Origin: Aliivibrio wodanis
Lineage (GTDB): Bacteria > Pseudomonadota > Gammaproteobacteria > Enterobacterales > Vibrionaceae
Assembly: GCA_000953695.1 (NCBI GenBank)
Contig: LN554847.1
Span: 685,801 to 749,800, forward strand
Direction: 5' to 3'
DNA: 64,000 bases
The translations under genes were made by a program, and so were the position numbers. Under the pieces are notes generated by a model. That model searched no databases. It was not told where the DNA came from and worked only from the letters and a program-made list of their open reading frames with translations. This document shows, one piece after another, positions 1-64,000 of this stretch (positions are counted from its first letter, which is position 1; every line of letters begins with the position of its first letter).

Positions 1-164
1 TCTAAATATGTTAGATTTCTACATCTTCCTGACAGTAAGTGATGATCTCACTGTATCATAGGAGCTTAAGATATGCGTGCGAGATTAAAGTGAAAATTAG
101 TTTTTTGAATTAGTCGAAACTGTATTGATATTTATTTTATAGAATATGAGTGTGAGAATATATC

Positions 165-278
165 GTGAAAAAACAAATATTTGCTGCTATTTTTTTGGTT
201 TTGTTAGTTAGTGGGTGCAGTTCATCGCCTCAACCAAAAATGTGTGTTCCTGATTTTTGCAATATATGGGGACAGTAA
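165..278 (+). CDS. small lipoprotein, 37 aa
   Basis: This is a short gene starting with GTG. The product begins MKKQIFAAIF, runs through a hydrophobic stretch and reaches a clear lipobox LVSGC, so cleavage would leave a mature lipoprotein of about 20 residues. The mature part has two further cysteines (MCVPDFC) and ends NIWGQ. It resembles the very small lipoproteins common in Vibrionaceae, but I recognise no function. No strong Shine-Dalgarno sequence is visible, which is the main doubt. It lies about 100 bases upstream of the DUF3010 gene and probably has its own transcript. Confidence 0.6.
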   Translation: MKKQIFAAIFLVLLVSGCSSSPQPKMCVPDFCNIWGQ

Positions 279-374
279 TTTTTTACGTCTCGATGTTATT
301 GTTAGATTCAACGTATCTATTTAATGTAATTAAGCCTATAATCAATAAGTTCAAGACATTGTTAGGATTTTAAA

Positions 375-797
375 ATGAAAGTATGTGGCGTAGAGCTTAA
401 AGGTAATGAAGCAATCATCTGTTTAGTAAATAAATCAGATGGCATGATTGACCTACCAGATTGTCGTGTTGCTAAATTTGATATTACTGAGCCATCTAAA
501 ACGGAATCTATCCGTGATTTTCAGTTTAAATTTAAAAAATTAATGCAAGACTACCAAGTTGAAACGGTCGTAATTAAAGAGCGTTTAATGAAGGGTAAAT
601 TTGCAGGTGGGGCTGTTGGTTTTAAACTAGAAGCTGCGATTCAATTGATTGATGGTATTGAGGTAGAAGTTTTACCAGCAGCTGATCAAAAAGCTAGCCT
701 AAAACGAGCACCAGAAATGCTTAGAGTTAAAGAGATTGGCCTTAAGGGTTATCAACAAGAAGCATATGAAGTTGGTTTTGCTTTCTTAAATTTATAA
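375..797 (+). CDS. DUF3010 family protein
   Basis: A 140-residue cytoplasmic protein of the DUF3010 family, whose members in Vibrio and relatives share the opening MKVCGVELKGNEAII and the central motif MKGKFAGGAVGFKLEAAIQL, both present here. The early part (GVELKGNEAII) looks like the first strand of an RNase H-like fold, but no activity is established for the family and I claim none. The start is supported by an AGGA sequence a few bases upstream. The length is normal for the family, and there is no signal peptide or membrane segment. Confidence 0.85.
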   Translation: MKVCGVELKGNEAIICLVNKSDGMIDLPDCRVAKFDITEPSKTESIRDFQFKFKKLMQDYQVETVVIKERLMKGKFAGGAVGFKLEAAIQLIDGIEVEVLPAADQKASLKRAPEMLRVKEIGLKGYQQEAYEVGFAFLNL

Positions 798-841
798 TTT
801 TTATTTTAAAGGATGGGTGACCATCCTTTTTTGTAGGTGAT

Positions 842-1339
842 ATGACTATTGATTCGGAAAAATTTTATCAGCAAAAGGTAGCTTGGTTAGCTAGTCAAGT
901 AAACGTCGACTTCCCAACACCTGAAAGTGTTAAAGGTCGTGATATCTATGTAAATCAAGTGGCGATAAATCCAGAAGAGTATAAGTCTACACCTTCAGAT
1001 CTCAGTGATACAATTTCAGTATTACAAGTGACTGAGCACCGATTAACTATTCGTTGGGCGATGACCGTTGCAAGTCAATGGAAAGACGAAACAGAATATA
1101 GTCATGTTCTTGAGTTTTTAACTCAAATTGATTTATGTGATGAGTATCAATTATTTGTTGCACTTGATGGTATGAAGCCTGTAGCGGCTTGTTTATCTCA
1201 AATATCTGAAAATGTGATGTATGTTTCAGATGTTGTGTTAACCAGTAATGATATCAATATTAATAGTTTTTTAAGCTCTGTTATGGAGCAACAATCGAAC
1301 TTAACTGGTGATAGTTTTACTTCTTGTATTAGAAAGTAA
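842..1339 (+). CDS. hypothetical protein, 165 aa
   Basis: An acidic soluble protein of 165 residues that I do not recognise. It has no signal peptide, no membrane segment and no obvious catalytic motif. The start is well supported by AGGTG a few bases before the ATG. It follows the DUF3010 gene by 44 bases and precedes the HD-GYP gene by about 30 bases, so the three may be cotranscribed. Codon use and base composition match the neighbours, which supports a real gene. Confidence 0.6.
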   Translation: MTIDSEKFYQQKVAWLASQVNVDFPTPESVKGRDIYVNQVAINPEEYKSTPSDLSDTISVLQVTEHRLTIRWAMTVASQWKDETEYSHVLEFLTQIDLCDEYQLFVALDGMKPVAACLSQISENVMYVSDVVLTSNDININSFLSSVMEQQSNLTGDSFTSCIRK

Positions 1340-1369
1340 ATCAACTTTGTTTTATTGAGCGTAGAGTGT

Positions 1370-3124
1370 ATGCGTTATTATTTCTCATTAGTGCTGTGCT
1401 TGTCTTTCTCTTTTATTTCGACAGTGTCTTTTTCACAGTCTATAAATGTAGAAAAACCAATTAATATTTTAGTTTTACATTCATATAGTCCATCTTATCA
1501 ATGGACTATGAATATAGAAGAAGGTATTAAAGATGCAATCAAAAATACAGATCAACGTATTCGGCTTTCTGTCGAGTTCATGGACTCTAAACGAGTCGAT
1601 AGTGAAATTTACAAACAAAACTTCATAAAGCTCCTTTCTTATAAATACCCAGCAGATTATTTTGATGCAATTATTGTTTCTGATGATAATGGCATTAACT
1701 TCTTAATCGATAATGCCGATAACTTATACCCTAATATCCCGATTGTAGCTGTAGGTATCAATAATTTATCAATTGATCTGAAAACACTAGAAGAGCGTAC
1801 ATTGGTTTATTATGAGCGTGATCATATCGCCACTAATCTAGCCTTGGCTCAATCGCTGTTCCCTAATGTGGATACAGTATATTTATTGAGTGATAATAGC
1901 TTAACATCGCAACTTATCCGTCGCCATTTTTTAAAAGAAGCTAAACGCTTTCCTGATTTGAAGGTTACGATTATCTCGAATCAGTCTTTAAGTGAGGCTG
2001 CCTCTTTTTTATCTTCTGCTTCTAAGAATTCAGTTGCCTTTTTAACGCACTATAATACAGAGTTAGAGTTCGGTTTGTATTTTGATTATGAAACAGTTGC
2101 TTCTGTACTATCAAAAAATAGTGCTGTACCTATTTTTGTTTTTTGGGAGCACTATATTGGTTATGGTGTTCTTGGTGGATATGTAAATCGTTCTTACTCA
2201 TTAGGTATTCAATCAGTCTTATCATTAAGCCAAAAATTAGACTTTACTATTAATGAGATAGCATCTGATTTTCCTCGTTCGTGGGAATCGTATGTATTTG
2301 ACTTTAATGCTGTTGATAAATTTAATCTGCGGCAAGAAGACCTTCCCTACGCATCAAGTATGATGAATGAACCACATTCATATTTATATGAGAATAGAAA
2401 TATTATTACCGTCATTGCTCTGCTTATAGCAATGATGCTTGGTATTATTATTACTCAATCTATTGCTATTTTAAGAAAAAAAGAACTGAATGAAAATAAA
2501 TCCCAGATCTTAGCCTTACAAAATAAAACATTATCAGTACAAAAAGAGATGATTGAAGTTCTAGGTGAGGCGATAGAAACGCGTTCAGGAGAGACTGGGA
2601 ATCATGTACGTCGTGTCGCTAAGATGTCATTACTATTAGGTAAAATATATGGATTACCTAAAAGTGATTATGAATTAATTGAAGTTATTAGCCCAATGCA
2701 TGATGTTGGGAAAATAGGGATCACTGAAGCTATTTTAGATAAGCCAGGGCGATTAACTCAAGAGGAAAGGAAGATAATTGAAACTCATACTCTTATTGGT
2801 TATAAGCTATTAATGTCTGGTGATGGAGAGATAATGCACTTTGCGGCAAGAATTGCATTAGAGCATCATGAGAGGTGGGATGGGAAAGGCTACCCTAAGC
2901 AACTATCTAAAGATGACATTCATATTTTTGCTCGGATCACTGCGATTACAGATGTTTTTGACGCCCTCATGAGTCGTCGTTGTTATAAAGAGCCATGGTC
3001 TTTAGATAAGGTAATAGAATTATTTAATAGAGAGTGTGGTAAACAATTTGATCCTAAATTGTGTCAGCTATTTTTAGATAATATTCAATGCTTTGTTGAT
3101 ATTCGGAATGAATACCCAGATTAG
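1370..3124 (+). CDS. HD-GYP c-di-GMP phosphodiesterase with periplasmic ABC-substrate-binding-like sensor
   Basis: A membrane-bound signalling enzyme predicted to hydrolyse cyclic di-GMP. After a signal-anchor (about residues 1-22), residues 30-330 resemble the ABC_sub_bind periplasmic domain (INILVLHSYSPSYQW). One membrane helix follows at about 343-368, then the cytoplasmic HD-GYP domain. The HD pair is in MHDVGKIG near residue 442 and the GYP signature in HHERWDGKGYP near residue 505, so the catalytic site looks intact. The ATG at 1370 is preferred; a TTG five codons upstream is possible. The periplasmic domain suggests ligand-gated control of c-di-GMP breakdown. Confidence 0.85.
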   Translation: MRYYFSLVLCLSFSFISTVSFSQSINVEKPINILVLHSYSPSYQWTMNIEEGIKDAIKNTDQRIRLSVEFMDSKRVDSEIYKQNFIKLLSYKYPADYFDAIIVSDDNGINFLIDNADNLYPNIPIVAVGINNLSIDLKTLEERTLVYYERDHIATNLALAQSLFPNVDTVYLLSDNSLTSQLIRRHFLKEAKRFPDLKVTIISNQSLSEAASFLSSASKNSVAFLTHYNTELEFGLYFDYETVASVLSKNSAVPIFVFWEHYIGYGVLGGYVNRSYSLGIQSVLSLSQKLDFTINEIASDFPRSWESYVFDFNAVDKFNLRQEDLPYASSMMNEPHSYLYENRNIITVIALLIAMMLGIIITQSIAILRKKELNENKSQILALQNKTLSVQKEMIEVLGEAIETRSGETGNHVRRVAKMSLLLGKIYGLPKSDYELIEVISPMHDVGKIGITEAILDKPGRLTQEERKIIETHTLIGYKLLMSGDGEIMHFAARIALEHHERWDGKGYPKQLSKDDIHIFARITAITDVFDALMSRRCYKEPWSLDKVIELFNRECGKQFDPKLCQLFLDNIQCFVDIRNEYPD

Positions 3125-3141
3125 CGAGAATTCAAGAAATA

Positions 3142-3184
3142 AAAAAGCCCGAGATTCTGTTTAAATTAGATACTCGGGCTTTTT
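3142..3184. terminator. bidirectional rho-independent terminator
   Basis: Arms AAAAAGCCCGAG and CTCGGGCTTTTT form a 12-bp perfect stem with a run of T on either strand. It lies between the converging HD-GYP and gltS genes and would serve both. Confidence 0.9.
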
Positions 3185-3196
3185 GTGACTAAAATA

Positions 3197-4420
3197 TTAC
3201 CCAATAAAGCTGATATAAGTTTGTAGGATAATTAAATTTACAATATCGATGAAGAAAGCACCGACAATAGGTACGACCATAAAGGCTTGTGGTGATGGAC
3301 CAAAGCGAGATACAAGTGAACCCATGTTCATTACCGCTGTAGGTGTTGCGCCTAAGCCAAAACCACAGTGACCACCAGCCATTACCGCAGCATCATAATT
3401 TGAGCCCATAGCACGGAAAGTCACAAAGTATGAAAATAGGGCTAAAACAACAGTTTGAACTGATAGAATAACTAATAGTGGAATAGCTAAATCAAAGATA
3501 TTCCATAGCTTTAAGCTCATTAACGCCATTGCAAGAAATAGAGCTAGCGAGACGGTTCCTAGTATATCTACCGTTTCTGTATCTATTTTATGAACCTTAG
3601 TTACTTCAGTAATGTTAGTGATGAAAACACCAATGAATAAAGCGTACACAAAATCAGGGATCTTTAACCATGAGATCTCAAAGCCTGCTACAAAATCACC
3701 AAGGTACCCCGCACCGACAACACAAAGTAGAAGTACAAATAAAGTTTCTATTACTTTTTTTGCTGTTACTTTGTCCTCTTCGCGTTCGTTATAAGTAACT
3801 AGCTCAGGGAAGCGAGTATGGGTATCTATACCAGTTCCATATTCTGATTCCAGTTTATGCTTATGAATTAACTTTTGAGCGATAGGGCTACCAATTAACC
3901 CACCCATAATTAAACCAAAAGTAGCTGAAGCCATAGCAAGTTCAAGTGTATTTAAGTTATAGCTTTCAGCAAATGTTTGTGACCAAGCCGCTCCTGTACC
4001 ATGGCCGCCAGATAACGTTATTGAACCTGCAATTAAGCCCATTAAAGGATCAAGTCCCATCATGCTTGCAAGACTTACCCCAATACCATTTTGAATAATA
4101 ATATAGAGTGAAGCAACTGCAAGAAATAGGAATACTTTCGAGCCACCTTTTATTAATTGCTTATAATTAGCAGCTAAACCGACAGTACTAAAAAACATTA
4201 GCATGAACGTACTTTGTAAAGGTAATGAGAACTCTAAGTTGATACCTTGGAAGTGCAGCATAGTAATAATGACAGCTACAATTAATCCACCCACAATAGG
4301 TTCTGGGATATTGTATTTTTTGAAGAGCACAATTTTTGAATTAATCACATGTCCTAGAAATAGTACGGCGATTGCGATTAAGAATGATTCAAGTGCGCCA
4401 ATAGATAGAGTGTTTGACAT
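3197..4420 (-). CDS. gltS: sodium/glutamate symporter GltS
   Basis: Inner-membrane carrier that imports glutamate with sodium. The 407-residue length and about ten or more hydrophobic segments fit the GltS (ESS) family, as do the two glycine-rich re-entrant motifs, GGHGTGAAWSQTF in the first half and GGHCGFGLGATPTAVMN in the second. The gene stands alone, ending at the shared terminator with the HD-GYP gene. The upstream 218 bases hold its promoter region, but I could not identify a specific operator. No sign of damage. Confidence 0.93.
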   Translation of the reverse strand: MSNTLSIGALESFLIAIAVLFLGHVINSKIVLFKKYNIPEPIVGGLIVAVIITMLHFQGINLEFSLPLQSTFMLMFFSTVGLAANYKQLIKGGSKVFLFLAVASLYIIIQNGIGVSLASMMGLDPLMGLIAGSITLSGGHGTGAAWSQTFAESYNLNTLELAMASATFGLIMGGLIGSPIAQKLIHKHKLESEYGTGIDTHTRFPELVTYNEREEDKVTAKKVIETLFVLLLCVVGAGYLGDFVAGFEISWLKIPDFVYALFIGVFITNITEVTKVHKIDTETVDILGTVSLALFLAMALMSLKLWNIFDLAIPLLVILSVQTVVLALFSYFVTFRAMGSNYDAAVMAGGHCGFGLGATPTAVMNMGSLVSRFGPSPQAFMVVPIVGAFFIDIVNLIILQTYISFIG

Positions 4421-4638
4421 AGAACTCCTAAGTTGAAATATCGATTCTTAGTTTCGTTCAAGTTACTTGCTATACGAAAATAAATGAAGAATAAATGTAT
4501 TTTAATGCATCATCTCGAATGATATTGTCTAATTTCAGGAGCGGATAGTAGCACTTTTATCTGCCTTGAGGGGTTGCTGAGAGGTAAAATATATGAAGCT
4601 ATAGTTGCAATTGAGGTATTTTGTGATGTTTTTTGTAG

Positions 4639-5619
4639 CTATTCATCGTAAAACAAGACAATACTACCACCACGTAATGCACTACCTACGTTAAAGGTGA
4701 AGCCAATACCAACATTATCAATAAGAGATACCCACTTTCTAGTATCGATTAACCATGCAATATTAAACTCATAATAATAATCAGTTCCGAGAGGCTCATT
4801 GACATCACCTCCTAGGTCAACTCGTTTGGCTTTTAGATAAAGAACTTGCGCTAAGCTATTCCAATGAGCCATGTTGTACCTTAGTTGAACACTATTTACA
4901 AAGCGCCAGACTTCAGGATTAACATCAGGACTAACTTTTGACGACCCTCCAAAACCTTGGCCATAAGCATAGTGATAACTATTATTAAAGCGCCACTCTC
5001 CCCAATTGGACTCTTTTTTATACTCAAAAGTGATTTTTGGTTCAATAATAAAAGCATTACTTGATACATTATAATAAACACCATCAAGCCACGGAGCTAG
5101 GCTTTGGCTAAACTCTGAATTGTATTCGTGTGAGTTTTTGTAATGCATTAAATGTAGGGCGTTACCAAATGAAATTGTCCAGTTATCACGAAATATATAG
5201 TTTTGAGCGTATTCTGCATAGAGGCCAAAAATCTCATCTAGATCAGTATCTGGCAATGACATTTCTTTAAATTCGACATCAATGTTTGTATTAACATAAG
5301 ACCCTCGAACTGTGATTTCATGAGACCATAATGAATTAGGATCATTTGTTAATTCAAAAGTATAAGGTAACGAGTAAACGGTTACTTTACTACGAAGTTC
5401 GATAGAATCAGAGCTTCCGATATGTTCATTATTATTATCTAAATAATTATTTGGATTAAAATCAGCAATACCAAAAGTGATCATACTGCTATCTGATAAT
5501 ACGAGTGAGGTAGCAAAGGCTTCTTCGAATTGCTGTGCAGGTGAAAAGTCACGAGCATATGTTTTTCCTATTACAACGTTAAGGCATAACATAATAATAA
5601 GAGTCTTAAATCCACGCAA
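4639..5619 (-). CDS. outer-membrane beta-barrel protein, probable solitary autotransporter-barrel (Omp_AT) type
   Basis: A 326-residue exported protein. A signal peptide (MRGFKTLIIMLCLNVVIGKTYA) is followed by alternating amphipathic strands rich in aromatic residues, typical of an outer-membrane barrel. The general appearance fits the Vibrio family called solitary outer membrane autotransporter beta-barrel domain, which has a barrel without a passenger. That family name is from memory and should be confirmed by a profile search. The protein ends GGSIVLFYDE rather than with the classical terminal phenylalanine. It is a single gene with no partner. Confidence 0.6.
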   Translation of the reverse strand: MRGFKTLIIMLCLNVVIGKTYARDFSPAQQFEEAFATSLVLSDSSMITFGIADFNPNNYLDNNNEHIGSSDSIELRSKVTVYSLPYTFELTNDPNSLWSHEITVRGSYVNTNIDVEFKEMSLPDTDLDEIFGLYAEYAQNYIFRDNWTISFGNALHLMHYKNSHEYNSEFSQSLAPWLDGVYYNVSSNAFIIEPKITFEYKKESNWGEWRFNNSYHYAYGQGFGGSSKVSPDVNPEVWRFVNSVQLRYNMAHWNSLAQVLYLKAKRVDLGGDVNEPLGTDYYYEFNIAWLIDTRKWVSLIDNVGIGFTFNVGSALRGGSIVLFYDE

Positions 5620-5809
5620 TGTATCGAACCTTTTGAGAAAAGAGAAGTATAGTAAAAGTAGCAGACCAATCTATGAAATTAGCCTGCTATTAAGTGATTT
5701 AACTAATAATAATGTAAAATAATTAATAGTATAAGTATTGTATTCGTTCAAATAGACATTTGTTCATATTGTACTTATTTGTCTGAATTATTATGTCTTT
5801 TAAAAGAGA

Positions 5810-7636
5810 TTATTCACTAATAAAACCACCGGTTTGATGGTTCCATAACTGAGCATAAATACCACCTAATTGAACTAGCTCTTTATGTGTTCCTTGCTCA
5901 ACGACCTTACCTTGGTCCATCACCAGTAATCTATCCATTGCTGCTATGGTTGATAGGCGATGTGCAATAGCAATAACGGTTTTTCCTTCCATTAATTCAT
6001 CTAAGCTGTCTTGAATCGCCGCTTCCACTTCTGAGTCGAGCGCGGATGTTGCTTCATCTAAAATTAATAATGGAGCATCTTTAAGTAAAACACGAGATAT
6101 TGCAACTCGTTGGCGTTGCCCGCCAGACAGTTTGACCCCTCGCTCACCAACTTGAGCGTCATAGCCTTTGCTACCGTAAGAATCGGTAAGGCTTTCAATA
6201 AACTCATGTGCTTGAGCTTGTTTAGTTGCAGCGAACAGCTCTTCATCAGTTGCTTCAGGGCGGCCATATTTAATATTATCTCTAATAGAGCGATGAAGTA
6301 GGGAAGTATCTTGGCTTACCATACCAATTTGGCTACGTAGCGAATCTTGTGTTACATCTCTAAGATCATGACCATCAATAGAAATAGCACCCGATTCTAT
6401 ATCATGAAAACGCAGTAATAAATTCACTAATGTTGATTTACCTGCCCCTGAACGACCCACTAAACCAATTTTTTCACCGGGTTTTATCTCAAGATTTAAA
6501 TCATTGATAACACCTTTGTTTTCACCATAATGGAAATTAACGTTATCAAATTTAATCGAACCTTGAGTTACTTTTAATTCTGTTGCTTCAGGTTTATCAT
6601 TAATTGAAATAGGCTTAGAAAGTGTATTAATGCCATCTGTTACCGTCCCTAAGTTTTCAAATAATGAGCTTATCTCCCACATTATCCAGTGTGACATCCC
6701 GTTAATACGTAAAGCCAGGCTTATCGCAATTGCAATCGCACCAACAGATAGGACGTTATCAATCCAAAGCATGATAGAAACGGCAGCAATAGAGAATACT
6801 AATAGGTAGTTTATGATCTCTACTGAAATATTAATCCCAGTTGCTAAACGCATCTGCTTATGAACTGTCCCTAGAAACTCTTCCATGCCTTCTTCTGCAT
6901 ATTCAGTTTCACGAGTACTGTGACTAAATAACTTAACAGTATTGATGTTTGTATAGCTATCTACAATCCTACCTGTCATGGTTGAACGTGCATCAGCTTG
7001 TTTTTCAGAAACGGCTTTTAATTTAGGAACAAAATAAAACTGAATACCAATATAAGCAGCTAGCCAAATTAGCATTGGAGCCATAAGACGCCAATCTGCT
7101 TGACCTACCATTACTACCATTGAAGTAAAGTAAACAGAGATATAGACAAGAACATCAAGTAGCTTCATTACTGTTTCACGAACAGCTAATGAGGTTTGCA
7201 TTACTTTAGTTGCAATACGGCCTGCAAAGTCATCTGAATAAAAAGAGACACTTTGTTTTAATAAGTAACGATGCGCTTGCCAACGGATCGCCATTGGGTA
7301 ATTTCCCAATAAGGTTTGATGGGTAATTAAAGAATGGATAAAAAGTAAAATAGGGACCCCAATAACCACAAGTAAGCCTAACCAAAGTAAGGTTGCTCCT
7401 TCTTGGGCTAAAAACGTGTCACGATCATGGGTTGATAGCCAGTCGACCAGTTGCCCCATAAAACCAAAGAGTGATACTTCAATCACCGCAATGATAGCAC
7501 TCAATAACGACATACTGATAAGCGGAGTCTCAAACCCTTTAGTATAATGGCGACAAAAGGCATAAATCCCTTTTGGGGGTTGCTCTGGTTCTTGTTTTGG
7601 AAAAGCGGTTGTTAGCCGCTCAAAAAAATTAAACAT
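5810..7636 (-). CDS. ABC exporter, fused permease and ATPase (MsbA/MdlB-like)
   Basis: A 608-residue half-transporter that would act as a dimer in the inner membrane. Six hydrophobic segments occupy roughly residues 30-330 and an ATPase domain follows. Walker A is GRSGAGKST near residue 400, the signature LSGGQRQR near 505 and Walker B LLILDEATSALD near 525, all intact. Substrate is unknown; lipid, peptide or drug export are all possible for this class. The gene stands alone with about 150-200 bases on either side. Confidence 0.88.
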   Translation of the reverse strand: MFNFFERLTTAFPKQEPEQPPKGIYAFCRHYTKGFETPLISMSLLSAIIAVIEVSLFGFMGQLVDWLSTHDRDTFLAQEGATLLWLGLLVVIGVPILLFIHSLITHQTLLGNYPMAIRWQAHRYLLKQSVSFYSDDFAGRIATKVMQTSLAVRETVMKLLDVLVYISVYFTSMVVMVGQADWRLMAPMLIWLAAYIGIQFYFVPKLKAVSEKQADARSTMTGRIVDSYTNINTVKLFSHSTRETEYAEEGMEEFLGTVHKQMRLATGINISVEIINYLLVFSIAAVSIMLWIDNVLSVGAIAIAISLALRINGMSHWIMWEISSLFENLGTVTDGINTLSKPISINDKPEATELKVTQGSIKFDNVNFHYGENKGVINDLNLEIKPGEKIGLVGRSGAGKSTLVNLLLRFHDIESGAISIDGHDLRDVTQDSLRSQIGMVSQDTSLLHRSIRDNIKYGRPEATDEELFAATKQAQAHEFIESLTDSYGSKGYDAQVGERGVKLSGGQRQRVAISRVLLKDAPLLILDEATSALDSEVEAAIQDSLDELMEGKTVIAIAHRLSTIAAMDRLLVMDQGKVVEQGTHKELVQLGGIYAQLWNHQTGGFISE

Positions 7637-7842
7637 ACACTTAGCCTTTAATTATTTTAAGTTATTTGAATGTGGTATAAGTGAGAAATAATAGACTACT
7701 TCTACATATTGTTAACATAGCGCAAAATACTATTTTATGTAATTGATTTTGTAAATTATTTATGAACCTTTATTAAATAATTAGTACGATGAGACACACT
7801 AGAGGTATCATAAAAAATATCTTAATAATTACGAGAAAAGTT

Positions 7843-8814
7843 ATGAAAAAAATACCCACAAATATCATTACTGGTTTTTTAGGTGTAGGTAAAACCACCA
7901 CCATTTTACAACTATTAAAAAATAAACCTGACAACGAATCTTGGGCTGTTTTAGTTAATGAATTTGGTGAAGTTGGTATTGATGGGGCATTTTTAACTGA
8001 AAGTGGCGCTATGGTGAAAGAAGTCCCTGGTGGCTGTATGTGCTGTACCGCAGGTTTGCCTATGTCTGTTGGCATAAACGCCTTATTACGTCAAAAACCA
8101 GACCGCTTGATTATTGAACCAACAGGTTTGGGACATCCTAAGAAAATAATCGCAATTTTACAGTCAGAAAACTATGAGAAATATATTGATTTAAAGGCAA
8201 CGATTGGACTTGTTGATCCTCGCAACCTTTCTGATGAAAAATACACAAGTAATCAAAACTTTAATGATCAATTGAGTATTTCTGATGTAGTGGTTGCGAC
8301 CAAAATGGATTTGGTATCAAACTATGATGAATGTTTGTTTTCTTCATGGGCAGCTGAGTTACCGCACCAACCTAAAACCACCAAAATTAATCATGGTGAG
8401 CTTCCTTTGCAGTGGTTAGATGAAAACCGCACGATTGAGTTAATGATTGAAGAGCATCACCACCACCATGCAGAGCAAGAAATTGTTGAGATGGTATTAG
8501 AACCTGGGCAGAAATTCTGTCGTAAAGAAAATAAAGGGCAGGGCTATGTTAGCTGTGGCTGGTTCTTTGGTGCTGAATCGGTGTTTGATTTTGATGAGTT
8601 GTTCTCAATGTTATCTGCACTAACGGCTGAACGAGTAAAAGCGGTAATGAACACTAATAAAGGGTTTTATGCATTTAATGTGGCTAATCGCGTCGTTTCG
8701 GTTAATTTATTAAGTATTGATGGCATGGAATCAAAACTAGAAGTGATTGATACTCAATTATTACCTTGGGATCAACTGGAAGACGTATTACTCAGCTTAC
8801 TTATTGAAGAATAA
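7843..8814 (+). CDS. CobW/YjiA-family GTP-binding metallochaperone
   Basis: A cytoplasmic G3E-type GTPase of 323 residues, the COG0523 group linked to zinc or other metal delivery. It has the P-loop GFLGVGKTT at residues 9-17, EFGEVGID, the metal-binding CMCC motif characteristic of the group, EPTGLGHP, and TKMDL as the guanine-specificity motif. A histidine cluster (EHHHHHAEQE) in the middle is typical of metal handling. The ATG at 7843 is chosen because the family starts just before the P-loop and a GAGAAAAG sequence lies upstream; an in-frame ATG at 7789 would add an atypical tail. Confidence 0.88.
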   Translation: MKKIPTNIITGFLGVGKTTTILQLLKNKPDNESWAVLVNEFGEVGIDGAFLTESGAMVKEVPGGCMCCTAGLPMSVGINALLRQKPDRLIIEPTGLGHPKKIIAILQSENYEKYIDLKATIGLVDPRNLSDEKYTSNQNFNDQLSISDVVVATKMDLVSNYDECLFSSWAAELPHQPKTTKINHGELPLQWLDENRTIELMIEEHHHHHAEQEIVEMVLEPGQKFCRKENKGQGYVSCGWFFGAESVFDFDELFSMLSALTAERVKAVMNTNKGFYAFNVANRVVSVNLLSIDGMESKLEVIDTQLLPWDQLEDVLLSLLIEE

Positions 8815-8818
8815 AGTA

Positions 8819-8855
8819 AAAAAGAGAGGCGAACTTAGGATTTCCCTCTCTTTTT
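8819..8855. terminator. bidirectional terminator
   Basis: AAAAAGAGAGG pairs with CCTCTCTTTTT around a 14-base loop, with A and T runs outside. It lies between the converging CobW-type gene and ylqF. Confidence 0.8.
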
Positions 8856-8873
8856 GTTTTTGTGTTTAAAAAA

Positions 8874-9809
8874 TTAACGTTTATTCTTCAAATAACGCTT
8901 ACGGCGCTCTTCTTTTTTCTTTATTTGCTGCTCAACTTTAAGTGCAGCAGCAAGTTCAACGGCTTCAAGTTCAGCTGGGATCATTTCTGGAAGCTCTAGA
9001 GTTAATTGACCTAATGTGCCAGAACGAAGTTCATGAAGTAGAATTTCAGAGGCTTTGTAGATATTAATTCGTCCACCAGCTTGTAGGCAACCACGGCTAC
9101 GACCAATCGCTTCCATCAATTCTAGATCATTATCTGGTAATTCATCTAAGTTGTAACGTTCTTTTAAACGCTCTGGATATTGTTTTGCTAAATACTCAAC
9201 AGTATAGAAAGCGACTTCATCGTAATCCATTGCTGTATCTTTTACTGCACCAGTGGCAGCAAGACGGAAACCACTGTGTGGATTTTCAACTTTAGGCCAT
9301 AAAATCCCTGGAGTATCAGAAAGAACAACACCATTCTGAAGATTAATACGTTGCTGGCGACGAGTCACTGCTGGCTGGTTGCCGGTTACTGCAATCATAC
9401 GTCCAGCTAAGGTATTAATGATGGTGGACTTACCCACATTTGGAATACCCATAATCATGGTGCGAACATTTTTTCCCATCGCTTCACGGTGCGGAACCAA
9501 TTTACGGCATTTTTCCATAATTTTATGGATTTCATCTGGATTGCTGGTTGTCACTGCCATTGCTGTGACACCTTGTTCTTTCTCAAGATGTTCAATCCAA
9601 AGTTGAGTCACTTCAGGATCTGCCAAATCACGCTTGTTCAATACTTTAATACAAGGCTTATCTTGACGTAGAGAGGCGATCATCGGATTCTCGCTACTGA
9701 AAGGGATACGAGCATCAAGTACTTCAATGATCACATCCATTTTAGGGATCACCTCGGCGATCTCTTTTTGAGCTTTATGCATGTGACCAGGGAACCATTG
9801 GATGGACAT
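8874..9809 (-). CDS. ylqF: ribosome biogenesis GTPase YlqF/RbgA
   Basis: A circularly permuted GTPase involved in late assembly of the 50S ribosomal subunit. The guanine-specificity motif NKRDL comes first (near residue 58), and the P-loop GIPNVGKST and then DTPGI follow, which is the permuted order diagnostic of the YlqF/YawG group. The start MSIQWFPGHMHKA is the hallmark amino terminus of the family, and 311 residues is normal. The lysine/arginine-rich carboxyl end would contact rRNA. It is followed by a shared terminator. Confidence 0.93.
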   Translation of the reverse strand: MSIQWFPGHMHKAQKEIAEVIPKMDVIIEVLDARIPFSSENPMIASLRQDKPCIKVLNKRDLADPEVTQLWIEHLEKEQGVTAMAVTTSNPDEIHKIMEKCRKLVPHREAMGKNVRTMIMGIPNVGKSTIINTLAGRMIAVTGNQPAVTRRQQRINLQNGVVLSDTPGILWPKVENPHSGFRLAATGAVKDTAMDYDEVAFYTVEYLAKQYPERLKERYNLDELPDNDLELMEAIGRSRGCLQAGGRINIYKASEILLHELRSGTLGQLTLELPEMIPAELEAVELAAALKVEQQIKKKEERRKRYLKNKR

Positions 9810-9874
9810 AGCGTGAATCCTTTAAAAAATCAAAAACGCTATTTTAACGGCAAAGTAGCAAGTGTAAAGGGAAG

Positions 9875-10675
9875 TTACGCCGCTATATGCCTTTGTTGCT
9901 GTAAAGGAAGTGGTTTTCCCAGTAAAAAACCTTGGAAATAATCAATTCCAAGTGCTTTCATATGTTGATATTGCTCACTGGTTTCTACGCCTTCAATTAC
10001 GGTGAAAGCTTGCTCTTTATGAGCCAATTTAAGAGCTGATAATAAAGGTTCAACATCACCGTCTTCATAATTGAGTAAAAGTTGGCGGTCAATTTTAAGA
10101 ATTCCTGGTTTAAGTAAAGAAACTCGGTGCTCACAAGAGGCTTTAGAACCAAAATCATCAATAGCAATATTAAAACCATGTAATTTAATTTCTTCTATTG
10201 CGGTAAGCAACTGAGCTTCATCTTTATAGTGAAATTCTAATAATTCAAAGACTAAGCGCTCTGGTGATAAGTGTAAACTGCGAATACGAGATTCAAGTAA
10301 AGAGGCATTAAGATTTGGCAGTTTATTTAAATGAAAGTGAACTGCTGACTCTGGCAGAACATTAAGAAAAAGCAGACTCTTTTCTGGAGAGAACAAAGCA
10401 AAGTTTCGAATGTGAATAACTCGGCTAAGGCGTTCAATGTTTAATATTTTTTCTAAGCTGTGTGCTGGAGAGGTAAAAAATAAATCGGGCCGTATTGATT
10501 GATTATCTTGATCAAAAATCCGTAATAGTGCTTCATAACCAATGGCTTGTTTTTGTCTATTAAAAATAGGTTGAAACACGCTATGTAAAAGATAACCATC
10601 ATAGCTTGCGCTATATGTTCCATCATCACTGGTTAATAAGCAGGACTCAAACTCTTCTTCTGTCGTCAATAACAT
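9875..10675 (-). CDS. EAL-domain c-di-GMP phosphodiesterase
   Basis: A cytoplasmic stand-alone EAL protein of 266 residues with no sensor domain. The EAL signature (YEALLR) is near residue 47, followed by FELLE, IDDFGS, LKIDR, IEGVET and QGFLLGKPLP, so the metal and substrate residues look intact and activity is plausible. I chose the ATG at 10675 because GGAG lies six bases before it; the ATG four codons upstream has no ribosome-binding site. The short leader region before the EAL domain may be a partner-binding tail. Confidence 0.87.
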   Translation of the reverse strand: MLLTTEEEFESCLLTSDDGTYSASYDGYLLHSVFQPIFNRQKQAIGYEALLRIFDQDNQSIRPDLFFTSPAHSLEKILNIERLSRVIHIRNFALFSPEKSLLFLNVLPESAVHFHLNKLPNLNASLLESRIRSLHLSPERLVFELLEFHYKDEAQLLTAIEEIKLHGFNIAIDDFGSKASCEHRVSLLKPGILKIDRQLLLNYEDGDVEPLLSALKLAHKEQAFTVIEGVETSEQYQHMKALGIDYFQGFLLGKPLPLQQQRHIAA

Positions 10676-10911
10676 ACGTAACTCCATTTTACGGCATACT
10701 TAATTGATAACCGAAACAATGAGAATAATCAAACATGATATTATTTATTATAGAGAGAAATCACAGTTATATACGGTATTAAATTCCATTAGCAATATTA
10801 ACTTAGAAGTAAAATGAAATTAATTTTCCAATTTTCAGTACTGCGTACTTTAAATTTCAATGGTAAGTAGGTATTATGTCTCTGGGATAATTATTTATTG
10901 GAAACAAATTA

Positions 10912-12804
10912 ATGACATTTAGTGTTAAAACAAAAGTCGCGACCACTTTTGGTCTAATTATGATTTTGTTATCTATTATGCTAGTTGTTTTTGCAACTCA
11001 AGGCTTAGTAGAAGAAAAAAAGAAAAGTTTAACTATTCAATCTAAACAAGCGATTGAATCAATTTCTGCATTATCAGAAGCTTGGGTTGAAAATAAAAAA
11101 CAAGAGTTAAATACCATACAAGCATTTTTATCAGAGCCTGGCATGACAAGCCACATGATCCGTAATGCATTAAAATATGCAATGAATGATACTTCATTAC
11201 AAAATGCGTATGTTGGTTTTGATACTGGTCGTTTTTTACTTGATGATTTAGAGGCAGAAAATGGCGCTAAGTCTGCAGGCTATGACCCAAGAACTCGAAA
11301 TTGGTATCAAGCAGCGTTAGGTGCAGGTAAACCAATATTGCTTAATCCCTATGTGACTACTGATGTAAGTAAACGAGTGGTGGTTACAATGGCGATGCCT
11401 TACTCTAATCGTGGGGCTGTTCGTGGTGTGTTAGGGATTGATACGACAGTATCTCATCTTCAGACGTTAATGAGAAAAGTACCTGTACCAGACAACTCAC
11501 AAGTAATGATGATTGATGGGCAGGGTAAAATATTAGCGCATACAGTCGATGGATATCAATTGAAAGATGTTGATGTTTTTTCACCTAAATTACATGCTAT
11601 GTTAGGTAAAGAAGATAATATTCGTACCGATATATTGGGTCACGATTCTTATGTTATTACTGTTCCAATGCTAGAAGAGTGGACTATGATGATAGTGTTG
11701 GATCATAACTCTATTGTTGCTCCCTTACGTGACCGTATTATTAACTTAATTTTGTTTGCTCTTGGAGTTATTGTTGCGGGGTCTATCTTTGTTATTTGGA
11801 TGTCTGCTCGTTTAATTAGACCGTTAGAATCAGTAGATGAGATGTTGGCTAAAGCTGCTGAAGGTAAGGGAGATTTAACTATTACTTTACCTGTAGGCTC
11901 TAAAGATGAAGTCGGTTCTATTTGTACAAGCTTTAATTCTTTTAATTTCACGTTAAGAGGAATGATGACAGATTTGACCGATAATATGGTTGAAGTTACC
12001 TCTACATCACATTCTGTGAAAGATATAGCGAACGAAGCAGCTAAGAATGTAGAAAGCCAACAGATTGAGATAGAGAAAGTATCAACCGCGGTACATGAAA
12101 TGAATGCAGCAGCAGCTGAAATTGCCCAAAGTATATCTCGTACTTCTGAAGCGTCAGAAAATGCAGAGTCTTTTATTCGTGAAGGATTTCAAGAAGTACA
12201 GTCAACCTCTGAAAATATTAAGCTTTTAGCAAATAAAGTAGATATATCATCAGATATGGTTGAACAGTTAAGTGTCAAAACAGGACAAATTAATAGTATT
12301 GTTGATGTGATTAACACCATAGCAGAACAGACTAATTTATTAGCATTGAATGCGGCTATTGAAGCAGCTCGTGCGGGTGAATCAGGTCGTGGTTTTGCTG
12401 TTGTTGCTGATGAAGTTCGTAATCTTGCAACGAAAACTCAAAGTTCAACAGAAGAAATCAGAAAAACTATTGAAGGCTTACAGGCTGATGCGAAAGGTCT
12501 CGTTTTTGCAATGGAAGAAAATAAAGGCATGACTGAGAATACGGTTAATCAGGCAGAGGTTGCCTCTAAAAAGCTGACCTTAGTGGTTAAGGCGATTCAA
12601 GAAATTAATGATATGTCAGCACAGATTGCTTCAGCTTCTGAAGAACAGCATATTGTGAGTGCTGATATAGGTAAAAATATTGAGTCTATTCATGAGCTTT
12701 CAAGAGAGGTAACGACTCAGGCTCGTGATACTGATTTAGCAAGTAATAAATTAGAGATGGTTGTTAGTCAGGCTGAGGCAAACTTAGCTAAGTTTAAAAT
12801 ATAA
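10912..12804 (+). CDS. methyl-accepting chemotaxis protein, dCache sensor
   Basis: A 630-residue transmembrane chemoreceptor. The first membrane helix is at about residues 10-32, and a periplasmic region of about 240 residues has the look of a dCache domain ([22 protein letters not shown]). The second helix is near 275-298, then a HAMP linker and a long signalling coiled coil. The conserved hairpin tip [19 protein letters not shown] lies near 471-490. Ligand unknown; dCache receptors of this type in vibrios often bind amino acids. It is a single gene with its own terminator. Confidence 0.93.
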
Positions 12805-12837
12805 TGTAGATTATACTAATAATATAGTTACCCATTT

Positions 12838-12864
12838 AAAAGGAAGCGAATGCTTCCTTTTTTT
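12838..12864. terminator. rho-independent terminator
   Basis: AAAAGGAAGC, loop GAAT, GCTTCCTTTT followed by more T. It ends the chemoreceptor gene and, read in reverse, the DUF2797 gene. Confidence 0.9.
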
Positions 12865-12873
12865 ATTTAAATT

Positions 12874-13701
12874 TTAAGCAGTTACTGTGACTTCATAAGA
12901 ACCAAACTTACGAATATTAATTACCCCCGTATCAAACAGTAGATATTGTCCTTTAATACCATTTAATATGCCTGTAACTTCTGGGTTCTTATCAAAATTA
13001 TGACTGATGATTTTTATAGGGAATTCATTAACAGGGAAGGCGATATCGAGAATATTCTCATCAAGTATCTCAACAGAATCTTCACCATGTTCCGCTTTAA
13101 CTTTAGAAATGGCTTCTTCGACTTGTGGCAGCAGTTCCAATGCGGCTTCTTTTAAAGCAAGTGGTTCATTATTGCCTTTTAGCAGAGTACGCCAATTGGT
13201 TTTGTCAGCAATCAGTTTCGCCAATTCAATTTCGACTAAACCCGAAATTAAGCGGTTCTTCACTTTAGCAATTGGTAAGCCTTGCGTTGCTCCTTGATCA
13301 ATCCAGCGAGTAGGGATCTGAGTATGACGAGTAATGCCAACCTTCAAACTAGAAGTATTTGAAAGATAAACATAGTGGTCAACAAAACAGTTATCTTCAC
13401 CCCATTGAGGTTCACGACAAGTTCCTTCAGCAAAATGACAAGTTTCTGGCTTCATTATGCACATATCGCAACTTGCTAATTTTTTCATACAGACAAAACA
13501 GTGGCCTTGAGAGTAACTTTTCTTTGTTTTCTTACCACAAGAGCAACAAAAAATATTGCCCGTATGAGTTAGTGTCAGTGTTTTACCAATGAATACGTTG
13601 AGTTCGACTTCTTCATTGCCGACAGGTAAACGATATTGAACAGCACCGTCAAGCAGTGATGCGCGCATTTTTGCTAATGTTCCAGTAATTTGAATGCTCA
13701 T
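12874..13701 (-). CDS. DUF2797 domain-containing protein
   Basis: A soluble 275-residue protein of the DUF2797 family, which has no established function. A cysteine-rich section (CSCGKK, CFVCMKK, CDMC) suggests a zinc-binding fold, and the region VYLSNTSSLKVGITR looks like the GIY-YIG-type strand and loop, so a nuclease-related fold is possible. The length is normal for the family. It lies between the chemoreceptor and the helicase with no clear functional partner. Confidence 0.8.
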   Translation of the reverse strand: MSIQITGTLAKMRASLLDGAVQYRLPVGNEEVELNVFIGKTLTLTHTGNIFCCSCGKKTKKSYSQGHCFVCMKKLASCDMCIMKPETCHFAEGTCREPQWGEDNCFVDHYVYLSNTSSLKVGITRHTQIPTRWIDQGATQGLPIAKVKNRLISGLVEIELAKLIADKTNWRTLLKGNNEPLALKEAALELLPQVEEAISKVKAEHGEDSVEILDENILDIAFPVNEFPIKIISHNFDKNPEVTGILNGIKGQYLLFDTGVINIRKFGSYEVTVTA

Positions 13702-13896
13702 AGATTTTTCTACTATTTTTTATTATTAAACAATGATTCTTAGTTATTGTGGGCATTGTAGCAAAGTAAGGGGCGAGTGTAAGAGTTGAAATGAAGATTT
13801 ATGTGCAAGGATAAACGACACTTATGCTATACTCCGCGGCATTAGACCAGAATGCCTGGTTATCCATCAATAATACTCGAAATTGGAGTGCAGCTT

Positions 13897-15234
13897 TTGC
13901 AATTTAAAGATTTAGGTTTAGATAATCGCCTATTAAAAAATCTCGCTCATCAGAACATCAAAAAACCAACAGAAATTCAGCGTAAAGCTGTACCTGTTGC
14001 GATGGCAGGAAAAGATATTCTTGCATCATCAAAAACAGGTTCAGGTAAAACGTTAGCGTTTGTCTTGCCAATGCTTCATAAATCACTGAAATCAAAATCG
14101 TTCTCTAAGAATGATCCTCGTGCAGTGATCTTGGCACCAACGCGTGAATTAGCAAAACAAGTGTATACACATCTACGCAGTATGTTAGGTGGTTTAAGCT
14201 ATGATGCAACCCTAATTACGGGTGGTGAAAACTTTAATGACCAAGTGAATGCATTGCGTAAATTTCCGAAATTTATCGTAGCAACACCTGGACGTTTAGC
14301 TGATCACTTAGAACATCAATCTTTGTTCTTGAATGGTCTAGAAACACTGATCCTTGATGAAGCAGACCGTATGCTTGATCTAGGTTTTGCTGAGCACCTT
14401 CAGAAAATCCATAAAGCGGCAAATCACCGTCGTCGTCAAACTCTTATGTTCTCTGCAACATTAGACCATGATGCGGTAACTCAGTTTGCTGGTAATATGC
14501 TTGATAATCCTAAGTTTGTTTCTGTTGGTTTGTCAACGGATGAACATACTGATATTACGCAAAGCTTTTACTTGTGTGACCACCTTGATCATAAACAAGC
14601 GTTACTAGATAAGATTATTGAAACTGAAAAATACTTTCAAATCATGATCTTTACAGCGACTCGTGCTGATACAGATCGTCTAACGGACCTACTTAATGAG
14701 CGTAAGCTTAAAGCGGTAGCACTAAGTGGTGACATGAATCAGACAGCTCGTAATAACATTATGAGCCAATTTGAGCGTCGTGCACATAAAATTCTAGTGA
14801 CGACAGACGTTGCTTCTCGTGGTCTGGATTTAACGAGTGTAACTCACGTTATTAACTTCGATATGCCAAAACATATGGAAGAATACGTTCACCGTGTTGG
14901 TCGTACTGGCCGTGCTGGTAAAAAAGGAACAGCCATTTCTCTCGTTGGTCCAAAAGACTGGGAAAGCTTTAAACGTATAGAAAACTTCCTACAGAAAGAA
15001 TTAACCTTCTCTGTATTTGAAGATCTAAAAGGCAAATTCAAAGGTCTTGTACCTAAGAAGAAGCGTACGTTTGTTAAGAAAGGCGATACGAAGAAAACGA
15101 CAGCAAAACGTGGTTCTCATAAACCAAAAGCGGCTAAGAAGCGCGATAATTCATTCCACACTAACGTGGCTGTGGGTGATCAAGTGTTTATGCCGAAGAA
15201 GAAACCAAAGAAACTGGTTGTTGACGACGAGTAA
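13897..15234 (+). CDS. DEAD-box ATP-dependent RNA helicase
   Basis: A 445-residue RNA helicase acting on structured RNA in the cytoplasm. All motifs are present: Q motif region (KPTEIQRKAVP), SKTGSGKT, PTRELAKQ, TPGRL, DEAD, SAT, TTDVASRGLDL and HRVGRTGRAG. The tail is highly basic (KKKRTFVKKG and further lysines), which would add RNA affinity. The TTG start is preferred over an ATG 15 codons upstream because GGAG lies eight bases before it and the product then opens LQFKDLGLDNRLL as in relatives. It is close to SrmB/RhlE-type helicases; exact assignment is uncertain. Confidence 0.9.
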   Translation: MQFKDLGLDNRLLKNLAHQNIKKPTEIQRKAVPVAMAGKDILASSKTGSGKTLAFVLPMLHKSLKSKSFSKNDPRAVILAPTRELAKQVYTHLRSMLGGLSYDATLITGGENFNDQVNALRKFPKFIVATPGRLADHLEHQSLFLNGLETLILDEADRMLDLGFAEHLQKIHKAANHRRRQTLMFSATLDHDAVTQFAGNMLDNPKFVSVGLSTDEHTDITQSFYLCDHLDHKQALLDKIIETEKYFQIMIFTATRADTDRLTDLLNERKLKAVALSGDMNQTARNNIMSQFERRAHKILVTTDVASRGLDLTSVTHVINFDMPKHMEEYVHRVGRTGRAGKKGTAISLVGPKDWESFKRIENFLQKELTFSVFEDLKGKFKGLVPKKKRTFVKKGDTKKTTAKRGSHKPKAAKKRDNSFHTNVAVGDQVFMPKKKPKKLVVDDE

Positions 15235-15286
15235 GACTGACTATTAAGTCTCTTTGTTTAAGAGCATATTCAAGTTTAAGATAATA

Positions 15287-15322
15287 AAAATGCCAAGTGA
15301 GTTATCTCACTTGGCATTTTTT
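15287..15322. terminator. rho-independent terminator of the helicase gene
   Basis: AAAATGCCAAGTGAG and CTCACTTGGCATTTT form a 15-bp stem with loop TTAT and a T run. Confidence 0.92.
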
Positions 15323-15341
15323 ATTATTAATCTATGTCGTT

Positions 15342-15389
15342 ATACCAATCAGAGTAAGTAAGTGATCAGTTATTTACTACGATTGGTAT
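15342..15389. repeat. 48-bp palindromic repeat unit with ATACCAATC ends
   Basis: The left half starts ATACCAATC and the right half ends GATTGGTAT. The two halves are inverted copies over the full 24 bases with four mismatches, centred exactly on TGATCA. It sits between the 3' ends of the converging helicase and ppnP genes. From general knowledge, short palindromic elements with TACCAATC / GATTGGTA ends are common between genes in Vibrionaceae; a copy count could not be made here. Confidence 0.75.
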
Positions 15390-15399
15390 TAGTACCAAA

Positions 15400-15681
15400 T
15401 TATAGATATTCGCAGAGATAAGCAGTTTCAAGCTCTACTTTCACATCAAATGCTGAACTTCCTTCAACAGAGAAATCTTCACCTGCAGAAAATGTCACCC
15501 AGTCCGAATCAGTTGAGCGCTTAACGGTAAGGGCACCTGTAACTACCGTCATTTTCTCTGCGGCATTAGTACCAAAGGTATAGTTACCCGGTAACATCAC
15601 ACCTACTGAAATGGCTTTATTGTTTTGCTCAAATCCAATAGATTTTACTTTATCTTCAAAATAACTGTTTACATTTAGCAT
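15400..15681 (-). CDS. ppnP: pyrimidine/purine nucleoside phosphorylase PpnP
   Basis: A single-domain cupin enzyme of 93 residues that splits nucleosides with phosphate to give base and ribose 1-phosphate (formerly DUF1255/YaiE). The sequence keeps the family landmarks: NSYFEDKVKSIGF near the start, VMLPGNYTFGT, EKMTVVTGAL and the ending CEYL. The length is typical. It is a single gene; the palindromic repeat lies just beyond its stop codon. Confidence 0.93.
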   Translation of the reverse strand: MLNVNSYFEDKVKSIGFEQNNKAISVGVMLPGNYTFGTNAAEKMTVVTGALTVKRSTDSDWVTFSAGEDFSVEGSSAFDVKVELETAYLCEYL

Positions 15682-15742
15682 GTTACATCCTTGTAATTAA
15701 ATTCAATTTCACAATAGATTATTCGTCGTTTATTTTCAACTA

Positions 15743-16561
15743 TTACTTAACATAACCTAACGATTGGATTGTTTTCGCTGCAGACTCAGAGTTCATATAA
15801 GTTATAAATTCACTAGCTTGTGGTGAAAGTTTTTTTCCTTTAAATACAAATAAGAAAGGGCGAGATAGAGGATATTTGTTCGCGATAATAGCACTTGGCG
15901 TTGGAAGGATATGATCAATTTCTACAACTTGTAATGAAGCAAGGTCACCAATAGAACCAGCAGAAACATAGCCAATTGCGTGAGGGTTTCGAGCAACAAT
16001 ACTCTTCACCATGCTCGTACCATTCACTACAATCGCATTTGAACTAATATCTGATACAGTAAAGGAATTTATCTCTTTAGTTAATCCCAGATTCTTTTCA
16101 AATGAGAAGCGTGAACCAGAAGCGAGCTCTCTGGTAATCACCGCTATTTTCTTATCTTCACCACCGACTTCTTTCCAGTTCTTAATATCGCCATGATAAA
16201 TTTTCCAAATATTATCAGCAGATAAGCTTGTGATGGAATTATTTGGGTGGACAATAATGGCAATTGCATCATATGCGATGGTTGTAGTGCTCAATGTTTC
16301 TTTTTCTTTATCTGATAATTGGCGAGAACTAATAGCTAAGTTAACGGTGTCATCAACCAGCATTTTAATACCAGCGCTTGAACCAATACTTTGTAGGTTT
16401 ATTTGAGATTTATGAGACTGATTGTATTCTTCAATAAACGGTTCTAATAAGTTAGAAACTGAAGTTGAGCCAACGATGACCGTATTTGAACTGGCAGAAA
16501 AAGCAGTAGAGCTAAAAAGTAAACCGATAACAAAAGTGGTGTAACTAAGCGCTTTAAACAT
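15743..16561 (-). CDS. PstS-like phosphate-binding periplasmic protein
   Basis: A 272-residue exported protein with signal peptide MFKALSYTTFVIGLLFSSTAFA-like ending at SAS, followed by a PBP-like domain: VIVGSTSVSNLLEPF, GSSAGIKML and ITRELASGSRFSFEK match the phosphate-binding class. No pst permease or ATPase genes are adjacent, so it may supply a distant Pst system or act in sensing or attachment. It lies 61 bases downstream of the AraC-type regulator in the same direction and may be controlled by it. Confidence 0.82.
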   Translation of the reverse strand: MFKALSYTTFVIGLLFSSTAFSASSNTVIVGSTSVSNLLEPFIEEYNQSHKSQINLQSIGSSAGIKMLVDDTVNLAISSRQLSDKEKETLSTTTIAYDAIAIIVHPNNSITSLSADNIWKIYHGDIKNWKEVGGEDKKIAVITRELASGSRFSFEKNLGLTKEINSFTVSDISSNAIVVNGTSMVKSIVARNPHAIGYVSAGSIGDLASLQVVEIDHILPTPSAIIANKYPLSRPFLFVFKGKKLSPQASEFITYMNSESAAKTIQSLGYVK

Positions 16562-16622
16562 GATCGAGATCCATAATCAAAAAAAGCATCATAAAGCGCG
16601 AGTGTTACACCTATGTGACAGT

Positions 16623-17423
16623 TTAGCCTCGTGTTGATTCTCTAAACTCTTTAGGGGTACTACCATGAATTGATTTAAACGTAGTACTAAAGTGAGCCGC
16701 AGTTTTAAAGCCTGTTTCATAAGCAATTTCAGTGATGGTTTTTCGCGTAATACGGAGTTGTGTCGCCGCATAATTAACACGTTTTACTTTTACTAGATGT
16801 GCAAAAGAAAGTTTATCGGATTGTAATTTACGTTTAAGTGTTGACGAAGACATTCCTAATTGTGGAGCAACAGTATCAATAGTTAAATCAGAGGAAATGT
16901 TTTGTTCAACAAAGCGAATGAGGCGCTGCGAGGTTGTTAATATTGATATTCTATGTATAAAAGCAATCAATTCAGGATATTCATTTACCATTTCACTTAG
17001 AATAGCTAATGTTAAAAATTCGAGGGTATCATTAGTTACGCTGTTTTTAAGTTCACTTTTTATTAACGTGAGTAAATTAGTAATTGAGGTGTGCTTATCT
17101 GGTGAAAAGACAAAGGTCTCTCTAGAGCATGGAATATGAGCGTCGTTATTGGTATAGGTAATGAATCGTTGAAAAATCGAGACATCAATAACAAGTGACT
17201 CAGCTTGAAAGTCACCGCTTGTATTTACCATTTTTACTTTAGAAATATCTCCAGAGCTATAGAGTAAATATTCACCAGTGTTAAGAGTAATGTCTTCCCC
17301 CGCTTTATCTCTATAATGGAATTGTCCCGACTTGATAATATATATACCATTTCGTTCGACAGGATAGCGATCGGATTTTCTACGGGTTTCGGGGTTAAAT
17401 TGGTACAGTTCAATTGGGGGCAT
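16623..17423 (-). CDS. AraC-family transcriptional regulator
   Basis: A 266-residue regulator with an amino-terminal cupin-like sensing half (GIYIIKSGQFHYRDKAGEDI) and a carboxyl-terminal double helix-turn-helix: LTIDTVAPQLGMSSSTLKRKL and ITEIAYETGFKTAAHFSTTF, then GSTPKEFR. The ATG at 17423 has AGAGGA upstream; a TTG two codons earlier is less likely. The style recalls stress or virulence regulators of the GadX/UreR type. It lies directly before the PstS-like gene and back to back with the SgrR-like gene, with a 127-base shared control region. Confidence 0.88.
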   Translation of the reverse strand: MPPIELYQFNPETRRKSDRYPVERNGIYIIKSGQFHYRDKAGEDITLNTGEYLLYSSGDISKVKMVNTSGDFQAESLVIDVSIFQRFITYTNNDAHIPCSRETFVFSPDKHTSITNLLTLIKSELKNSVTNDTLEFLTLAILSEMVNEYPELIAFIHRISILTTSQRLIRFVEQNISSDLTIDTVAPQLGMSSSTLKRKLQSDKLSFAHLVKVKRVNYAATQLRITRKTITEIAYETGFKTAAHFSTTFKSIHGSTPKEFRESTRG

Positions 17424-17550
17424 GATCAATTTCCTCTAAATAACTCGAGAATTAGTGTAAACTTACTTATTGAAAAATCAAGATTATTTACTTGTAGTCT
17501 AATGGTAAGAGTCAATAATAAGACTTATGTCAATTTAAAAGCGGTGTATT

Positions 17551-19266
17551 ATGGGAAGTCCACGTTTACGTAAGCAATTTGAAACGTTATTTGAACGTTA
17601 TCACAGTGAGTCAGCCAGTGTTCAAATCGATGAGATTGCAGATTTTCTATGCTGTACTCGGCGTAATACTCGAATGGTACTTAAGAAAATGTCCGATGAA
17701 CAATGGATCACTTGGGCTCCTGCTGTTGGGCGAGGAAAATTTTCAGCATTAACTTTTCTATCCACACCAGAAAAGCTAAGTGTTGATCTTGCAACTCGTT
17801 GTTTGGAAGAAGGAAAACTTGATGTAGCGTTAAGTGTATTAGATGGAAACCAAGATGCACTGCTAGAATTGATTCACAAAGTGCTTGGGGTCTCTCATGA
17901 AAAAGGCAAACAAATTGTTAAATTACCATACTATCGTCAACTTCACATATTAACGCCATCATTTGCCATTCGTCGTTCTGAGCAGCATTTAATGCAGCAA
18001 ATTTTTAATGGGTTAACACAATGGAATAAAAAAGGAGATGTTGAAGGGGATATTGCTCACCATTGGGAAATGTTATCTCCTAAGCATTGGCGATTTTATA
18101 TTAGACCAAGCGTTAGTTTTCATGATGGAAAGGGATTAACCTTTGAAGACATAAGGGATACATTTCTAGCATTAACACCAAACTATATCTTTAGCCATAT
18201 TACCGATATTACTAGCCCAAGTTTAAATGTAATCGATTTTTTTCTTACCAAGCAAGATCATCACTTTGACTCTAAATTAGCTCAATTTAATGCGAAAATA
18301 GTGCCAGTTTCAGCGCATGAAAATCATGATTATCATCGATATCCAATTGGCACAGGCCCATATAAAGTCAGCGAAAATACAGAAAAAAAACTAGTATTGA
18401 TAGCCAACGAAAATTACTTTGGCTATCGACCTTTAATTGATTCTGTCGAGGTATGGACACTACCAGACATTGCACCTATCCAATTGAAAGTTGGTTTAGA
18501 GGTACATGAGGAGAGCGAAATTCCATCTGTTGCTTATGGTGAGCAGGTTGATGTTGATAGAGGTTGTAGCTATATCCTGTTTAATCGTAAAACAGGCATT
18601 GCCAGTGATGATAATTGGTTGGCTTATTTAACCCAAACAATCACTCCTTTATTATTACTTAATGAACTGCAAAACTCTCATATGAATGGTATTGGGCTTT
18701 TTAATGCCTATGGGTTATTACCAGGATTACAGCATTGCCTTAATAAACCTAATCTTGGATTTATTAAACCCGAGAAAGGCAGTGTAGTAAATTTAGGTTA
18801 TGAGAATGAGCACCCACTTTATCCTTTACTTGGGGCAATTATAGAACAACGGTTAGCAAAAGATGGCATTCGACTGAAAATTCGTCAGTTTGATACGCTA
18901 GAGCTATTGAGCACAGAAAAAACCAAAGGTATTGATATCTGGCTTAGAGGTATGAGTTTAGGAACGCAATGTCCAGAGGCTTTATTATCATGGCTATTTG
19001 CATTTAATGAAATAGAAAGGGTGATGCCAGAAGATGATTTTAACGTCGTATCTTCTCTTATAGAGGAATGGCAATTATCACCTCAACGCCATTTTCCAGT
19101 GAATGAAATATGTCGTTTTCTGGTTGATTGCGGTCAAGTTTCTCCTTTATTTCATGGTTGGATGGGGATAAGTGAAGACGCAAACAATAGCATTCAAAAT
19201 GCCTCTTGTAATGGGTTAGGTTGGTTTGATTTTGAAACCGTTTGGATTAAACCTATTTTAAAGTGA
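17551..19266 (+). CDS. SgrR-family transcriptional regulator
   Basis: A 571-residue regulator combining an amino-terminal winged-helix domain (RLRKQFETLFERYH to WAPAVGRGKFSALTFL, about residues 4-72) with a solute-binding-protein-like domain of the SBP_bac_5 type (about 160-450). This architecture defines SgrR, which in enteric bacteria senses sugar-phosphate stress and activates the small RNA SgrS. The intergenic space upstream, about 127 bases, is too short for a typical sgrS, so the target here may differ. The gene ends with its own terminator. Confidence 0.85.
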   Translation: MGSPRLRKQFETLFERYHSESASVQIDEIADFLCCTRRNTRMVLKKMSDEQWITWAPAVGRGKFSALTFLSTPEKLSVDLATRCLEEGKLDVALSVLDGNQDALLELIHKVLGVSHEKGKQIVKLPYYRQLHILTPSFAIRRSEQHLMQQIFNGLTQWNKKGDVEGDIAHHWEMLSPKHWRFYIRPSVSFHDGKGLTFEDIRDTFLALTPNYIFSHITDITSPSLNVIDFFLTKQDHHFDSKLAQFNAKIVPVSAHENHDYHRYPIGTGPYKVSENTEKKLVLIANENYFGYRPLIDSVEVWTLPDIAPIQLKVGLEVHEESEIPSVAYGEQVDVDRGCSYILFNRKTGIASDDNWLAYLTQTITPLLLLNELQNSHMNGIGLFNAYGLLPGLQHCLNKPNLGFIKPEKGSVVNLGYENEHPLYPLLGAIIEQRLAKDGIRLKIRQFDTLELLSTEKTKGIDIWLRGMSLGTQCPEALLSWLFAFNEIERVMPEDDFNVVSSLIEEWQLSPQRHFPVNEICRFLVDCGQVSPLFHGWMGISEDANNSIQNASCNGLGWFDFETVWIKPILK

Positions 19267-19278
19267 TAATATCAAAAT

Positions 19279-19309
19279 AAAGCCATTGTATCTCCTCAAT
19301 GGCTTTTTT
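19279..19309 (+). terminator. terminator of the SgrR-like gene
   Basis: AAAGCCATTG, loop TATCTCCT, CAATGGCTTT then T run. Confidence 0.88.
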
Positions 19310-19361
19310 ATCTTATTAATAGCTATGTATTAAAAGTTATATATTAAGAGTAGTGGCTTAA

Positions 19362-20351
19362 TTACTTTTGATAGAATGCACGAATAACTTGGGCTAATTC
19401 AGCTTTTATTTCAGTCGTGATAGGACATGACGTTTGTTTTGGTAATACAGCTAACAAATCGGTAACTAAGCTTTTAATTGGCTCTGGAGATAAAGCTTCC
19501 CACTCACTTAATTGGTCTCGATTAATGTGTGAAGGCAAAGAACCTAATGTACCAACATCATTTTGATTATGGACAAGTAAGCCTGCTGTCGTTCCTTTAT
19601 CGAGTGTTAATACCTGATAAAAATACAGCGTGTGATAATCCAATTGTTTCTGCTGTTGCGCCTCTGTTGGTTGTTCAATATTTACACTATGCAAGCTTAA
19701 TAGATCAATATAAGTATCAATTACTTTGGTCGCAAATTGATTCGTAAATGCCGCACCATCTTCATTTTTAGGATTAAAGCCTTCTAAATAAAAGTGACTC
19801 ACTCCTCGACGCTTATTCAGAGCGGGAATATCAAAATATTGGTTACCTAACTTAGCCCCTTCAGAATAATGATCTTTAGCTGCCACTTTCAATGTTTGGT
19901 CAAAATATTCTTTATCATCTTTATTAAAATGAGAAGGATTAAGGTCTGCCATTATTCTCCAATAACTGGAGCCATCTTTTAAGATTGTCAGACTATAATG
20001 CATATGAATAGATGGGGATAAAGGATCTTTTGGGTGAATAATTGTAGAGAGAGCTGTTGCACTATCGTAATGCTTCTCCGGTGAATCTTCATAGTGAATT
20101 TGAGATACATTAATAGAAGCGCGATTAAACATCCCACCTTCTACTGCTTCAAATCGAGTACCGCCACCATGCTTTCCTTCGTCACGCAACCAATCAACAG
20201 ATTTAAACGGCATTGTAGTGGATATGGAGTTATTGGTTAGTTTATCGCTACTGTTAGCAACATCAGTTAATTTTTCTTTAAAGCAAGACTGTAAATCAGT
20301 AAGTAGATGTAATGCATCTTGAGCTAGTGAGTTTTGAGCATACGTTCGCAT
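19362..20351 (-). CDS. HemF-like protein (aerobic coproporphyrinogen III oxidase family, divergent)
   Basis: A 329-residue soluble protein whose central half resembles the oxygen-dependent coproporphyrinogen oxidase family: GGGTRFEAVEGGMFNRASINVSQ, a following SIHMHYSLTIL segment, then NKRRGVSHFYLEGF, in the order seen in HemF. It is longer than E. coli HemF and divergent in the tail, so a changed role is possible. The ATG at 20351 has AGGA at good spacing; the frame continues 14 codons further up. No heme genes are adjacent, and the true hemF is probably elsewhere. Confidence 0.55.
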   Translation of the reverse strand: MRTYAQNSLAQDALHLLTDLQSCFKEKLTDVANSSDKLTNNSISTTMPFKSVDWLRDEGKHGGGTRFEAVEGGMFNRASINVSQIHYEDSPEKHYDSATALSTIIHPKDPLSPSIHMHYSLTILKDGSSYWRIMADLNPSHFNKDDKEYFDQTLKVAAKDHYSEGAKLGNQYFDIPALNKRRGVSHFYLEGFNPKNEDGAAFTNQFATKVIDTYIDLLSLHSVNIEQPTEAQQQKQLDYHTLYFYQVLTLDKGTTAGLLVHNQNDVGTLGSLPSHINRDQLSEWEALSPEPIKSLVTDLLAVLPKQTSCPITTEIKAELAQVIRAFYQK

Positions 20352-20457
20352 GAAAGATCCTGTATCAAACAACAAAGGGACGAAAAGAGGCAAAATAATT
20401 GCTAATTAAGTGTAAAATAAAGCCTTTGTAGATAGCAACTAGAGAACTGAATATTTA

Positions 20458-20709
20458 ATGGCTAAACCTAATAAAAAAGGCCCTAGTAAAACAGTACTGA
20501 TAACTTGTTCAAAATGTAGAGCTTTGCTTTATAAATATAGGAAAGGAGGTAAAGGAGGCTTAGTAAAGTGTTTTATTGAACGAATCGTTGAAGATCATAC
20601 AAAAGTCGCGTGCAGATGCCCTGGGTGCGGAATACTTTTTGCAAGAGAAGTCTTAATCAGAGGAATCCCTGCCTATAAGATGATTGGTGGGAAAGTGATG
20701 ATGAAATAA
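20458..20709 (+). CDS. small zinc-ribbon protein, 83 aa
   Basis: A basic 83-residue protein with two cysteine pairs, CSKC near residue 17 and CRCPGC near 53, spaced as in a zinc ribbon. Glycine- and lysine-rich stretches (KYRKGGKGG) suggest nucleic-acid contact. I do not recognise a named family. It starts 107 bases from the divergent HemF-like gene and ends 72 bases before vxrA; no terminator is visible between, so weak read-through into vxrA is possible. Confidence 0.65.
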   Translation: MAKPNKKGPSKTVLITCSKCRALLYKYRKGGKGGLVKCFIERIVEDHTKVACRCPGCGILFAREVLIRGIPAYKMIGGKVMMK

Positions 20710-20781
20710 AATATTCGTATTCGTTGTGATTTATAATATACTCAATCAATTAGGCTTTATTTCTATTGGTTGTAAGGGTAT

Positions 20782-22230
20782 GTGTTGATAAATAGTCGAT
20801 CTTTATGTGTTCTCTTTTTATTCTTCAGTTTATCGTCACACGCGGCTAGTTTAGCTGATAAAATAGACGGTTTTAAAAAGGCATTTAAAAAACAAGATGC
20901 TGTCGAGATTTATGATATACGTTATATACAAAAAGAATACCCAACTGTATTATTATCACCAGATACCTTGTTGCCACAGACCGCTTCTTATCCTTTCAAA
21001 CAATTGCAGCAACTTTATGATACGGCTAAAACTTGTACTGGCCCTTGGCCGGTGAGCCCACTGGTTGGTGAGCCATTAGTTTTAACTCGAGCTATGTGCA
21101 AGGGACTACGCTTACCAACAAGTTGGTTTGCTCGTTCAGGTATGATTCACCCAGGAGGTGGTTCTTATGCTTATCGTTATGTTCAAAAATACCCAAATAG
21201 AGCAGCATCTCTTGAAGCTTATATGCATATAAAAGAGCGTCCCATTGCCCCTAAGGGTGGATTATTACATCATCTTCAAAAGATGGATGATAATGCAATT
21301 CGTGCAATCATTAGTGGCTCTGATACCATAATCGCTGATCAACTATTATGGATAAGAAAAGGCAGTCGATATTATTTATATTCGATGGAGCTAAAGCAAA
21401 GATATCTTGATAAATATGATTTAGAGATCACATCTTTTGAACAAAATGCGAATTGCTATGTCAGAAATGGCAATGTGTGTTGGCAAGAAGAGAGTAATTC
21501 ACGAACATTATTTTATATTGTACTATTTTTAGTCTTTGCTAATTTATCACTCGCTATTGGTTGGGGGATATCTCAGTGGAATAGCAGAAGACGAGAAATG
21601 AAAAGTCGAATGCTAGTACTTCAAATCTTAACTCATGAATTACGTACACCGATTGCCAGTTTAGGGCTAACGGTTGAAGGATTTAGAAGGCAGTTTGAAG
21701 CTCTACCTGAATCCTTATATGATGAATTTAGAAGGCTGTGTGAAGATTCGAGACGATTACGGCAATTAGCTGAAGCAAGTAAGGATTATTTGCAATCAGA
21801 AGATAAAGGGTTTTCCACCGAATGGATCCCTTCAGTAAAAGAATGGTTAGGCTATCGCTGTATGGAATATTCACAGCCAGTTGAGTTTAGAATTAATAAA
21901 GATGCAGCTATAAAAGTAAATATTTATTGGTTAGGCAATTGCATTGATAATTTAATAAATAATGCTCATAAATATGGCATACCACCAGTTATATTGAATG
22001 TAACTATAAAAAACAAACATTTAACAATTGAAGTTATTGATAAAGGACAATTAACAAAGTCGAGTTGGAAAAAGTTAAAAACCCCTTTTGTGAGTGAAGC
22101 AGGTTTGGGTTTAGGCTTGACTATTGTTGAATCAATGATAGATAGAATGGGCGGGACGATGACACTTCAAGGCCCCCCAACGACCTTTATTTTGGAGATA
22201 CCTTGTGAAACAGACAATCCTACTTGTTGA
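20782..22230 (+). CDS. vxrA: sensor histidine kinase VxrA
   Basis: A 482-residue inner-membrane kinase. A signal-anchor is followed by a periplasmic domain of the DUF3404 type (about residues 25-245), one membrane helix (about 250-270) and the kinase core. The phosphorylated histidine lies in LTHELRTP near residue 283, the N box is NCIDNLINNAHKYG near 386 and the G box GLGLGLTIVE. In Vibrio cholerae VxrAB (WigKR) responds to cell-wall damage and controls wall synthesis, type VI secretion and biofilm. The start codon is GTG with AAGGG upstream. The gene overlaps vxrB by 26 bases. Confidence 0.9.
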   Translation: MLINSRSLCVLFLFFSLSSHAASLADKIDGFKKAFKKQDAVEIYDIRYIQKEYPTVLLSPDTLLPQTASYPFKQLQQLYDTAKTCTGPWPVSPLVGEPLVLTRAMCKGLRLPTSWFARSGMIHPGGGSYAYRYVQKYPNRAASLEAYMHIKERPIAPKGGLLHHLQKMDDNAIRAIISGSDTIIADQLLWIRKGSRYYLYSMELKQRYLDKYDLEITSFEQNANCYVRNGNVCWQEESNSRTLFYIVLFLVFANLSLAIGWGISQWNSRRREMKSRMLVLQILTHELRTPIASLGLTVEGFRRQFEALPESLYDEFRRLCEDSRRLRQLAEASKDYLQSEDKGFSTEWIPSVKEWLGYRCMEYSQPVEFRINKDAAIKVNIYWLGNCIDNLINNAHKYGIPPVILNVTIKNKHLTIEVIDKGQLTKSSWKKLKTPFVSEAGLGLGLTIVESMIDRMGGTMTLQGPPTTFILEIPCETDNPTC

Positions 22231-22867
22231 AGACGATAAAAATTTAGCCGACGGCCTTATTGTGAGCTTAGAAGAAGCAGGATACCGCTGCTTACATTCA
22301 GATAATGCTACTAATGTATCTTCTTTCTGGGCCGAGGCGGACATTGTTATCCTGGATCGCCAACTACCAGAAGGTGATTCACTAACTTGGCTACCTCAAT
22401 GGAAGCAGATTAAAGATATTCCTGTTATTTTGCTAACCGCTCTAGTTTCTATCCGAGACAAGGTGACAGGCCTTGATACAGGTGCAAATGATTATTTAAC
22501 TAAACCCTTTGCAGAAGCTGAATTACTTGCACGGTTACGAGCACATTTACGCTCACCAGAAGCCGATGCAAATGATCAGAAAACAACATTAGTCGTAGGA
22601 GGGTTATCAATTGATACCTCGACAAGAGATGTATTTAACTCTGAAGAAAAGGTTATTTTAACCAGAACTGAATTTGATTTATTGTTATTTTTAGCATCAA
22701 ATTTGGGTAAAGTTTTTACTCGTGATGAGTTACTTGATCAGGTATGGGGCTATAATCACTTTCCTACCACGCGCACCGTTGATACTCATATTTTACAGTT
22801 ACGTCAGAAAATAGTGGGTATTGAGATTGAAACCTTACGTGGTGTCGGCTATAAAATGAAAGCGTAA
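22205..22867 (+). CDS. vxrB: response regulator VxrB
   Basis: An OmpR-type DNA-binding regulator of 220 residues. The receiver has the acidic pair EDD near residue 9, the phosphorylation aspartate in VILDRQLP near 51 and the lysine in YLTKPFAE. The winged helix with LTRTEFDLLLFLASN and RTVDTHILQLRQKI fills the carboxyl half. It starts with GTG inside the end of vxrA, so the two are translationally linked. By homology it would be the output of the envelope-stress pathway sensed by VxrA. Confidence 0.92.
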   Translation: MKQTILLVEDDKNLADGLIVSLEEAGYRCLHSDNATNVSSFWAEADIVILDRQLPEGDSLTWLPQWKQIKDIPVILLTALVSIRDKVTGLDTGANDYLTKPFAEAELLARLRAHLRSPEADANDQKTTLVVGGLSIDTSTRDVFNSEEKVILTRTEFDLLLFLASNLGKVFTRDELLDQVWGYNHFPTTRTVDTHILQLRQKIVGIEIETLRGVGYKMKA

Positions 22868-22872
22868 TACTT

Positions 22873-23778
22873 ATGACTTTAAAGCGAAATGTTATCACTT
22901 TTATAGCAACGTGCTGTTTTACTCAAATAGGCGTTGCAGCTTCTGTTGATTGGTTTAATGAACAATCAGCACTATATAGTGCGCATAAAGAATTTCTTGA
23001 GGGTGATGCATTAAAGGGATTTTCGACTTCAATAGAAGTGCTTCAAAGTTCGAGTGATAAAAATATAAATCAGAACGTAGATAAATTATTAAATGCCGCA
23101 ATCTCAACAAATTGTGGGCGAGATTTATCTACTGTAGTGGTGCCAAACTGGTTAAATGCAGTCAGTATTCAGCGAGTTATTGTTCAAAGTCCTGGCCGCT
23201 TGCATCATCGATTTGTTGTTAAATTCGATAGTAAGAAATCAATCAAAAAATTGTCTTTTGTTAAATGGCCTGAAGACGAACAATTTACTAATCCATCGAT
23301 TGGAAGAATACCGACACAAGATGAAAGCATTACACAATATATTTATGCGAGTGAATCACTAAACAATCGTGTTAATAATGGATTATATAAATTAAAGATT
23401 ACTGCAAATGATAAAGATAGAACACAATGGGAGAGTTGGATAATATTAACTAAGCCTAAAATTGAAATGAAAGTTGCTTGGTTAGGCAAAGAGAAATGGA
23501 AAACACATCAAACGGGCTTATTGAGATCAAATTGTCCATTGCCAGAGATGGCTGTTGGTGTTTATGATCATCAAGATAATGATTATATGAAACTTTGGGA
23601 AAAAACATATGAAGAAAAATTCCCTCAAAATTTGCCTGAAACTAATGTACTTCCAGGAAGTTATATATTGAGTGTGTCATTTAATCATAAACGTTTTCAA
23701 GGTCCTATCTCAATTCAAGAAATACAAGCCATTACCAAAGTCATCAATTTTGATGCTGAAGAAGTAGAGAGAAAGTAA
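22873..23778 (+). CDS. vxrC: VxrC-like DUF2861 periplasmic protein
   Basis: A 301-residue exported protein; the signal peptide ends near [10 protein letters not shown]. It is assigned to the DUF2861 family, the third gene of the vxr operon in vibrios. It follows vxrB by five bases and overlaps the next gene by one base. Two cysteines (TNCGRD and SNCPLPE) could form a periplasmic disulfide. Its role is not well defined in the literature; its location suggests it modulates or reports VxrA signalling. Confidence 0.8.
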
Positions 23779-23930
23779 TGTTAGATTTACCAACGTTAAC
23801 CCATGAAGAGCAGCAACAAGCGGTAGAAAAAATACAAGAATTAATGCGCCAAGGAGTAAGTAGTGGTGAAGCCATTAAAGTAATCTCAGATCAAATTCGT
23901 GCAGAAATTGCAAAGAAAGAGAAGAAATAA
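23778..23930 (+). CDS. UPF0181 (YoaH-like) protein, 50 aa
   Basis: A small gene whose ATG overlaps the stop of vxrC (TAATG), so translation is coupled. The product reads [20 protein letters not shown] then [16 protein letters not shown] and ends in lysines, which matches the UPF0181/YoaH family of small helical proteins of unknown function. It appears to be the last gene of the vxr operon, corresponding to the UPF0181 member in the V. cholerae vxr operon (from memory). Confidence 0.85.
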
Positions 23931-23983
23931 GCGATTTATAGCAACCTAAAACAGTCTGACTTATTCTGATAGAAATTACGACT

Positions 23984-24012
23984 AAACCGAGACTAATGTA
24001 TCTCGGTTTTTT
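23984..24012 (+). terminator. terminator of the vxr operon
   Basis: AAACCGAGA, loop CTAATGTA, TCTCGGTTT plus T run, about 55 bases beyond the UPF0181 stop codon. Confidence 0.87.
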
Positions 24013-24144
24013 ATTTATTCATCCTAATATTTTCTATATGGTGCAAGATACATTTTAAAAATTGATAAAAAGGCTATTTATTTCTTAAAGTTAGGCGGAA
24101 TATAGCCGATAATAGGAATAACTATCTCGATTAGGTTTATAAAA

Positions 24145-25332
24145 ATGAAACAGTGGATAAAAATTGGCTTACTTTCGTGCGCTGCAACAACATCATTACA
24201 ATTACATGCAACCAGTTACAGTGTTGATGGTCGTACCGATGCAATGGGTGGTGCAGGTACAGCTTCTGCTGATTATCTTACTGGTGTTTTTTATAATCCT
24301 GCATTAATTGCTATTTACAGTCGTAAAGATGATGCTGGTTTACTACTACCGAGCGCAGGTGCTCAATATATGGATAGTGGTAAAATGGTTGATGATGTTG
24401 AGTTTATTCAAGGGGGCTTTGATAAATTACCGACAGATCCTGTCGGGGGAGCGGCAGATATTGAAGCTGGTTTATTAAGGCTTGATGGCGACGTTCTAAG
24501 TTTTAGTGCTGGTGGTGGTGCTGCAGTAGCTATACCTAATCGTTATTTGTCTACTGCCTTTTATGTTAAAGGATCAGTAGAAGGATTAACCTTACCTGAT
24601 GTCGAAGCATTAGGGGCAACAGGTAATGCACTTGAAATGGCTGATACCACAGCGATTGGAACAGTTGCTTTAGGTTTAATGGAAGCAGGTGTTGCATTTG
24701 CGGGCTATACTAATTTCTTAGGACAAAATATCACGCTTGGTATTACACCTAAATTCCAAAGTTATTTAACTTATACCTATGTAGAAGCCGTTAATAATTT
24801 TGATTTTAAAGATTATGACAAAAATAAAACCACAGGTAATGCGTTTAATCTTGATGTAGGTGCTGTATGGTTTTATGGCCCTTGGCGTTTTGCAGCGGCA
24901 GGTAAAAACCTAATTAAGCATGAAATAGAAACAACCTCAGTCAATGTTACTTTTAATAACTCGCAAGGTGCTGGAGACTGGGGTAATAAAACCTATCAAT
25001 ACAATTATGAATTAACACCGACCTATACCGCAGGTGTTGCCTTCATGATGAATTATTTTATTTTAACAGCAGATGTTGATCTTAATGAGCAAGAGCGTTT
25101 TATTGGCTTAGATGACAATGTTCAAATGTTTAGAGCCGGTGCCGAAATCGATTTGTTGTATCAAGTTCAATTACGTGGTGGCTATAAAACAGATTTAGCA
25201 GGAACGTATGATGATGCGTTTACCGCAGGTATTGGCTTCTCACCACTAAATATGTTTCATTTTGATTTAGCTGCAATCTATTCTGTAGATTCGACTTATG
25301 GTGTTTCAGTCAATATGGCTTACGAATACTAA
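24145..25332 (+). CDS. TraF-like outer-membrane beta-barrel protein
   Basis: A 395-residue exported protein with signal peptide ending near LQLHATSY. The mature start SVDGRTDAMGGAGTASADYLTGVFYNPALIA is the signature of the family often labelled conjugal transfer protein TraF (TraF_2), a FadL-like barrel. The rest is alternating strands and it ends with an aromatic residue after AYEY. Despite the label there is no conjugation gene nearby, so the name should not be read as function. It is followed at 43 bases by mogA. Confidence 0.8.
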   Translation: MKQWIKIGLLSCAATTSLQLHATSYSVDGRTDAMGGAGTASADYLTGVFYNPALIAIYSRKDDAGLLLPSAGAQYMDSGKMVDDVEFIQGGFDKLPTDPVGGAADIEAGLLRLDGDVLSFSAGGGAAVAIPNRYLSTAFYVKGSVEGLTLPDVEALGATGNALEMADTTAIGTVALGLMEAGVAFAGYTNFLGQNITLGITPKFQSYLTYTYVEAVNNFDFKDYDKNKTTGNAFNLDVGAVWFYGPWRFAAAGKNLIKHEIETTSVNVTFNNSQGAGDWGNKTYQYNYELTPTYTAGVAFMMNYFILTADVDLNEQERFIGLDDNVQMFRAGAEIDLLYQVQLRGGYKTDLAGTYDDAFTAGIGFSPLNMFHFDLAAIYSVDSTYGVSVNMAYEY

Positions 25333-25375
25333 ATCTGTAATAATACCGTTACGTTACCTTAATAAGATTGAAATT

Positions 25376-25912
25376 ATGACAACTAAAGCAAAAATTGGCA
25401 TTGTAACAGTTAGTGATCGCGCAAGCGTTGGTATTTATGAAGATGTTTCAGGACCTGCAATTATCGCAACACTGAATGATTACCTAAAATCTGAATGGGA
25501 ACCAGAATATGTGGTTATCCCTGATGAGCAAGATATCATTGAAAAAACATTAATTGAACTGACAGATGAAAAAGGCTGCTCTCTGGTTGTTACTACTGGT
25601 GGCACAGGGCCAGCAAAGCGTGATGTGACTCCAGAAGCAACTGAAGCAGTATGTGATCGTATGATGCCAGGCTTTGGTGAGTTAATGCGTGCAGAGTCTC
25701 TAAAGTTTGTTCCAACAGCCATTTTATCTCGTCAAACTGCAGGTCTGCGTAAAGATTCGTTAATCGTAAACTTACCAGGTAAACCTAAATCAATTCGAGA
25801 GTGTTTAGATGCCGTATTCCCCGCTATACCATATTGCATTGACTTAATGGATGGTCCATTTCTGGAGTGTGACGAAGCTGTGATTAAGCCTTTCAGGCCA
25901 AAAGCAAAATAA
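25376..25912 (+). CDS. mogA: molybdopterin adenylyltransferase MogA
   Basis: Cytoplasmic enzyme of molybdenum cofactor synthesis that adenylates molybdopterin before metal insertion. The 178-residue product opens with TKAKIGIVTVSDRAS and contains TTGGTGPAKRDVTPEAT and NLPGKPKSIRECLD, the conserved nucleotide- and pterin-binding loops. The ATG at 25376 gives the family's normal amino terminus; the frame is open 26 codons further up into the TraF-like gene, but that part is not conserved-looking. Confidence 0.93.
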   Translation: MTTKAKIGIVTVSDRASVGIYEDVSGPAIIATLNDYLKSEWEPEYVVIPDEQDIIEKTLIELTDEKGCSLVVTTGGTGPAKRDVTPEATEAVCDRMMPGFGELMRAESLKFVPTAILSRQTAGLRKDSLIVNLPGKPKSIRECLDAVFPAIPYCIDLMDGPFLECDEAVIKPFRPKAK

Positions 25913-25921
25913 TAATTGTTA

Positions 25922-25962
25922 AAACAGTAAAGCCAGCAGAGTATGCTGGCTTTATTGTTTTA
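25922..25962. terminator. bidirectional terminator
   Basis: A 16-bp stem with arms AAACAGTAAAGCCAGC and GCTGGCTTTATTGTTT and loop AGAGTAT, between mogA and the converging small gene; it overlaps the small gene's stop codon. Confidence 0.88.
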
Positions 25963-26199
25963 ACATCCTTTTTCCTTACGCAGTTTTTTTAATGCTTTCT
26001 TTTCTTTTAACTTTTCTTTGTACTCTTTTCCTTCACTAAAGCTCAGCACTTTTGTTACGTGTGCTAACGTGGTATTTAGCGTTTCACATCGTTTAGATTG
26101 ATGCATCTTATAATAAGAATTAACACTTTTTGCCAATAAAGTAGAAGAGAATAAATAAATTGTTAAAGCAACACATATCGTTAGTTTCATATAATTCAA
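25960..26199 (-). CDS. small exported basic protein, 79 aa
   Basis: A hypothetical protein with a likely signal peptide (MKLTICVALTIYLFSSTLLAKS). The mature part has two cysteines and a strongly lysine-rich tail (KEKLKEKKALKKLRKEKGC). An internal ATG at 26190 could be the start instead. I recognise no family. A strong shared terminator lies right at its stop, which supports it as a real transcribed gene. Confidence 0.55.
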   Translation of the reverse strand: MNYMKLTICVALTIYLFSSTLLAKSVNSYYKMHQSKRCETLNTTLAHVTKVLSFSEGKEYKEKLKEKKALKKLRKEKGC

Positions 26200-26419
26200 T
26201 TAATATTATTAGTGTGTATTTATCTTAACTGATTCTTTTTATCAATAGGGAGCAGATTAAGCATGTTAGAACTATGATTGATATTTAAGCAAGTTACGCT
26301 GTTCATCATTGAGTTAATGTTAGTTAGATCACCTTGTTTACCAATTGTAAAAAAAATAACAGACGGTATAGTGTACTTTAAGTTATACTTCTGTTAGTTA
26401 GGTTAATTGGCACTAAAAT

Positions 26420-28492
26420 ATGAAGCACACACGATTATTCTTTTACATCACATTATTTTTTAGCTCACCGGTAGTTTTAGCATCAATAGATCCAGATCTT
26501 GATGCTCTTATGTCAATGAGTTTAGAAGACTTATCAATGCTAGAAGTTAATGTGACCAGTGCTTCAAAGCGAGAGCAACATATTAGCGATATTCCTGCTG
26601 CTATCTATGTAATTTCTAATGAGCGAATCATTCGTTCTGGTATGAAAACCATTGCAGATATCCTTTCTCTTGCACCAGGCATGGACGTCAGTCAATTTAA
26701 TGAATCGAATGATATTATTTCAGCTCGAGGCTTTCATGATGGCTTATTTAATAAAATGCTAGTAATGATTGATGGACGAAGTGTATTTAATCCTATTTAT
26801 GGTGGGGCATATTGGGAAGATATTGATTATGTCTTAGCTGATATTGAGAGAGTTGAAATTATTAGAGGCCCTAGTGGAACTATATGGGGAGGGAACGCTG
26901 TAAATGGCGTCATTAACATTATTACTAAATCCACAAGTGATACATTAGGTAGTTATGGCCAAATTGCATATGGTCAACATGGATATAAAGAAGTTTCAGT
27001 TCGTCATGGATTGCAGTTTAATGATAGTGTAACAGCAAGAGCATTCTATAAATCAAAAGAGGCTTTTTCTGTGATCGACGAGTATCAAAAGAATTATGAT
27101 ACTGATGAATATAATACAATATCAAATCAAACAGCAGGGGTTAAGTTCCAACTTGAAGAGGGCAATCAATCTTGGACTTTTTCATTTGGTGGTGAGAAAT
27201 CTGAGCAATATTATGATTGGCTTACAATTGATTTAAGTGATCCAGTAAGAACAAGAACCGATTCATTTAAAAATGTAAAAAGCTCTTCATTTTATAGTCA
27301 AGTGACTCATCATGCCGATTATGAAGAATCACAATGGCAAACTAATTTATGGTACTGGCATGATTATGATAACTCTTCTGATGCAAATGGAGAATTCAAC
27401 GCCATTGATTTAGATACAGTGCTTACTGTTGACGTTACACCATCAATAACGGCATTATTTGGTGGTGGTGTTCGATATGTAGATATCCAATTACAAGATG
27501 GAAACGAATATGATCATAGTAATATTGATTATTATAATCGCTTCTCTGAAGACTCTAGTTTATACGATACAGTGAGTAACCTTTATACTCAATTTGATAT
27601 TGAAATAACTGAAAACTTGTCAGCTCAAATAGGAATTAAAGCAGAATATTTTACACTAAATGATTCTTTTGAAGTCTCTCCACAGTTTCGCTCTCTTTAC
27701 CGTATTAATCAAAAGCAAAAATTATGGTTAGGCATTGGTCGTGCGGTTGTTTCTCCTTCTTACTTTGAGCAAAAATCTACCTATTTTTCAGTGTATCTTA
27801 CTGAATATGATGACTATCAATATAATGATGGTTTAAATATTTATTTACCTAATGAAAATCTTAAAAATGAAAATGTCGTTACATTCGATATCGGTTATAG
27901 ATATGAACATTCAAAGGTGAACTTTGATGTAACGGGATATATAAGTAAGTATGAGCATGTTAGAGGAACAGATTATACGGGATATGTAGTTGATAATAAT
28001 GGCTATGAATATCTGTTTTATGAAACAAATGATGATTATGATGCGACAATTTACGGCGGAGAAGTTGCAATAGAGTGGCATATTAATTCAGTTCTTAAAA
28101 ACTATACTAGCTATAGCTATTTTTCATTTTCACAGAAGCGTGTTGAAGGAGATCTAGCCGTACCTGATTCTGATGATTATAGGGAAATTGATCACGAAAA
28201 TATGCTGTCTAGCCAATTATTATGGCAATTAAATGAGCACATTCTGTGGGATTTTATACTAAAATATAAAGATATTGACTATAAAGATAAAGGTGTGGAT
28301 ATAGATAATTTAGTATCATTAGACACAAGAATTGGTTGGAAAAAACATAAGAGTGCACCATTGGTAGAAATTATTGTGACCAATATTGGCATGTCGAATA
28401 AGTGTGAGTTAACAACGTATACTATTGACGGTTCATGCCATGGTTATCAAACCGAGCAATCAATCTATGGTAAAGTGTCTTATGAATTTTAA
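26420..28492 (+). CDS. TonB-dependent outer-membrane receptor
   Basis: A 690-residue receptor with signal peptide ending near PVVLAS, an acidic leader (MSMSLEDLSMLEVNVTSASK) that likely serves as the TonB box region, a plug domain at about residues 45-165 (DIPAAIYVISNERI, RIEIIRGP-like RVEIIRGPSGTIWGG) and a 22-strand-type barrel ending SYEF. It starts a three-gene run with the YfiR-like and GGDEF genes, overlapping the next gene. No Fur-type box was seen upstream, so an iron role is not supported by the sequence. The plug and barrel style resembles receptors paired with signalling proteins. Confidence 0.9.
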   Translation: MKHTRLFFYITLFFSSPVVLASIDPDLDALMSMSLEDLSMLEVNVTSASKREQHISDIPAAIYVISNERIIRSGMKTIADILSLAPGMDVSQFNESNDIISARGFHDGLFNKMLVMIDGRSVFNPIYGGAYWEDIDYVLADIERVEIIRGPSGTIWGGNAVNGVINIITKSTSDTLGSYGQIAYGQHGYKEVSVRHGLQFNDSVTARAFYKSKEAFSVIDEYQKNYDTDEYNTISNQTAGVKFQLEEGNQSWTFSFGGEKSEQYYDWLTIDLSDPVRTRTDSFKNVKSSSFYSQVTHHADYEESQWQTNLWYWHDYDNSSDANGEFNAIDLDTVLTVDVTPSITALFGGGVRYVDIQLQDGNEYDHSNIDYYNRFSEDSSLYDTVSNLYTQFDIEITENLSAQIGIKAEYFTLNDSFEVSPQFRSLYRINQKQKLWLGIGRAVVSPSYFEQKSTYFSVYLTEYDDYQYNDGLNIYLPNENLKNENVVTFDIGYRYEHSKVNFDVTGYISKYEHVRGTDYTGYVVDNNGYEYLFYETNDDYDATIYGGEVAIEWHINSVLKNYTSYSYFSFSQKRVEGDLAVPDSDDYREIDHENMLSSQLLWQLNEHILWDFILKYKDIDYKDKGVDIDNLVSLDTRIGWKKHKSAPLVEIIVTNIGMSNKCELTTYTIDGSCHGYQTEQSIYGKVSYEF

Positions 28493-29003
28493 TTGGCTAA
28501 AGTCATTCTTTGTTGCTTATCTTTGCTTTTTTTCTAGTAGTTTTGCAGTTGAAGCTGCTTATCAACGACATCAGTTAGAAGCTGTCTATATTTTTAGAAT
28601 CGCTAACTTTATACAGTGGGGAGAAGAGAAACGCTCAGAACTCACTTTCTGTGGAGATAAACAAGATCCTGTCGTACAAACATTGATTGTCATTAGTAAG
28701 AATAAAAAAATTCAAGGACAAAATGTTAGTGTAAAAGCTCAAGAGAAATCTATATTAAATTCTGAGTGTAATATATATATAGCAAATGAAAATACACCTT
28801 CTTTTTTCTTAAAAAAACTGAATAAAAATACGCTTACAATTAGTAGTAACCCTAACTTTACAAAAGAGCTTGGAATGATTGAGTTAAGGCTGGTAAAAGG
28901 TAAAGTGAAACCAGCTATTAATTTAGATAATTTAGAAAATGCCACGTTCAGGATTAGCTCTCAATTGCTCCGTTTATCGATCATTGAAGGAAATAATCAC
29001 TAA
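28482..29003 (+). CDS. YfiR-family periplasmic protein (DUF4154)
   Basis: A 173-residue exported protein; signal peptide MNFNWLKSFFVAYLCFFSSSFA, then YQRHQLEAVYIFRIANFIQWGEE, the classical opening of the YfiR domain. The fold is a periplasmic regulator that in Pseudomonas YfiBNR represses a diguanylate cyclase. The ATG at 28482 lies inside the end of the receptor gene (11-base overlap), and the stop overlaps the start of the GGDEF gene (TAATG). Two cysteines (LTFCGD and NSECNIY) match the redox-sensitive disulfide region of YfiR. Confidence 0.87.
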   Translation: MNFNWLKSFFVAYLCFFSSSFAVEAAYQRHQLEAVYIFRIANFIQWGEEKRSELTFCGDKQDPVVQTLIVISKNKKIQGQNVSVKAQEKSILNSECNIYIANENTPSFFLKKLNKNTLTISSNPNFTKELGMIELRLVKGKVKPAINLDNLENATFRISSQLLRLSIIEGNNH

Positions 29004-30967
29004 TGAAATGGATAGAAAGAGCTTCTTTACGTCAGCGATTATCAATACCAATCATTGTGTTTACGATGGTGTTATTTATTCTATTTCAAGGTTACAACTA
29101 TATTAGTACCTATCAAATTCAGAAAGATAATCTTATTAATCGAATCAAAGTACTAACAAACGGTGTGAGTGTAAACCTGCAAGCAGCATTGCTATTTGAT
29201 GATGAAATAACCGCACAAGAAGTTCTTAGTGCATTTAGTGTTGATGCTGAGATTTTGCAAGCTCGATTACTAAAAAGTGATGGTTCAGTGTTTGCAGAAT
29301 ACCACCGAAACGGGATAATAATGAAAGCCCCAAGTCTTGTTTTACAAGAGGAAGTTGTCATTAATGGTTTTGCTATTGGTGATACCGCGATCTATATTTT
29401 GATCCCTGTAACATTAAATAATGAACAAATTGCTAAAATACGATTAATTGTATCAAAACAAGAATTAACACAAATGAGGAATAAAACCTTACAGATATCT
29501 TTTTTCATGTTTGGATTAATTATTGTTTGCGGTTATCTATTTATCTTAAAAATTCATCAATGGATTATTACGCCAGTTTCAAAGTTGAACCAAGCAATGC
29601 AAGGTATTATAACCAAAGGTGAATTTAATGTTAGACCTTCGGTTATAACGCACGATGAGTTGGGTGATCTTACTTTATCATTTAATAAAATGGCAGATAA
29701 ACTTGAAGAGCGACAAAAACAGTTAAATATTGTTTTGGGGAAAGTTGAGCAAGAAAGAGATTTTGGTGAGCAAATCATTACTGCCGTTCAACATGGTTTA
29801 TTTGCAGTAAACAATCAAGGTAAGATACTTCTCTCTAATGATGCGTCAAAAAAATTATTTCCTCAAACACTAAACCTTCCACTTAAAGATTCTTTGCTTT
29901 CTGACATCATAAAGCCTCTAGAAGAAAATATGCTGTCTATGTTAGTTGAAACCAGTACTGAAGTTGATGACTTATTAATTCATACTAAAGATGGTGTTGC
30001 ATTGCAGATCACGACTCGGAGTCTATCTAACAAAGAACAGTTGTTATTATCTGTGGTGGATGTGACAGAAGCAATAAAGAGCCGAACTCAACAAAAATTA
30101 GCAGCGAATGTATTTAAAAATAGCCAGGATGGTGTGCTGATTTTTGATGCAGATGGCAGCTTAACATTAATGAATCCTGCATTTACGGCTATTTTTGGTT
30201 ATGAATTAGAGGAATTAATGAAGTTATCGATGAAAGAGTTGTTTGATGGGCATCATTTTAGTACATCAACAGATCTCATTACAGAATCTATATATCGATT
30301 CGGCCAGTGGCATGGCGAAGTATTAGAAAAAAATAAACTTGGTGAAGAGCTGCCACTTTATGTTAAAGCAAGCAAGATAATTGATGATGAACAAACAGGT
30401 CAAGATAGCTATATTTTCATTTTTACGAACTTATTTGATGTTAAAGAAAAAGAGCGCTTAGACTATCTAGCTCACCATGATTCATTAACAGGCTTACCAA
30501 ATAGGTCAAAATTTTATCAAATAGTAAATAAAACCCTTGCTGTGAATAAAGATTTCTTTGGACAAATAGGGCTATGTTATTTAGATCTTGATGGCTTTAA
30601 AGCTATTAATGATAATTATGGTCATGATGCTGGTGATGAAGTACTGAAAGTAGTAGCTAAACGTTTGGAACATGCCGTGAGACAAGAAGATTTAGCTTGT
30701 CGATTAGCCGGAGATGAATTTGTACTTTTTATCAACGCAGTACAAAGTATAGAGCAATTAACGATGCTATCTACACGAGTAATAGAGGTGATTCAAAAAC
30801 CAATCTCGTATCAGAATGAGCGGCTATCAGTAGGCATTAGTATAGGTATTACTGTTGCACAATATAGTGATGAAAAAGACATCGATGTTTTATTGAAAGA
30901 GGCTGATAATGCAATGTATCAAGCAAAACTTTCAGGTAAAGGACAGTTCAAATTTCACAAAGTATGA
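29003..30967 (+). CDS. membrane diguanylate cyclase (sensor, HAMP, PAS, GGDEF)
   Basis: A 654-residue inner-membrane enzyme predicted to make c-di-GMP. Membrane helices lie at about residues 15-35 and 165-188, enclosing a periplasmic CHASE8-like sensor as in YfiN. A HAMP domain follows, then a PAS region (about 365-480) and the GGDEF domain. The active-site signature is AGDEF near residue 568, a variant known from active cyclases, and RQED five residues before it forms an inhibitory I-site. It starts in the stop of the YfiR-like gene, so it is co-translated with its likely periplasmic inhibitor. Confidence 0.9.
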   Translation: MKWIERASLRQRLSIPIIVFTMVLFILFQGYNYISTYQIQKDNLINRIKVLTNGVSVNLQAALLFDDEITAQEVLSAFSVDAEILQARLLKSDGSVFAEYHRNGIIMKAPSLVLQEEVVINGFAIGDTAIYILIPVTLNNEQIAKIRLIVSKQELTQMRNKTLQISFFMFGLIIVCGYLFILKIHQWIITPVSKLNQAMQGIITKGEFNVRPSVITHDELGDLTLSFNKMADKLEERQKQLNIVLGKVEQERDFGEQIITAVQHGLFAVNNQGKILLSNDASKKLFPQTLNLPLKDSLLSDIIKPLEENMLSMLVETSTEVDDLLIHTKDGVALQITTRSLSNKEQLLLSVVDVTEAIKSRTQQKLAANVFKNSQDGVLIFDADGSLTLMNPAFTAIFGYELEELMKLSMKELFDGHHFSTSTDLITESIYRFGQWHGEVLEKNKLGEELPLYVKASKIIDDEQTGQDSYIFIFTNLFDVKEKERLDYLAHHDSLTGLPNRSKFYQIVNKTLAVNKDFFGQIGLCYLDLDGFKAINDNYGHDAGDEVLKVVAKRLEHAVRQEDLACRLAGDEFVLFINAVQSIEQLTMLSTRVIEVIQKPISYQNERLSVGISIGITVAQYSDEKDIDVLLKEADNAMYQAKLSGKGQFKFHKV

Positions 30968-31064
30968 CAATTTTTTTACAAAAATGATTTAAATCTATTT
31001 ACCTAATTTGATTTAATGTTATATTAGTCGCGTTATTTACTTTTACAGAAATAGGATAAGTTTG

Positions 31065-31145
31065 ATGGAAATTTTATTATTAGTTGCTTTTGTTATCGCC
31101 GGTGCAATTATGGTAAAAAAAGAAAAATCAGAGCAACCAAAATAA
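31065..31145 (+). CDS. small single-span membrane protein, 26 aa
   Basis: A tiny reading frame with AGGAT eight bases before the ATG. The product is a hydrophobic helix (EILLLVAFVIAGAIMV) followed by a charged tail KKEKSEQPK, the pattern of bacterial small membrane proteins. A strong terminator follows 36 bases later, so the message is about 150 bases long or forms the end of the GGDEF transcript. I recognise no family; expression is not proven. Confidence 0.5.
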   Translation: MEILLLVAFVIAGAIMVKKEKSEQPK

Positions 31146-31181
31146 TATAGATAACCTTTTTTAACAATTTTATATCTATAT

Positions 31182-31218
31182 AGGCCAAGATAAATAAAGC
31201 ATTTATCTTGGCCTTTTT
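31182..31218. terminator. rho-independent terminator, 14-bp stem
   Basis: AGGCCAAGATAAAT and ATTTATCTTGGCCT pair perfectly around AAAGC, followed by T. It serves the small membrane-protein gene, and in reverse may serve pat. Confidence 0.9.
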
Positions 31219-31227
31219 CTATCTGAG

Positions 31228-33912
31228 TTAAGAGTTAAGAGTTAAGTGCATTTCAGCAACACCATCTTCCATTTGTATATCAATAGAAAAACCAAAATGC
31301 TGCGCTAAACCTATCATCCCTCTATTTGATGGCATTGTCATTCCAGTCATAAATTTTATTCCTTGATTACGACAATAACGGATGATCTTCTCCATTAATA
31401 TTTTACCTAATCCTAATCCCTTAAGATCAGATCTTACTAAAATTGCAAATTCGGTATTATTTTTATGAGGATCAGATAAGGCACGAGCAACAGCAAGAAT
31501 AACTTCTTCATTATCAACTCTTTTAGTAGCAACAAAAGCCATTTCACGGTCATAATCAATTTGAGTGAAATTAGCTAAGGCTTCGTGGTTAAATTCACCT
31601 ACGTCAGAAAAAAAACGTTTATATAAATCTTCGTGTGATACCTGTGAAATAAATGCAGCATGTTTTGGCTCATCCTCAGGAAGAATAGGACGAAGTAGTA
31701 CTGAAGAGTGGTCTTTTAACTCAGCATATTCTTCTAATTCATTTGGATAAGGTCGAATAGCTAAACGCTTATGTGCATCACCAGAAAATGATGATAGCTT
31801 CATTGAAGAATCAATAATTGTTAGGTCTGAGCCTGAAATTAATAATGGGTGAATATCAAGCTCAATAATTTCTGGACAATCAAGTATCATTTGAGAAATT
31901 CGAACAAGGAAGGCACTCAAATCAAATATACTCATTTTATTTGGTGAATTTCGATTGTGAATAATATCTTCTTTGATTGCGTATTTTATTAAATTTTCAG
32001 CTAATGCCATATTAAGTGGCGGTAGAGCTACGGCTGCATTATTGTTAAGATCCCATTCAGAGCCGCCTTCACCTAAGAAGATCACAGGCCCAAAGACAGG
32101 ATCTTGACACACCTTAACTCGTAACTCTTGAGCTCCGGATCTCAGAGCCATTTTTTGTACACTTAAGCCTACGATCCTAGCAGATGGATAACTGATCGAA
32201 ACTCGATCAATAATAGATTGAGACGCCTGAATTACTTCTTCTTTCGTATTTAAGTTTAACATCACCCCTTGCACATCTGACTTATGAGCGATATCTGGAG
32301 ATCTCAGTTTTACTACAACAGGGTAACCAATATTTTCAGCTACATATCCTGTTTCAACGGGTTCTTCTGTTATCCAGGTATCAAGAGTATTAAAACCATA
32401 GCACGAGTAAAGTGTTTGTGTTTCGTGTGTATCTAATTCAACCAGATCCTCAGAAACGCAGCTATCTAGCCATTCTCTTGCTTTAATCGCATCATCTTTA
32501 TTGATATGCCCTGATGAGACGGGGGTTTCAATTAAGAGCTTTTGATTGCGATGATATTCAACCAAATGAAGAAAAGCAGATACAGAGCTTTCTGGTGTTC
32601 TATAGGTAGGTATAGAGGCTTGTGTAAACAATAAGCGGGCTTCTTTTGAAGAAGCTTCTCCTGACCAATTAGTTAATATAGTAAACTTCAATTTACGTTT
32701 GTGGTTTTTGATTAATTCGATAAGTTTTGATGCGGTTTGTGTAGAATTTGAGACCGCTGATGGACTATGCATTATAAGGATGGCATCGCAATCATCGCTG
32801 TCTAAAAGTGTATTGACAGTCTCGCAGTATCGCTGCTCATTTGCATCTCCACCTATATCAATAGGATTAGCATGAGACCAATTATGCGGTAATATCTGAT
32901 TTAGCTTTTGAAGGAGAGGGTCAGTTAATGATGCTAATTTACCTCCTTGTTGCATTAAGCTATCGACAGCCATAATTGCAGGGCCACCACCATTTGTGAC
33001 TATCGCAAGTCGGTTACCTCTAAATGCAATAGGATGAGCAAGAGTTTCTACTGCTGCAAATAATTCATGAGTATTTGATACTCGTAACATACCTGCACGC
33101 CTTATTGCCGAATCATAGACAGCATCTAAGCTTATTTCGCCATTAGTATGAAGCTGTGCCGCTTTACTTCCTGCCACTGAACGACCACTTTTTACAACTA
33201 AAATACGTCGGTTACGCGCAGCCGCTCTAGCTGCAGACATAAATTGACGCGCATCCTTTATTGAATCAATATAAAGTAATATTGCATCAGTTTTAGAGTC
33301 GGTACAAAGAGCATCAAGCAATTCGCTAAAATCTATATCAATACCATCGCCTAAAGATATAAAAGCAGAAAAACCAATATTTTTCTCTTTTGCCCAATCT
33401 AATATAGTCGTACATACTGCTGCTGATTGCGATATAAAAGCAATATTTCCTTTATTAGCCTCAATTGGTGAAAAAGAAGCGTTAAGGTTTAGCCAAGGAA
33501 GTATTATGCCAAGGCTATTAGGCCCTAGTATTCTCATATTATATTTTTTGGCAATACACGCTGCCTCAAGAGGTAAACGCTCTCCTGAGTCATTAAAATG
33601 AAGGTTCATATCTGAAGAAAGAATAATTACTAGCTTAACGCCTTTTTCACCTAACTGTTCTAAAATCTTAATATTTTTGATTGCAGGCGTACATAAAATA
33701 GCAAAGTCAGGCGTAATTGGAAGGGAAGGTATATCACTGTAGGCTAATATGCCGCACACAGAATGATAAATTGGATGAACAGGCATTATTGGCCCAGTAA
33801 ATTCCCCTTCTAAAAGATTGCGCATTACAATATGTCCCGCACGATCAGAGTGAATTGAAGCTCCAATCACAGCAATAGAGCGAGGTCGTAGAAGTTGTTG
33901 TAAATCAGACAT
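31228..33912 (-). CDS. pat: protein lysine acetyltransferase Pat (acyl-CoA synthetase-like + GNAT)
   Basis: An 894-residue enzyme that acetylates lysines on metabolic proteins such as acetyl-CoA synthetase. The first 700 residues are the NDP-forming acyl-CoA synthetase fold (CoA-binding domain with RSIAVIGAS, ligase domains, ATP-grasp), and the last 160 a GNAT domain (VRSDLKGLGLGKILM). The ATG at 33912 is chosen for its AAGGAG site; a longer frame opens 17 codons earlier. His255 in AAQLHTNGE stands where ADP-forming synthetases have their catalytic histidine, a residue the enteric Pat lacks. It is a single gene. Confidence 0.88.
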   Translation of the reverse strand: MSDLQQLLRPRSIAVIGASIHSDRAGHIVMRNLLEGEFTGPIMPVHPIYHSVCGILAYSDIPSLPITPDFAILCTPAIKNIKILEQLGEKGVKLVIILSSDMNLHFNDSGERLPLEAACIAKKYNMRILGPNSLGIILPWLNLNASFSPIEANKGNIAFISQSAAVCTTILDWAKEKNIGFSAFISLGDGIDIDFSELLDALCTDSKTDAILLYIDSIKDARQFMSAARAAARNRRILVVKSGRSVAGSKAAQLHTNGEISLDAVYDSAIRRAGMLRVSNTHELFAAVETLAHPIAFRGNRLAIVTNGGGPAIMAVDSLMQQGGKLASLTDPLLQKLNQILPHNWSHANPIDIGGDANEQRYCETVNTLLDSDDCDAILIMHSPSAVSNSTQTASKLIELIKNHKRKLKFTILTNWSGEASSKEARLLFTQASIPTYRTPESSVSAFLHLVEYHRNQKLLIETPVSSGHINKDDAIKAREWLDSCVSEDLVELDTHETQTLYSCYGFNTLDTWITEEPVETGYVAENIGYPVVVKLRSPDIAHKSDVQGVMLNLNTKEEVIQASQSIIDRVSISYPSARIVGLSVQKMALRSGAQELRVKVCQDPVFGPVIFLGEGGSEWDLNNNAAVALPPLNMALAENLIKYAIKEDIIHNRNSPNKMSIFDLSAFLVRISQMILDCPEIIELDIHPLLISGSDLTIIDSSMKLSSFSGDAHKRLAIRPYPNELEEYAELKDHSSVLLRPILPEDEPKHAAFISQVSHEDLYKRFFSDVGEFNHEALANFTQIDYDREMAFVATKRVDNEEVILAVARALSDPHKNNTEFAILVRSDLKGLGLGKILMEKIIRYCRNQGIKFMTGMTMPSNRGMIGLAQHFGFSIDIQMEDGVAEMHLTLNS

Positions 33913-34134
33913 TGCAGCTCCTTTAATCTTCAGATAAGAATAAGATAACTGAGTATGGAGCATTTACCTTTGTTAAATTGATATAAACAGAATCCAGCGC
34001 ACAAAAACACATTAATTATTGGTAACAGTACACAAATCAGAGACTATTTGTACGGTTACTTAGGTTTAGACTTGATTGTGATTAACATCAGGTGCAAAAT
34101 TAGAGAATCAGTAGGACCATAAATGTGAATTAAA

Positions 34135-34689
34135 ATGAAAAAAATCATAACTATAACGCTAACCGCGCTGCTAGCAGGGTGTACTAGTAGCTCGTATACA
34201 ACAAACATTACAACAGAATCTTCTGAAGAGGTTTATCAAGTCTCTCAAACTATAGAGCAAGAAGTTACCACTTTTGAAGAAACAGAACTCACCGCAGAAG
34301 TTGAAAAACCTGTGGTAAAACTTACACCAGAAGAAACAGTAATGGTTAAAAGTTCAGAGTCTGAGATTAAGATCCTACCACCAACTCAAAAACAAAAAGA
34401 AATGCATAACCGCTATGGTTATACACTTCAGATTTTAGCTTTAAGTCGTAAAACGGACCTTTCCTCATATACAGGAAAGCTTCCTAGTGATCAGCCTGTA
34501 TGGATGAATAGAAAAACAGTTAATAATATGCCTTGGTATACCATTTTATACGGTGACTTCGCTACACCTGCAGAAGCACGTAAAGCGATTCATCGACTAC
34601 CTGCTGAAATTCAAGCATATGGTCCTTTTGTCCGTAGTATTAACAGCATTAAAAGCTCAGATAACCCAGAGCTACATAAGTTAAATTAA
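34135..34689 (+). CDS. SPOR-domain lipoprotein
   Basis: A 184-residue lipoprotein: signal MKKIITITLTALLAGC with lipobox LLAGC, a serine- and glutamate-rich linker, and a SPOR-like domain at about residues 95-170 (YTLQILALSRKTDLSSY, WYTILYGDFATPAEARKAI). SPOR domains bind denuded glycan strands at the septum, so the protein may link the outer membrane and peptidoglycan. Similar lipoproteins of the DamX type occur in vibrios. A strong terminator follows at once, separating it from ddl. Confidence 0.82.
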   Translation: MKKIITITLTALLAGCTSSSYTTNITTESSEEVYQVSQTIEQEVTTFEETELTAEVEKPVVKLTPEETVMVKSSESEIKILPPTQKQKEMHNRYGYTLQILALSRKTDLSSYTGKLPSDQPVWMNRKTVNNMPWYTILYGDFATPAEARKAIHRLPAEIQAYGPFVRSINSIKSSDNPELHKLN

Positions 34690-34693
34690 TTTG

Positions 34694-34726
34694 AATTGGT
34701 GCACATTCCCGTGCACCAATTATTTC
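34694..34726 (+). terminator. terminator between SPOR lipoprotein and ddl
   Basis: AATTGGTGCAC and GTGCACCAATT with loop ATTCCC; T/A-rich after it. Eleven-bp perfect stem. Confidence 0.85.
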
Positions 34727-34740
34727 CTATAGTGATTAGC

Positions 34741-35735
34741 ATGACTCATATCCTTTTACTTTGTGGCGGTGGCGGTACCGAACATGAAGTTTCATTAGTA
34801 TCATCAAAATATATTTATCAGCAATTGTCTGAACTAAATACATTTAAAATAACTCACCTAGAAATTAAAGATAATGGCTGGTTTCAAATTGATTCAGACC
34901 TAAAATATGAATTACGTTCTGATAAATCATTAGTTTGCGATAATGTTGAATGCGGCCGTATAGATTATGTTATTCCTTGCATTCATGGATATCCAGGTGA
35001 GACAGGTGACATTCAATCTATGTTGGATATGCTTCACCTTCCTTATTTAGGCTGTGGTGCTGAATCAAGTACAAACAGCTTTAATAAAATCACTTCAAAA
35101 TTGTGGTATGACGCGCTTGATATTCCCAATACCCCTTATCTATTCTTGACAGAAAATAATGAAGATACACATGCTTCAGCATTATCAGCGTTTAAAGAAT
35201 GGGGTGGATTATTTGTTAAAGCGGCTTGCCAAGGCTCATCCATTGGGTGTTACAATGTAACTTCTGAGGATGAGTTAGAGAAAGCGATTAATGATGCTTT
35301 CGGGTTTTCTCAACAAGTACTTATTGAAAAAACAGTGAAGCCAAGAGAGTTGGAAGTTGCAGCCTATGAAATTGACGGCAAGCTATTTACAACCCCTCCA
35401 GGAGAAGTTATTGCTCCTGATGGTGTTTTTATACTTATGATGAAAAATACGGTAGTGGTAGCCATTCAACAACCACATTAACGGCAAGCAATTTATCTGA
35501 TAAACAAATTAATTTGATCGATAAATACAGCCAAAAAGTATTTAAACAAATGAAATTAAAAGATTTATCTCGCATCGATTTTTTCTTAACAGAAGAGAAC
35601 AAAATTTATTTAAACGAGGTAAATACTTTCCCTGGAATGACACCAATCTCAATGTTCCCTAAGCTATTAGAGCATAATGGCGATTGTTTTAAAACATTCC
35701 TAGAGAAAGCAATTCTTAACGCTCTCAAATCATAA
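34741..35735 (+). pseudogene. ddl: D-alanine--D-alanine ligase, split by a one-base deletion
   Basis: The first part (MTHILLLCGGGGTEHEVS onward, to about residue 229) and the second part (from ASNLSDKQINLIDK to NALKS) are both clearly Ddl, the ATP-grasp ligase joining two D-alanines for peptidoglycan. The frames join cleanly if one T is restored in the run of five T at 35426-35430, giving FYTYDEKYGSGSHSTTT and a 331-residue protein. The carboxyl signature NEVNTFPGMTPIS is intact. As written, the first frame ends at 35481 and the product would lack the active-site end. This is a real frameshift or a homopolymer error; another ddl copy elsewhere would make loss tolerable. Confidence 0.85.
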
Positions 35736-35755
35736 AATTATTAAAAAGACATATC

Positions 35756-35783
35756 AAAGCCTGATTATCTAATCAGGCTTTTT
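35756..35783. terminator. bidirectional terminator
   Basis: AAAGCCTGATT, loop ATCT, AATCAGGCTTTTT. It serves ddl and the converging recombinase, whose stop codon lies inside it. Confidence 0.88.
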
Positions 35784-36683
35784 AGTTTTGAAAAGCTGCT
35801 TTTGTTGTTCTGAGCGTTCAATATTGCCTATATATTGATTTGGCATTGCAGGGCTTACCCAACGTCCCATAGCTTGAATTTCATGGATTGAATATCCACT
35901 TTTTGACAATTCTTTTGTTGCACCAACACGAGCAGATAAGCCAGAAAAGTGTACTTCGAGATTAAGTAATTCATTTGCTCGACGAAAAATACGATAAATG
36001 GATGAGTCGTTAAGCTTCTTTTCTGATACATTTTGATGACGATCTATAGCTCTAAATAAATAACCATCAAAGATCTGTGAGGTATTCAACCATTTAGCTA
36101 GCAATAGGCTAGTCTCGTGTGATAATGGATAATAGTTTTGTTGAACTTGGATCATATATTTACCTGACTCATCAAAGCAGATATCTTTTAATTGCAACTC
36201 TCTTAGCTCACCACGTTTAAGTAATAGCTCAAACATTACATGCCAAATAGCTAAATCTCGAATATCTTTCAATTCATCAGATAGAGCTAACTGAAGAGCT
36301 AGTGTTTCTAGCATATTTACCGTAATACCTTCAGTCTGTTTACTATCATCTTTCTTATCTATTTGAATTTTTCCTAATGCCGATTTCACTTGTGCAGTTC
36401 GTGTTGGATCTTTAAAACCAAATGCAGAGTGAATATGAGAAATAGAAATTAATGAGCGCTTAATAGAAGCTAATTTTTTCTCTTTTGCTTGTTTCTCTAT
36501 AAAAATACGAATAGCAGTGGTCGACGCAGGTAAAGCAATAACTTGATGTGTCTGGCAAAATACAACAAAGTTAACCCAATCATTTTTAAACGAGATCAGA
36601 CTATTGTCAGAATACTGCTTTTTCAAATACGATGATAAGGTTTCTACATCAAGTTCACTTGTAAGGAAAAGGCTTTTGTCCAT
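35769..36683 (-). CDS. tyrosine recombinase-like integrase, atypical
   Basis: A 304-residue site-specific recombinase-like protein with an amino-terminal SAM-like domain and a catalytic domain. Arg157 (LLKRGEL), Arg252 (SGLSARVGATKEL), Trp275 (GRW) and Tyr284 (NQYIG) line up with the catalytic set. The HxxR box, usually SGHSLRVG, reads SGLSAR, so the first histidine appears replaced by Leu249, which may reduce activity. It lies beside ddl and divergent from the duplicated small protein. No attachment site or phage genes were seen. Confidence 0.75.
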   Translation of the reverse strand: MDKSLFLTSELDVETLSSYLKKQYSDNSLISFKNDWVNFVVFCQTHQVIALPASTTAIRIFIEKQAKEKKLASIKRSLISISHIHSAFGFKDPTRTAQVKSALGKIQIDKKDDSKQTEGITVNMLETLALQLALSDELKDIRDLAIWHVMFELLLKRGELRELQLKDICFDESGKYMIQVQQNYYPLSHETSLLLAKWLNTSQIFDGYLFRAIDRHQNVSEKKLNDSSIYRIFRRANELLNLEVHFSGLSARVGATKELSKSGYSIHEIQAMGRWVSPAMPNQYIGNIERSEQQKQLFKTKKPD

Positions 36684-36833
36684 CTCTAATACACCATAAC
36701 TATTCTAATCTTCTTAACTATAACACATTGTATAAAAACGTAAATATGGTCACAAAATCGAAACTTTTAACTAGAATAACTGAATAAAATAATGAATGCT
36801 TATTAAGTGTCTATAAAGTATATAAGTAGTAGT

Positions 36834-37184
36834 ATGCAGAAGTCATTATACAAAGGTTTTTTCATAGAAAATAAGACAGGAGTTCCTGATGATTGGAAGG
36901 TCTTAATAAAAAACAAAGTGTTACACGGTCACTTAAGTGCCATCAAAAAAAGCATCGATTGGTGGAGTGAAACTGGCACGATTATCAAACCTAAGGTTTT
37001 TGGTGATATGGGTGAAACGGAGGTGAATGATAAAAAAAGTAAAATTCAAATCGATAATCACCTCGGTTTCTTGATTAAGAACGATACAGGTGAACCTAAA
37101 GAATGGTATTGCATGTATGATGGAAAATTACTTAAAGGTTTTTTACCTTCAATAAAATCCTTTTTGGATAAACACGAAAAATAA
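36834..37184 (+). CDS. small protein with an internal duplication (possibly DUF3319)
   Basis: A protein of about 116 residues made of two similar units: the first has YKGFFIENKTGVPDDW and a HGHLSAIKKSIDWW ending, the second LGFLIKNDTGEPKEW and KGFLPSIKSFLDKH. Each unit is about 40 residues. The start is uncertain; a GTG at 36807 would add nine residues, and no strong ribosome-binding site is visible for either. It may belong to the Vibrio DUF3319 family, named from memory only. It sits 36 bases before yciH and may share its transcript. Confidence 0.55.
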   Translation: MQKSLYKGFFIENKTGVPDDWKVLIKNKVLHGHLSAIKKSIDWWSETGTIIKPKVFGDMGETEVNDKKSKIQIDNHLGFLIKNDTGEPKEWYCMYDGKLLKGFLPSIKSFLDKHEK

Positions 37185-37220
37185 TTTACAATTCACCATC
37201 ATTTAAAAGCGAGATTAATT

Positions 37221-37532
37221 ATGTCTTTAGTATATTCAACCGATATTGGCCGCATTAAACAAGAAGAAGTAAAACAAGAGCGTCCAAAAGGTGATGGTAT
37301 TGTTCGTATTCAACGTGAAACTAAAGGCCGCAAAGGCAAAGGTGTTTGTGTTGTTACTGGGCTCGATATGGAAGATGCACAACTTAAGCTACTAGCTGCA
37401 CAACTTAAAAAAGTATGTGGTTGTGGCGGCGCAATTAAAGATGGCAACATTGAAATCCAAGGCGACAACCGCGAAAAGATTAAAGAATTTTTAACTAAGC
37501 AAGGCCATACGGTCAAACTAGCCGGCGGTTAA
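37221..37532 (+). CDS. yciH: YciH, SUI1/eIF1-like translation factor
   Basis: A 103-residue cytoplasmic protein of the SUI1 (eIF1) family. It has the family core VRIQRETKGRKGKGVCVVTGLDM and CGCGGAIKDGNIEIQGDNREKIKEFLTKQGH. In E. coli YciH affects fidelity of translation initiation and is described as a stress-response initiation inhibitor. Length and motifs are normal. Confidence 0.92.
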   Translation: MSLVYSTDIGRIKQEEVKQERPKGDGIVRIQRETKGRKGKGVCVVTGLDMEDAQLKLLAAQLKKVCGCGGAIKDGNIEIQGDNREKIKEFLTKQGHTVKLAGG

Positions 37533-37805
37533 TCTAAAGTATAAATCAGGCTAATAATTACACGATAAATACGAAGTATTATTTAGTGATTATTAGCTAT
37601 TTTATGGTAAATACGATTATGGTTAAATTACTTGTTATTGAAAGAATCAACAGTGAGGGGAAGAAGAATCATGCGATCATTGAGCATTACTAAATCCTAT
37701 TTAACATAAGATATATAATGCGCACTGAAGCATGACTTCTTTAGAGGTGCCAATAAACATAACCAAGACTCCGTAAACCATTTATAATCCTTGGTTATTC
37801 ACTGT
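37533..37805. other. intergenic region between yciH and the PhyH gene
   Basis: A 273-base AT-rich stretch. The only structure I can support is the imperfect hairpin near its right end. A 30-codon frame from 37604 lacks a ribosome-binding site and is not called. Confidence 0.5.
37759..37798 (-). terminator. possible terminator of the PhyH gene
   Basis: ATAACCAAG and CTTGGTTAT arms nine bases long, separated by 22 bases. It lies just past the stop codon on the gene's strand and is followed by a short T-rich stretch. The long loop makes it weak. Confidence 0.4.
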
Positions 37806-38606
37806 TTATATTGCTAACTTCATATTCGCCTTGGACTTTAATTCCAAAATATTCATAAATAATCTTGGGTCATTAATGTCCTTCAACATTGAAAGATCAG
37901 GTAAACAATCATCATCAACATAATCAACAAAATCACCCGACGGATCAAAAACTAAAATATCAAATGCCAATCTATCTAATCCATACAGCCCACGATGGAT
38001 CATGTCAGCAGAAAAAACCAACATATCACCAGCAGCTAAGTTAATGACTTTACCACCTGAAATGTTCTCATGACTCTCACGACCATTTTCTTCTTGTCTA
38101 ACATCATACTCTTCTTCATTATCCCAGCGCTTATGCGTTCCTGGTATAAGTTCCATGCCTAGTTCATCAAATAAAGGCACTCGTAGATGGACAACTTGCG
38201 TCTCGTGAATCACAACTTTTTGAATGTCCACATCATGATCATATTGGCAGTCTCGGTGCCAGAAATCCTTTTGTTGAGGATTCACTGGGTTAAAAAACAA
38301 CTGCGTATTCATAAATGCAGGATTTGTAGCTATTACAGACTCAACTGCATTCATCATTTTTGCTGAGCTAATAAAATTAAAAAGCGCTAATCTATCATCC
38401 GTTTTTAAATACTGGCTACCTGTAATTAATGAGGAATTGAATGCATCGTCATGGTAAAACTCTTCATTATCTTGCTTCCATGATTCATGAAATTTCAATA
38501 TCACTTTTCTTAGCTTTGAAATTTCAGTCTGAGTAAAATAATTTCTAATGACAAAATAGCCTTTCTCTTCATAGTTACTTTGCCATTGGTTTTGATTGTC
38601 TACCAT
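37806..38606 (-). CDS. phytanoyl-CoA dioxygenase family protein
   Basis: A 266-residue Fe(II)/2-oxoglutarate-dependent oxygenase of the PhyH type. The iron triad looks intact: His117 and Asp119 in FWHRD, and His204 in DMIHRGLYG, with Arg212 as the likely 2-oxoglutarate ligand. Substrate cannot be told; relatives hydroxylate fatty acyl chains, ectoine or small metabolites. The gene stands alone between yciH and phnA-type genes in the accessory-looking segment. Confidence 0.85.
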   Translation of the reverse strand: MVDNQNQWQSNYEEKGYFVIRNYFTQTEISKLRKVILKFHESWKQDNEEFYHDDAFNSSLITGSQYLKTDDRLALFNFISSAKMMNAVESVIATNPAFMNTQLFFNPVNPQQKDFWHRDCQYDHDVDIQKVVIHETQVVHLRVPLFDELGMELIPGTHKRWDNEEEYDVRQEENGRESHENISGGKVINLAAGDMLVFSADMIHRGLYGLDRLAFDILVFDPSGDFVDYVDDDCLPDLSMLKDINDPRLFMNILELKSKANMKLAI

Positions 38607-38910
38607 CTTTCGATTCTTGCCTCTGTGCTGTTTCTTACTCTAGATGCGCATAATACTGCTAAATCAGGACCATTCAAGCTTAATAAAAGAATAAAGGTAA
38701 AATGGGGCCAGAATCAATTTTTGTATTTATCATAATTTGAAATTGTAACGCCATTTACGATTATGTTTTACCTCTTTGAAATCCTATGTTTACCCTTGTG
38801 ATACTAAACCTAATAATTACTAATTAAATTACAGTATTCTCACCGCATTCCTTTGTCTTATGGTATAAACTTGGCATAATACAATCACAATTAAATAAAC
38901 AGGCATAATT
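38607..38910. other. intergenic region, 304 bases
   Basis: No gene, hairpin terminator or operator can be supported. It contains a short stretch GGGGCCAGAATCAATTTTT near 38702 that resembles sequences found beside transposase remnants in other proteobacteria, but one copy is not evidence. It must carry the promoters of the divergent PhyH and PhnA-type genes. Confidence 0.4.
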
Positions 38911-39477
38911 ATGAGCACTGAAACAACACTATTAACTCGCTGCGATTCTAAATGTGAACTATGTGGTTCTGCAAACTCTCTTGCACCATTCGCAGTTCCG
39001 CCAAAAACGGACATCAATGTAGATAACTGTGTAATGATTTGTGATACATGTACTGCACAAATCGAAGATTCAGAAACAATGGATGTTAATCACTGGCGTT
39101 GTCTAAATGACTCTATGTGGAGCCAAGTACCTACAGTTCAAGTTATGTCTTACGTTTTACTAAGCAAACTAGCTTCTGAGTCTTGGGCTCAAGATTCTTT
39201 AGATATGATGTACGTTGAAGAAGACGTTAAAGAATGGGCTGAAAAAGCACTTCTTGCTGACGGCGAAAAACCACGTGACATCAACGGCGTTGAGCTTAAA
39301 AAAGGTGACGACGTAACAGTTACTAAAGACCTTCCAGTTAAAGGCACTAACCAAGTAATCAAACAAGGCACTGTTATCCGTGGCATCAGCCTTGGAGACG
39401 ATCCTCGTTTAGTTTCTGGTAAAGCTAACGGTGGTCAATCTATGTATGTTATCGCTGAATTCTGTCGTAAAAAGTAA
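38911..39477 (+). CDS. PhnA/YjdM-type protein
   Basis: A 188-residue protein with an amino-terminal zinc-ribbon-like section (CDSKCELCG and CDTC) and a carboxyl PhnA domain (DINGVELKKGDDVTVTKDLPVKGTN, GTVIRGISLGDDP). Despite the name, the family is not shown to act in phosphonate breakdown. The codon use is unusually regular compared with neighbours, which suggests high expression. It has a strong terminator. Confidence 0.85.
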   Translation: MSTETTLLTRCDSKCELCGSANSLAPFAVPPKTDINVDNCVMICDTCTAQIEDSETMDVNHWRCLNDSMWSQVPTVQVMSYVLLSKLASESWAQDSLDMMYVEEDVKEWAEKALLADGEKPRDINGVELKKGDDVTVTKDLPVKGTNQVIKQGTVIRGISLGDDPRLVSGKANGGQSMYVIAEFCRKK

Positions 39478-39503
39478 TTCGTTACTTAATAATCTGACAG
39501 ACG

Positions 39504-39531
39504 AAAAAAGACGCTTAATTGCGTCTTTTTT
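39504..39531. terminator. bidirectional terminator
   Basis: AAAAAAGACGC, loop TTAATT, GCGTCTTTTTT. It ends the PhnA-type gene. Confidence 0.93.
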
Positions 39532-39624
39532 ATATCTGCGATTTGTTATTATTCATTTATTTAAGTAAATATGCAAAGTGAAAATTAAAACCTCGGTATA
39601 TTTCTAATCAATGTGTATATTTAT

Positions 39625-40581
39625 TCACATAAAGCTTAAGTTATCACTCGCTTTCTTCAAACGCTCAAATCCACGCTTATCGTATTTTTGTGTGGTAATG
39701 ATACTTGCATGCCCCATCGCATCTTTTACGGTAGAGATATCCTCGCCATTATCTAACAGCATTGAAGCAAAAGTTCTTCGGCAATCATGCGGAGAAAATG
39801 CATTTACCCCAGCCTGTTTTCGTCTTTCATTCAGTATATGCAAGATAGCTTGTGAGGTCAGTTTATCATCGGTTACTGCATCAAAACGTCTTATACGGGT
39901 AAACAGAGCTCGCTCATTATTGCCACTGACGGTGGTTAGCCATAAAGCTAATAGCGTTAAAGACTGTTGAGGTAAATAGCACATACGCTCCTTATTACCT
40001 TTTCCGAGTACGCGTAATGACCCCTCTTCTGCATTAAAACTACCAATACAACAATCCACAATTTCTGAGCGTCTTAAACCACAGCCTAATAACACACCTA
40101 AAATAGCACTGTCTCGAATGCCTTTTATGGTTTGGTCATTACAAGAAGAAAACAACAATTGGATTTCATTACTAGATAAGGCCCGACCTTTAGCTAATCG
40201 AGAGCCTTTCATTTGTTTAATGTGCTTTATTAATTGGTAGTTTTCAGTCGTGATTTTTTTCGATAACCACAGTTCTTGAGCCACACCTTTGATTGCCGCA
40301 ATGTAAGTATTGATGGTAGCCGATTCTAATTTTTCAGATTTTAATGCCTCAATGACACCAAGTACGTAATCACGATTTATCTGATCCCATGGGCAGTTGT
40401 TTAAATTAAAAGATCCAAGAAGATGCGCGATCTTATTTAAATTTGATCTCATCGTTGATCGGCTATTTTCAGAGTTTAGTGATAACAAATATGCCTGAGC
40501 TGCATTTAAGCTACTCACTTTAGGCATGGTTAGTCCTACTGAAATATCATTACTTAAAAGTGTTACGCCGTCACTACTCAT
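39625..40581 (-). CDS. tyrosine recombinase / integrase, complete
   Basis: A 318-residue XerC/D-like recombinase with all catalytic residues: Arg170 (CGLRRSE), Lys194 (GKGNKER), His265 and Arg268 (PHDCRRTFA), His291 (MGHASI) and Tyr300 (QKYDKR). The amino half (about residues 20-110) is the core-binding domain. It is probably an active site-specific recombinase but not the housekeeping XerC or XerD, given the sequence differences. No integron attC arrays or phage genes are nearby. Confidence 0.88.
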   Translation of the reverse strand: MSSDGVTLLSNDISVGLTMPKVSSLNAAQAYLLSLNSENSRSTMRSNLNKIAHLLGSFNLNNCPWDQINRDYVLGVIEALKSEKLESATINTYIAAIKGVAQELWLSKKITTENYQLIKHIKQMKGSRLAKGRALSSNEIQLLFSSCNDQTIKGIRDSAILGVLLGCGLRRSEIVDCCIGSFNAEEGSLRVLGKGNKERMCYLPQQSLTLLALWLTTVSGNNERALFTRIRRFDAVTDDKLTSQAILHILNERRKQAGVNAFSPHDCRRTFASMLLDNGEDISTVKDAMGHASIITTQKYDKRGFERLKKASDNLSFM

Positions 40582-40886
40582 TGATTTACAACTTATTTAT
40601 TAATCTGACCCTAGTATATGATCATTCTCTACTTTTCCAAAGGTACATTTTAATAAGTAGAGATCCATTTTGGATCCTTTGAGTAGATATTGATGATAAA
40701 CACACCATTAAGATCTGTTTTATATGGATCGTTATCGCTGTCTAAAATGAGTGCTAAGTAAGTATGTTAGGTATACTAAGGAAAGATTTTAAGAAGACTG
40801 TGATTGGTATTATTATTGTTGGAAAGCAGATGAAAAAAAACCGAGTACAAAATACTCGGTTTAATCTATTTAATAAACACGTTTAA
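40582..40886. other. intergenic region between the integrase and pntB
   Basis: AT-rich, 305 bases. The first half would hold the integrase promoter. A half-element GATTGGTAT near 40802 matches one end of the palindromic repeat at 15342-15389, but no second half is present. The pntB terminator is at its right end. Confidence 0.5.
40838..40862 (-). terminator. terminator of the pntAB operon
   Basis: AAACCGAGTA, loop CAAAA, TACTCGGTTT; on the minus strand the stem is followed by a run of T, about 25 bases beyond the pntB stop. Confidence 0.92.
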
Positions 40887-42263
40887 TTAAAGATGTTTAC
40901 TGATCTCAACACATGTCTCTTTTGCATCACCAAAAAGCATTTCAGTGTTTTCTTTAAAGAACAATGGGTTTTGAACACCAGCATAACCTGTGTTCATAGA
41001 GCGTTTAAATACGATTACGTTTTTCGCATTCCACACCTCAAGAACAGGCATACCTGCGATTGGACTATTTGGATCTTCCATCGCTGCTGGGTTAACGGTA
41101 TCGTTCGCACCAATAACTAGAACTGTATCTATTTCAGATAAGTCATCATTGATTTCGTCCATTTCAAGAACGATATCATACGGTACTTTTGCTTCAGCAA
41201 GCAGTACGTTCATGTGACCTGGTAGACGCCCCGCAACTGGGTGAATACCGAAACGTACATTAATACCCTGTGCACGAAGTTTTTCTGTAATTTCATGAAC
41301 TGGATACTGAGCTTGAGCAACGGCCATACCGTACCCTGGAGTGATAACTACTGACTTAGAGTTTTTAAGCATTTCGGCTACTTCTTCAGTGGTTGTTTCA
41401 CGATGCTCACCCTGCTCTTCATCATCTGAAGAAACCACAACATCTTGACCAAAACCACCAGCAATAACACTGATGAAAGAACGGTTCATTGCTTTACACA
41501 TGATGTAAGAAAGGATCGCACCTGAAGAACCAACTAACGCACCAGTCACAATAAGAAGATCATTTGATAGCATGAAACCTGCTGCTGCTGCTGCCCAACC
41601 AGAATATGAATTCAACATTGAAACAACCACTGGCATATCTGCGCCACCGATTGAAGCAACTAAATGATAACCAAATGCAAAGGCAATTAGAGTTACTAAG
41701 ATAATTGCGAACATGCTGCCTTCAACACTAACGAAATAGTACAGAAGTATTGCTGAAGCAACTAATGCTAATAAGTTTAATTTATGGCGATGTGGTAATT
41801 GAAGCGCAGATGAATCAATAACACCTCGTAATTTGCCAAATGCAACTAAAGAACCTGTAAATGTAACCGCACCGATGAAGATACCTAAGAAAACTTCAAC
41901 TAAATGAATATTTAGTAATGCACCTGTAAGTTCACCATGGTCGATATAGCTATTATAACCAACAAGCACCGCTGCCATACCAACAAAGCTGTGAAGTATT
42001 GCCACAAGTTCTGGCATTTCTGTCATTTCAACTTTCTTTGCATAGTAAAGACCAATCGCACCACCCATAGCCATCGCTACGAGGATCCAACCTGTACCCG
42101 CTGAATCAGGACCAAAAATAGTCGCGATTAAAGCGATAGCCATACCTGTAATACCGTAGTAATTACCATTACGAGCGGTTTCTTGTTTAGACAGACCTGC
42201 TAAACTCATGATAAATAGAACGGCAGATACAATATAGGCTGCTTGAACTAATCCTGCTGACAT
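40887..42263 (-). CDS. pntB: NAD(P) transhydrogenase subunit beta
   Basis: Beta subunit of the proton-translocating transhydrogenase, which uses the proton gradient to drive NADPH formation from NADH. About nine membrane segments (residues 1-260) are followed by the soluble NADP-binding domain with [13 protein letters not shown] and [10 protein letters not shown]. The 458 residues and the ending KHL fit the family. It starts 11 bases after pntA and is the second gene of the pair. Confidence 0.96.
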
Positions 42264-42274
42264 TATTCTACCCC

Positions 42275-43831
42275 TTACTTATCTTTACGGAACATTTCAA
42301 GCATGCGCTTGGTTACAGCAAATCCACCGAATATATTAATACTCGCGATCAGAACTGCAATAAATGCTAAAAATGAAACAACGCCATTTCCCTGACCCAC
42401 TTGCAGCAATGCGCCTACAATGATGATTCCTGAAATAGCATTTGTTACTGACATTAATGGTGTGTGCAATGAATGACTCACATTCCAAACGACATAGTAA
42501 CCAACAATACACGCCAAAATAAATACGGTAAAGTGAGCTAAAAATGCAGCGGGAGCAACAGAAGCCACCCAACCAAATGCAGCAATACCAGCCCCGATCA
42601 TCCCGAATTTCTTAACCGGAGACATTGGCTCTTCCACTTTAGGCTCAAGCTTGGCTTTTGGCGCTGTTTTTGCTTGAGGTTGAGCTGAGACTTGAATTGG
42701 TGGCGCAGGCCATGTTACTTCACCGTCTTTAACAACGGTAACACCACGAAGAACTACGTCTTCAAAATCAATGTTAATGTGACCGTCTTTTTCTTTAGAT
42801 AGAAGTTTAAGAAGGTTAACTAGGTTAGTGCCATATAGTTGAGATGATTGCGTTGGTAAACGACCAACCATATCTGTATAACCAATAACTTTAACACCAT
42901 TTTCTGTTGTGATAACTTGATCTTTTACTGTGTATTCACAGTTACCGCCATTAGCCGCTGCCAAGTCAACAATCACACTGCCCGCTTGCATGCTATCAAC
43001 CATCGCTTTAGTAATTAGCTTTGGTGCGGGACGACCAGGAATAAGAGCGGTTGTAATGATGATATCAACATCTTTAGCTTGAGCGGCATATAGCTCTTCT
43101 GCTTTTTTGTTGAACTCATCAGACATTTCTTTTGCGTAGCCATCACCAGAACCAGAGTTTTCTTTGAAATCAACTTCAAGAAACTCTGCTCCCATTGATT
43201 GCACTTGTTCTTTTACTTCAGGACGAACATCAAATGAGCGAACGATTGCGCCAAGACTACCCGCGGCACCAATAGCAGCAAGACCTGCAACCCCTGCACC
43301 AGCAACAAGTACTTTTGCTGGTGGAACTTTACCTGCTGCTGTAATTTGACCTGTAAAGAAACGACCAAATTCATGTGCAGCTTCGACTACTGCACGGTAA
43401 CCCGCAATGTTAGCCATTGAACTTAATGCATCCAATGCTTGTGCACGAGAAATACGAGGAACCGAATCCATCGCCATTACATTAATTTTTTTTGTCGCTA
43501 ATTTAGCAAGTAGTTCTTCATTTTGAGCAGGCCAAATAAAGCTAACGAGGCTAGTTCCATCTTGAAGAAGCTCAAACTCATCAACACCGGTTTCAGCATT
43601 AAGCTGAGGTGCATTTACTTTGAGGATAAGTTCTGATTTCCAAACATCATCAGCAGAAACAATGGTAGCGCCTGCTTTTTCAAATGCGGAATCATCAAAA
43701 CTGGCTAAGATACCGGCGTTAGTTTCTATCACGACGGTAAAGCCAAGCTTTAATAGCTGTTCAACAGTTTTAGGGGTCGCTGCGACGCGAGTCTCCCCTG
43801 TGAGTACTTCTCTAGGTACACCAATTTGCAT
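42275..43831 (-). CDS. pntA: NAD(P) transhydrogenase subunit alpha
   Basis: Alpha subunit with the NAD-binding domain ([17 protein letters not shown] at the start, [13 protein letters not shown] Rossmann loop) and four membrane helices at the carboxyl end. The 518 residues fit the fused alpha form seen in gammaproteobacteria. The ATG at 43831 is preferred because AAGGA lies upstream and the family begins MQIGVPRE; a longer frame opens 17 codons earlier. Confidence 0.96.
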
Positions 43832-44088
43832 AGTTATTCCTTTACTATTGGCATGAATTAATACTTTAGTTGTATCGAACATACGATATTAATTCAAGTA
43901 TTTTGTAATAAAATGACATAATTCTATTGCATTAAATAAATATCTCGTTACTCTCGCTTCAATCAAGTAAAAAAACAACATTCCATGACAAAGCAGAGAT
44001 CAAACCACTTTATCTTACTGGTTGATTTGAACAACAAGTATAGAGTGAAAAATAAACACAATTCTAATCTATATCAATTTCGTTACGT

Positions 44089-44364
44089 TTATTTAAAAAT
44101 TGACTCACCCATTTGATCAATTAACATCTTCGCCTTGCGAAGCATTAGTTCATCAGCATCATTTTTCGAAGAGATAACATCGGAACGTATAAAACGGTGA
44201 GATTTTAGCTCTCCATTTATTTCTTTTGTTATTTTTCCAGCAATGCGAAATTGAGCGCCATCTGCCTCTGAGTTTGGATAGATAAAAAAAGTATTATATT
44301 CAATTGCTTCAATGATAGGTTCTTGCTTAGGAGAAGAACCAAATAGACGTGAAAAAAGCCCCAT
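44089..44364 (-). CDS. HlyU-family small protein
   Basis: A 91-residue cytoplasmic protein with GAQFRIAGKITKEINGELKSHRFIRSD and LMLRKAKMLIDQMGESIF, the conserved text of the Pfam HlyU family. This is distinct from the ArsR-type HlyU regulator of V. cholerae despite the shared name. No function can be given. It stands alone between pntA and the OmpA-like lipoprotein. Confidence 0.82.
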   Translation of the reverse strand: MGLFSRLFGSSPKQEPIIEAIEYNTFFIYPNSEADGAQFRIAGKITKEINGELKSHRFIRSDVISSKNDADELMLRKAKMLIDQMGESIFK

Positions 44365-44456
44365 TTCATTTTCCTTTTTGAAATAAGGCTGTATTATACC
44401 CCAACGATAACAGGTTTGAGTAATAACTATTTAGTTATAAGTTAGGTAATTATAAA

Positions 44457-45014
44457 TCATGAGTTATTGTTGAATAACTCAGTAATTGGCGTTATACGTA
44501 TTTCAATGCGACGATTTCTCTTACGACCATCTTGATTTTTATTTGAAGCGATAGGCTCTTCTTCACCAAAACCATAGGTATTCATTCGATTTAAACTCAC
44601 GCCTTGCTCTTCCAACAGCGCTTGAACTGAGTCGGCTCGTTTGTTTGATAACGCCATATTAAATTGTTTACTTCCACGGCTATCAGTATGTCCAGCAATA
44701 AATATTTCTGATTCTGGTTTATCTTTTAATAATTGAGCAAGTTTTGATAATACCTCTTTACTTTCTATTTTTATTTCCGTACTACCTGAATCAAAACTTT
44801 TATCACCATTTAGCAAAAGAATAACTTCACCTTTGGATGTAGCAATACTGCCAACATCACTGGTGATAAATTGTTGTAGTTCACGATCATGATAGTTAAT
44901 AAAGGTTTCTATCGTTGTTGTATCCTCAATAACTAAAGTCTTATTATTTGGCGCACTTTGACAGCCAACTAAAAAGCTTGTTGCTATGATTAATCCAAGT
45001 ATCTGTTTTTTCAT
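44457..45014 (-). CDS. OmpA-family lipoprotein
   Basis: A 185-residue lipoprotein with lipobox FLVGC and an OmpA-like peptidoglycan-binding domain at about residues 70-175: FDSGSTEIK, IAGHTDSRGSKQFNMALSNKRADSV and DGRKRNRRIEI. This is the Pal/OmpA class that anchors the outer membrane to the wall. It is close to but separate from the efflux operon, ending 127 bases downstream of it. Confidence 0.9.
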   Translation of the reverse strand: MKKQILGLIIATSFLVGCQSAPNNKTLVIEDTTTIETFINYHDRELQQFITSDVGSIATSKGEVILLLNGDKSFDSGSTEIKIESKEVLSKLAQLLKDKPESEIFIAGHTDSRGSKQFNMALSNKRADSVQALLEEQGVSLNRMNTYGFGEEEPIASNKNQDGRKRNRRIEIRITPITELFNNNS

Positions 45015-45140
45015 TAGTAAATATCCCTAGTCCAACGTAGAGTTAATTTAACAAACTTCTCTTACAGTTACCTGCTAAGTAAAAATCAAATCGAGACACT
45101 TCAAGATCATATGAAACTATGCTGTTACTCAGTATCAAAT

Positions 45141-46250
45141 TTAAGATTGCCTTTTCTTATATACTAATAGTATACAGAATGAATAAATCACACATAGTCC
45201 ATAAAGCCCACTTATATTTGATTGTATACTTTGTAGCTCTGCACCCTGTTGGTTTAGTGTTAGAAACCCATTAATGGCAAACCCACTTGGTAATAGATGC
45301 ATCACATCTGTTAGTAGGGATGGAATTAATTCTGTTGGCCAAATAAACCCAGCACTAAAAATAATAGGCATTGAACTAAATAAGACGACTAATAGAATAC
45401 TTTCAGGTGTGGGTAACAACCAAGCAAGCAGCATTCCAAATAAAATAACTGAAGAGATAAATGGTATCAGTAAGATTAAAAGATCTAAGGGTGAAGAAAA
45501 TCTACCTATATTATAAAAATCAAAAATATAACCAAAATAGAAACAGGCTAAGACTAATTCACTGCATAAGAAGATTGTGAATCTTGCGCTTAAATGAGCG
45601 ATCGTATTTTCATTTACGCTCGTTGCTTTTTGTCTAACACCTACAGCCATTAATAGTGTTTGTTGTAAAATGAGAACAAATACAGCAGGCACTACATATT
45701 GTACATATCCCATATTATGATTAAATACAGGAACATAGTTAGATTTAAAAGGTTGAAATGTATTAATTGCACTATTGATTGGAGTTCCATCAATAGTCAT
45801 ATGAGCAACTTTATACTCAGCAGCTACTGCCCCCCCAGCCTTCATTAACCCCTCAATAATAGTTCCATAAATTAAAAAATAAGAAGCATCGCCAGCATAG
45901 GCTACAGTGGGTGCATGACCTAATTGCAGTTTTTTAGTAAAATTATCAGGGATCACCAAAAAGCCACTTACTGTGTTATTTAGAAACAGTTGTTTAGCCT
46001 CTTTAACACTCTCAGCTTGTGCAACAACATTAACTTGTTGCGAGACATTTACCATTTGAATGAATTTTCGACTAAGCGCAGACTTATCCATATCCACCAC
46101 GGTAATTTTTTGCTCTTCAGGACTCTGTTGCTGATAAGGCAATGGATATAAAAAAGCATAAAACAATACACCGCCGATCATTGCCATCACAATAGTAGGA
46201 TTAGTAAAAATAGCTTTTGCTTCATCTTTTATTAACTTAAGAAATGACAT
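45141..46250 (-). CDS. ABC-2 type permease (second permease of efflux operon)
   Basis: A 369-residue inner-membrane protein of the ABC-2 / YhhJ type: one amino-terminal helix (about 20-38), a large periplasmic region (VVDMDKSALSRKFIQMV), then five helices from about 185 on. It lies three bases after the first permease, and the two probably form a heterodimer. No ATP-binding protein is encoded in the operon. Export of an unknown compound with the adjacent HlyD and TolC proteins is inferred. Confidence 0.85.
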   Translation of the reverse strand: MSFLKLIKDEAKAIFTNPTIVMAMIGGVLFYAFLYPLPYQQQSPEEQKITVVDMDKSALSRKFIQMVNVSQQVNVVAQAESVKEAKQLFLNNTVSGFLVIPDNFTKKLQLGHAPTVAYAGDASYFLIYGTIIEGLMKAGGAVAAEYKVAHMTIDGTPINSAINTFQPFKSNYVPVFNHNMGYVQYVVPAVFVLILQQTLLMAVGVRQKATSVNENTIAHLSARFTIFLCSELVLACFYFGYIFDFYNIGRFSSPLDLLILLIPFISSVILFGMLLAWLLPTPESILLVVLFSSMPIIFSAGFIWPTELIPSLLTDVMHLLPSGFAINGFLTLNQQGAELQSIQSNISGLYGLCVIYSFCILLVYKKRQS

Positions 46251-46253
46251 ACA

Positions 46254-47369
46254 TTACTTCCTTAATCGAGCAATAAGCAATAGTAAAGGTAAGGTGAATA
46301 GCATTAGAGCTGCCAGATTGGGTGCTGTTTGTCCAAGGCTATAACCATAATTAGTTTGTTCAATTTGAGAACGTACAAAATGGCTTGCTGGTAAAACAGA
46401 ATGCCAAAACGTTGCTAGGCTATTCATGTCAGAAACAGGAAAAGTAACACCTAAAAAAGCAAAGCTTGGTGCAGTATATGCACCAGAGATACTCATCGCT
46501 TTTACTATGTCATTAGTGGCATAACTGATAACTATACCTAAACTAATACATGCAGCTGTCATTGCGCTCATACTGAGTAAAAATGTAGAGAGCTGAGAAT
46601 CAAAAGGGAAATTCAAAATCCCGTATAAAAAATAAAATAGAGCCCCACCGAGTCCCATCCCAACCCAAAAATAAACACTCATAAATTGAATTATTTTCGT
46701 GGTTGTTTGTGAAGTAAACCATGCTTGTATATCATGACTCCCACTTCTGACCATCTCATTTTTCATAGCCCAAATCATGCCAACAATAATCGCCATTTGC
46801 CAAATAGCAGGTAAAATAGCAGAAACCAAAAATTGATTGTAATTACTGCCAAGGTTAAATAAAGGCGTTACTTGTACTTTTATTGGAACTGCAGAATTAA
46901 TTGCCTGCGTCCAAGTTGTGTCTTTCGTTGTTAAGGTTTTTACCGTGGTTAATTTAGCTTGAATTGTCATATCAGTTTGCATTAATGCTGAATTGATCTG
47001 TTTCGCAATCAAAATAAATTGTGCGTTATAAAAACCTGAAACTTGAGGACTTCTCCCTAGTAATACATCTCTTTCAAAGTGTGGTGGAATAATAACATAG
47101 CCATAATTATCACCTTTTTTAAGCGCTTGATTAGCCATTTGGTTATTAGGCTGAACAGAACGAATTTTCAGTGTTGGAGTAGCATCATAGTCACGAATGA
47201 TCATCCTAGATAAGCTAGATTGATCAAGATCCACCACATCGATCGGCAACTCTCGAACAACCGAAGCTGAAAATACCCACCAAATTAGTAAAGATAATAT
47301 CAAAGGTAAACCGAAAGTAATGGAGATTAACCATGGATTTGAGTAATAAGAGCGCCAAAATTCTTTCAT
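46254..47369 (-). CDS. ABC-2 type permease (first permease of efflux operon)
   Basis: A 371-residue protein with the same layout as its neighbour: one amino-terminal helix (LISITFGLPLILSLLIWWVF), a large outside loop (PIDVVDLDQSSLSRMIIRDY) and helices in the second half. The two permeases share the phrase VDxDxSxLSRxxI, indicating an ancient duplication. It follows the HlyD gene by 29 bases in the same operon. Confidence 0.85.
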   Translation of the reverse strand: MKEFWRSYYSNPWLISITFGLPLILSLLIWWVFSASVVRELPIDVVDLDQSSLSRMIIRDYDATPTLKIRSVQPNNQMANQALKKGDNYGYVIIPPHFERDVLLGRSPQVSGFYNAQFILIAKQINSALMQTDMTIQAKLTTVKTLTTKDTTWTQAINSAVPIKVQVTPLFNLGSNYNQFLVSAILPAIWQMAIIVGMIWAMKNEMVRSGSHDIQAWFTSQTTTKIIQFMSVYFWVGMGLGGALFYFLYGILNFPFDSQLSTFLLSMSAMTAACISLGIVISYATNDIVKAMSISGAYTAPSFAFLGVTFPVSDMNSLATFWHSVLPASHFVRSQIEQTNYGYSLGQTAPNLAALMLFTLPLLLLIARLRK

Positions 47370-47398
47370 AAAATCAACTATAACCGATTGATGTAATA

Positions 47399-48379
47399 CT
47401 AATTATCAAGTTTAACTATTGCACTCATTCCTACACGTAAATTAGGAATAGTATTTATAGGACGAGCTTCGATTTCAAATGTTTTCAAATCAAAACCTTG
47501 GCTGTTATCTGTCGCGCGCCACGTTGCGTAATCACCCATAACGGCAATATGAGTGATCTTAAACGGAATGGTTTGATCAAGCGCTGGTAAATACACATCA
47601 ATTGATTGATCTTTCTTATATTCTTTTAATCTATCTTCTCTAACATGAAACACCGCCCATGCTTGGTTAATATCAATCACACTAACAACAGGGAAACCTT
47701 GAGGTGCAATTTCACCAGCATTAAGCATTACTTGAGATACCTCTCCGTTATACCAACTGTCAATTTTAGTATCTGCCACATAAGCTTCTACTTCAGCAAC
47801 CGATCCCATGGCCATTTTTACTTTTTCATTAGCAGCACGTTTAGTTTCAGAACGGGCTCCTTCTTTTGCCATTTGATACATTTGGAAAGCAGCACTTTCT
47901 GTATATTTAGCTGCTTGCCATTGCGTAAAGGTTTCATCCTTTTTTTGCTCAGCCACAACACCATCATGATATAAATTATTTACACGGGCATAGGTCTTTT
48001 CAAGTAATTGACTTGCTGCTTTTGCTTTCTTCCACTGATCTTTTGATGCCGCAATTTGTTGAGATCTTGCACCTTGCTCTGCTTCTTCTGCTAATGCGCT
48101 TGCTGCTGCTTCACCTGCTTTTGCTTGAGCAAGTTTAGCCTCTATTTCAGGGCTATAGAGAGAGAAAACCGCTTGTCCTTTTTCTATCATTTCCCCCTTC
48201 TTAACGAAAATATTTTCAATACGCCCAGGGACCTTAGAAGAGATATTATATTGCTCTGCTTCTATTTGCCCCTGCAATAATTCAGGTCGAGGCTGATATG
48301 CAGCCCAAAAGCTATAACCAACCCAACTGACTATCCCAATAACAGCACACGAACCTATAACCTTTTTTGCAGAACTCAT
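47399..48379 (-). CDS. HlyD-family periplasmic adaptor protein
   Basis: A 326-residue membrane-fusion protein with a membrane anchor near residues 5-22, biotinyl-lipoyl-like half motifs (GQIEAEQYNISSKVPGRIENI) and a long coiled hairpin with alanine-rich segments (AKAGEAAASALAEEAEQ). It would bridge the inner-membrane permeases to TolC. The ATG at 48379 has AAGGG upstream and follows the TolC-like gene by four bases. Family match is to the YhiI/EmrA-like adaptors. Confidence 0.9.
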   Translation of the reverse strand: MSSAKKVIGSCAVIGIVSWVGYSFWAAYQPRPELLQGQIEAEQYNISSKVPGRIENIFVKKGEMIEKGQAVFSLYSPEIEAKLAQAKAGEAAASALAEEAEQGARSQQIAASKDQWKKAKAASQLLEKTYARVNNLYHDGVVAEQKKDETFTQWQAAKYTESAAFQMYQMAKEGARSETKRAANEKVKMAMGSVAEVEAYVADTKIDSWYNGEVSQVMLNAGEIAPQGFPVVSVIDINQAWAVFHVREDRLKEYKKDQSIDVYLPALDQTIPFKITHIAVMGDYATWRATDNSQGFDLKTFEIEARPINTIPNLRVGMSAIVKLDN

Positions 48380-48383
48380 TATA

Positions 48384-49751
48384 TTACCCTTGTCTTGCTT
48401 GCAGTTGATAGTCAACAAACGTTTCAGTTTGATTACTTAATGCTAATAATTTAACTAATGAAAGTACATAGTTAAAAGAAGCTAATGAACGCTGTGTTTT
48501 AATACTAGCAAGATATAACTCAGCATCAACAACATCCAGTGACGTTGATAAACCTTGCTTAAATGCTTTCTCTCGTAAAACTACGTTTTCTTTTGCTAAC
48601 TCAATACTAGATGCTAAGCCATAATATTCATCTATCGCTTGAAGTGCTTCTCTGTATGTCTTCTCAACTAATAAAGAAAGATCTTGTCTGGCTTGTTTTT
48701 TTAAGTATTGAACTTGTTGTATAGCGCTATGTGCCGCTACAACTTTGTCAGACCGACCATGATTATCAAATAAAGGGACATTCACACCCACACCGACCAT
48801 CCAATCTGGCGCAATTTCTGCGGATAAGCTATCACCTTCATATAAGCTATAATTACCGTATAAGTATACTTCTGGGTAATATCGCCCTTTTTCGGCTTTC
48901 ACTAAGCTTTTTGCTTGTTCCTCTTTTGCATCTAACAACGCTAAGCCTGGATAGGTATCTAACGTACTATCAACAAACGAGGTAAGTTGAGGAAGTGATT
49001 TATTAATAAATAGCCTTGTCTCTGGTATGACAGTATCGTTGGATTGCAACATTCTTAATAAAGCTGCGTTGGCAATATCACGATCTTGCTCTGCTTTATG
49101 TAAATCTACTTTTGCTTTGTCATAAGAAGCATCAGCTTGTAAACGCTCAACTTTTGCTATTTGCCCTTGCTCTTGTAACTTTAATGCATTATTTCTATGC
49201 TTAGCTAATCCTTGCTCTACTTCTGAATACGTTTGAACAACCTCACTAGCTAATACAACACTAAAGTAATATTTGGCTAAATCTTCATAAGAGCCTTGTT
49301 GTTTCATTAACAGCTGATTTCGAGCTTCGTTTGCTTTTCCTTCAGCTGCATTTTCAGCTGCTGAAATTCGACCACCAGTAAAGATTGGCCATATAGCTTT
49401 AATTGAACTAGTGAAGATATCACGCTCGGTAAGTGTTGATGTGAGATTTGGCAAAGGAAATGGAAGAGGAGGAAGTGAAACATCTGTACTATTTAACAGT
49501 TGCTCACTTGAAACCGTCACGTCATCATCAAGATAAGTATAGTTGGCGCTTAATGAGATCGAAGGAAGGTGTAAATCTGAAGCTCCGGCAGCTAATGCTT
49601 CTTGGCGCTGTACATTCATACGTTCCGCAGCAATGCCGTTATGATTTTTAAGTACATTCTGCCATGCGTTATCAAAATCGACTGATTGAGCGCAAACAGA
49701 GACAGAAAGTAATGTAGATAATAAAATTGATATACGTGTTATTTTAAGCAT
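48384..49751 (-). CDS. TolC-family outer-membrane efflux protein
   Basis: A 455-residue outer-membrane channel with a signal peptide ending near SVCAQS and two outer membrane factor repeats; it contains long helices such as AAENAAEGKANEARNQLL and QGLSTSLDVVDAELYL. The ATG at 49751 has GGAGGGG upstream and gives the best signal peptide. It is the first structural gene of the efflux operon and is followed at four bases by hlyD. Confidence 0.9.
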   Translation of the reverse strand: MLKITRISILLSTLLSVSVCAQSVDFDNAWQNVLKNHNGIAAERMNVQRQEALAAGASDLHLPSISLSANYTYLDDDVTVSSEQLLNSTDVSLPPLPFPLPNLTSTLTERDIFTSSIKAIWPIFTGGRISAAENAAEGKANEARNQLLMKQQGSYEDLAKYYFSVVLASEVVQTYSEVEQGLAKHRNNALKLQEQGQIAKVERLQADASYDKAKVDLHKAEQDRDIANAALLRMLQSNDTVIPETRLFINKSLPQLTSFVDSTLDTYPGLALLDAKEEQAKSLVKAEKGRYYPEVYLYGNYSLYEGDSLSAEIAPDWMVGVGVNVPLFDNHGRSDKVVAAHSAIQQVQYLKKQARQDLSLLVEKTYREALQAIDEYYGLASSIELAKENVVLREKAFKQGLSTSLDVVDAELYLASIKTQRSLASFNYVLSLVKLLALSNQTETFVDYQLQARQG

Positions 49752-49801
49752 AACCCCTCCAATCAATAGAGTATAAACTCTAAACGGTTTTGGATGCAAA
49801 A

Positions 49802-49835
49802 AAAAAGCCTACCGAGCAATATCGATAAGCTTTTT
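49802..49835 (-). terminator. terminator/attenuator between tetR and tolC-like genes
   Basis: Reading the minus strand, AAAAAGCTTATCGA pairs with TCGGTAGGCTTTTT over 14 positions (two G-U), loop TATTGC, then more T. It lies just after the TetR stop codon and before the TolC-like gene, so it likely limits read-through of the regulator into the efflux genes. Confidence 0.85.
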
Positions 49836-49850
49836 AGACAGTAACAGTGA

Positions 49851-50312
49851 TTACTTAGTCATACGGATCAGAGAGAGGCCAATTAGCCACTCAAGATCTT
49901 TACGGCTTTCTTCACCATATAGGTCTTCAATCATGCCATATAAACGCTCAATACCATTGCGCGCAAATTCATGTGCATTTGCAGAAGTCACAATGTGGTG
50001 GAACAATAAACGTAAAATAGCGCGGAATTGTTCATCTTCTAGAGAAGAAATCCAACTATCTATAAATGCTTGCTTATCACCTTGCATTTCAAGACGTTCA
50101 GCGAAAAGACGGAAGATACGACCATCTAATGCTGCAGTAAAATCTGTCTTTTTTGGAAAGTGGTGACTAATACCGGTTCTTGATACACCAGTCTGTTGAC
50201 TTAGTGTTGTATATGACATTTTGTCATAGCCTAAGCGTAATAGTTGATCAATAACCGCATCCATGATCTTCTGGATGGTGATTTCAGTATCTTCTTTACT
50301 TCTTTTTGGCAT
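49851..50312 (-). CDS. TetR-family transcriptional regulator
   Basis: A 153-residue repressor-like protein. The helix-turn-helix lies in MSYTTLSQQTGVSRTGISHHFPKK (about residues 32-55), the conserved TetR binding motif. The ligand domain is short for the family, about 90 residues, but the frame is clean. It sits directly before the TolC-like gene on the same strand and is the probable controller of the efflux operon. Confidence 0.87.
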   Translation of the reverse strand: MPKRSKEDTEITIQKIMDAVIDQLLRLGYDKMSYTTLSQQTGVSRTGISHHFPKKTDFTAALDGRIFRLFAERLEMQGDKQAFIDSWISSLEDEQFRAILRLLFHHIVTSANAHEFARNGIERLYGMIEDLYGEESRKDLEWLIGLSLIRMTK

Positions 50313-50779
50313 AATAAAACTCTTCTATTTAGTAATTAGTCCATTAAATATTTATCTTAGTAAATCCACTAAAAACATTTTTAGCTGATTTGTAAGATTT
50401 AAATCCATTTATGTAATTATTTTTATAAAATTCAACACGATAAATCAAATATAGCAGCCTGTTAATTAAAAGTCACTCTCAAGCATGAGAAATCAAACGG
50501 TTAATCAAACACAGTCCGCTATTTATCTATGCAGTTTGCTAGCTTGTTAATACATTCTCCTTTATACGGTACGGAATTACAATACAGCAGACCCAATTCT
50601 TACAAAGATTTGTCATTAGAGCTCATTTTTTGAGAGACTGGTCCCAGGTAACGATACTGTAACTAAAAAGAGGTAAGAATGTTGCTTTTACTGTAGTGAA
50701 AAAAGAAATAGAAAAATAGTAGAGTTATTAACTAATCCTCTTTAATATAAACGAACTACTAATTATTAAGGATATATCA
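50313..50779. other. intergenic region between tetR and yfcZ-like gene, 467 bases
   Basis: AT-rich; no gene or clear small RNA was recognised. The left part holds the likely tetR promoter and operator (50357-50372). Two weak inverted stretches in the middle do not end in T runs, so I call no terminator there. Confidence 0.45.
50357..50372. promoter_or_regulatory. candidate TetR operator
   Basis: TTAGT-AAATCC-ACTAA, a five-base perfect inverted repeat with a six-base spacer, 45 bases upstream of the TetR start. Position and symmetry fit autoregulation, but the arms are short and chance is possible. Confidence 0.3.
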
Positions 50780-51076
50780 ATGAGTTCTGAAGTTGAGCAA
50801 AATGTACCGTGTGATGCGTGTGGTTGTAGTGCAGAAATGGGTTTTATTATTAAAGAAGGTGATGATGTTGCAGAAGTAAGCATTTTTGCTGACAATAAAA
50901 CACAACTAGAGACTGAATTCACAAATTACTTAGCGTTAGCTAAAGAAGTCTGTGACAGTGTAGAGCATAGCACAAAGATATCTGAAGATGAAAAAGAGCT
51001 ACACGCTCGCTTAAAGTTCTCTTGCAGTGCTGAAAAGCTAATTTATGAATTAAAAACGCGTTCACTAAGACGATAA
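50780..51076 (+). CDS. YfcZ/YiiS family (DUF406) protein
   Basis: A 98-residue acidic cytoplasmic protein with the family opening CDACGCSAEMGFIIKEGDDVAEV and the closing KFSCSAEKLIYELKTRSL. The cysteine cluster at the start suggests metal binding, unproven. It is a single gene with its own strong terminator. Confidence 0.87.
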   Translation: MSSEVEQNVPCDACGCSAEMGFIIKEGDDVAEVSIFADNKTQLETEFTNYLALAKEVCDSVEHSTKISEDEKELHARLKFSCSAEKLIYELKTRSLRR

Positions 51077-51097
51077 CGGTTTTAATCGCTAGATATA

Positions 51098-51127
51098 AAA
51101 AAGGCTTTCGTCAATGAAAGCCTTTTT
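51098..51127. terminator. bidirectional terminator
   Basis: AAAAAGGCTTTC, loop GTCAAT, GAAAGCCTTTTT; serves the YfcZ-like gene and the cold-shock gene. Confidence 0.93.
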
Positions 51128-51150
51128 AATATTTATTAAGTCGATATGTA

Positions 51151-51357
51151 TTAGTTTACTTGAATATTTGTAGCTTGAGGACCTTTCTGTCCCTGTTCAA
51201 CATCAAAAGTGACTGTTTGGCCTTCTTTTAACGTTTTGAAACCTTCTGATTGAATCGCACTGAAATGAGCAAATACATCAGGGCCATTTTCTTGAGTGAT
51301 AAAACCGAAACCTTTATCTTCATTAAACCACTTTACAGTACCAGTTGTTTTAGACAT
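51151..51357 (-). CDS. CspA-family cold-shock protein
   Basis: A 68-residue RNA chaperone with the beta-barrel RNP1 (KGFGFI) and RNP2 (VFAHF) motifs. The opening [18 protein letters not shown] and length are typical. The long AT-rich stretch upstream may be a thermosensitive leader, as in cspA, but no structure was shown. The ATG has AAGGG-like TAAGGGTG upstream. Confidence 0.93.
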
Positions 51358-51550
51358 TACACACCCTTAAGATTTATAAATTAAGTTTTTGCGAAGTTTT
51401 TATCGCTGCGGTATCAATACCGAATTTCACTATATCAAATGTATTTTTATAATTAAAATGTAAAAATAGGACTTATATCACTGATCTGAAATTAAACTTA
51501 TTTTGGATTTTGTCGATAACTTAATAGAGTTTCTCAACCTAAGTAAACCT

Positions 51551-52165
51551 ATGCCTAAATTAAATATTGTAATAGCTATCGCGATGCTCTCAACTCTTAT
51601 TTCATCGCCTTCACTAGCTGAAAAACTAAATAAACATCGCCTTATTAATCATATTGATAGCTATGGAAACATCAGTTTAAGAAACACAAATTATACTGAA
51701 CTACCAGATAATCTAGAGCTTAAGGGCAATGTAGATCTTGCTAATAGTAAAATTAAGAAACTACCTAAAGGACTTGTTGTTGATGGAGACTTAAATTTAG
51801 CAAATACTATTATTAAGAAAGTTCCTAAGGGTACGAAAGTGAAAGGTTACTTAAACCTAGCTGGAATGACTCAATTGAAACGATATACTCGTGGTATAAA
51901 AGTGGCTGGTTTTATCAATTTTGCAGGTTCTGGTTTAACTGAATTACCTCAACGATTAACGGTGAATGGAGATCTAAGTGTCATACGGACACCTCTAAGC
52001 ACTCTGCCACCTCAGTTAGTTGTTAAAGGTAATTTGTATCTTGGTTACTCTAAAATCACAAAATTACCTGATGATCTCGTTGTTAATGGAAATATTTACC
52101 TTGGAGGTCAAGCTATTACTGAGTTTCCTGAAACGATAAATGTAGGTGGTTATATTTTCAAGTAA
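51551..52165 (+). CDS. exported protein of seven 20-residue beta-solenoid-like repeats
   Basis: A 204-residue protein with a signal peptide ending SSPSLAEKL. The mature part is built of about seven and a half units of 20-21 residues, each like LPxxLxVxGxLxLxxxxIxx (for example LPKGLVVDGDLNLANTIIKK). Such repeats build a leucine-rich-repeat-like solenoid and are found in uncharacterised bacterial and phage proteins. The ATG at 51551 gives the signal peptide; a TTG at 51503 would add 16 residues. No domain with enzymatic residues was seen. Confidence 0.75.
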   Translation: MPKLNIVIAIAMLSTLISSPSLAEKLNKHRLINHIDSYGNISLRNTNYTELPDNLELKGNVDLANSKIKKLPKGLVVDGDLNLANTIIKKVPKGTKVKGYLNLAGMTQLKRYTRGIKVAGFINFAGSGLTELPQRLTVNGDLSVIRTPLSTLPPQLVVKGNLYLGYSKITKLPDDLVVNGNIYLGGQAITEFPETINVGGYIFK

Positions 52166-52212
52166 GATTATCCAAAGACCAATAGTTAAAGAATTTTATA
52201 TTAGGATTTAAC

Positions 52213-53136
52213 ATGTTAGACAATCTGCATCAAATGGTAATTTTTGCAACAGTGGCAAACGAACTAAACTTCACACGTGCGGCTGAAAAACTGGGGATTT
52301 CAAAATCACACGTATCTAAACAAATAAAAGCATTAGAAACACGCTTAGACTGTCAATTAGTTCAGCGTAATAATCGTTCGGTTTCTATTACTGAACTAGG
52401 CCAACATTATGCAGAATACAGCCAGAAGTTGATTGATATTGCTTATGAAGCAGATGCCCTACTTGACGCCCACCACGGTCGCATTTCAGGAGTGTTTAAA
52501 GTGGGTATCGCACAATCTTTTGGTAATAGCCATATTATTCATGCGTTAGCTGAATTTCAAGAGCAATTTCCAGAGGTTGAATTAGAAGTTAGCCTGTTTG
52601 ACCATAGACCTAAGTTACTTGAAGATGGGTTAGATTGTTGGATTGCCATTCATGACGATATCCCTGAAGGTATGGTCGCAAGAAAAATCGCTGATTGTCG
52701 TTTTATTGTCGCCGCAGCACCCAGTTATATCAAACTAAATGGTTTACCCTCACGCCCTGCTGAATTAGCACAGCATAAGTGTATTACTTATCACAGTAAT
52801 GAACGTAAATTTAATGAATGGGAATTTACTAAAGATAATATTCATCAAGTGGTTAAAGTTCAAAGTAATTTTAAAATAGATAATGCATCAGCAATATTAG
52901 ACGCAACCAAAGCAGGTGCAGGCATTGCTTATCTAGCCAGTTATCTACTTGAAGATGAGTTTGAAAATGGCAGTTTAGTTCAACTTTTAACTGAATGGAA
53001 AGCAGATATGGAACTGCCTATTTATGCGGTTTATCCTAGACGTCAGCACTTACCACCTAAAGTTCGTACCTTTATTGACTTTTTATCCCAACAAGTTGGT
53101 AATCCGCCTCATTGGGATAAAAAACTTTTTAATTAG
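52213..53136 (+). CDS. LysR-family transcriptional regulator
   Basis: A 307-residue LysR-type regulator with the winged helix at residues 1-60 (FTRAAEKLGISKSHVSKQIKALE) and a substrate-binding co-inducer domain from about 90. The start has AGGA upstream. Targets cannot be told; it is not divergent from an obvious partner, as the next gene converges on it. Confidence 0.92.
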   Translation: MLDNLHQMVIFATVANELNFTRAAEKLGISKSHVSKQIKALETRLDCQLVQRNNRSVSITELGQHYAEYSQKLIDIAYEADALLDAHHGRISGVFKVGIAQSFGNSHIIHALAEFQEQFPEVELEVSLFDHRPKLLEDGLDCWIAIHDDIPEGMVARKIADCRFIVAAAPSYIKLNGLPSRPAELAQHKCITYHSNERKFNEWEFTKDNIHQVVKVQSNFKIDNASAILDATKAGAGIAYLASYLLEDEFENGSLVQLLTEWKADMELPIYAVYPRRQHLPPKVRTFIDFLSQQVGNPPHWDKKLFN

Positions 53137-53150
53137 TTCTAACTTCAATA

Positions 53151-54254
53151 CTAATTTGCGTTCTTCACCGGGTTTGCATAGAGCGCTCGCAAAAATGATT
53201 GCTCTTCGGGAGATAGGAGTGACAATTTCTCCGCTAAGTCACGCTTAGCCTCTGGAGTCACTTCTTTTGATTCAATACCTGCTGCTGCATAATTTATTGG
53301 GAATAAATGATAATTTTGATGAATCTGCTTATCCATTTCTTCAGCTAGTTCATCAGCCGTTTCTGGTGAAGAAGTGACAATGTCACCAAAATGAATGTGG
53401 ATACGCTTTTTGTCACCAATAATTCCTTTAATTATACTATCAATATCTTCAAACTCCCCTTTTTCATATGAGCCTAGCGTTGCAATCGCATTTAACTCTT
53501 TTGCTTTTTGAATATCTAAAGGATCATTTTCATAAGAAATAGACACCGGTACAATATTTAAGCTATTCATGTAATCAGCAAAACTTTCTTTACGTTTACG
53601 TCCTTCAACATGAAACATTTTTAAGATAGCAGGATCTGTGAAATCATTACCATCTTTTGCTCGCCCTTCTTTTTGAGCAATCCAAATAGAGTTCTTGGTT
53701 TCTAATGAGTGTTTAATATAAGAGGATAATAACCCCAAAGCTTTAAGCATTTGGCGAGGAGCTTTCACTGAGCGTTTTACAATAAAGCTCTTGTTTAGCT
53801 TCATTAATTCTGTGCTACTTGGTTTTTTCAATAAGTTGTCACCAATAGCGATTCTCACAGTTTGCATATTATTGTTGTATAAAACCCAATTCATTAAAGC
53901 AGGGTCCATCGCTATATCACGGTGATTTGATACAAACAAATATGCTTGTTGAGGATCGAGTTTATCCACCCCTGTGTAAGTAACACCATCAGTCGTTTTT
54001 TTTACAGTTTTATTCAAATAGGTAACAACATTTAACTGGACATCTTCTACTGTTGTAATTTTTGATAGAGAGCGACGTAACTTGAATCTAAGTAATGGTG
54101 CTAGAAACCAAAATAAAAACTTAGAAGCAGATGGAAACTTATAATGCAGAATAGCGGTAATGAATTCATCATCAGAAATTAAACGTTCAATTGCATCTGG
54201 AACTTCGTCATCATTGTACGGGCGAATTTCTTGATAGATATCTTGTGTGGTCAT
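53151..54254 (-). CDS. acyltransferase, PlsC-like (glycerol-phosphate type)
   Basis: A 367-residue membrane-associated acyltransferase with the HX4D catalytic pair in NHRDIAMDP near residue 110, and further motifs with FIVKRSVKAPRQM and WIAQKEGRAKDG (glycerophosphate-binding type). It is longer than PlsC and resembles GPAT-like proteins of vibrios with an unclear acceptor. The ATG at 54254 has AGAAG upstream; a TTG start seven codons earlier is less likely. Confidence 0.82.
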   Translation of the reverse strand: MTTQDIYQEIRPYNDDEVPDAIERLISDDEFITAILHYKFPSASKFLFWFLAPLLRFKLRRSLSKITTVEDVQLNVVTYLNKTVKKTTDGVTYTGVDKLDPQQAYLFVSNHRDIAMDPALMNWVLYNNNMQTVRIAIGDNLLKKPSSTELMKLNKSFIVKRSVKAPRQMLKALGLLSSYIKHSLETKNSIWIAQKEGRAKDGNDFTDPAILKMFHVEGRKRKESFADYMNSLNIVPVSISYENDPLDIQKAKELNAIATLGSYEKGEFEDIDSIIKGIIGDKKRIHIHFGDIVTSSPETADELAEEMDKQIHQNYHLFPINYAAAGIESKEVTPEAKRDLAEKLSLLSPEEQSFLRALYANPVKNAN

Positions 54255-54434
54255 TTTTAGACTTCTGGTTACCAAAAAGGAATAAGTCCGTATTCTACTT
54301 GATTTTATTGCTCTTGTACGTGATCAATTACAGAGGTCATACCATTAATGATGTAATATCGTGAATATGATTGAGAATGCGTTGATTTTTTAACTAGAAC
54401 CAGTAAAGTTACGAACTCAAATTTAGAGGTTACT

Positions 54435-55052
54435 ATGAAAAACGCAATTACTTTCCAGTCAGAGACACTCTCGCATCTTTTCTATACTGCGCGTAAAAAG
54501 AAAAACCATTTTGAATTAATTTCTGTTCAAACAGGTGCAGTATTAATACGTCTAGGAAAATGGGAGCATTTATTATTACCTGGTGAATTGTTTTGGCTCC
54601 CTTTTGATTCATTAACCTCTATGACTGTTGTACCGAACTCAATCGTATCAAGCATTAGATTTTCTATCCGAACTAGAGAAGCGTTACTTCTACAAGGTGG
54701 GTATGTCAATACAAGCTCTTTTCTTACTGCCGCTTTAGATAAATTACAGTCAGGAACAATGTCTGAATTGGCTGAACAACGTTTATTGTTAGTGATCCAA
54801 GACGAATTATTAGAGGCTTCTGTTCATACTGAGTTATCAACAGAATCAAAAAATATTAATGCTTATTTGTCCTCTCTTACTGAAAACCAAGACTCTCGTC
54901 GTTATGACGTTTCTCCAGATATGATGATGGCATTAAAAGTTAGAGAAGCAGATAAGATGCGAAAATCAGGCGCAAAAAATGAACTTATCGCAAAAAGATA
55001 CTTTTCAGGTAATGTCGAATTATTAGAGCAAGCATGTTCTTTATTAGCTTAA
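54435..55052 (+). CDS. AraC-like sensor-domain protein without the usual AraC HTH
   Basis: A 205-residue protein. The amino half resembles the cupin-like sensing domain of AraC regulators (FELISVQTGAVLIRLGKWEHLLLPGELFWLPF), but no pair of AraC helix-turn-helix motifs follows. The carboxyl part has a possible helical segment, KVREADKMRKSGAKNELIAK. It may be a shortened regulator or a single-HTH relative. The start has AGAGG upstream. It stands alone. Confidence 0.55.
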   Translation: MKNAITFQSETLSHLFYTARKKKNHFELISVQTGAVLIRLGKWEHLLLPGELFWLPFDSLTSMTVVPNSIVSSIRFSIRTREALLLQGGYVNTSSFLTAALDKLQSGTMSELAEQRLLLVIQDELLEASVHTELSTESKNINAYLSSLTENQDSRRYDVSPDMMMALKVREADKMRKSGAKNELIAKRYFSGNVELLEQACSLLA

Positions 55053-55088
55053 TTTTTACTTAATTTATTATCTATCGTTGGTTGAATA

Positions 55089-55595
55089 TTATTGAAATGG
55101 AATTTCAAACTGCATAAATAGTTGATCATTCGCACGTTCATGCCAACGATAATCAATACGGAAACGTGTTTTTTTGCCTTTCTCCTCACCACCAAATGCT
55201 AAGCTTAGCTGTAAACCATGACTCTCTAACCAATCGCCATATGAGTCAAATTCTTCCATTTTTTTATCATAGAACTCTTCTGGCTGCCAAACTGTAAATC
55301 CAACTGCACTATCACTTAAATACCCTGTAAGTAATGGATCATCTCCTGTGCTATAAGCCCATTTATCCCAAAAGCTTTCTTCAAATACTTCATCTTCAAT
55401 CTTTTCAGTTATTTGAGTCAGTTGATTTATAAACTGGTTTACTTCAAAAAGGGGAACCAGACACGTTGAGTCTTGTGAGTAAATTTTACGGGAGTAACTA
55501 TCATAGCTTTCTTGCAAACACGTCGATCTATCCTCTGCATTCACATGCAATGGTATAGCGATTATAATCCCCAATAGACTGACGTGTGTTTTCAT
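55089..55595 (-). CDS. exported hypothetical protein, 168 aa
   Basis: A periplasmic protein with signal peptide MKTHVSLLGIIIAIPLHVNA and two cysteines (STCLQES and STCLVPL) that could form a disulfide. The rest is acidic and has strand-rich ends (FRIDYRWHERAN, LFMQFEIPFQ). I recognise no family. It starts two bases after the nadD-like gene and must be in the same transcript. Confidence 0.6.
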   Translation of the reverse strand: MKTHVSLLGIIIAIPLHVNAEDRSTCLQESYDSYSRKIYSQDSTCLVPLFEVNQFINQLTQITEKIEDEVFEESFWDKWAYSTGDDPLLTGYLSDSAVGFTVWQPEEFYDKKMEEFDSYGDWLESHGLQLSLAFGGEEKGKKTRFRIDYRWHERANDQLFMQFEIPFQ

Positions 55596-55597
55596 TC

Positions 55598-56113
55598 TTA
55601 ATACTCGTACAAGTTGTGCGTGTTGATGTAGTTTATCACGCTTTTGGTTGTTAAGTGAGCAATACTCTCACCCTTACTTATTGCATCTCTAATCATTGTA
55701 CTTCGAACTGGCACGGTTTCCGGACAAGCCATTACACTCCATCGTTGTACAATTTCATCTGACTTATAAAACTTACCAAATTGCATTAAGTTATCAGGCC
55801 CAATGATAAAAGTAATATCGGCCCCTTTTTCTAATTCTTGAAGAGAACTTAATAAAAAATGTGTCGTAACGCTACTCTCAGGTATATAAATGTCTTGTTC
55901 AAGCATCGACAGCTCGACATTATTCATATTTAGATCGTTAATGAATGCAGCTATCATTTCTAATCGAGTATTATAAGGTAGCATACTCTTTCCCCAAGCA
56001 TGAGATATGCTAGGAACTAACAATATCTTATCAAAATGCCCCAAACGCTCGATGACACTTTTATGCCCTAATGAAGGAGGATTAAAAGCACTACCAAAAA
56101 CAGCGATATTCAT
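55598..56113 (-). CDS. nicotinate-nucleotide adenylyltransferase-like (NadD family)
   Basis: A 171-residue nucleotidyltransferase with the HxGH-type motif in FGSAFNPPSLGHKS and the downstream VPVRSTMIRDAI (SxTxxR-type). It would join a nucleotide to ATP in NAD synthesis. It is shorter than typical NadD (about 200), so it may be a second, NadD2/NadM-like enzyme. It is back to back with nadE, which supports an NAD role. Confidence 0.8.
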   Translation of the reverse strand: MNIAVFGSAFNPPSLGHKSVIERLGHFDKILLVPSISHAWGKSMLPYNTRLEMIAAFINDLNMNNVELSMLEQDIYIPESSVTTHFLLSSLQELEKGADITFIIGPDNLMQFGKFYKSDEIVQRWSVMACPETVPVRSTMIRDAISKGESIAHLTTKSVINYINTHNLYEY

Positions 56114-56274
56114 TATTACCTTCCACTTTTTACTAAGAATAAAGACTAACTCAGCATAAGTGAATTTTTTGTCGATAGCTATCCCATATTACTATTCACT
56201 GTCATTAATTGGTTAAATTCAGTATGATTATTCCAACTAATTGTTAACTGTCTCCATAGAGTAAAGGAATGAGA

Positions 56275-57105
56275 ATGCAACAGCAGATTGTTGAAGAAAT
56301 GAAAGTAAAGGCCACAATTGATCCGGCTCAAGAAATACAACAACGTGTCGAGTTTATTAAATCTAAACTTACTCAATCTCATTGTACATCTTTGATCCTA
56401 GGTATCAGTGGTGGTGTAGATTCAACAACATGTGGACGTCTTGCACAGATTGCAGTTAATGAATTAAATCAAGAGCTTAATTCTGATAAATATCAATTCA
56501 TTGCCGTTAGACTTCCTTATGGTATTCAGCAAGATGAAGATGAAGCCCAACTCGCTCTCTCTTTTATAAAACCAAGTCACTCCATTAGTATCAATATCAA
56601 AGATGGTGTAGATGGATTGCACTCTGCTAATCATTTTGCCTTGGAGCAAACGGGTTTACTTCCAACAGACAAATCTAAAGTAGACTTCGTGAAAGGCAAT
56701 GTGAAAGCCCGTGCACGTATGATTGTACAATATGAAGTTGCAGGTTATGTCGGAGGACTTGTACTAGGAACAGATCACTCAGCAGAGAATATTACAGGTT
56801 TCTACACAAAGTTTGGCGATGGTGCTTGTGATTTAGCACCACTCTTTGGTTTAAATAAACGTCAAGTTAGAGAGATTGCCGCGATTCTTGGGGCTCCTGA
56901 TCAGCTAGTCAAAAAAGTTCCGACTGCTGATTTAGAAGAGTTAGCTCCTCAAAAAGCAGACGAGGATGCTCTAACAGTCACTTACGATCAAATTGATGAT
57001 TTCTTAGAAGGTAAGAAAATTGATGCTGAAGCAGAAGCTCGATTAATTAAAATCTATCAACTATCTCAGCATAAACGCTTACCAATACCAACAATTTACG
57101 ATTGA
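56275..57105 (+). CDS. nadE: NAD synthetase, ammonia-dependent
   Basis: Cytoplasmic enzyme making NAD from deamido-NAD, ATP and ammonia. The 276-residue protein has the ATP-pyrophosphatase motif [14 protein letters not shown] and the ending [10 protein letters not shown]. The ATG at 56275 is chosen because AAGGA lies six bases before it, while an ATG two codons upstream touches that site. There is no amidotransferase domain, so it uses ammonia. Its 3' end overlaps the converging GIY-YIG gene by ten bases. Confidence 0.95.
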
Positions 57106-57386
57106 TTCTCAAGGCGTGGTAAATTCATAGTTTGATTGACCAAAGCTTCTTTAGAGGCTTTGGTCATTTTTTTTATGCGATATTCATATTTTAAAGCTAA
57201 TGATTTCGACTCTACAGAGCATGACCAAACTAAAGACAATGGCCCTTTTCCTCTTAAGTACTTTGCACCTTTTCCGTTCTTATGCATTTGAAGTCGATGT
57301 TCGAGATCATTAGTAATACCGCAATATAAACTGTTTAACCGTGTCCTTATGAGATATATATGCCATTCTGTATTTGATTCATTCAT
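57096..57386 (-). CDS. GIY-YIG nuclease-family protein (YhbQ/UPF0213 type)
   Basis: A 96-residue single-domain protein. The signature is modified: [19 protein letters not shown] for the GIY...YIG pair, then [22 protein letters not shown] with the catalytic arginine and YEYRIKKM with the glutamate. The family's physiological role is undefined. It starts four bases after yceH and is in one operon with it. The stop overlaps nadE's end from the other strand. Confidence 0.87.
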
Positions 57387-57390
57387 TTTC

Positions 57391-58068
57391 TTAAGAAAGA
57401 ACTTCGGTGATCAAAGCTTTTAGTTCTTTTACTTCAGTGCGTAATTCAAAAACTTCTTTTTCTAACTCATCAATACGGATATTAATTATTTTTGGGTTTA
57501 TATCATTGTTATTTGATGGCAGTGGAGGTGTGATCGCATTATTAAGCTCAGAACAAGATAACTCTCCGCAAAATAAGTGTCCGTATCGTGCTTCACGCTT
57601 GCCTGGCTCTTTAATAAGTTTACGTACTTTTGGGGTTCCTTCATCTTCTGCAAGCTTATTCAAAACACTTTCAACTTGAGCTACATTTTCAAATTCACAT
57701 AAACGTTGGGTTCGAGTGCGGAGTTCTCCAGGAGTTTGAGGGCCACGTAAGAATAAAATACATAAAACTGCAATTTCTTGTTTAGATAATTTAAGACTAC
57801 CAAATTCTGTATTACAAAAACGATGCTGATATTTTGCGACTCGTGCATTACCTCGAGTCTCATCAGTAACAATATGCTCTTGGATAAGTGTATTCAACGT
57901 ATCTAATACCTGTGAATCACTAAACGATACGACAGGCTCTCGATTACTTTTTTGATTACATGCTGTAGTTAATGCATTTAACGTTAGTGGGTAATATTCA
58001 GGTGTCGTGATCTCTTTCTCTATCAGACAGCCAATTACGCGGATCTCTTCTTGGTTAAATATTCTCAT
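57391..58068 (-). CDS. YceH family (DUF480) protein
   Basis: A 225-residue protein with two winged-helix-like parts: EEIRVIGCLIEKEITTPEYYPLTLNAL at the start, LCILFLRGPQTPGELRTRTQRLCEF in the middle, and a carboxyl coiled coil (IRIDELEKEVFELRTEVKEL). The fold suggests DNA or protein binding, but the family is uncharacterised. It leads the two-gene unit with the GIY-YIG gene. Confidence 0.87.
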   Translation of the reverse strand: MRIFNQEEIRVIGCLIEKEITTPEYYPLTLNALTTACNQKSNREPVVSFSDSQVLDTLNTLIQEHIVTDETRGNARVAKYQHRFCNTEFGSLKLSKQEIAVLCILFLRGPQTPGELRTRTQRLCEFENVAQVESVLNKLAEDEGTPKVRKLIKEPGKREARYGHLFCGELSCSELNNAITPPLPSNNNDINPKIINIRIDELEKEVFELRTEVKELKALITEVLS

Positions 58069-58224
58069 TATTTATCAATCCTTTCTTTTCTCAAAGTTCC
58101 CATACGATAAAAAATGTGAACTCTGTTACTAAATACAGCTGTTAACCATATAATTAATGGTCATCCCCTATTCTATCCATGATAGTATTCTTTCGTTAGT
58201 TTAATATCAATTGGAGAAATATAC

Positions 58225-58635
58225 ATGGGACTTTTTAGTAGTCGCTCTACTACCGCATCTTTATCTATTATTGCAAAAGGGTGCCGTGTTACTGGAAACA
58301 TTGAGTCAGATCAAAGCATTCAAATTGATGGCTTTGTTCATGGGAACATTTCTACCGATGCTGAAGTTATTATTACCCCAACAGGTCGAGTGCAAGGTGA
58401 CATTAAGGCTGGATTGGTATTAATTAACGGCTTAGTTGAAGGAACCTGTCAAGGTAATGAAGTAAACATTCAACCTAAAGGTAAGTTCAAAGGAGCGATG
58501 CAAACACAACAGCTAACCATTGAAAAAGGTGGCTTACTTATCGGTGAAAACCGTGAAGTTGTTGAAGTAGAAAAAGTTACGAAGATTTCTTCAACCGAAA
58601 CAGTATCAAAAGAAGAAGATAAAGCAGCTTCTTAA
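58225..58635 (+). CDS. bactofilin-family cytoskeletal protein
   Basis: A 136-residue polymer-forming protein. After a short hydrophobic start (MGLFSSRSTTASLSIIAKG), residues 20-110 are the bactofilin right-handed beta-helix: GCRVTGNIESDQSIQIDG, VQGDIKAGLVLINGLVEG and GNEVNIQPKGKFKGAM. Bactofilins form filaments on the inner membrane that position wall enzymes. The tail is charged and disordered. No peptidase partner is adjacent. Confidence 0.9.
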   Translation: MGLFSSRSTTASLSIIAKGCRVTGNIESDQSIQIDGFVHGNISTDAEVIITPTGRVQGDIKAGLVLINGLVEGTCQGNEVNIQPKGKFKGAMQTQQLTIEKGGLLIGENREVVEVEKVTKISSTETVSKEEDKAAS

Positions 58636-58742
58636 TCGATTAAATTTATTTTTTTAGCACTGTATTGATCTTGTTATTGTTTTCATTGCTATATTTGTGA
58701 TTTAATCAAGAAAGTGACTATTAAATATTATAGGAAATAAAA

Positions 58743-59051
58743 ATGAACAACGTTTTTGAAATCATCAACCAAGCACGCCGTAAAAATAAACTTAAACGTG
58801 AGCTACAAGATAACCAAAAGAAAATTCGTGATAACCAAAAGCGTGTAATTCTACTAGAAAACATGTTGGATTATATTCACCCTTCTATGTCGACGAGCGA
58901 AATCATTGCTATCGTAGAGAATATGAAAGCCGATTATGAAGACCGTGTTGATGACCACATCATCACCAGTGCTGAAATTTCAAAATCACGTCGTGATATC
59001 AGCCGTAAGATCCGTGAGTTAACTGAAGCTGACAAAAAAGCGAATAAATAA
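58743..59051 (+). CDS. coiled-coil protein, 102 aa
   Basis: A highly charged, helical protein with two predicted coils: [20 protein letters not shown] and [20 protein letters not shown], joined by a less charged middle. It has no signal peptide. I do not recognise the family, and the small size with basic ends suggests RNA or DNA contact. Its terminator was split by the insertion sequence, so its transcript may now read into the IS left end. Confidence 0.65.
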
Positions 59052-59076
59052 TATTAAATATAATGAAAAATGGAGG

Positions 59077-59088
59077 CCTATTCGCCTC
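59077..59088 (+). repeat. target-site duplication, left copy
   Basis: CCTATTCGCCTC directly before the IS left end, identical to the right copy at 60499-60510. Twelve bases fits the 11-13 base duplications of the IS4 group. Confidence 0.95.
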
Positions 59089-59114
59089 TAATGCCGATCA
59101 TTTAAGGTAAATAT

Positions 59115-59136
59115 GATCGGTTGACCGATCCTTTTT
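59115..59136 (+). terminator. terminator hairpin inside IS left end
   Basis: GATCGG, loop TTGA, CCGATC then CTTTTT. It would stop transcription entering from the flanking gene before it reaches the transposase. Confidence 0.65.
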
Positions 59137-59143
59137 AGATGTC

Positions 59144-59176
59144 AAAATCCAAGTGTATTTTATGCACTTGGATTTT
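59144..59176 (+). promoter_or_regulatory. hairpin before the transposase start
   Basis: AAAATCCAAGTG pairs with CACTTGGATTTT around nine bases, ending one base before the ATG. In a read-through transcript it would hide the likely ribosome-binding GGA. Comparable start-hiding structures are known in IS10 and IS50. Confidence 0.6.
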
Positions 59177-59177
59177 T

Positions 59178-60485
59178 ATGGATGTTTCTCAAGCTCTAAA
59201 CATAATCAATGACTGGAAACCTAGCAACGTAGAGACACTCGCTGATTTACTTCCAATCCATCTGATTGATGAGGCTTATTCTCTCACTGATACGGTGACG
59301 ATGAGGAAGCGAAAGCTTACTCTTGAATCAATGGTATGGTTACTTGTTGGTATGGCTATCTATAACAATAAATCCATGAAGGATTTAGTTAATCAGCTTG
59401 ATATTGTAGACCGTACAGGTAAAGCTTTTGTCGCGCCTAGTGCCCTTACTCAGCGCCGAAAAAATCTAGGTGAAGCAGCAATGAAAGCAGTCTTTGAGCG
59501 AATGACAAGTTCCTGGCTTAAGAGTGCTAATCTTCCTAAATGGAATGGGCTAACTCTCTTAGGGGTTGATGGGGTTGTATGGAGAACACCTGATAACCAG
59601 CAAAATGAAGAGGCTTTTTCTCGCCAAAAAGGAACTCAATATCCACAGGTAAGAATGGTTTGCCAAATGGAGCTAAGCAGCCACCTTATTACAGCGAGCG
59701 CTTTCGATAATTACAATACAAATGAAATGATATTGGCAGAGAAGTTAATAGATAGCACACCTGACCATAGCGTAACCATGTTCGATAAGGGGTTCTATTC
59801 ATTAGGATTACTACATAAATGGCAGATGACAGGCTCAGAGCGTCACTGGCTGATCCCCCTTAAAAAAAATACTCAGTATGAAATAATTCGATCGCTAGGT
59901 CGTAATGACAAACTTGTTATTCTTCGAAGTAACCCAAGAGCAAGAAAACTGTTTTCTGATTTACCTGAAACGATGACAGCTCGTCTCGTGACTCGAAAAA
60001 TTAAAGGAAAAGATTATCAAGTTCTGACGTCAATGATTGACCCATTACGTTACCCATTAAAAGATATTATTGGTCTTTATGAGCATCGTTGGGAAATAGA
60101 ATTGGGTTACCGAGAGCAGAAACAATACATGTTAGGAAATCGCTTAACACTACGAAGCCGTCTACCTGAATTAGTGAAACAAGAACTATGGGGTATCTTG
60201 TTGACTTATAATTTAATTCGCTACCAAATGGTAGAGCTTTGCTTTAATTTAAAAGGAAATTATCTCCCTTATCAATTGAGTTTTAATGGGACACTTGCTC
60301 ATGTATCTGCGTTATTAGTTGGTTTACCATACTCAACGCCAGGGGCGATCCCTCGACAATTAAAAGGCTTCCATCAGATGGCTGAAAGCTTAATACTTGA
60401 TAGGCGAAGAGAAAGAACATTCCCTCGAATGGTAAAACCAAGACCTCAACGATATGCCAGAAACAAGAATGCCGTTCACCCTTAA
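59178..60485 (+). CDS. IS4-family transposase
   Basis: A 435-residue DDE transposase with an IS4 amino-terminal domain (residues 1-95, [20 protein letters not shown]) and a catalytic domain. The first aspartate is in [12 protein letters not shown] near residue 128, the second in [11 protein letters not shown] near 201, and the glutamate in the YREK motif [11 protein letters not shown] near 305. All are intact, so it is probably active. The ATG at 59178 is chosen to match E. coli IS4, with GGA upstream; the frame is open 13 codons earlier through the hairpin. Confidence 0.95.
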
Positions 60486-60497
60486 GTGAACGGCATT
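60468..60497. repeat. terminal palindrome at IS right end
   Basis: AATGCCGTTCAC, loop CCTTAA, GTGAACGGCATT: a perfect 12-bp inverted repeat including the transposase stop and the right inverted repeat. It may terminate the transposase message. Confidence 0.85.
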
Positions 60498-60498
60498 A

Positions 60499-60510
60499 CC
60501 TATTCGCCTC
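60499..60510 (+). repeat. target-site duplication, right copy
   Basis: CCTATTCGCCTC immediately after the IS right end, identical to the left copy. Confidence 0.95.
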
Positions 60511-60535
60511 CATTTTTTTATCCTACTTTTCAATT

Positions 60536-60979
60536 TTATATATTTGCTAGCTCAGCTAATGCCTCAGAAGTCACATCCTCAACAGCTAAAAACATAGACT
60601 TAATTTCCCCTGTTGTACTTCTCATGGGGTTTAACGTGACATTTTGGTACATAAATTCACTTTGTTGAGTTATTGGTCGAACATTACGACAACGAAATAG
60701 ATAAGGCCTTTGTCGCCAGATAACAAAACTGCGTGTTCCTAAATCAAACACTGGTTTAGATTTTGCTTTAAACCATGCCCCATCGATCTCAGGAAAAACA
60801 TCAAATAATGATTTCCCCATCACATCATGCGATTGCTTTCCACTATGGTGAGTCATGAACCCATTCCAAAGATGAATATTAAAGTCTTTATCGAGAACAA
60901 TCAGGCCAACATCAACATTTTGCACCATGTCGACCATCCAATGAAACTGTTCAAACTCCGCAGGGATCCCATTCATCAT
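60536..60979 (-). CDS. PAS-domain protein
   Basis: A 147-residue cytoplasmic protein that is essentially one PAS domain: VDMVQNVDVGLIVLDKDFNIHLWNGFM at the start, then GKSLFDVFPE and a carboxyl sheet. It has no output domain, so it probably works through the CheY-CheC fusion whose gene it overlaps by four bases (ATGA). The pairing suggests that ligand or redox input is passed to a chemotaxis-type phosphatase. Its terminator was broken by the IS insertion. Confidence 0.8.
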   Translation of the reverse strand: MMNGIPAEFEQFHWMVDMVQNVDVGLIVLDKDFNIHLWNGFMTHHSGKQSHDVMGKSLFDVFPEIDGAWFKAKSKPVFDLGTRSFVIWRQRPYLFRCRNVRPITQQSEFMYQNVTLNPMRSTTGEIKSMFLAVEDVTSEALAELANI

Positions 60980-61980
60980 TCATCATCCAGTAAATAAGCA
61001 AGTTTATTATCTAAAATTGGCAGTGATTCATCAACAATCATTAGGAGCATGTCGCACTTTATCTCAGTGCCATCGATGTTGTAACTAACTTCAAACGCCA
61101 TTAATCGATTAAACGAACCTTTTGTTGATTCAACCACACTATCAACAGAAATATGCTGACCAAGTAAAACTGGTGCACTTTGGAAGAAACGCACTTCAGC
61201 TTGCTCTCCAATACCTTTTAAAAATGCACCAACCAAAATATTGGAAACATCCATAAGCAATTCTAATTCTAAGCTGCTGTTATCTGATTCTGGATAATCC
61301 ATTAACTTAATGAGATCAGTAACACTAGAATCACTTAATAATACTAATGCTTCACCTGCAATACCCTCACCACTAAAGCCTTGGCAAACTCCTGACATGT
61401 CCTGATTACTTGCTAAATGACGCAGTGTCATTTGTAATTCACTCATTTCAAATAAATTCACATTTGGTAAGGGCATATGAACAAAAACATCAAAATGTCG
61501 AGCTAATGAGTCAGCAGCACGGCCAATTGCAACATTGGCAACTTCTAGATAAATATCACGACGTCTAAGTTGGATTGGTGTTATTGGTTGTGGGGAGTAA
61601 ACAGCCTGTCGCTCTGGTTGTATACCAATAGAATCAAGTGTAGATACTAATGTCGGTTTATCTACTGGTTTTTTTATAAAGGATTTTGCCCCCAGATCCG
61701 CCACTCGTTGTTGTGCTTTTGGTTGAATATCACCAGAAACTACCACCACTTGTGTTGGAATACCACGACGTTTCATTTCCTCCAACGTGCCGTAACCATC
61801 CAGCTCAGGCATTGTCAGATCAAGGAACAATAAATCATATGTGTTAGCTTCTAGTTTCTCAATTGCATCCCAACCATGTTGGGCAAACTCAATAGTTGCA
61901 CCCCATGAAGAAGGTATCACACGAGCTAATTGTTTTCGAGCTAATGCAGAGTCATCGCAAATTAAGATGGATATTGCCAT
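60976..61980 (-). CDS. response-regulator receiver fused to a CheC/CheX-like phosphatase domain
   Basis: A 334-residue protein: receiver domain at residues 1-120 with phosphorylation Asp54 (LLFLDLTMPE), acidic pair CDDS and lysine in FIKKPVDKP, then a CheC/CheX-like domain from about 140. The phosphatase motif reads LLMDVSNILVGAF, with aspartate where glutamate is usual in ExxN, so activity may be reduced. Such fusions in vibrios may tune CheY phosphate levels. It is the first gene of the pair with the PAS protein. Confidence 0.83.
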   Translation of the reverse strand: MAISILICDDSALARKQLARVIPSSWGATIEFAQHGWDAIEKLEANTYDLLFLDLTMPELDGYGTLEEMKRRGIPTQVVVVSGDIQPKAQQRVADLGAKSFIKKPVDKPTLVSTLDSIGIQPERQAVYSPQPITPIQLRRRDIYLEVANVAIGRAADSLARHFDVFVHMPLPNVNLFEMSELQMTLRHLASNQDMSGVCQGFSGEGIAGEALVLLSDSSVTDLIKLMDYPESDNSSLELELLMDVSNILVGAFLKGIGEQAEVRFFQSAPVLLGQHISVDSVVESTKGSFNRLMAFEVSYNIDGTEIKCDMLLMIVDESLPILDNKLAYLLDDE

Positions 61981-62106
61981 CTGGAGTACCTTTTTAAATA
62001 AAACTAACTTTAGTATAACAAGGAATTAGCTCTATGAATACAGTATGGCATATACAAAAAAGGAACCCGAAGGTCCCTACTTATCTATCTAATTGATTTT
62101 ATTGTA

Positions 62107-62460
62107 TTATGTCTTCTTAAGTAATGGCGCTGATATTTTTGCATCTTTTAATTTGAACCAAAGATAAGTAGCAACAATAGAGAAAAATAAATATGAAACC
62201 GAGAAGATAAATGGAGAGGTGATTAGCTCAGACTGCATACCTAAAACAACACCGACAATCGTCACAGCCATTTTAGCAAATAAACCTAATAGAAGAAGTA
62301 ACAATGCTAATTGTGGGTATCGAGTTGTTCTAAAAGCAAACCAATGGCAGCACCCGACTGCTAACGTAGCAATACTTAGCCCTAAAATAAAAGAATGTAA
62401 ATGCTCAGCAGACGCAACGCCACCTAATGTAGAGACTAAAAAAATAAATAGTAATTTCAT
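62107..62460 (-). CDS. small membrane protein, four helices
   Basis: A 117-residue protein with four hydrophobic segments (about residues 3-20, 26-43, 52-70 and 84-102) and a basic tail ending LLKKT. I recognise no family. The 5' region contains a symmetric operator-like sequence about 110 bases upstream. It stands alone. Confidence 0.6.
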   Translation of the reverse strand: MKLLFIFLVSTLGGVASAEHLHSFILGLSIATLAVGCCHWFAFRTTRYPQLALLLLLLGLFAKMAVTIVGVVLGMQSELITSPFIFSVSYLFFSIVATYLWFKLKDAKISAPLLKKT

Positions 62461-62567
62461 AACATACCTCGAAGAAAAATTGAGAGCATCCGTTCATTTT
62501 TGGAATCTTTGTTTTCGTTATATTCTATCGCTTTTTATTTTGAATTCAACTATGTAAAAAAACCAAC

Positions 62568-62587
62568 TTGTAACTATAATGTTACAA
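62568..62587. promoter_or_regulatory. operator-like palindrome (TyrR-box-like)
   Basis: TTGTAAC-TATAAT-GTTACAA, a perfect seven-base inverted repeat with a six-base spacer. The core TGTAAC-N6-GTTACA agrees with the TyrR box TGTAAA-N6-TTTACA except at the inner base pair. It lies about 108 bases upstream of the membrane-protein gene. The centre looks like a -10 box, so a repressor bound here could block a promoter. Confidence 0.4.
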
Positions 62588-62741
62588 ACTAAAAAGGCTA
62601 TTTATAATTTTAGGGAGCAAAGCTTATACAAAGGCAAACGGTCTTATATTTAAAACACAAAATGTAACAAGACAGTTAAAATTGGTGTTTTGTTTTCAAT
62701 GTAAAAAGTTTTGTAAAAGATCATTTCTTTGATATAGGTAT

Positions 62742-62768
62742 AAAAAAAGCACTCAGTATTGAATGCTT
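62742..62768 (-). terminator. terminator of the DUF3332 gene
   Basis: On the minus strand AAGCATTCA, loop ATAC, TGAGTGCTT followed by a run of T, about 30 bases beyond the stop codon. Confidence 0.82.
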
Positions 62769-62798
62769 AAAGTGAATATGGCTTGTTATTTATATCTA

Positions 62799-63350
62799 TT
62801 AAGCCTGTGTACTAGATACGTAATTATCCAATTCTGTAACCTTTACTATCGTGATATATTGTCCATCAAGATAAAAAGCTACACTGTCCTCTATTTTCTC
62901 GCCACGTAAAACTTGTTGAGTTCCGTCCAATAAAGAGATATGCATTTCTAATGTATTTTCATCAAGTTGCTTAACTGAAGTGCTTTTAATATTATTATTC
63001 ACTTGAAGAGGGGCGATTGGTGCTTTTGTCATTGATGAATCAATTTTATCATTAACCTTAAATACAGCACTACCAACATCTTTATCTACTAATGCTGGGC
63101 TCTTACCTGTAATGATATTTTTACCAGTCCAAAATTCAATGGAATTAAAGATAAATAAGTCAGCTGCTGCGGTAATACCATAAACAGGAGCAAGTAAAAT
63201 ATATAATCCGGCACGGCCATAGCGATTATCTACTGCTTTTAAATTACCAAAAGTAACCAGTTGAGTAACTCCCATCTGACCCATGCAGCCAGTCAATGTA
63301 GTGATACCTAACGCAACTGCCACTGCAATTTTGATTTTTTTAACGTTCAT
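62799..63350 (-). CDS. DUF3332 lipoprotein
   Basis: A 183-residue lipoprotein: lipobox TLTGC, then GQMGVTQLVTFGNLKAVDNRYGRAGLYILLAPVYGI, the conserved text of DUF3332. A membrane-associated middle is followed by a soluble end. The family is uncharacterised. The ATG at 63350 has GAGAA upstream and gives the best signal; a longer frame opens 16 codons earlier. Confidence 0.8.
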   Translation of the reverse strand: MNVKKIKIAVAVALGITTLTGCMGQMGVTQLVTFGNLKAVDNRYGRAGLYILLAPVYGITAAADLFIFNSIEFWTGKNIITGKSPALVDKDVGSAVFKVNDKIDSSMTKAPIAPLQVNNNIKSTSVKQLDENTLEMHISLLDGTQQVLRGEKIEDSVAFYLDGQYITIVKVTELDNYVSSTQA

Positions 63351-63652
63351 AATGTTCTCATTGTTTTGTTTATATTTTAACGCCGCGAATAATATCAACC
63401 AATTTTTTTTAAAAATAGACTGTAGATCATGATTTTACAGAAAAACGTCATAATTAGTCATTTTTATGACCATGACAAATATGTAATGTTAGATTGAAAA
63501 AATGTGGTGTAATTTTCATACAAGCTATTCCAAAACATATAAAGTGCTGATAAACTCCGCGCAGATTAACGTGACCTCTGTCATGTTTCTTTAAAACAAT
63601 CAAAAAATACATACATTAAATTGTAATAAACTTTCAACTCACTGAGATTGCG
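63351..63652. other. intergenic region before the MFS gene
   Basis: AT-rich, 302 bases, holding the divergent promoters of the DUF3332 and MFS genes. A weak CRP-like sequence (GTGACCTCTGTCAT near 63573) was noted but not called. No gene or hairpin with a T run seen. Confidence 0.45.
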
Positions 63653-64000
63653 ATGAAAAATATCGATAAAGCAATGCGTATCCTGCTTGCAGGCTTTTGT
63701 ATTAACCTATGTCTAGGAATTCTTTACGCATGGAGCGTATTCAACAAAGCTCTTGTTACTGATATGGGCTGGACGGCGTCACAAGCCTCTCAACCTTATG
63801 CAACTGCAACAATCACTTTTTCTATCTGTCTTTTAGTTGCAGGTATCCTTCAAGATCGCATGGGGCCACGTCTAATTCTTATTTTCGGCACAATTTTAGT
63901 TGGTCTTGGCATGATCGCATCAAGCTTTGCTGATACTGTATTAATGCTAAACCTAACCTTTGGTGTTATGACAGGTGCTGGTATTGGCTTTGGTTATGCG
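63653..64000 (+). CDS. MFS transporter, OFA type, 5' part only
   Basis: The first 116 codons of a carrier that runs off the window. MKNIDKAMRILLAGFCINLCLGILYAWSVF, then ATITFSICLLVAGILQDRMGPRLILIFG, is typical of the oxalate/formate antiporter family, where the motif QDRMGPR corresponds to the MFS A motif between helices 2 and 3. Substrate unknown; relatives in Vibrio are called L-lactate or oxalate carriers. Confidence 0.82.
   Translation, partial: MKNIDKAMRILLAGFCINLCLGILYAWSVFNKALVTDMGWTASQASQPYATATITFSICLLVAGILQDRMGPRLILIFGTILVGLGMIASSFADTVLMLNLTFGVMTGAGIGFGYA

Follow-up and report, generated by a model that had tools for sequence, protein, structure and literature searches.

Three overlapping genes for a receptor, a YfiR-like protein and a cyclase

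The window, a 64-kb stretch of the Aliivibrio wodanis genome, carries a chain of three overlapping genes, which encode a TonB-dependent receptor (TBDR; 26420-28492), a YfiR-like periplasmic protein (28482-29003) and a membrane diguanylate cyclase (29003-30967); these and all features given below are on the forward strand. The original prediction had described overlaps of 11 bases and one base, and the coordinates bear this out: the yfiR ATG at 28482 places 11 bp within the end of the receptor gene (overlap sequence ATGAATTTTAA), and the end of the yfiR TAA and the start of the cyclase ATG both fall at 29003 (TAATG). Upstream of the operon lies an imperfect inverted repeat (GTATAGTGTACTTTAAGTTATAC; 26366-26388) that is kept in four Aliivibrio orthologues and is possibly an operator or promoter element. 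The flanking genes are moaB, a TraF/OmpP1-like gene and an acetyl-CoA-synthetase-like gene. Neither these neighbours nor a scan for Fur boxes, which gave none in the 64-kb window at up to three mismatches, pointed to a ligand for the receptor.

The receptor (690 aa) has a signal peptide, a plug and a 22-strand-type barrel, as judged from Pfam (Plug, 2e-21; barrel, 3e-15) and from an AlphaFold model (m562ee3b8fd07; mean pLDDT 85) whose closest PDB folds in Foldseek were Cir and BtuB. The fold search was uninformative about the ligand, as the neighbours were generic only (Cir, BtuB and siderophore receptors). Residues 42-48 (EVNVTSA; 26543-26563) resemble the BtuB TonB box in position and pattern, and the profile match to BtuB begins at this point; the paralogous receptor described below has ETKVVTA, and V45 is conserved in 28 of 40 cassette receptors. 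Ahead of the TonB box is the motif LMSMSLEDL (residues 30-38; 26507-26533), in which L38 is conserved in 40/40, L35 in 39/40 and L30 in 36/40 of the cassette receptors. The pattern L..MSLE.L occurs in both cassette receptors of the genome and in none of its eight other TBDRs at that position. We regard this cassette-specific peptide as a candidate for contact with YfiR. A TBDR that would report its ligand recalls the FecA/FpvA-type transducers; it differs from them in that no STN domain was matched by Pfam, merely about 20 residues separating the signal peptide from the TonB box, and in that no sigma or anti-sigma gene is adjacent.

The second protein (173 aa, with a signal peptide) matches the DUF4154/YfiR family (PF13689, 6e-25) and, in a profile search, YfiR in the PDB (3e-13). 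Its structure model (pLDDT 89) found YfiR entries at all of the top 15 Foldseek ranks, followed directly, at ranks 16-19, by periplasmic substrate-binding proteins. It contains two cysteines only, Cys57 and Cys96, which in a profile alignment correspond to Cys71 and Cys110 of Pseudomonas aeruginosa YfiR and are both nearly invariant in a 15-member alignment. The counterpart of Cys145-Cys152, a structural disulfide required for folding of the P. aeruginosa protein, is absent. In P. aeruginosa, residues F48, W55 and F57 of a YfiB peptide insert into pockets of YfiR (PMC4887326); by profile alignment, the F57 pocket has five lining residues, of which four have hydrophobic counterparts in the present protein (L148, L151, I158 and L163), and the fifth, a proline, is replaced by S160.

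The third protein (654 aa) is composed of TM1, CHASE8, TM2, HAMP, PAS and GGDEF, the four domains being assigned by Pfam. Its periplasmic CHASE8 domain (residues 45-148; 29135-29446; PF17152, 8e-13) contains the sequence AALLF (residues 61-65; 29183-29197), the counterpart of the YfiR-binding motif AAVVF that was defined experimentally in YfiN of P. aeruginosa (PMC3375315). The GGDEF domain (30470-30943; PF00990, 3e-43) has an active-site motif of the [GAS]GDEF type (AGDEF; 30707-30721), the metal and substrate motifs (DLDGFKAINDNYGH) and an RxxD I-site (RQED), and from these motifs the protein is predicted to be an active enzyme.

The locus shares with YfiBNR (TpbB) of P. aeruginosa, DgcN-YfiR of E. 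coli and HmsCDE of Yersinia a periplasmic protein of the YfiR fold (here a predicted repressor), a CHASE8-HAMP-GGDEF cyclase with an AAVVF-type motif, and a tripartite operon with a third partner in the outer membrane. It differs in the cyclase having an extra PAS region, in the missing second disulfide of YfiR, and in the nature of the outer-membrane partner: no OmpA/Pal-like lipoprotein of the YfiB kind was found among ORFs of at least 80 aa around the operon, and a TBDR is there instead.

Distribution of the cassette

The host genome has 10 TBDR plug genes and two YfiR genes, and each of the YfiR genes sits between a TBDR and a GGDEF gene, which argues for an association above chance. The second cassette is a paralogue that is 29% identical and retains the same trio. 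Every one of the 102 YfiR genes in 197 Vibrionaceae genomes has a CHASE8 gene next to it, in most cases in the order TBDR-YfiR-GGDEF; a same-strand TBDR ORF lies immediately 5' of the YfiR gene in 73 of the 83 cases examined (two of these TBDRs being shortened), and the overlap of the two genes is often again 11 or 16 bp. The expectation that the gene order would be conserved elsewhere therefore held within the family and also, with a different output, across Pseudomonadota, where the TBDR-YfiR association is found in both gene orders and the third gene encodes mostly a CHASE8 histidine kinase or a GGDEF-EAL protein. CHASE8 with HAMP was present in 46 of 48 class-wide YfiR partners, irrespective of the output domain. 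A profile scan of genome contigs with an alignment restricted to YfiR orthologues gave four named loci, and no YfiR was found in viral contigs. At one locus (L122) YfiR forms the extracytoplasmic part of a kinase; this was retained as a true fusion, since a single frame runs from the signal peptide through YfiR, a coiled coil and a membrane helix to the kinase. The long 'YfiR' frames at the high-GC loci L271 and L284 look instead like upstream extensions of the frame and were not accepted as fusions.

Some of this modularity has been described. Malone et al. (2012) reported distant yfiN-yfiR operons that lack yfiB and have GGDEF-EAL, HPT or kinase outputs, and found YfiR-binding residues to be lost where yfiR is absent (PMC3375315); TonB receptors are unmentioned in that text. 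NCBIfam has models for a trio whose membrane sensor has its N-terminal input module in common with the present cyclase (TOL_0244 TBDR, TOL_0243 YfiR-like and HK_near_YfiR_like), all three of which match the window proteins, at scores under the curated cut-offs (308 against 645, 57 against 125 and 96 against 194 bits); there the output is a histidine kinase, whereas here it is GGDEF. Consequently, the earlier description of the pathway as uncharacterised stands for the receptor in the papers searched, and does not stand for the modular YfiR-YfiN outputs or, given the NCBIfam models, for the TBDR/YfiR-like/kinase arrangement. We found no paper that links YfiR with a TBDR, which is weak evidence, as subscription journals lay outside the search. 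From the hundreds of genomes compared, the TBDR/YfiR/cyclase operon appears to be a widespread, undescribed version of YfiBNR with a TBDR in the YfiB position.

Natural losses of YfiR and of the receptor

The phenylalanine of AALLF (F65) was present in 82/82 Vibrionaceae cyclases that have a YfiR and in 48/48 class-wide YfiR partners, but was lost in 15 of 18 Vibrionaceae cyclases without YfiR (retained in 3/18). When only independent pairs were counted, F65 and YfiR were concordant in six of eight and discordant in none (sign test, p 0.031), and the loss of F65 coincided with loss of the TBDR alone in 0/4 cases. In contrasts based on YfiR loss the CHASE8 score was lower in 6/6, whereas the GGDEF score showed no consistent drop, and, measured against GGDEF, the branch rates of CHASE8 and HAMP were 2.4 times higher (p 0.0013 and <0.0001, respectively; orphan against full rows only). 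Inclusion of the TBDR-less group made the CHASE8 result non-significant (p 0.084), because of one long stem (L218/L221). As both F65 and the constraint on CHASE8 vanish where YfiR is lost, the proposal that YfiR restrains the cyclase, made in the original prediction, is strongly supported at the level of sequence.

The order of loss was nested: either the TBDR alone or the TBDR together with YfiR had gone, and YfiR was never missing with an intact cassette-type TBDR left. Thus, 88 of 90 cassette-type TBDRs adjoin YfiR, one of the others being a tandem copy inside a cassette and the other interrupted by a stop. On at least four occasions the TBDR disappeared with YfiR and the cyclase retained, and so the pair is apparently able to function without it. 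In four genomes (G013, G432, G379 and G361) a shortened TBDR gene has kept its reading frame up to and including the stop codon within the yfiR overlap. A conserved peptide regulator was considered as an explanation, but the motif ahead of the TonB box is decaying in one of them (G361, L152), and translational coupling alone would therefore account for the shortened genes.

The receptor as probable input to a YfiR switch

We favour, as a probable reading, a relay across the envelope that has YfiR-YfiN at its core and the TBDR as its input. Periplasmic YfiR would keep the cyclase off through the AALLF patch of CHASE8. Binding of ligand or engagement of TonB would expose the periplasmic N-terminus of the TBDR, including LMSMSLEDL, which may then pull YfiR off in the manner of the hydrophobic N-terminal peptide of YfiB, and the freed cyclase would make c-di-GMP. 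The association, the nested losses and the cassette-specific N-terminal motif support the earlier suggestion that a TBDR takes the place of YfiB; its release of YfiR is what we infer. The largely hydrophobic counterpart of the F57 pocket and the YfiR-kinase fusion at L122 also speak for the relay, and the losses of the TBDR alone, the decaying motif in G361 and the missing second cysteine pair of YfiR speak against it.

The main rival, which we consider rather unlikely even though it fits nearly as well, is that the TBDR only imports a substrate, which YfiR binds and on binding drops the cyclase, so that contact between TBDR and YfiR is unneeded. The receptor has its TonB box, and its transporter fold, near those of Cir and BtuB, is intact, so that it may simply import; the YfiR fold is half a periplasmic binding protein, as the substrate-binding proteins next in rank reflect; and the pocket of P. 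aeruginosa YfiR that accepts YfiB also binds, weakly, vitamin B6 and L-Trp (PMC4887326). However, simple import leaves the motif ahead of the TonB box unexplained, and no inner-membrane transporter or catabolic gene was found within the cassette at the loci examined. An improbable alternative is that the TBDR serves an independent uptake function and shares with yfiR and the cyclase gene only a transcript and translational coupling. The dispensability of the TBDR and the frame held by the four shortened genes are what this predicts, but it sits poorly with TBDR-YfiR pairing throughout Pseudomonadota in both orders and with varied outputs, with the want of any intact cassette-type TBDR kept without YfiR, and with retention of the trio in such divergent paralogues. 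Very improbably, YfiR responds to redox through Cys57-Cys96, as its redox-responsive relative HmsC does (PMC5550408, PMC8846402), with the TBDR secondary; the near-invariant cysteines would fit, but the TBDR association is left unexplained and such a response may operate alongside the main relay rather than replace it.

Returning to the relay with the TBDR as input, in other Pseudomonadota the output driven by the same input module would be a kinase or a GGDEF-EAL protein. More tentatively, and with the balance slightly against it, a general YfiR-CHASE8 switch may have TBDRs across the phylum as its sensors in the outer membrane: ligand or TonB state would expose L..MSLE.L, YfiR would be captured and an inner-membrane cyclase, phosphodiesterase or kinase would be freed. 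Such TBDR signalling would depend on neither STN domains nor anti-sigma factors.

YfiBNR has been studied as a switch that governs biofilm formation and persistence, and its signal remains a matter of debate. To our knowledge YfiB is missing beside most YfiR genes outside Pseudomonas and the enterobacteria. On the present analysis most of these YfiR genes would have a partner in the outer membrane that possesses a ligand pocket, so that what YfiR systems sense becomes testable through the ligand of the TBDR, and the recurrent natural losses (TBDR only, or TBDR and YfiR) offer built-in comparative controls. If true, the relay would give TBDRs a second way, beside the FecA-type transducers, of signalling which compounds are present outside the cell, with a direct link to c-di-GMP.

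Gene order of the receptor-YfiR-cyclase cassette

The three overlapping genes described in the original prediction, a TonB-dependent receptor (TBDR; 26420-28492), yfiR (28482-29003) and a cyclase (29003-30967), were confirmed together with their overlaps. By Pfam the receptor is a TBDR with both plug and barrel domains, the second product is YfiR/HmsC-like (PF13689) and the third has the architecture CHASE8-HAMP-PAS-GGDEF. The closest named contigs of the same genus were Aliivibrio. The host genome carries ten TBDR plug genes and exactly two YfiR genes, each of which sits after a TBDR and before a GGDEF protein. The second cassette lies at about 183.1-187.9 kb of G000:C2 and is an old paralogue, its TBDR and cyclase each sharing 29% identity with those of the window and its YfiR about 26%. 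Two blocks 5' of the operon (26334-26388), TCACCTTGTT and GTATA...TTATA, are conserved in the Aliivibrio orthologues and are candidate regulator and promoter sites.

Gene contexts were taken from ORF calls and profile models built for this analysis, in a sample of one genome per species. YfiR genes were present in 88 of 197 Vibrionaceae genomes (102 genes listed), and the predicted gene order proved to be conserved: a same-strand TBDR ORF lay immediately 5' of 73 of the 83 YfiR genes examined (two of these ORFs, at L184 and L123, being shortened) and a GGDEF gene immediately 3' in nearly all 83 loci. The TBDR and yfiR repeatedly overlapped by 11 or 16 bp, and yfiR and the cyclase by 1 or 4 bp. 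In a wider sample of 276 gammaproteobacterial genomes, 44 of them with YfiR, 43 of 71 YfiR genes had a TBDR within 400 bp, in 40 cases on their own strand, and 53 had a kinase or GGDEF protein within that distance. The best 30 loci of a Pseudomonadota sample mostly had the order TBDR, YfiR, CHASE8-kinase, and also included Pseudomonas-type YfiR without an upstream TBDR, an expected positive control. Comparison across genomes shows the trio to be a conserved unit.

Seven loci (L087, L091, L065, L074, L108, L110 and L115) had the TBDR 3' of YfiR, some without a kinase or GGDEF gene immediately beside YfiR; this is another arrangement of the same association. At L181 (G398:C1:168316-173135) a single cassette holds two TBDR copies in tandem, of 737 and 714 aa, through which two ligands may feed one YfiR.

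The proteins encoded next to YfiR on the downstream side share their input region, be they kinases, GGDEF or GGDEF-EAL proteins. Two membrane helices around a periplasmic domain of ~125-140 residues were found in 47/48, CHASE8 and HAMP scored in 46/48 (window and paralogue included), and all 48 matched two NCBIfam models, YfiN and HK_near_YfiR, in the models' N-terminal part. Every one of the 102 Vibrionaceae YfiR genes had a CHASE8 gene within 1.5 kb. By these matches the CHASE8 input module is common to several output types. At L122 the kinase has a fused YfiR domain as its extracytoplasmic part; YfiR matches within open frames of 601-881 aa (for example in G716, G714, G736, G722 and G559) are possibly further such fusions.

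Elsewhere in the window, a row of DUF3404 sensor kinase, response regulator and DUF2861 genes (20782-23778) presumably resembles the Vibrio cholerae vxrABC cluster. A D-Ala-D-Ala-ligase-like frame of 261 aa (34696-35725) has an apparent frameshift near 35430, either real or a sequencing error, and its C-terminal part runs on in another frame to about 35735.

Natural losses and the YfiR contact site

Twenty-two CHASE8 genes lacked a YfiR neighbour, among them orphan cyclases that occupy the same syntenic site. Two Aliivibrio genomes, G004 and G002, match the window as far as 26103 and again from 29003, the base with which the cyclase begins; they therefore have neither the TBDR nor yfiR there. 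The TBDR was cleanly lost with the rest kept at L159, L167, L170 and L177, persisted as a decayed remnant at L193 and L197, and was undetectable when looked for at L218 and L221. Internal in-frame deletions had left ORFs of ~68-220 codons at L020 (1015-1428), L178 (about 6437-6673), L184 (about 5177-5880) and L152 (1191-1397), which retain the signal peptide, the N-terminal motif region and at least the last 15 residues, and still finish in the 11-bp yfiR overlap; this retention points to selection that keeps yfiR translation coupled. The states of L020, a contig assembled from a metagenome at a coverage near 6, and of L255, which runs to a contig edge, are less certain.

On the cyclase tree (100 rows, quick search) a minimum of 8 changes was needed to explain the orphan state, and a minimum of 4 to explain the TBDR-less state. 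Among 90 cassette-type TBDRs from the same genomes, 88 adjoin YfiR (that of G440 being counted under its locus, L157); the other two are a tandem copy in a cassette and a stop-interrupted gene in a YfiR-less genome. The orphans, the TBDR-only losses and the 88/90 association together form a nested pattern, in which comparison shows the TBDR to depend on YfiR, and YfiR on the cyclase.

In P. aeruginosa, Malone et al. traced the binding of YfiR by YfiN to a hydrophobic AAVVF motif in the periplasmic domain (PMC3375315), the counterpart of which in the window cyclase is AALLF. The Phe was present without exception in the 48 class-wide partners, in the 73 cyclases accompanied by both TBDR and YfiR and in the 9 that have YfiR but lack the TBDR. 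It survived in only 3/18 orphans, its replacements elsewhere being L, S, T, A, E, H or Y (Phe retention versus YfiR presence, Fisher p = 3e-15, kinship ignored). Independent pairs gave six agreements, two without difference and none opposed (p = 0.031), and Phe loss accompanied TBDR loss alone in 0/4 cases. In six contrasts of YfiR loss the orphan CHASE8 score was lower and the GGDEF score showed no consistent fall. Relative to GGDEF, orphan branches evolved 2.4-fold faster in CHASE8 (p 0.0013) and 2.45-fold faster in HAMP (p <0.0001), by permutation with branches taken as exchangeable; the CHASE8 test with TBDR-less and full branches pooled gave p 0.084. A YfiR-CHASE8 contact in the trio family is well supported by these comparisons, which show that YfiR and CHASE8 are under joint constraint at the contact site already known.

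The receptor peptide and a model for signalling

The window TBDR is of the standard kind (model pLDDT 85; nearest solved folds Cir and BtuB), with a TonB-box-like EVNVTSA and no STN domain detected by Pfam. Before the TonB box lies a conserved peptide unusual for a TBDR, L30..M33-S34-L35-E36-x-L38, in which L38 was found in 40/40 and L35 in 39/40 cassette TBDRs. Both host cassette TBDRs have it and 0/8 of the others do, a single regex match among these eight falling within the signal peptide. YfiB, the outer-membrane-tethered lipoprotein of the P. aeruginosa YfiBNR switch, binds YfiR through a hydrophobic N-terminal peptide (PMC4887326).

The predicted YfiR structure (pLDDT 89) matched P. aeruginosa YfiR in PDB matches 1-15, followed by periplasmic substrate-binding proteins. 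By alignment, Cys57/Cys96 are the counterparts of P. aeruginosa Cys71/Cys110, the structural pair Cys145/Cys152 (roles of the pairs, PMC4655355) is absent from the window protein, and the pocket for YfiB Phe57 (PMC4887326) is hydrophobic at 4/5 residues. That the receptor imports a ligand which YfiR then senses is the main alternative, and a somewhat less probable one. We propose that the TBDR releases YfiR in response to ligand or TonB: as in P. aeruginosa, YfiR would repress the cyclase and its removal would activate it, and, by analogy with YfiB, rearrangement of the plug by ligand or TonB would allow the pre-TonB-box peptide to capture YfiR.

In 2012 the YfiR-YfiN core was reported to come with interchangeable outputs and often to lack yfiB (PMC3375315). 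NCBIfam already has names for a TBDR (TOL_0244), for a protein resembling YfiR (TOL_0243) and for a kinase associated with YfiR; among the papers searched, none joined YfiR to TBDRs. Unlike YfiBNR, the window trio has no YfiB, and because of this absence it was not classed as YfiBNR. It represents the YfiR-CHASE8 core in a variant form coupled to a TBDR.
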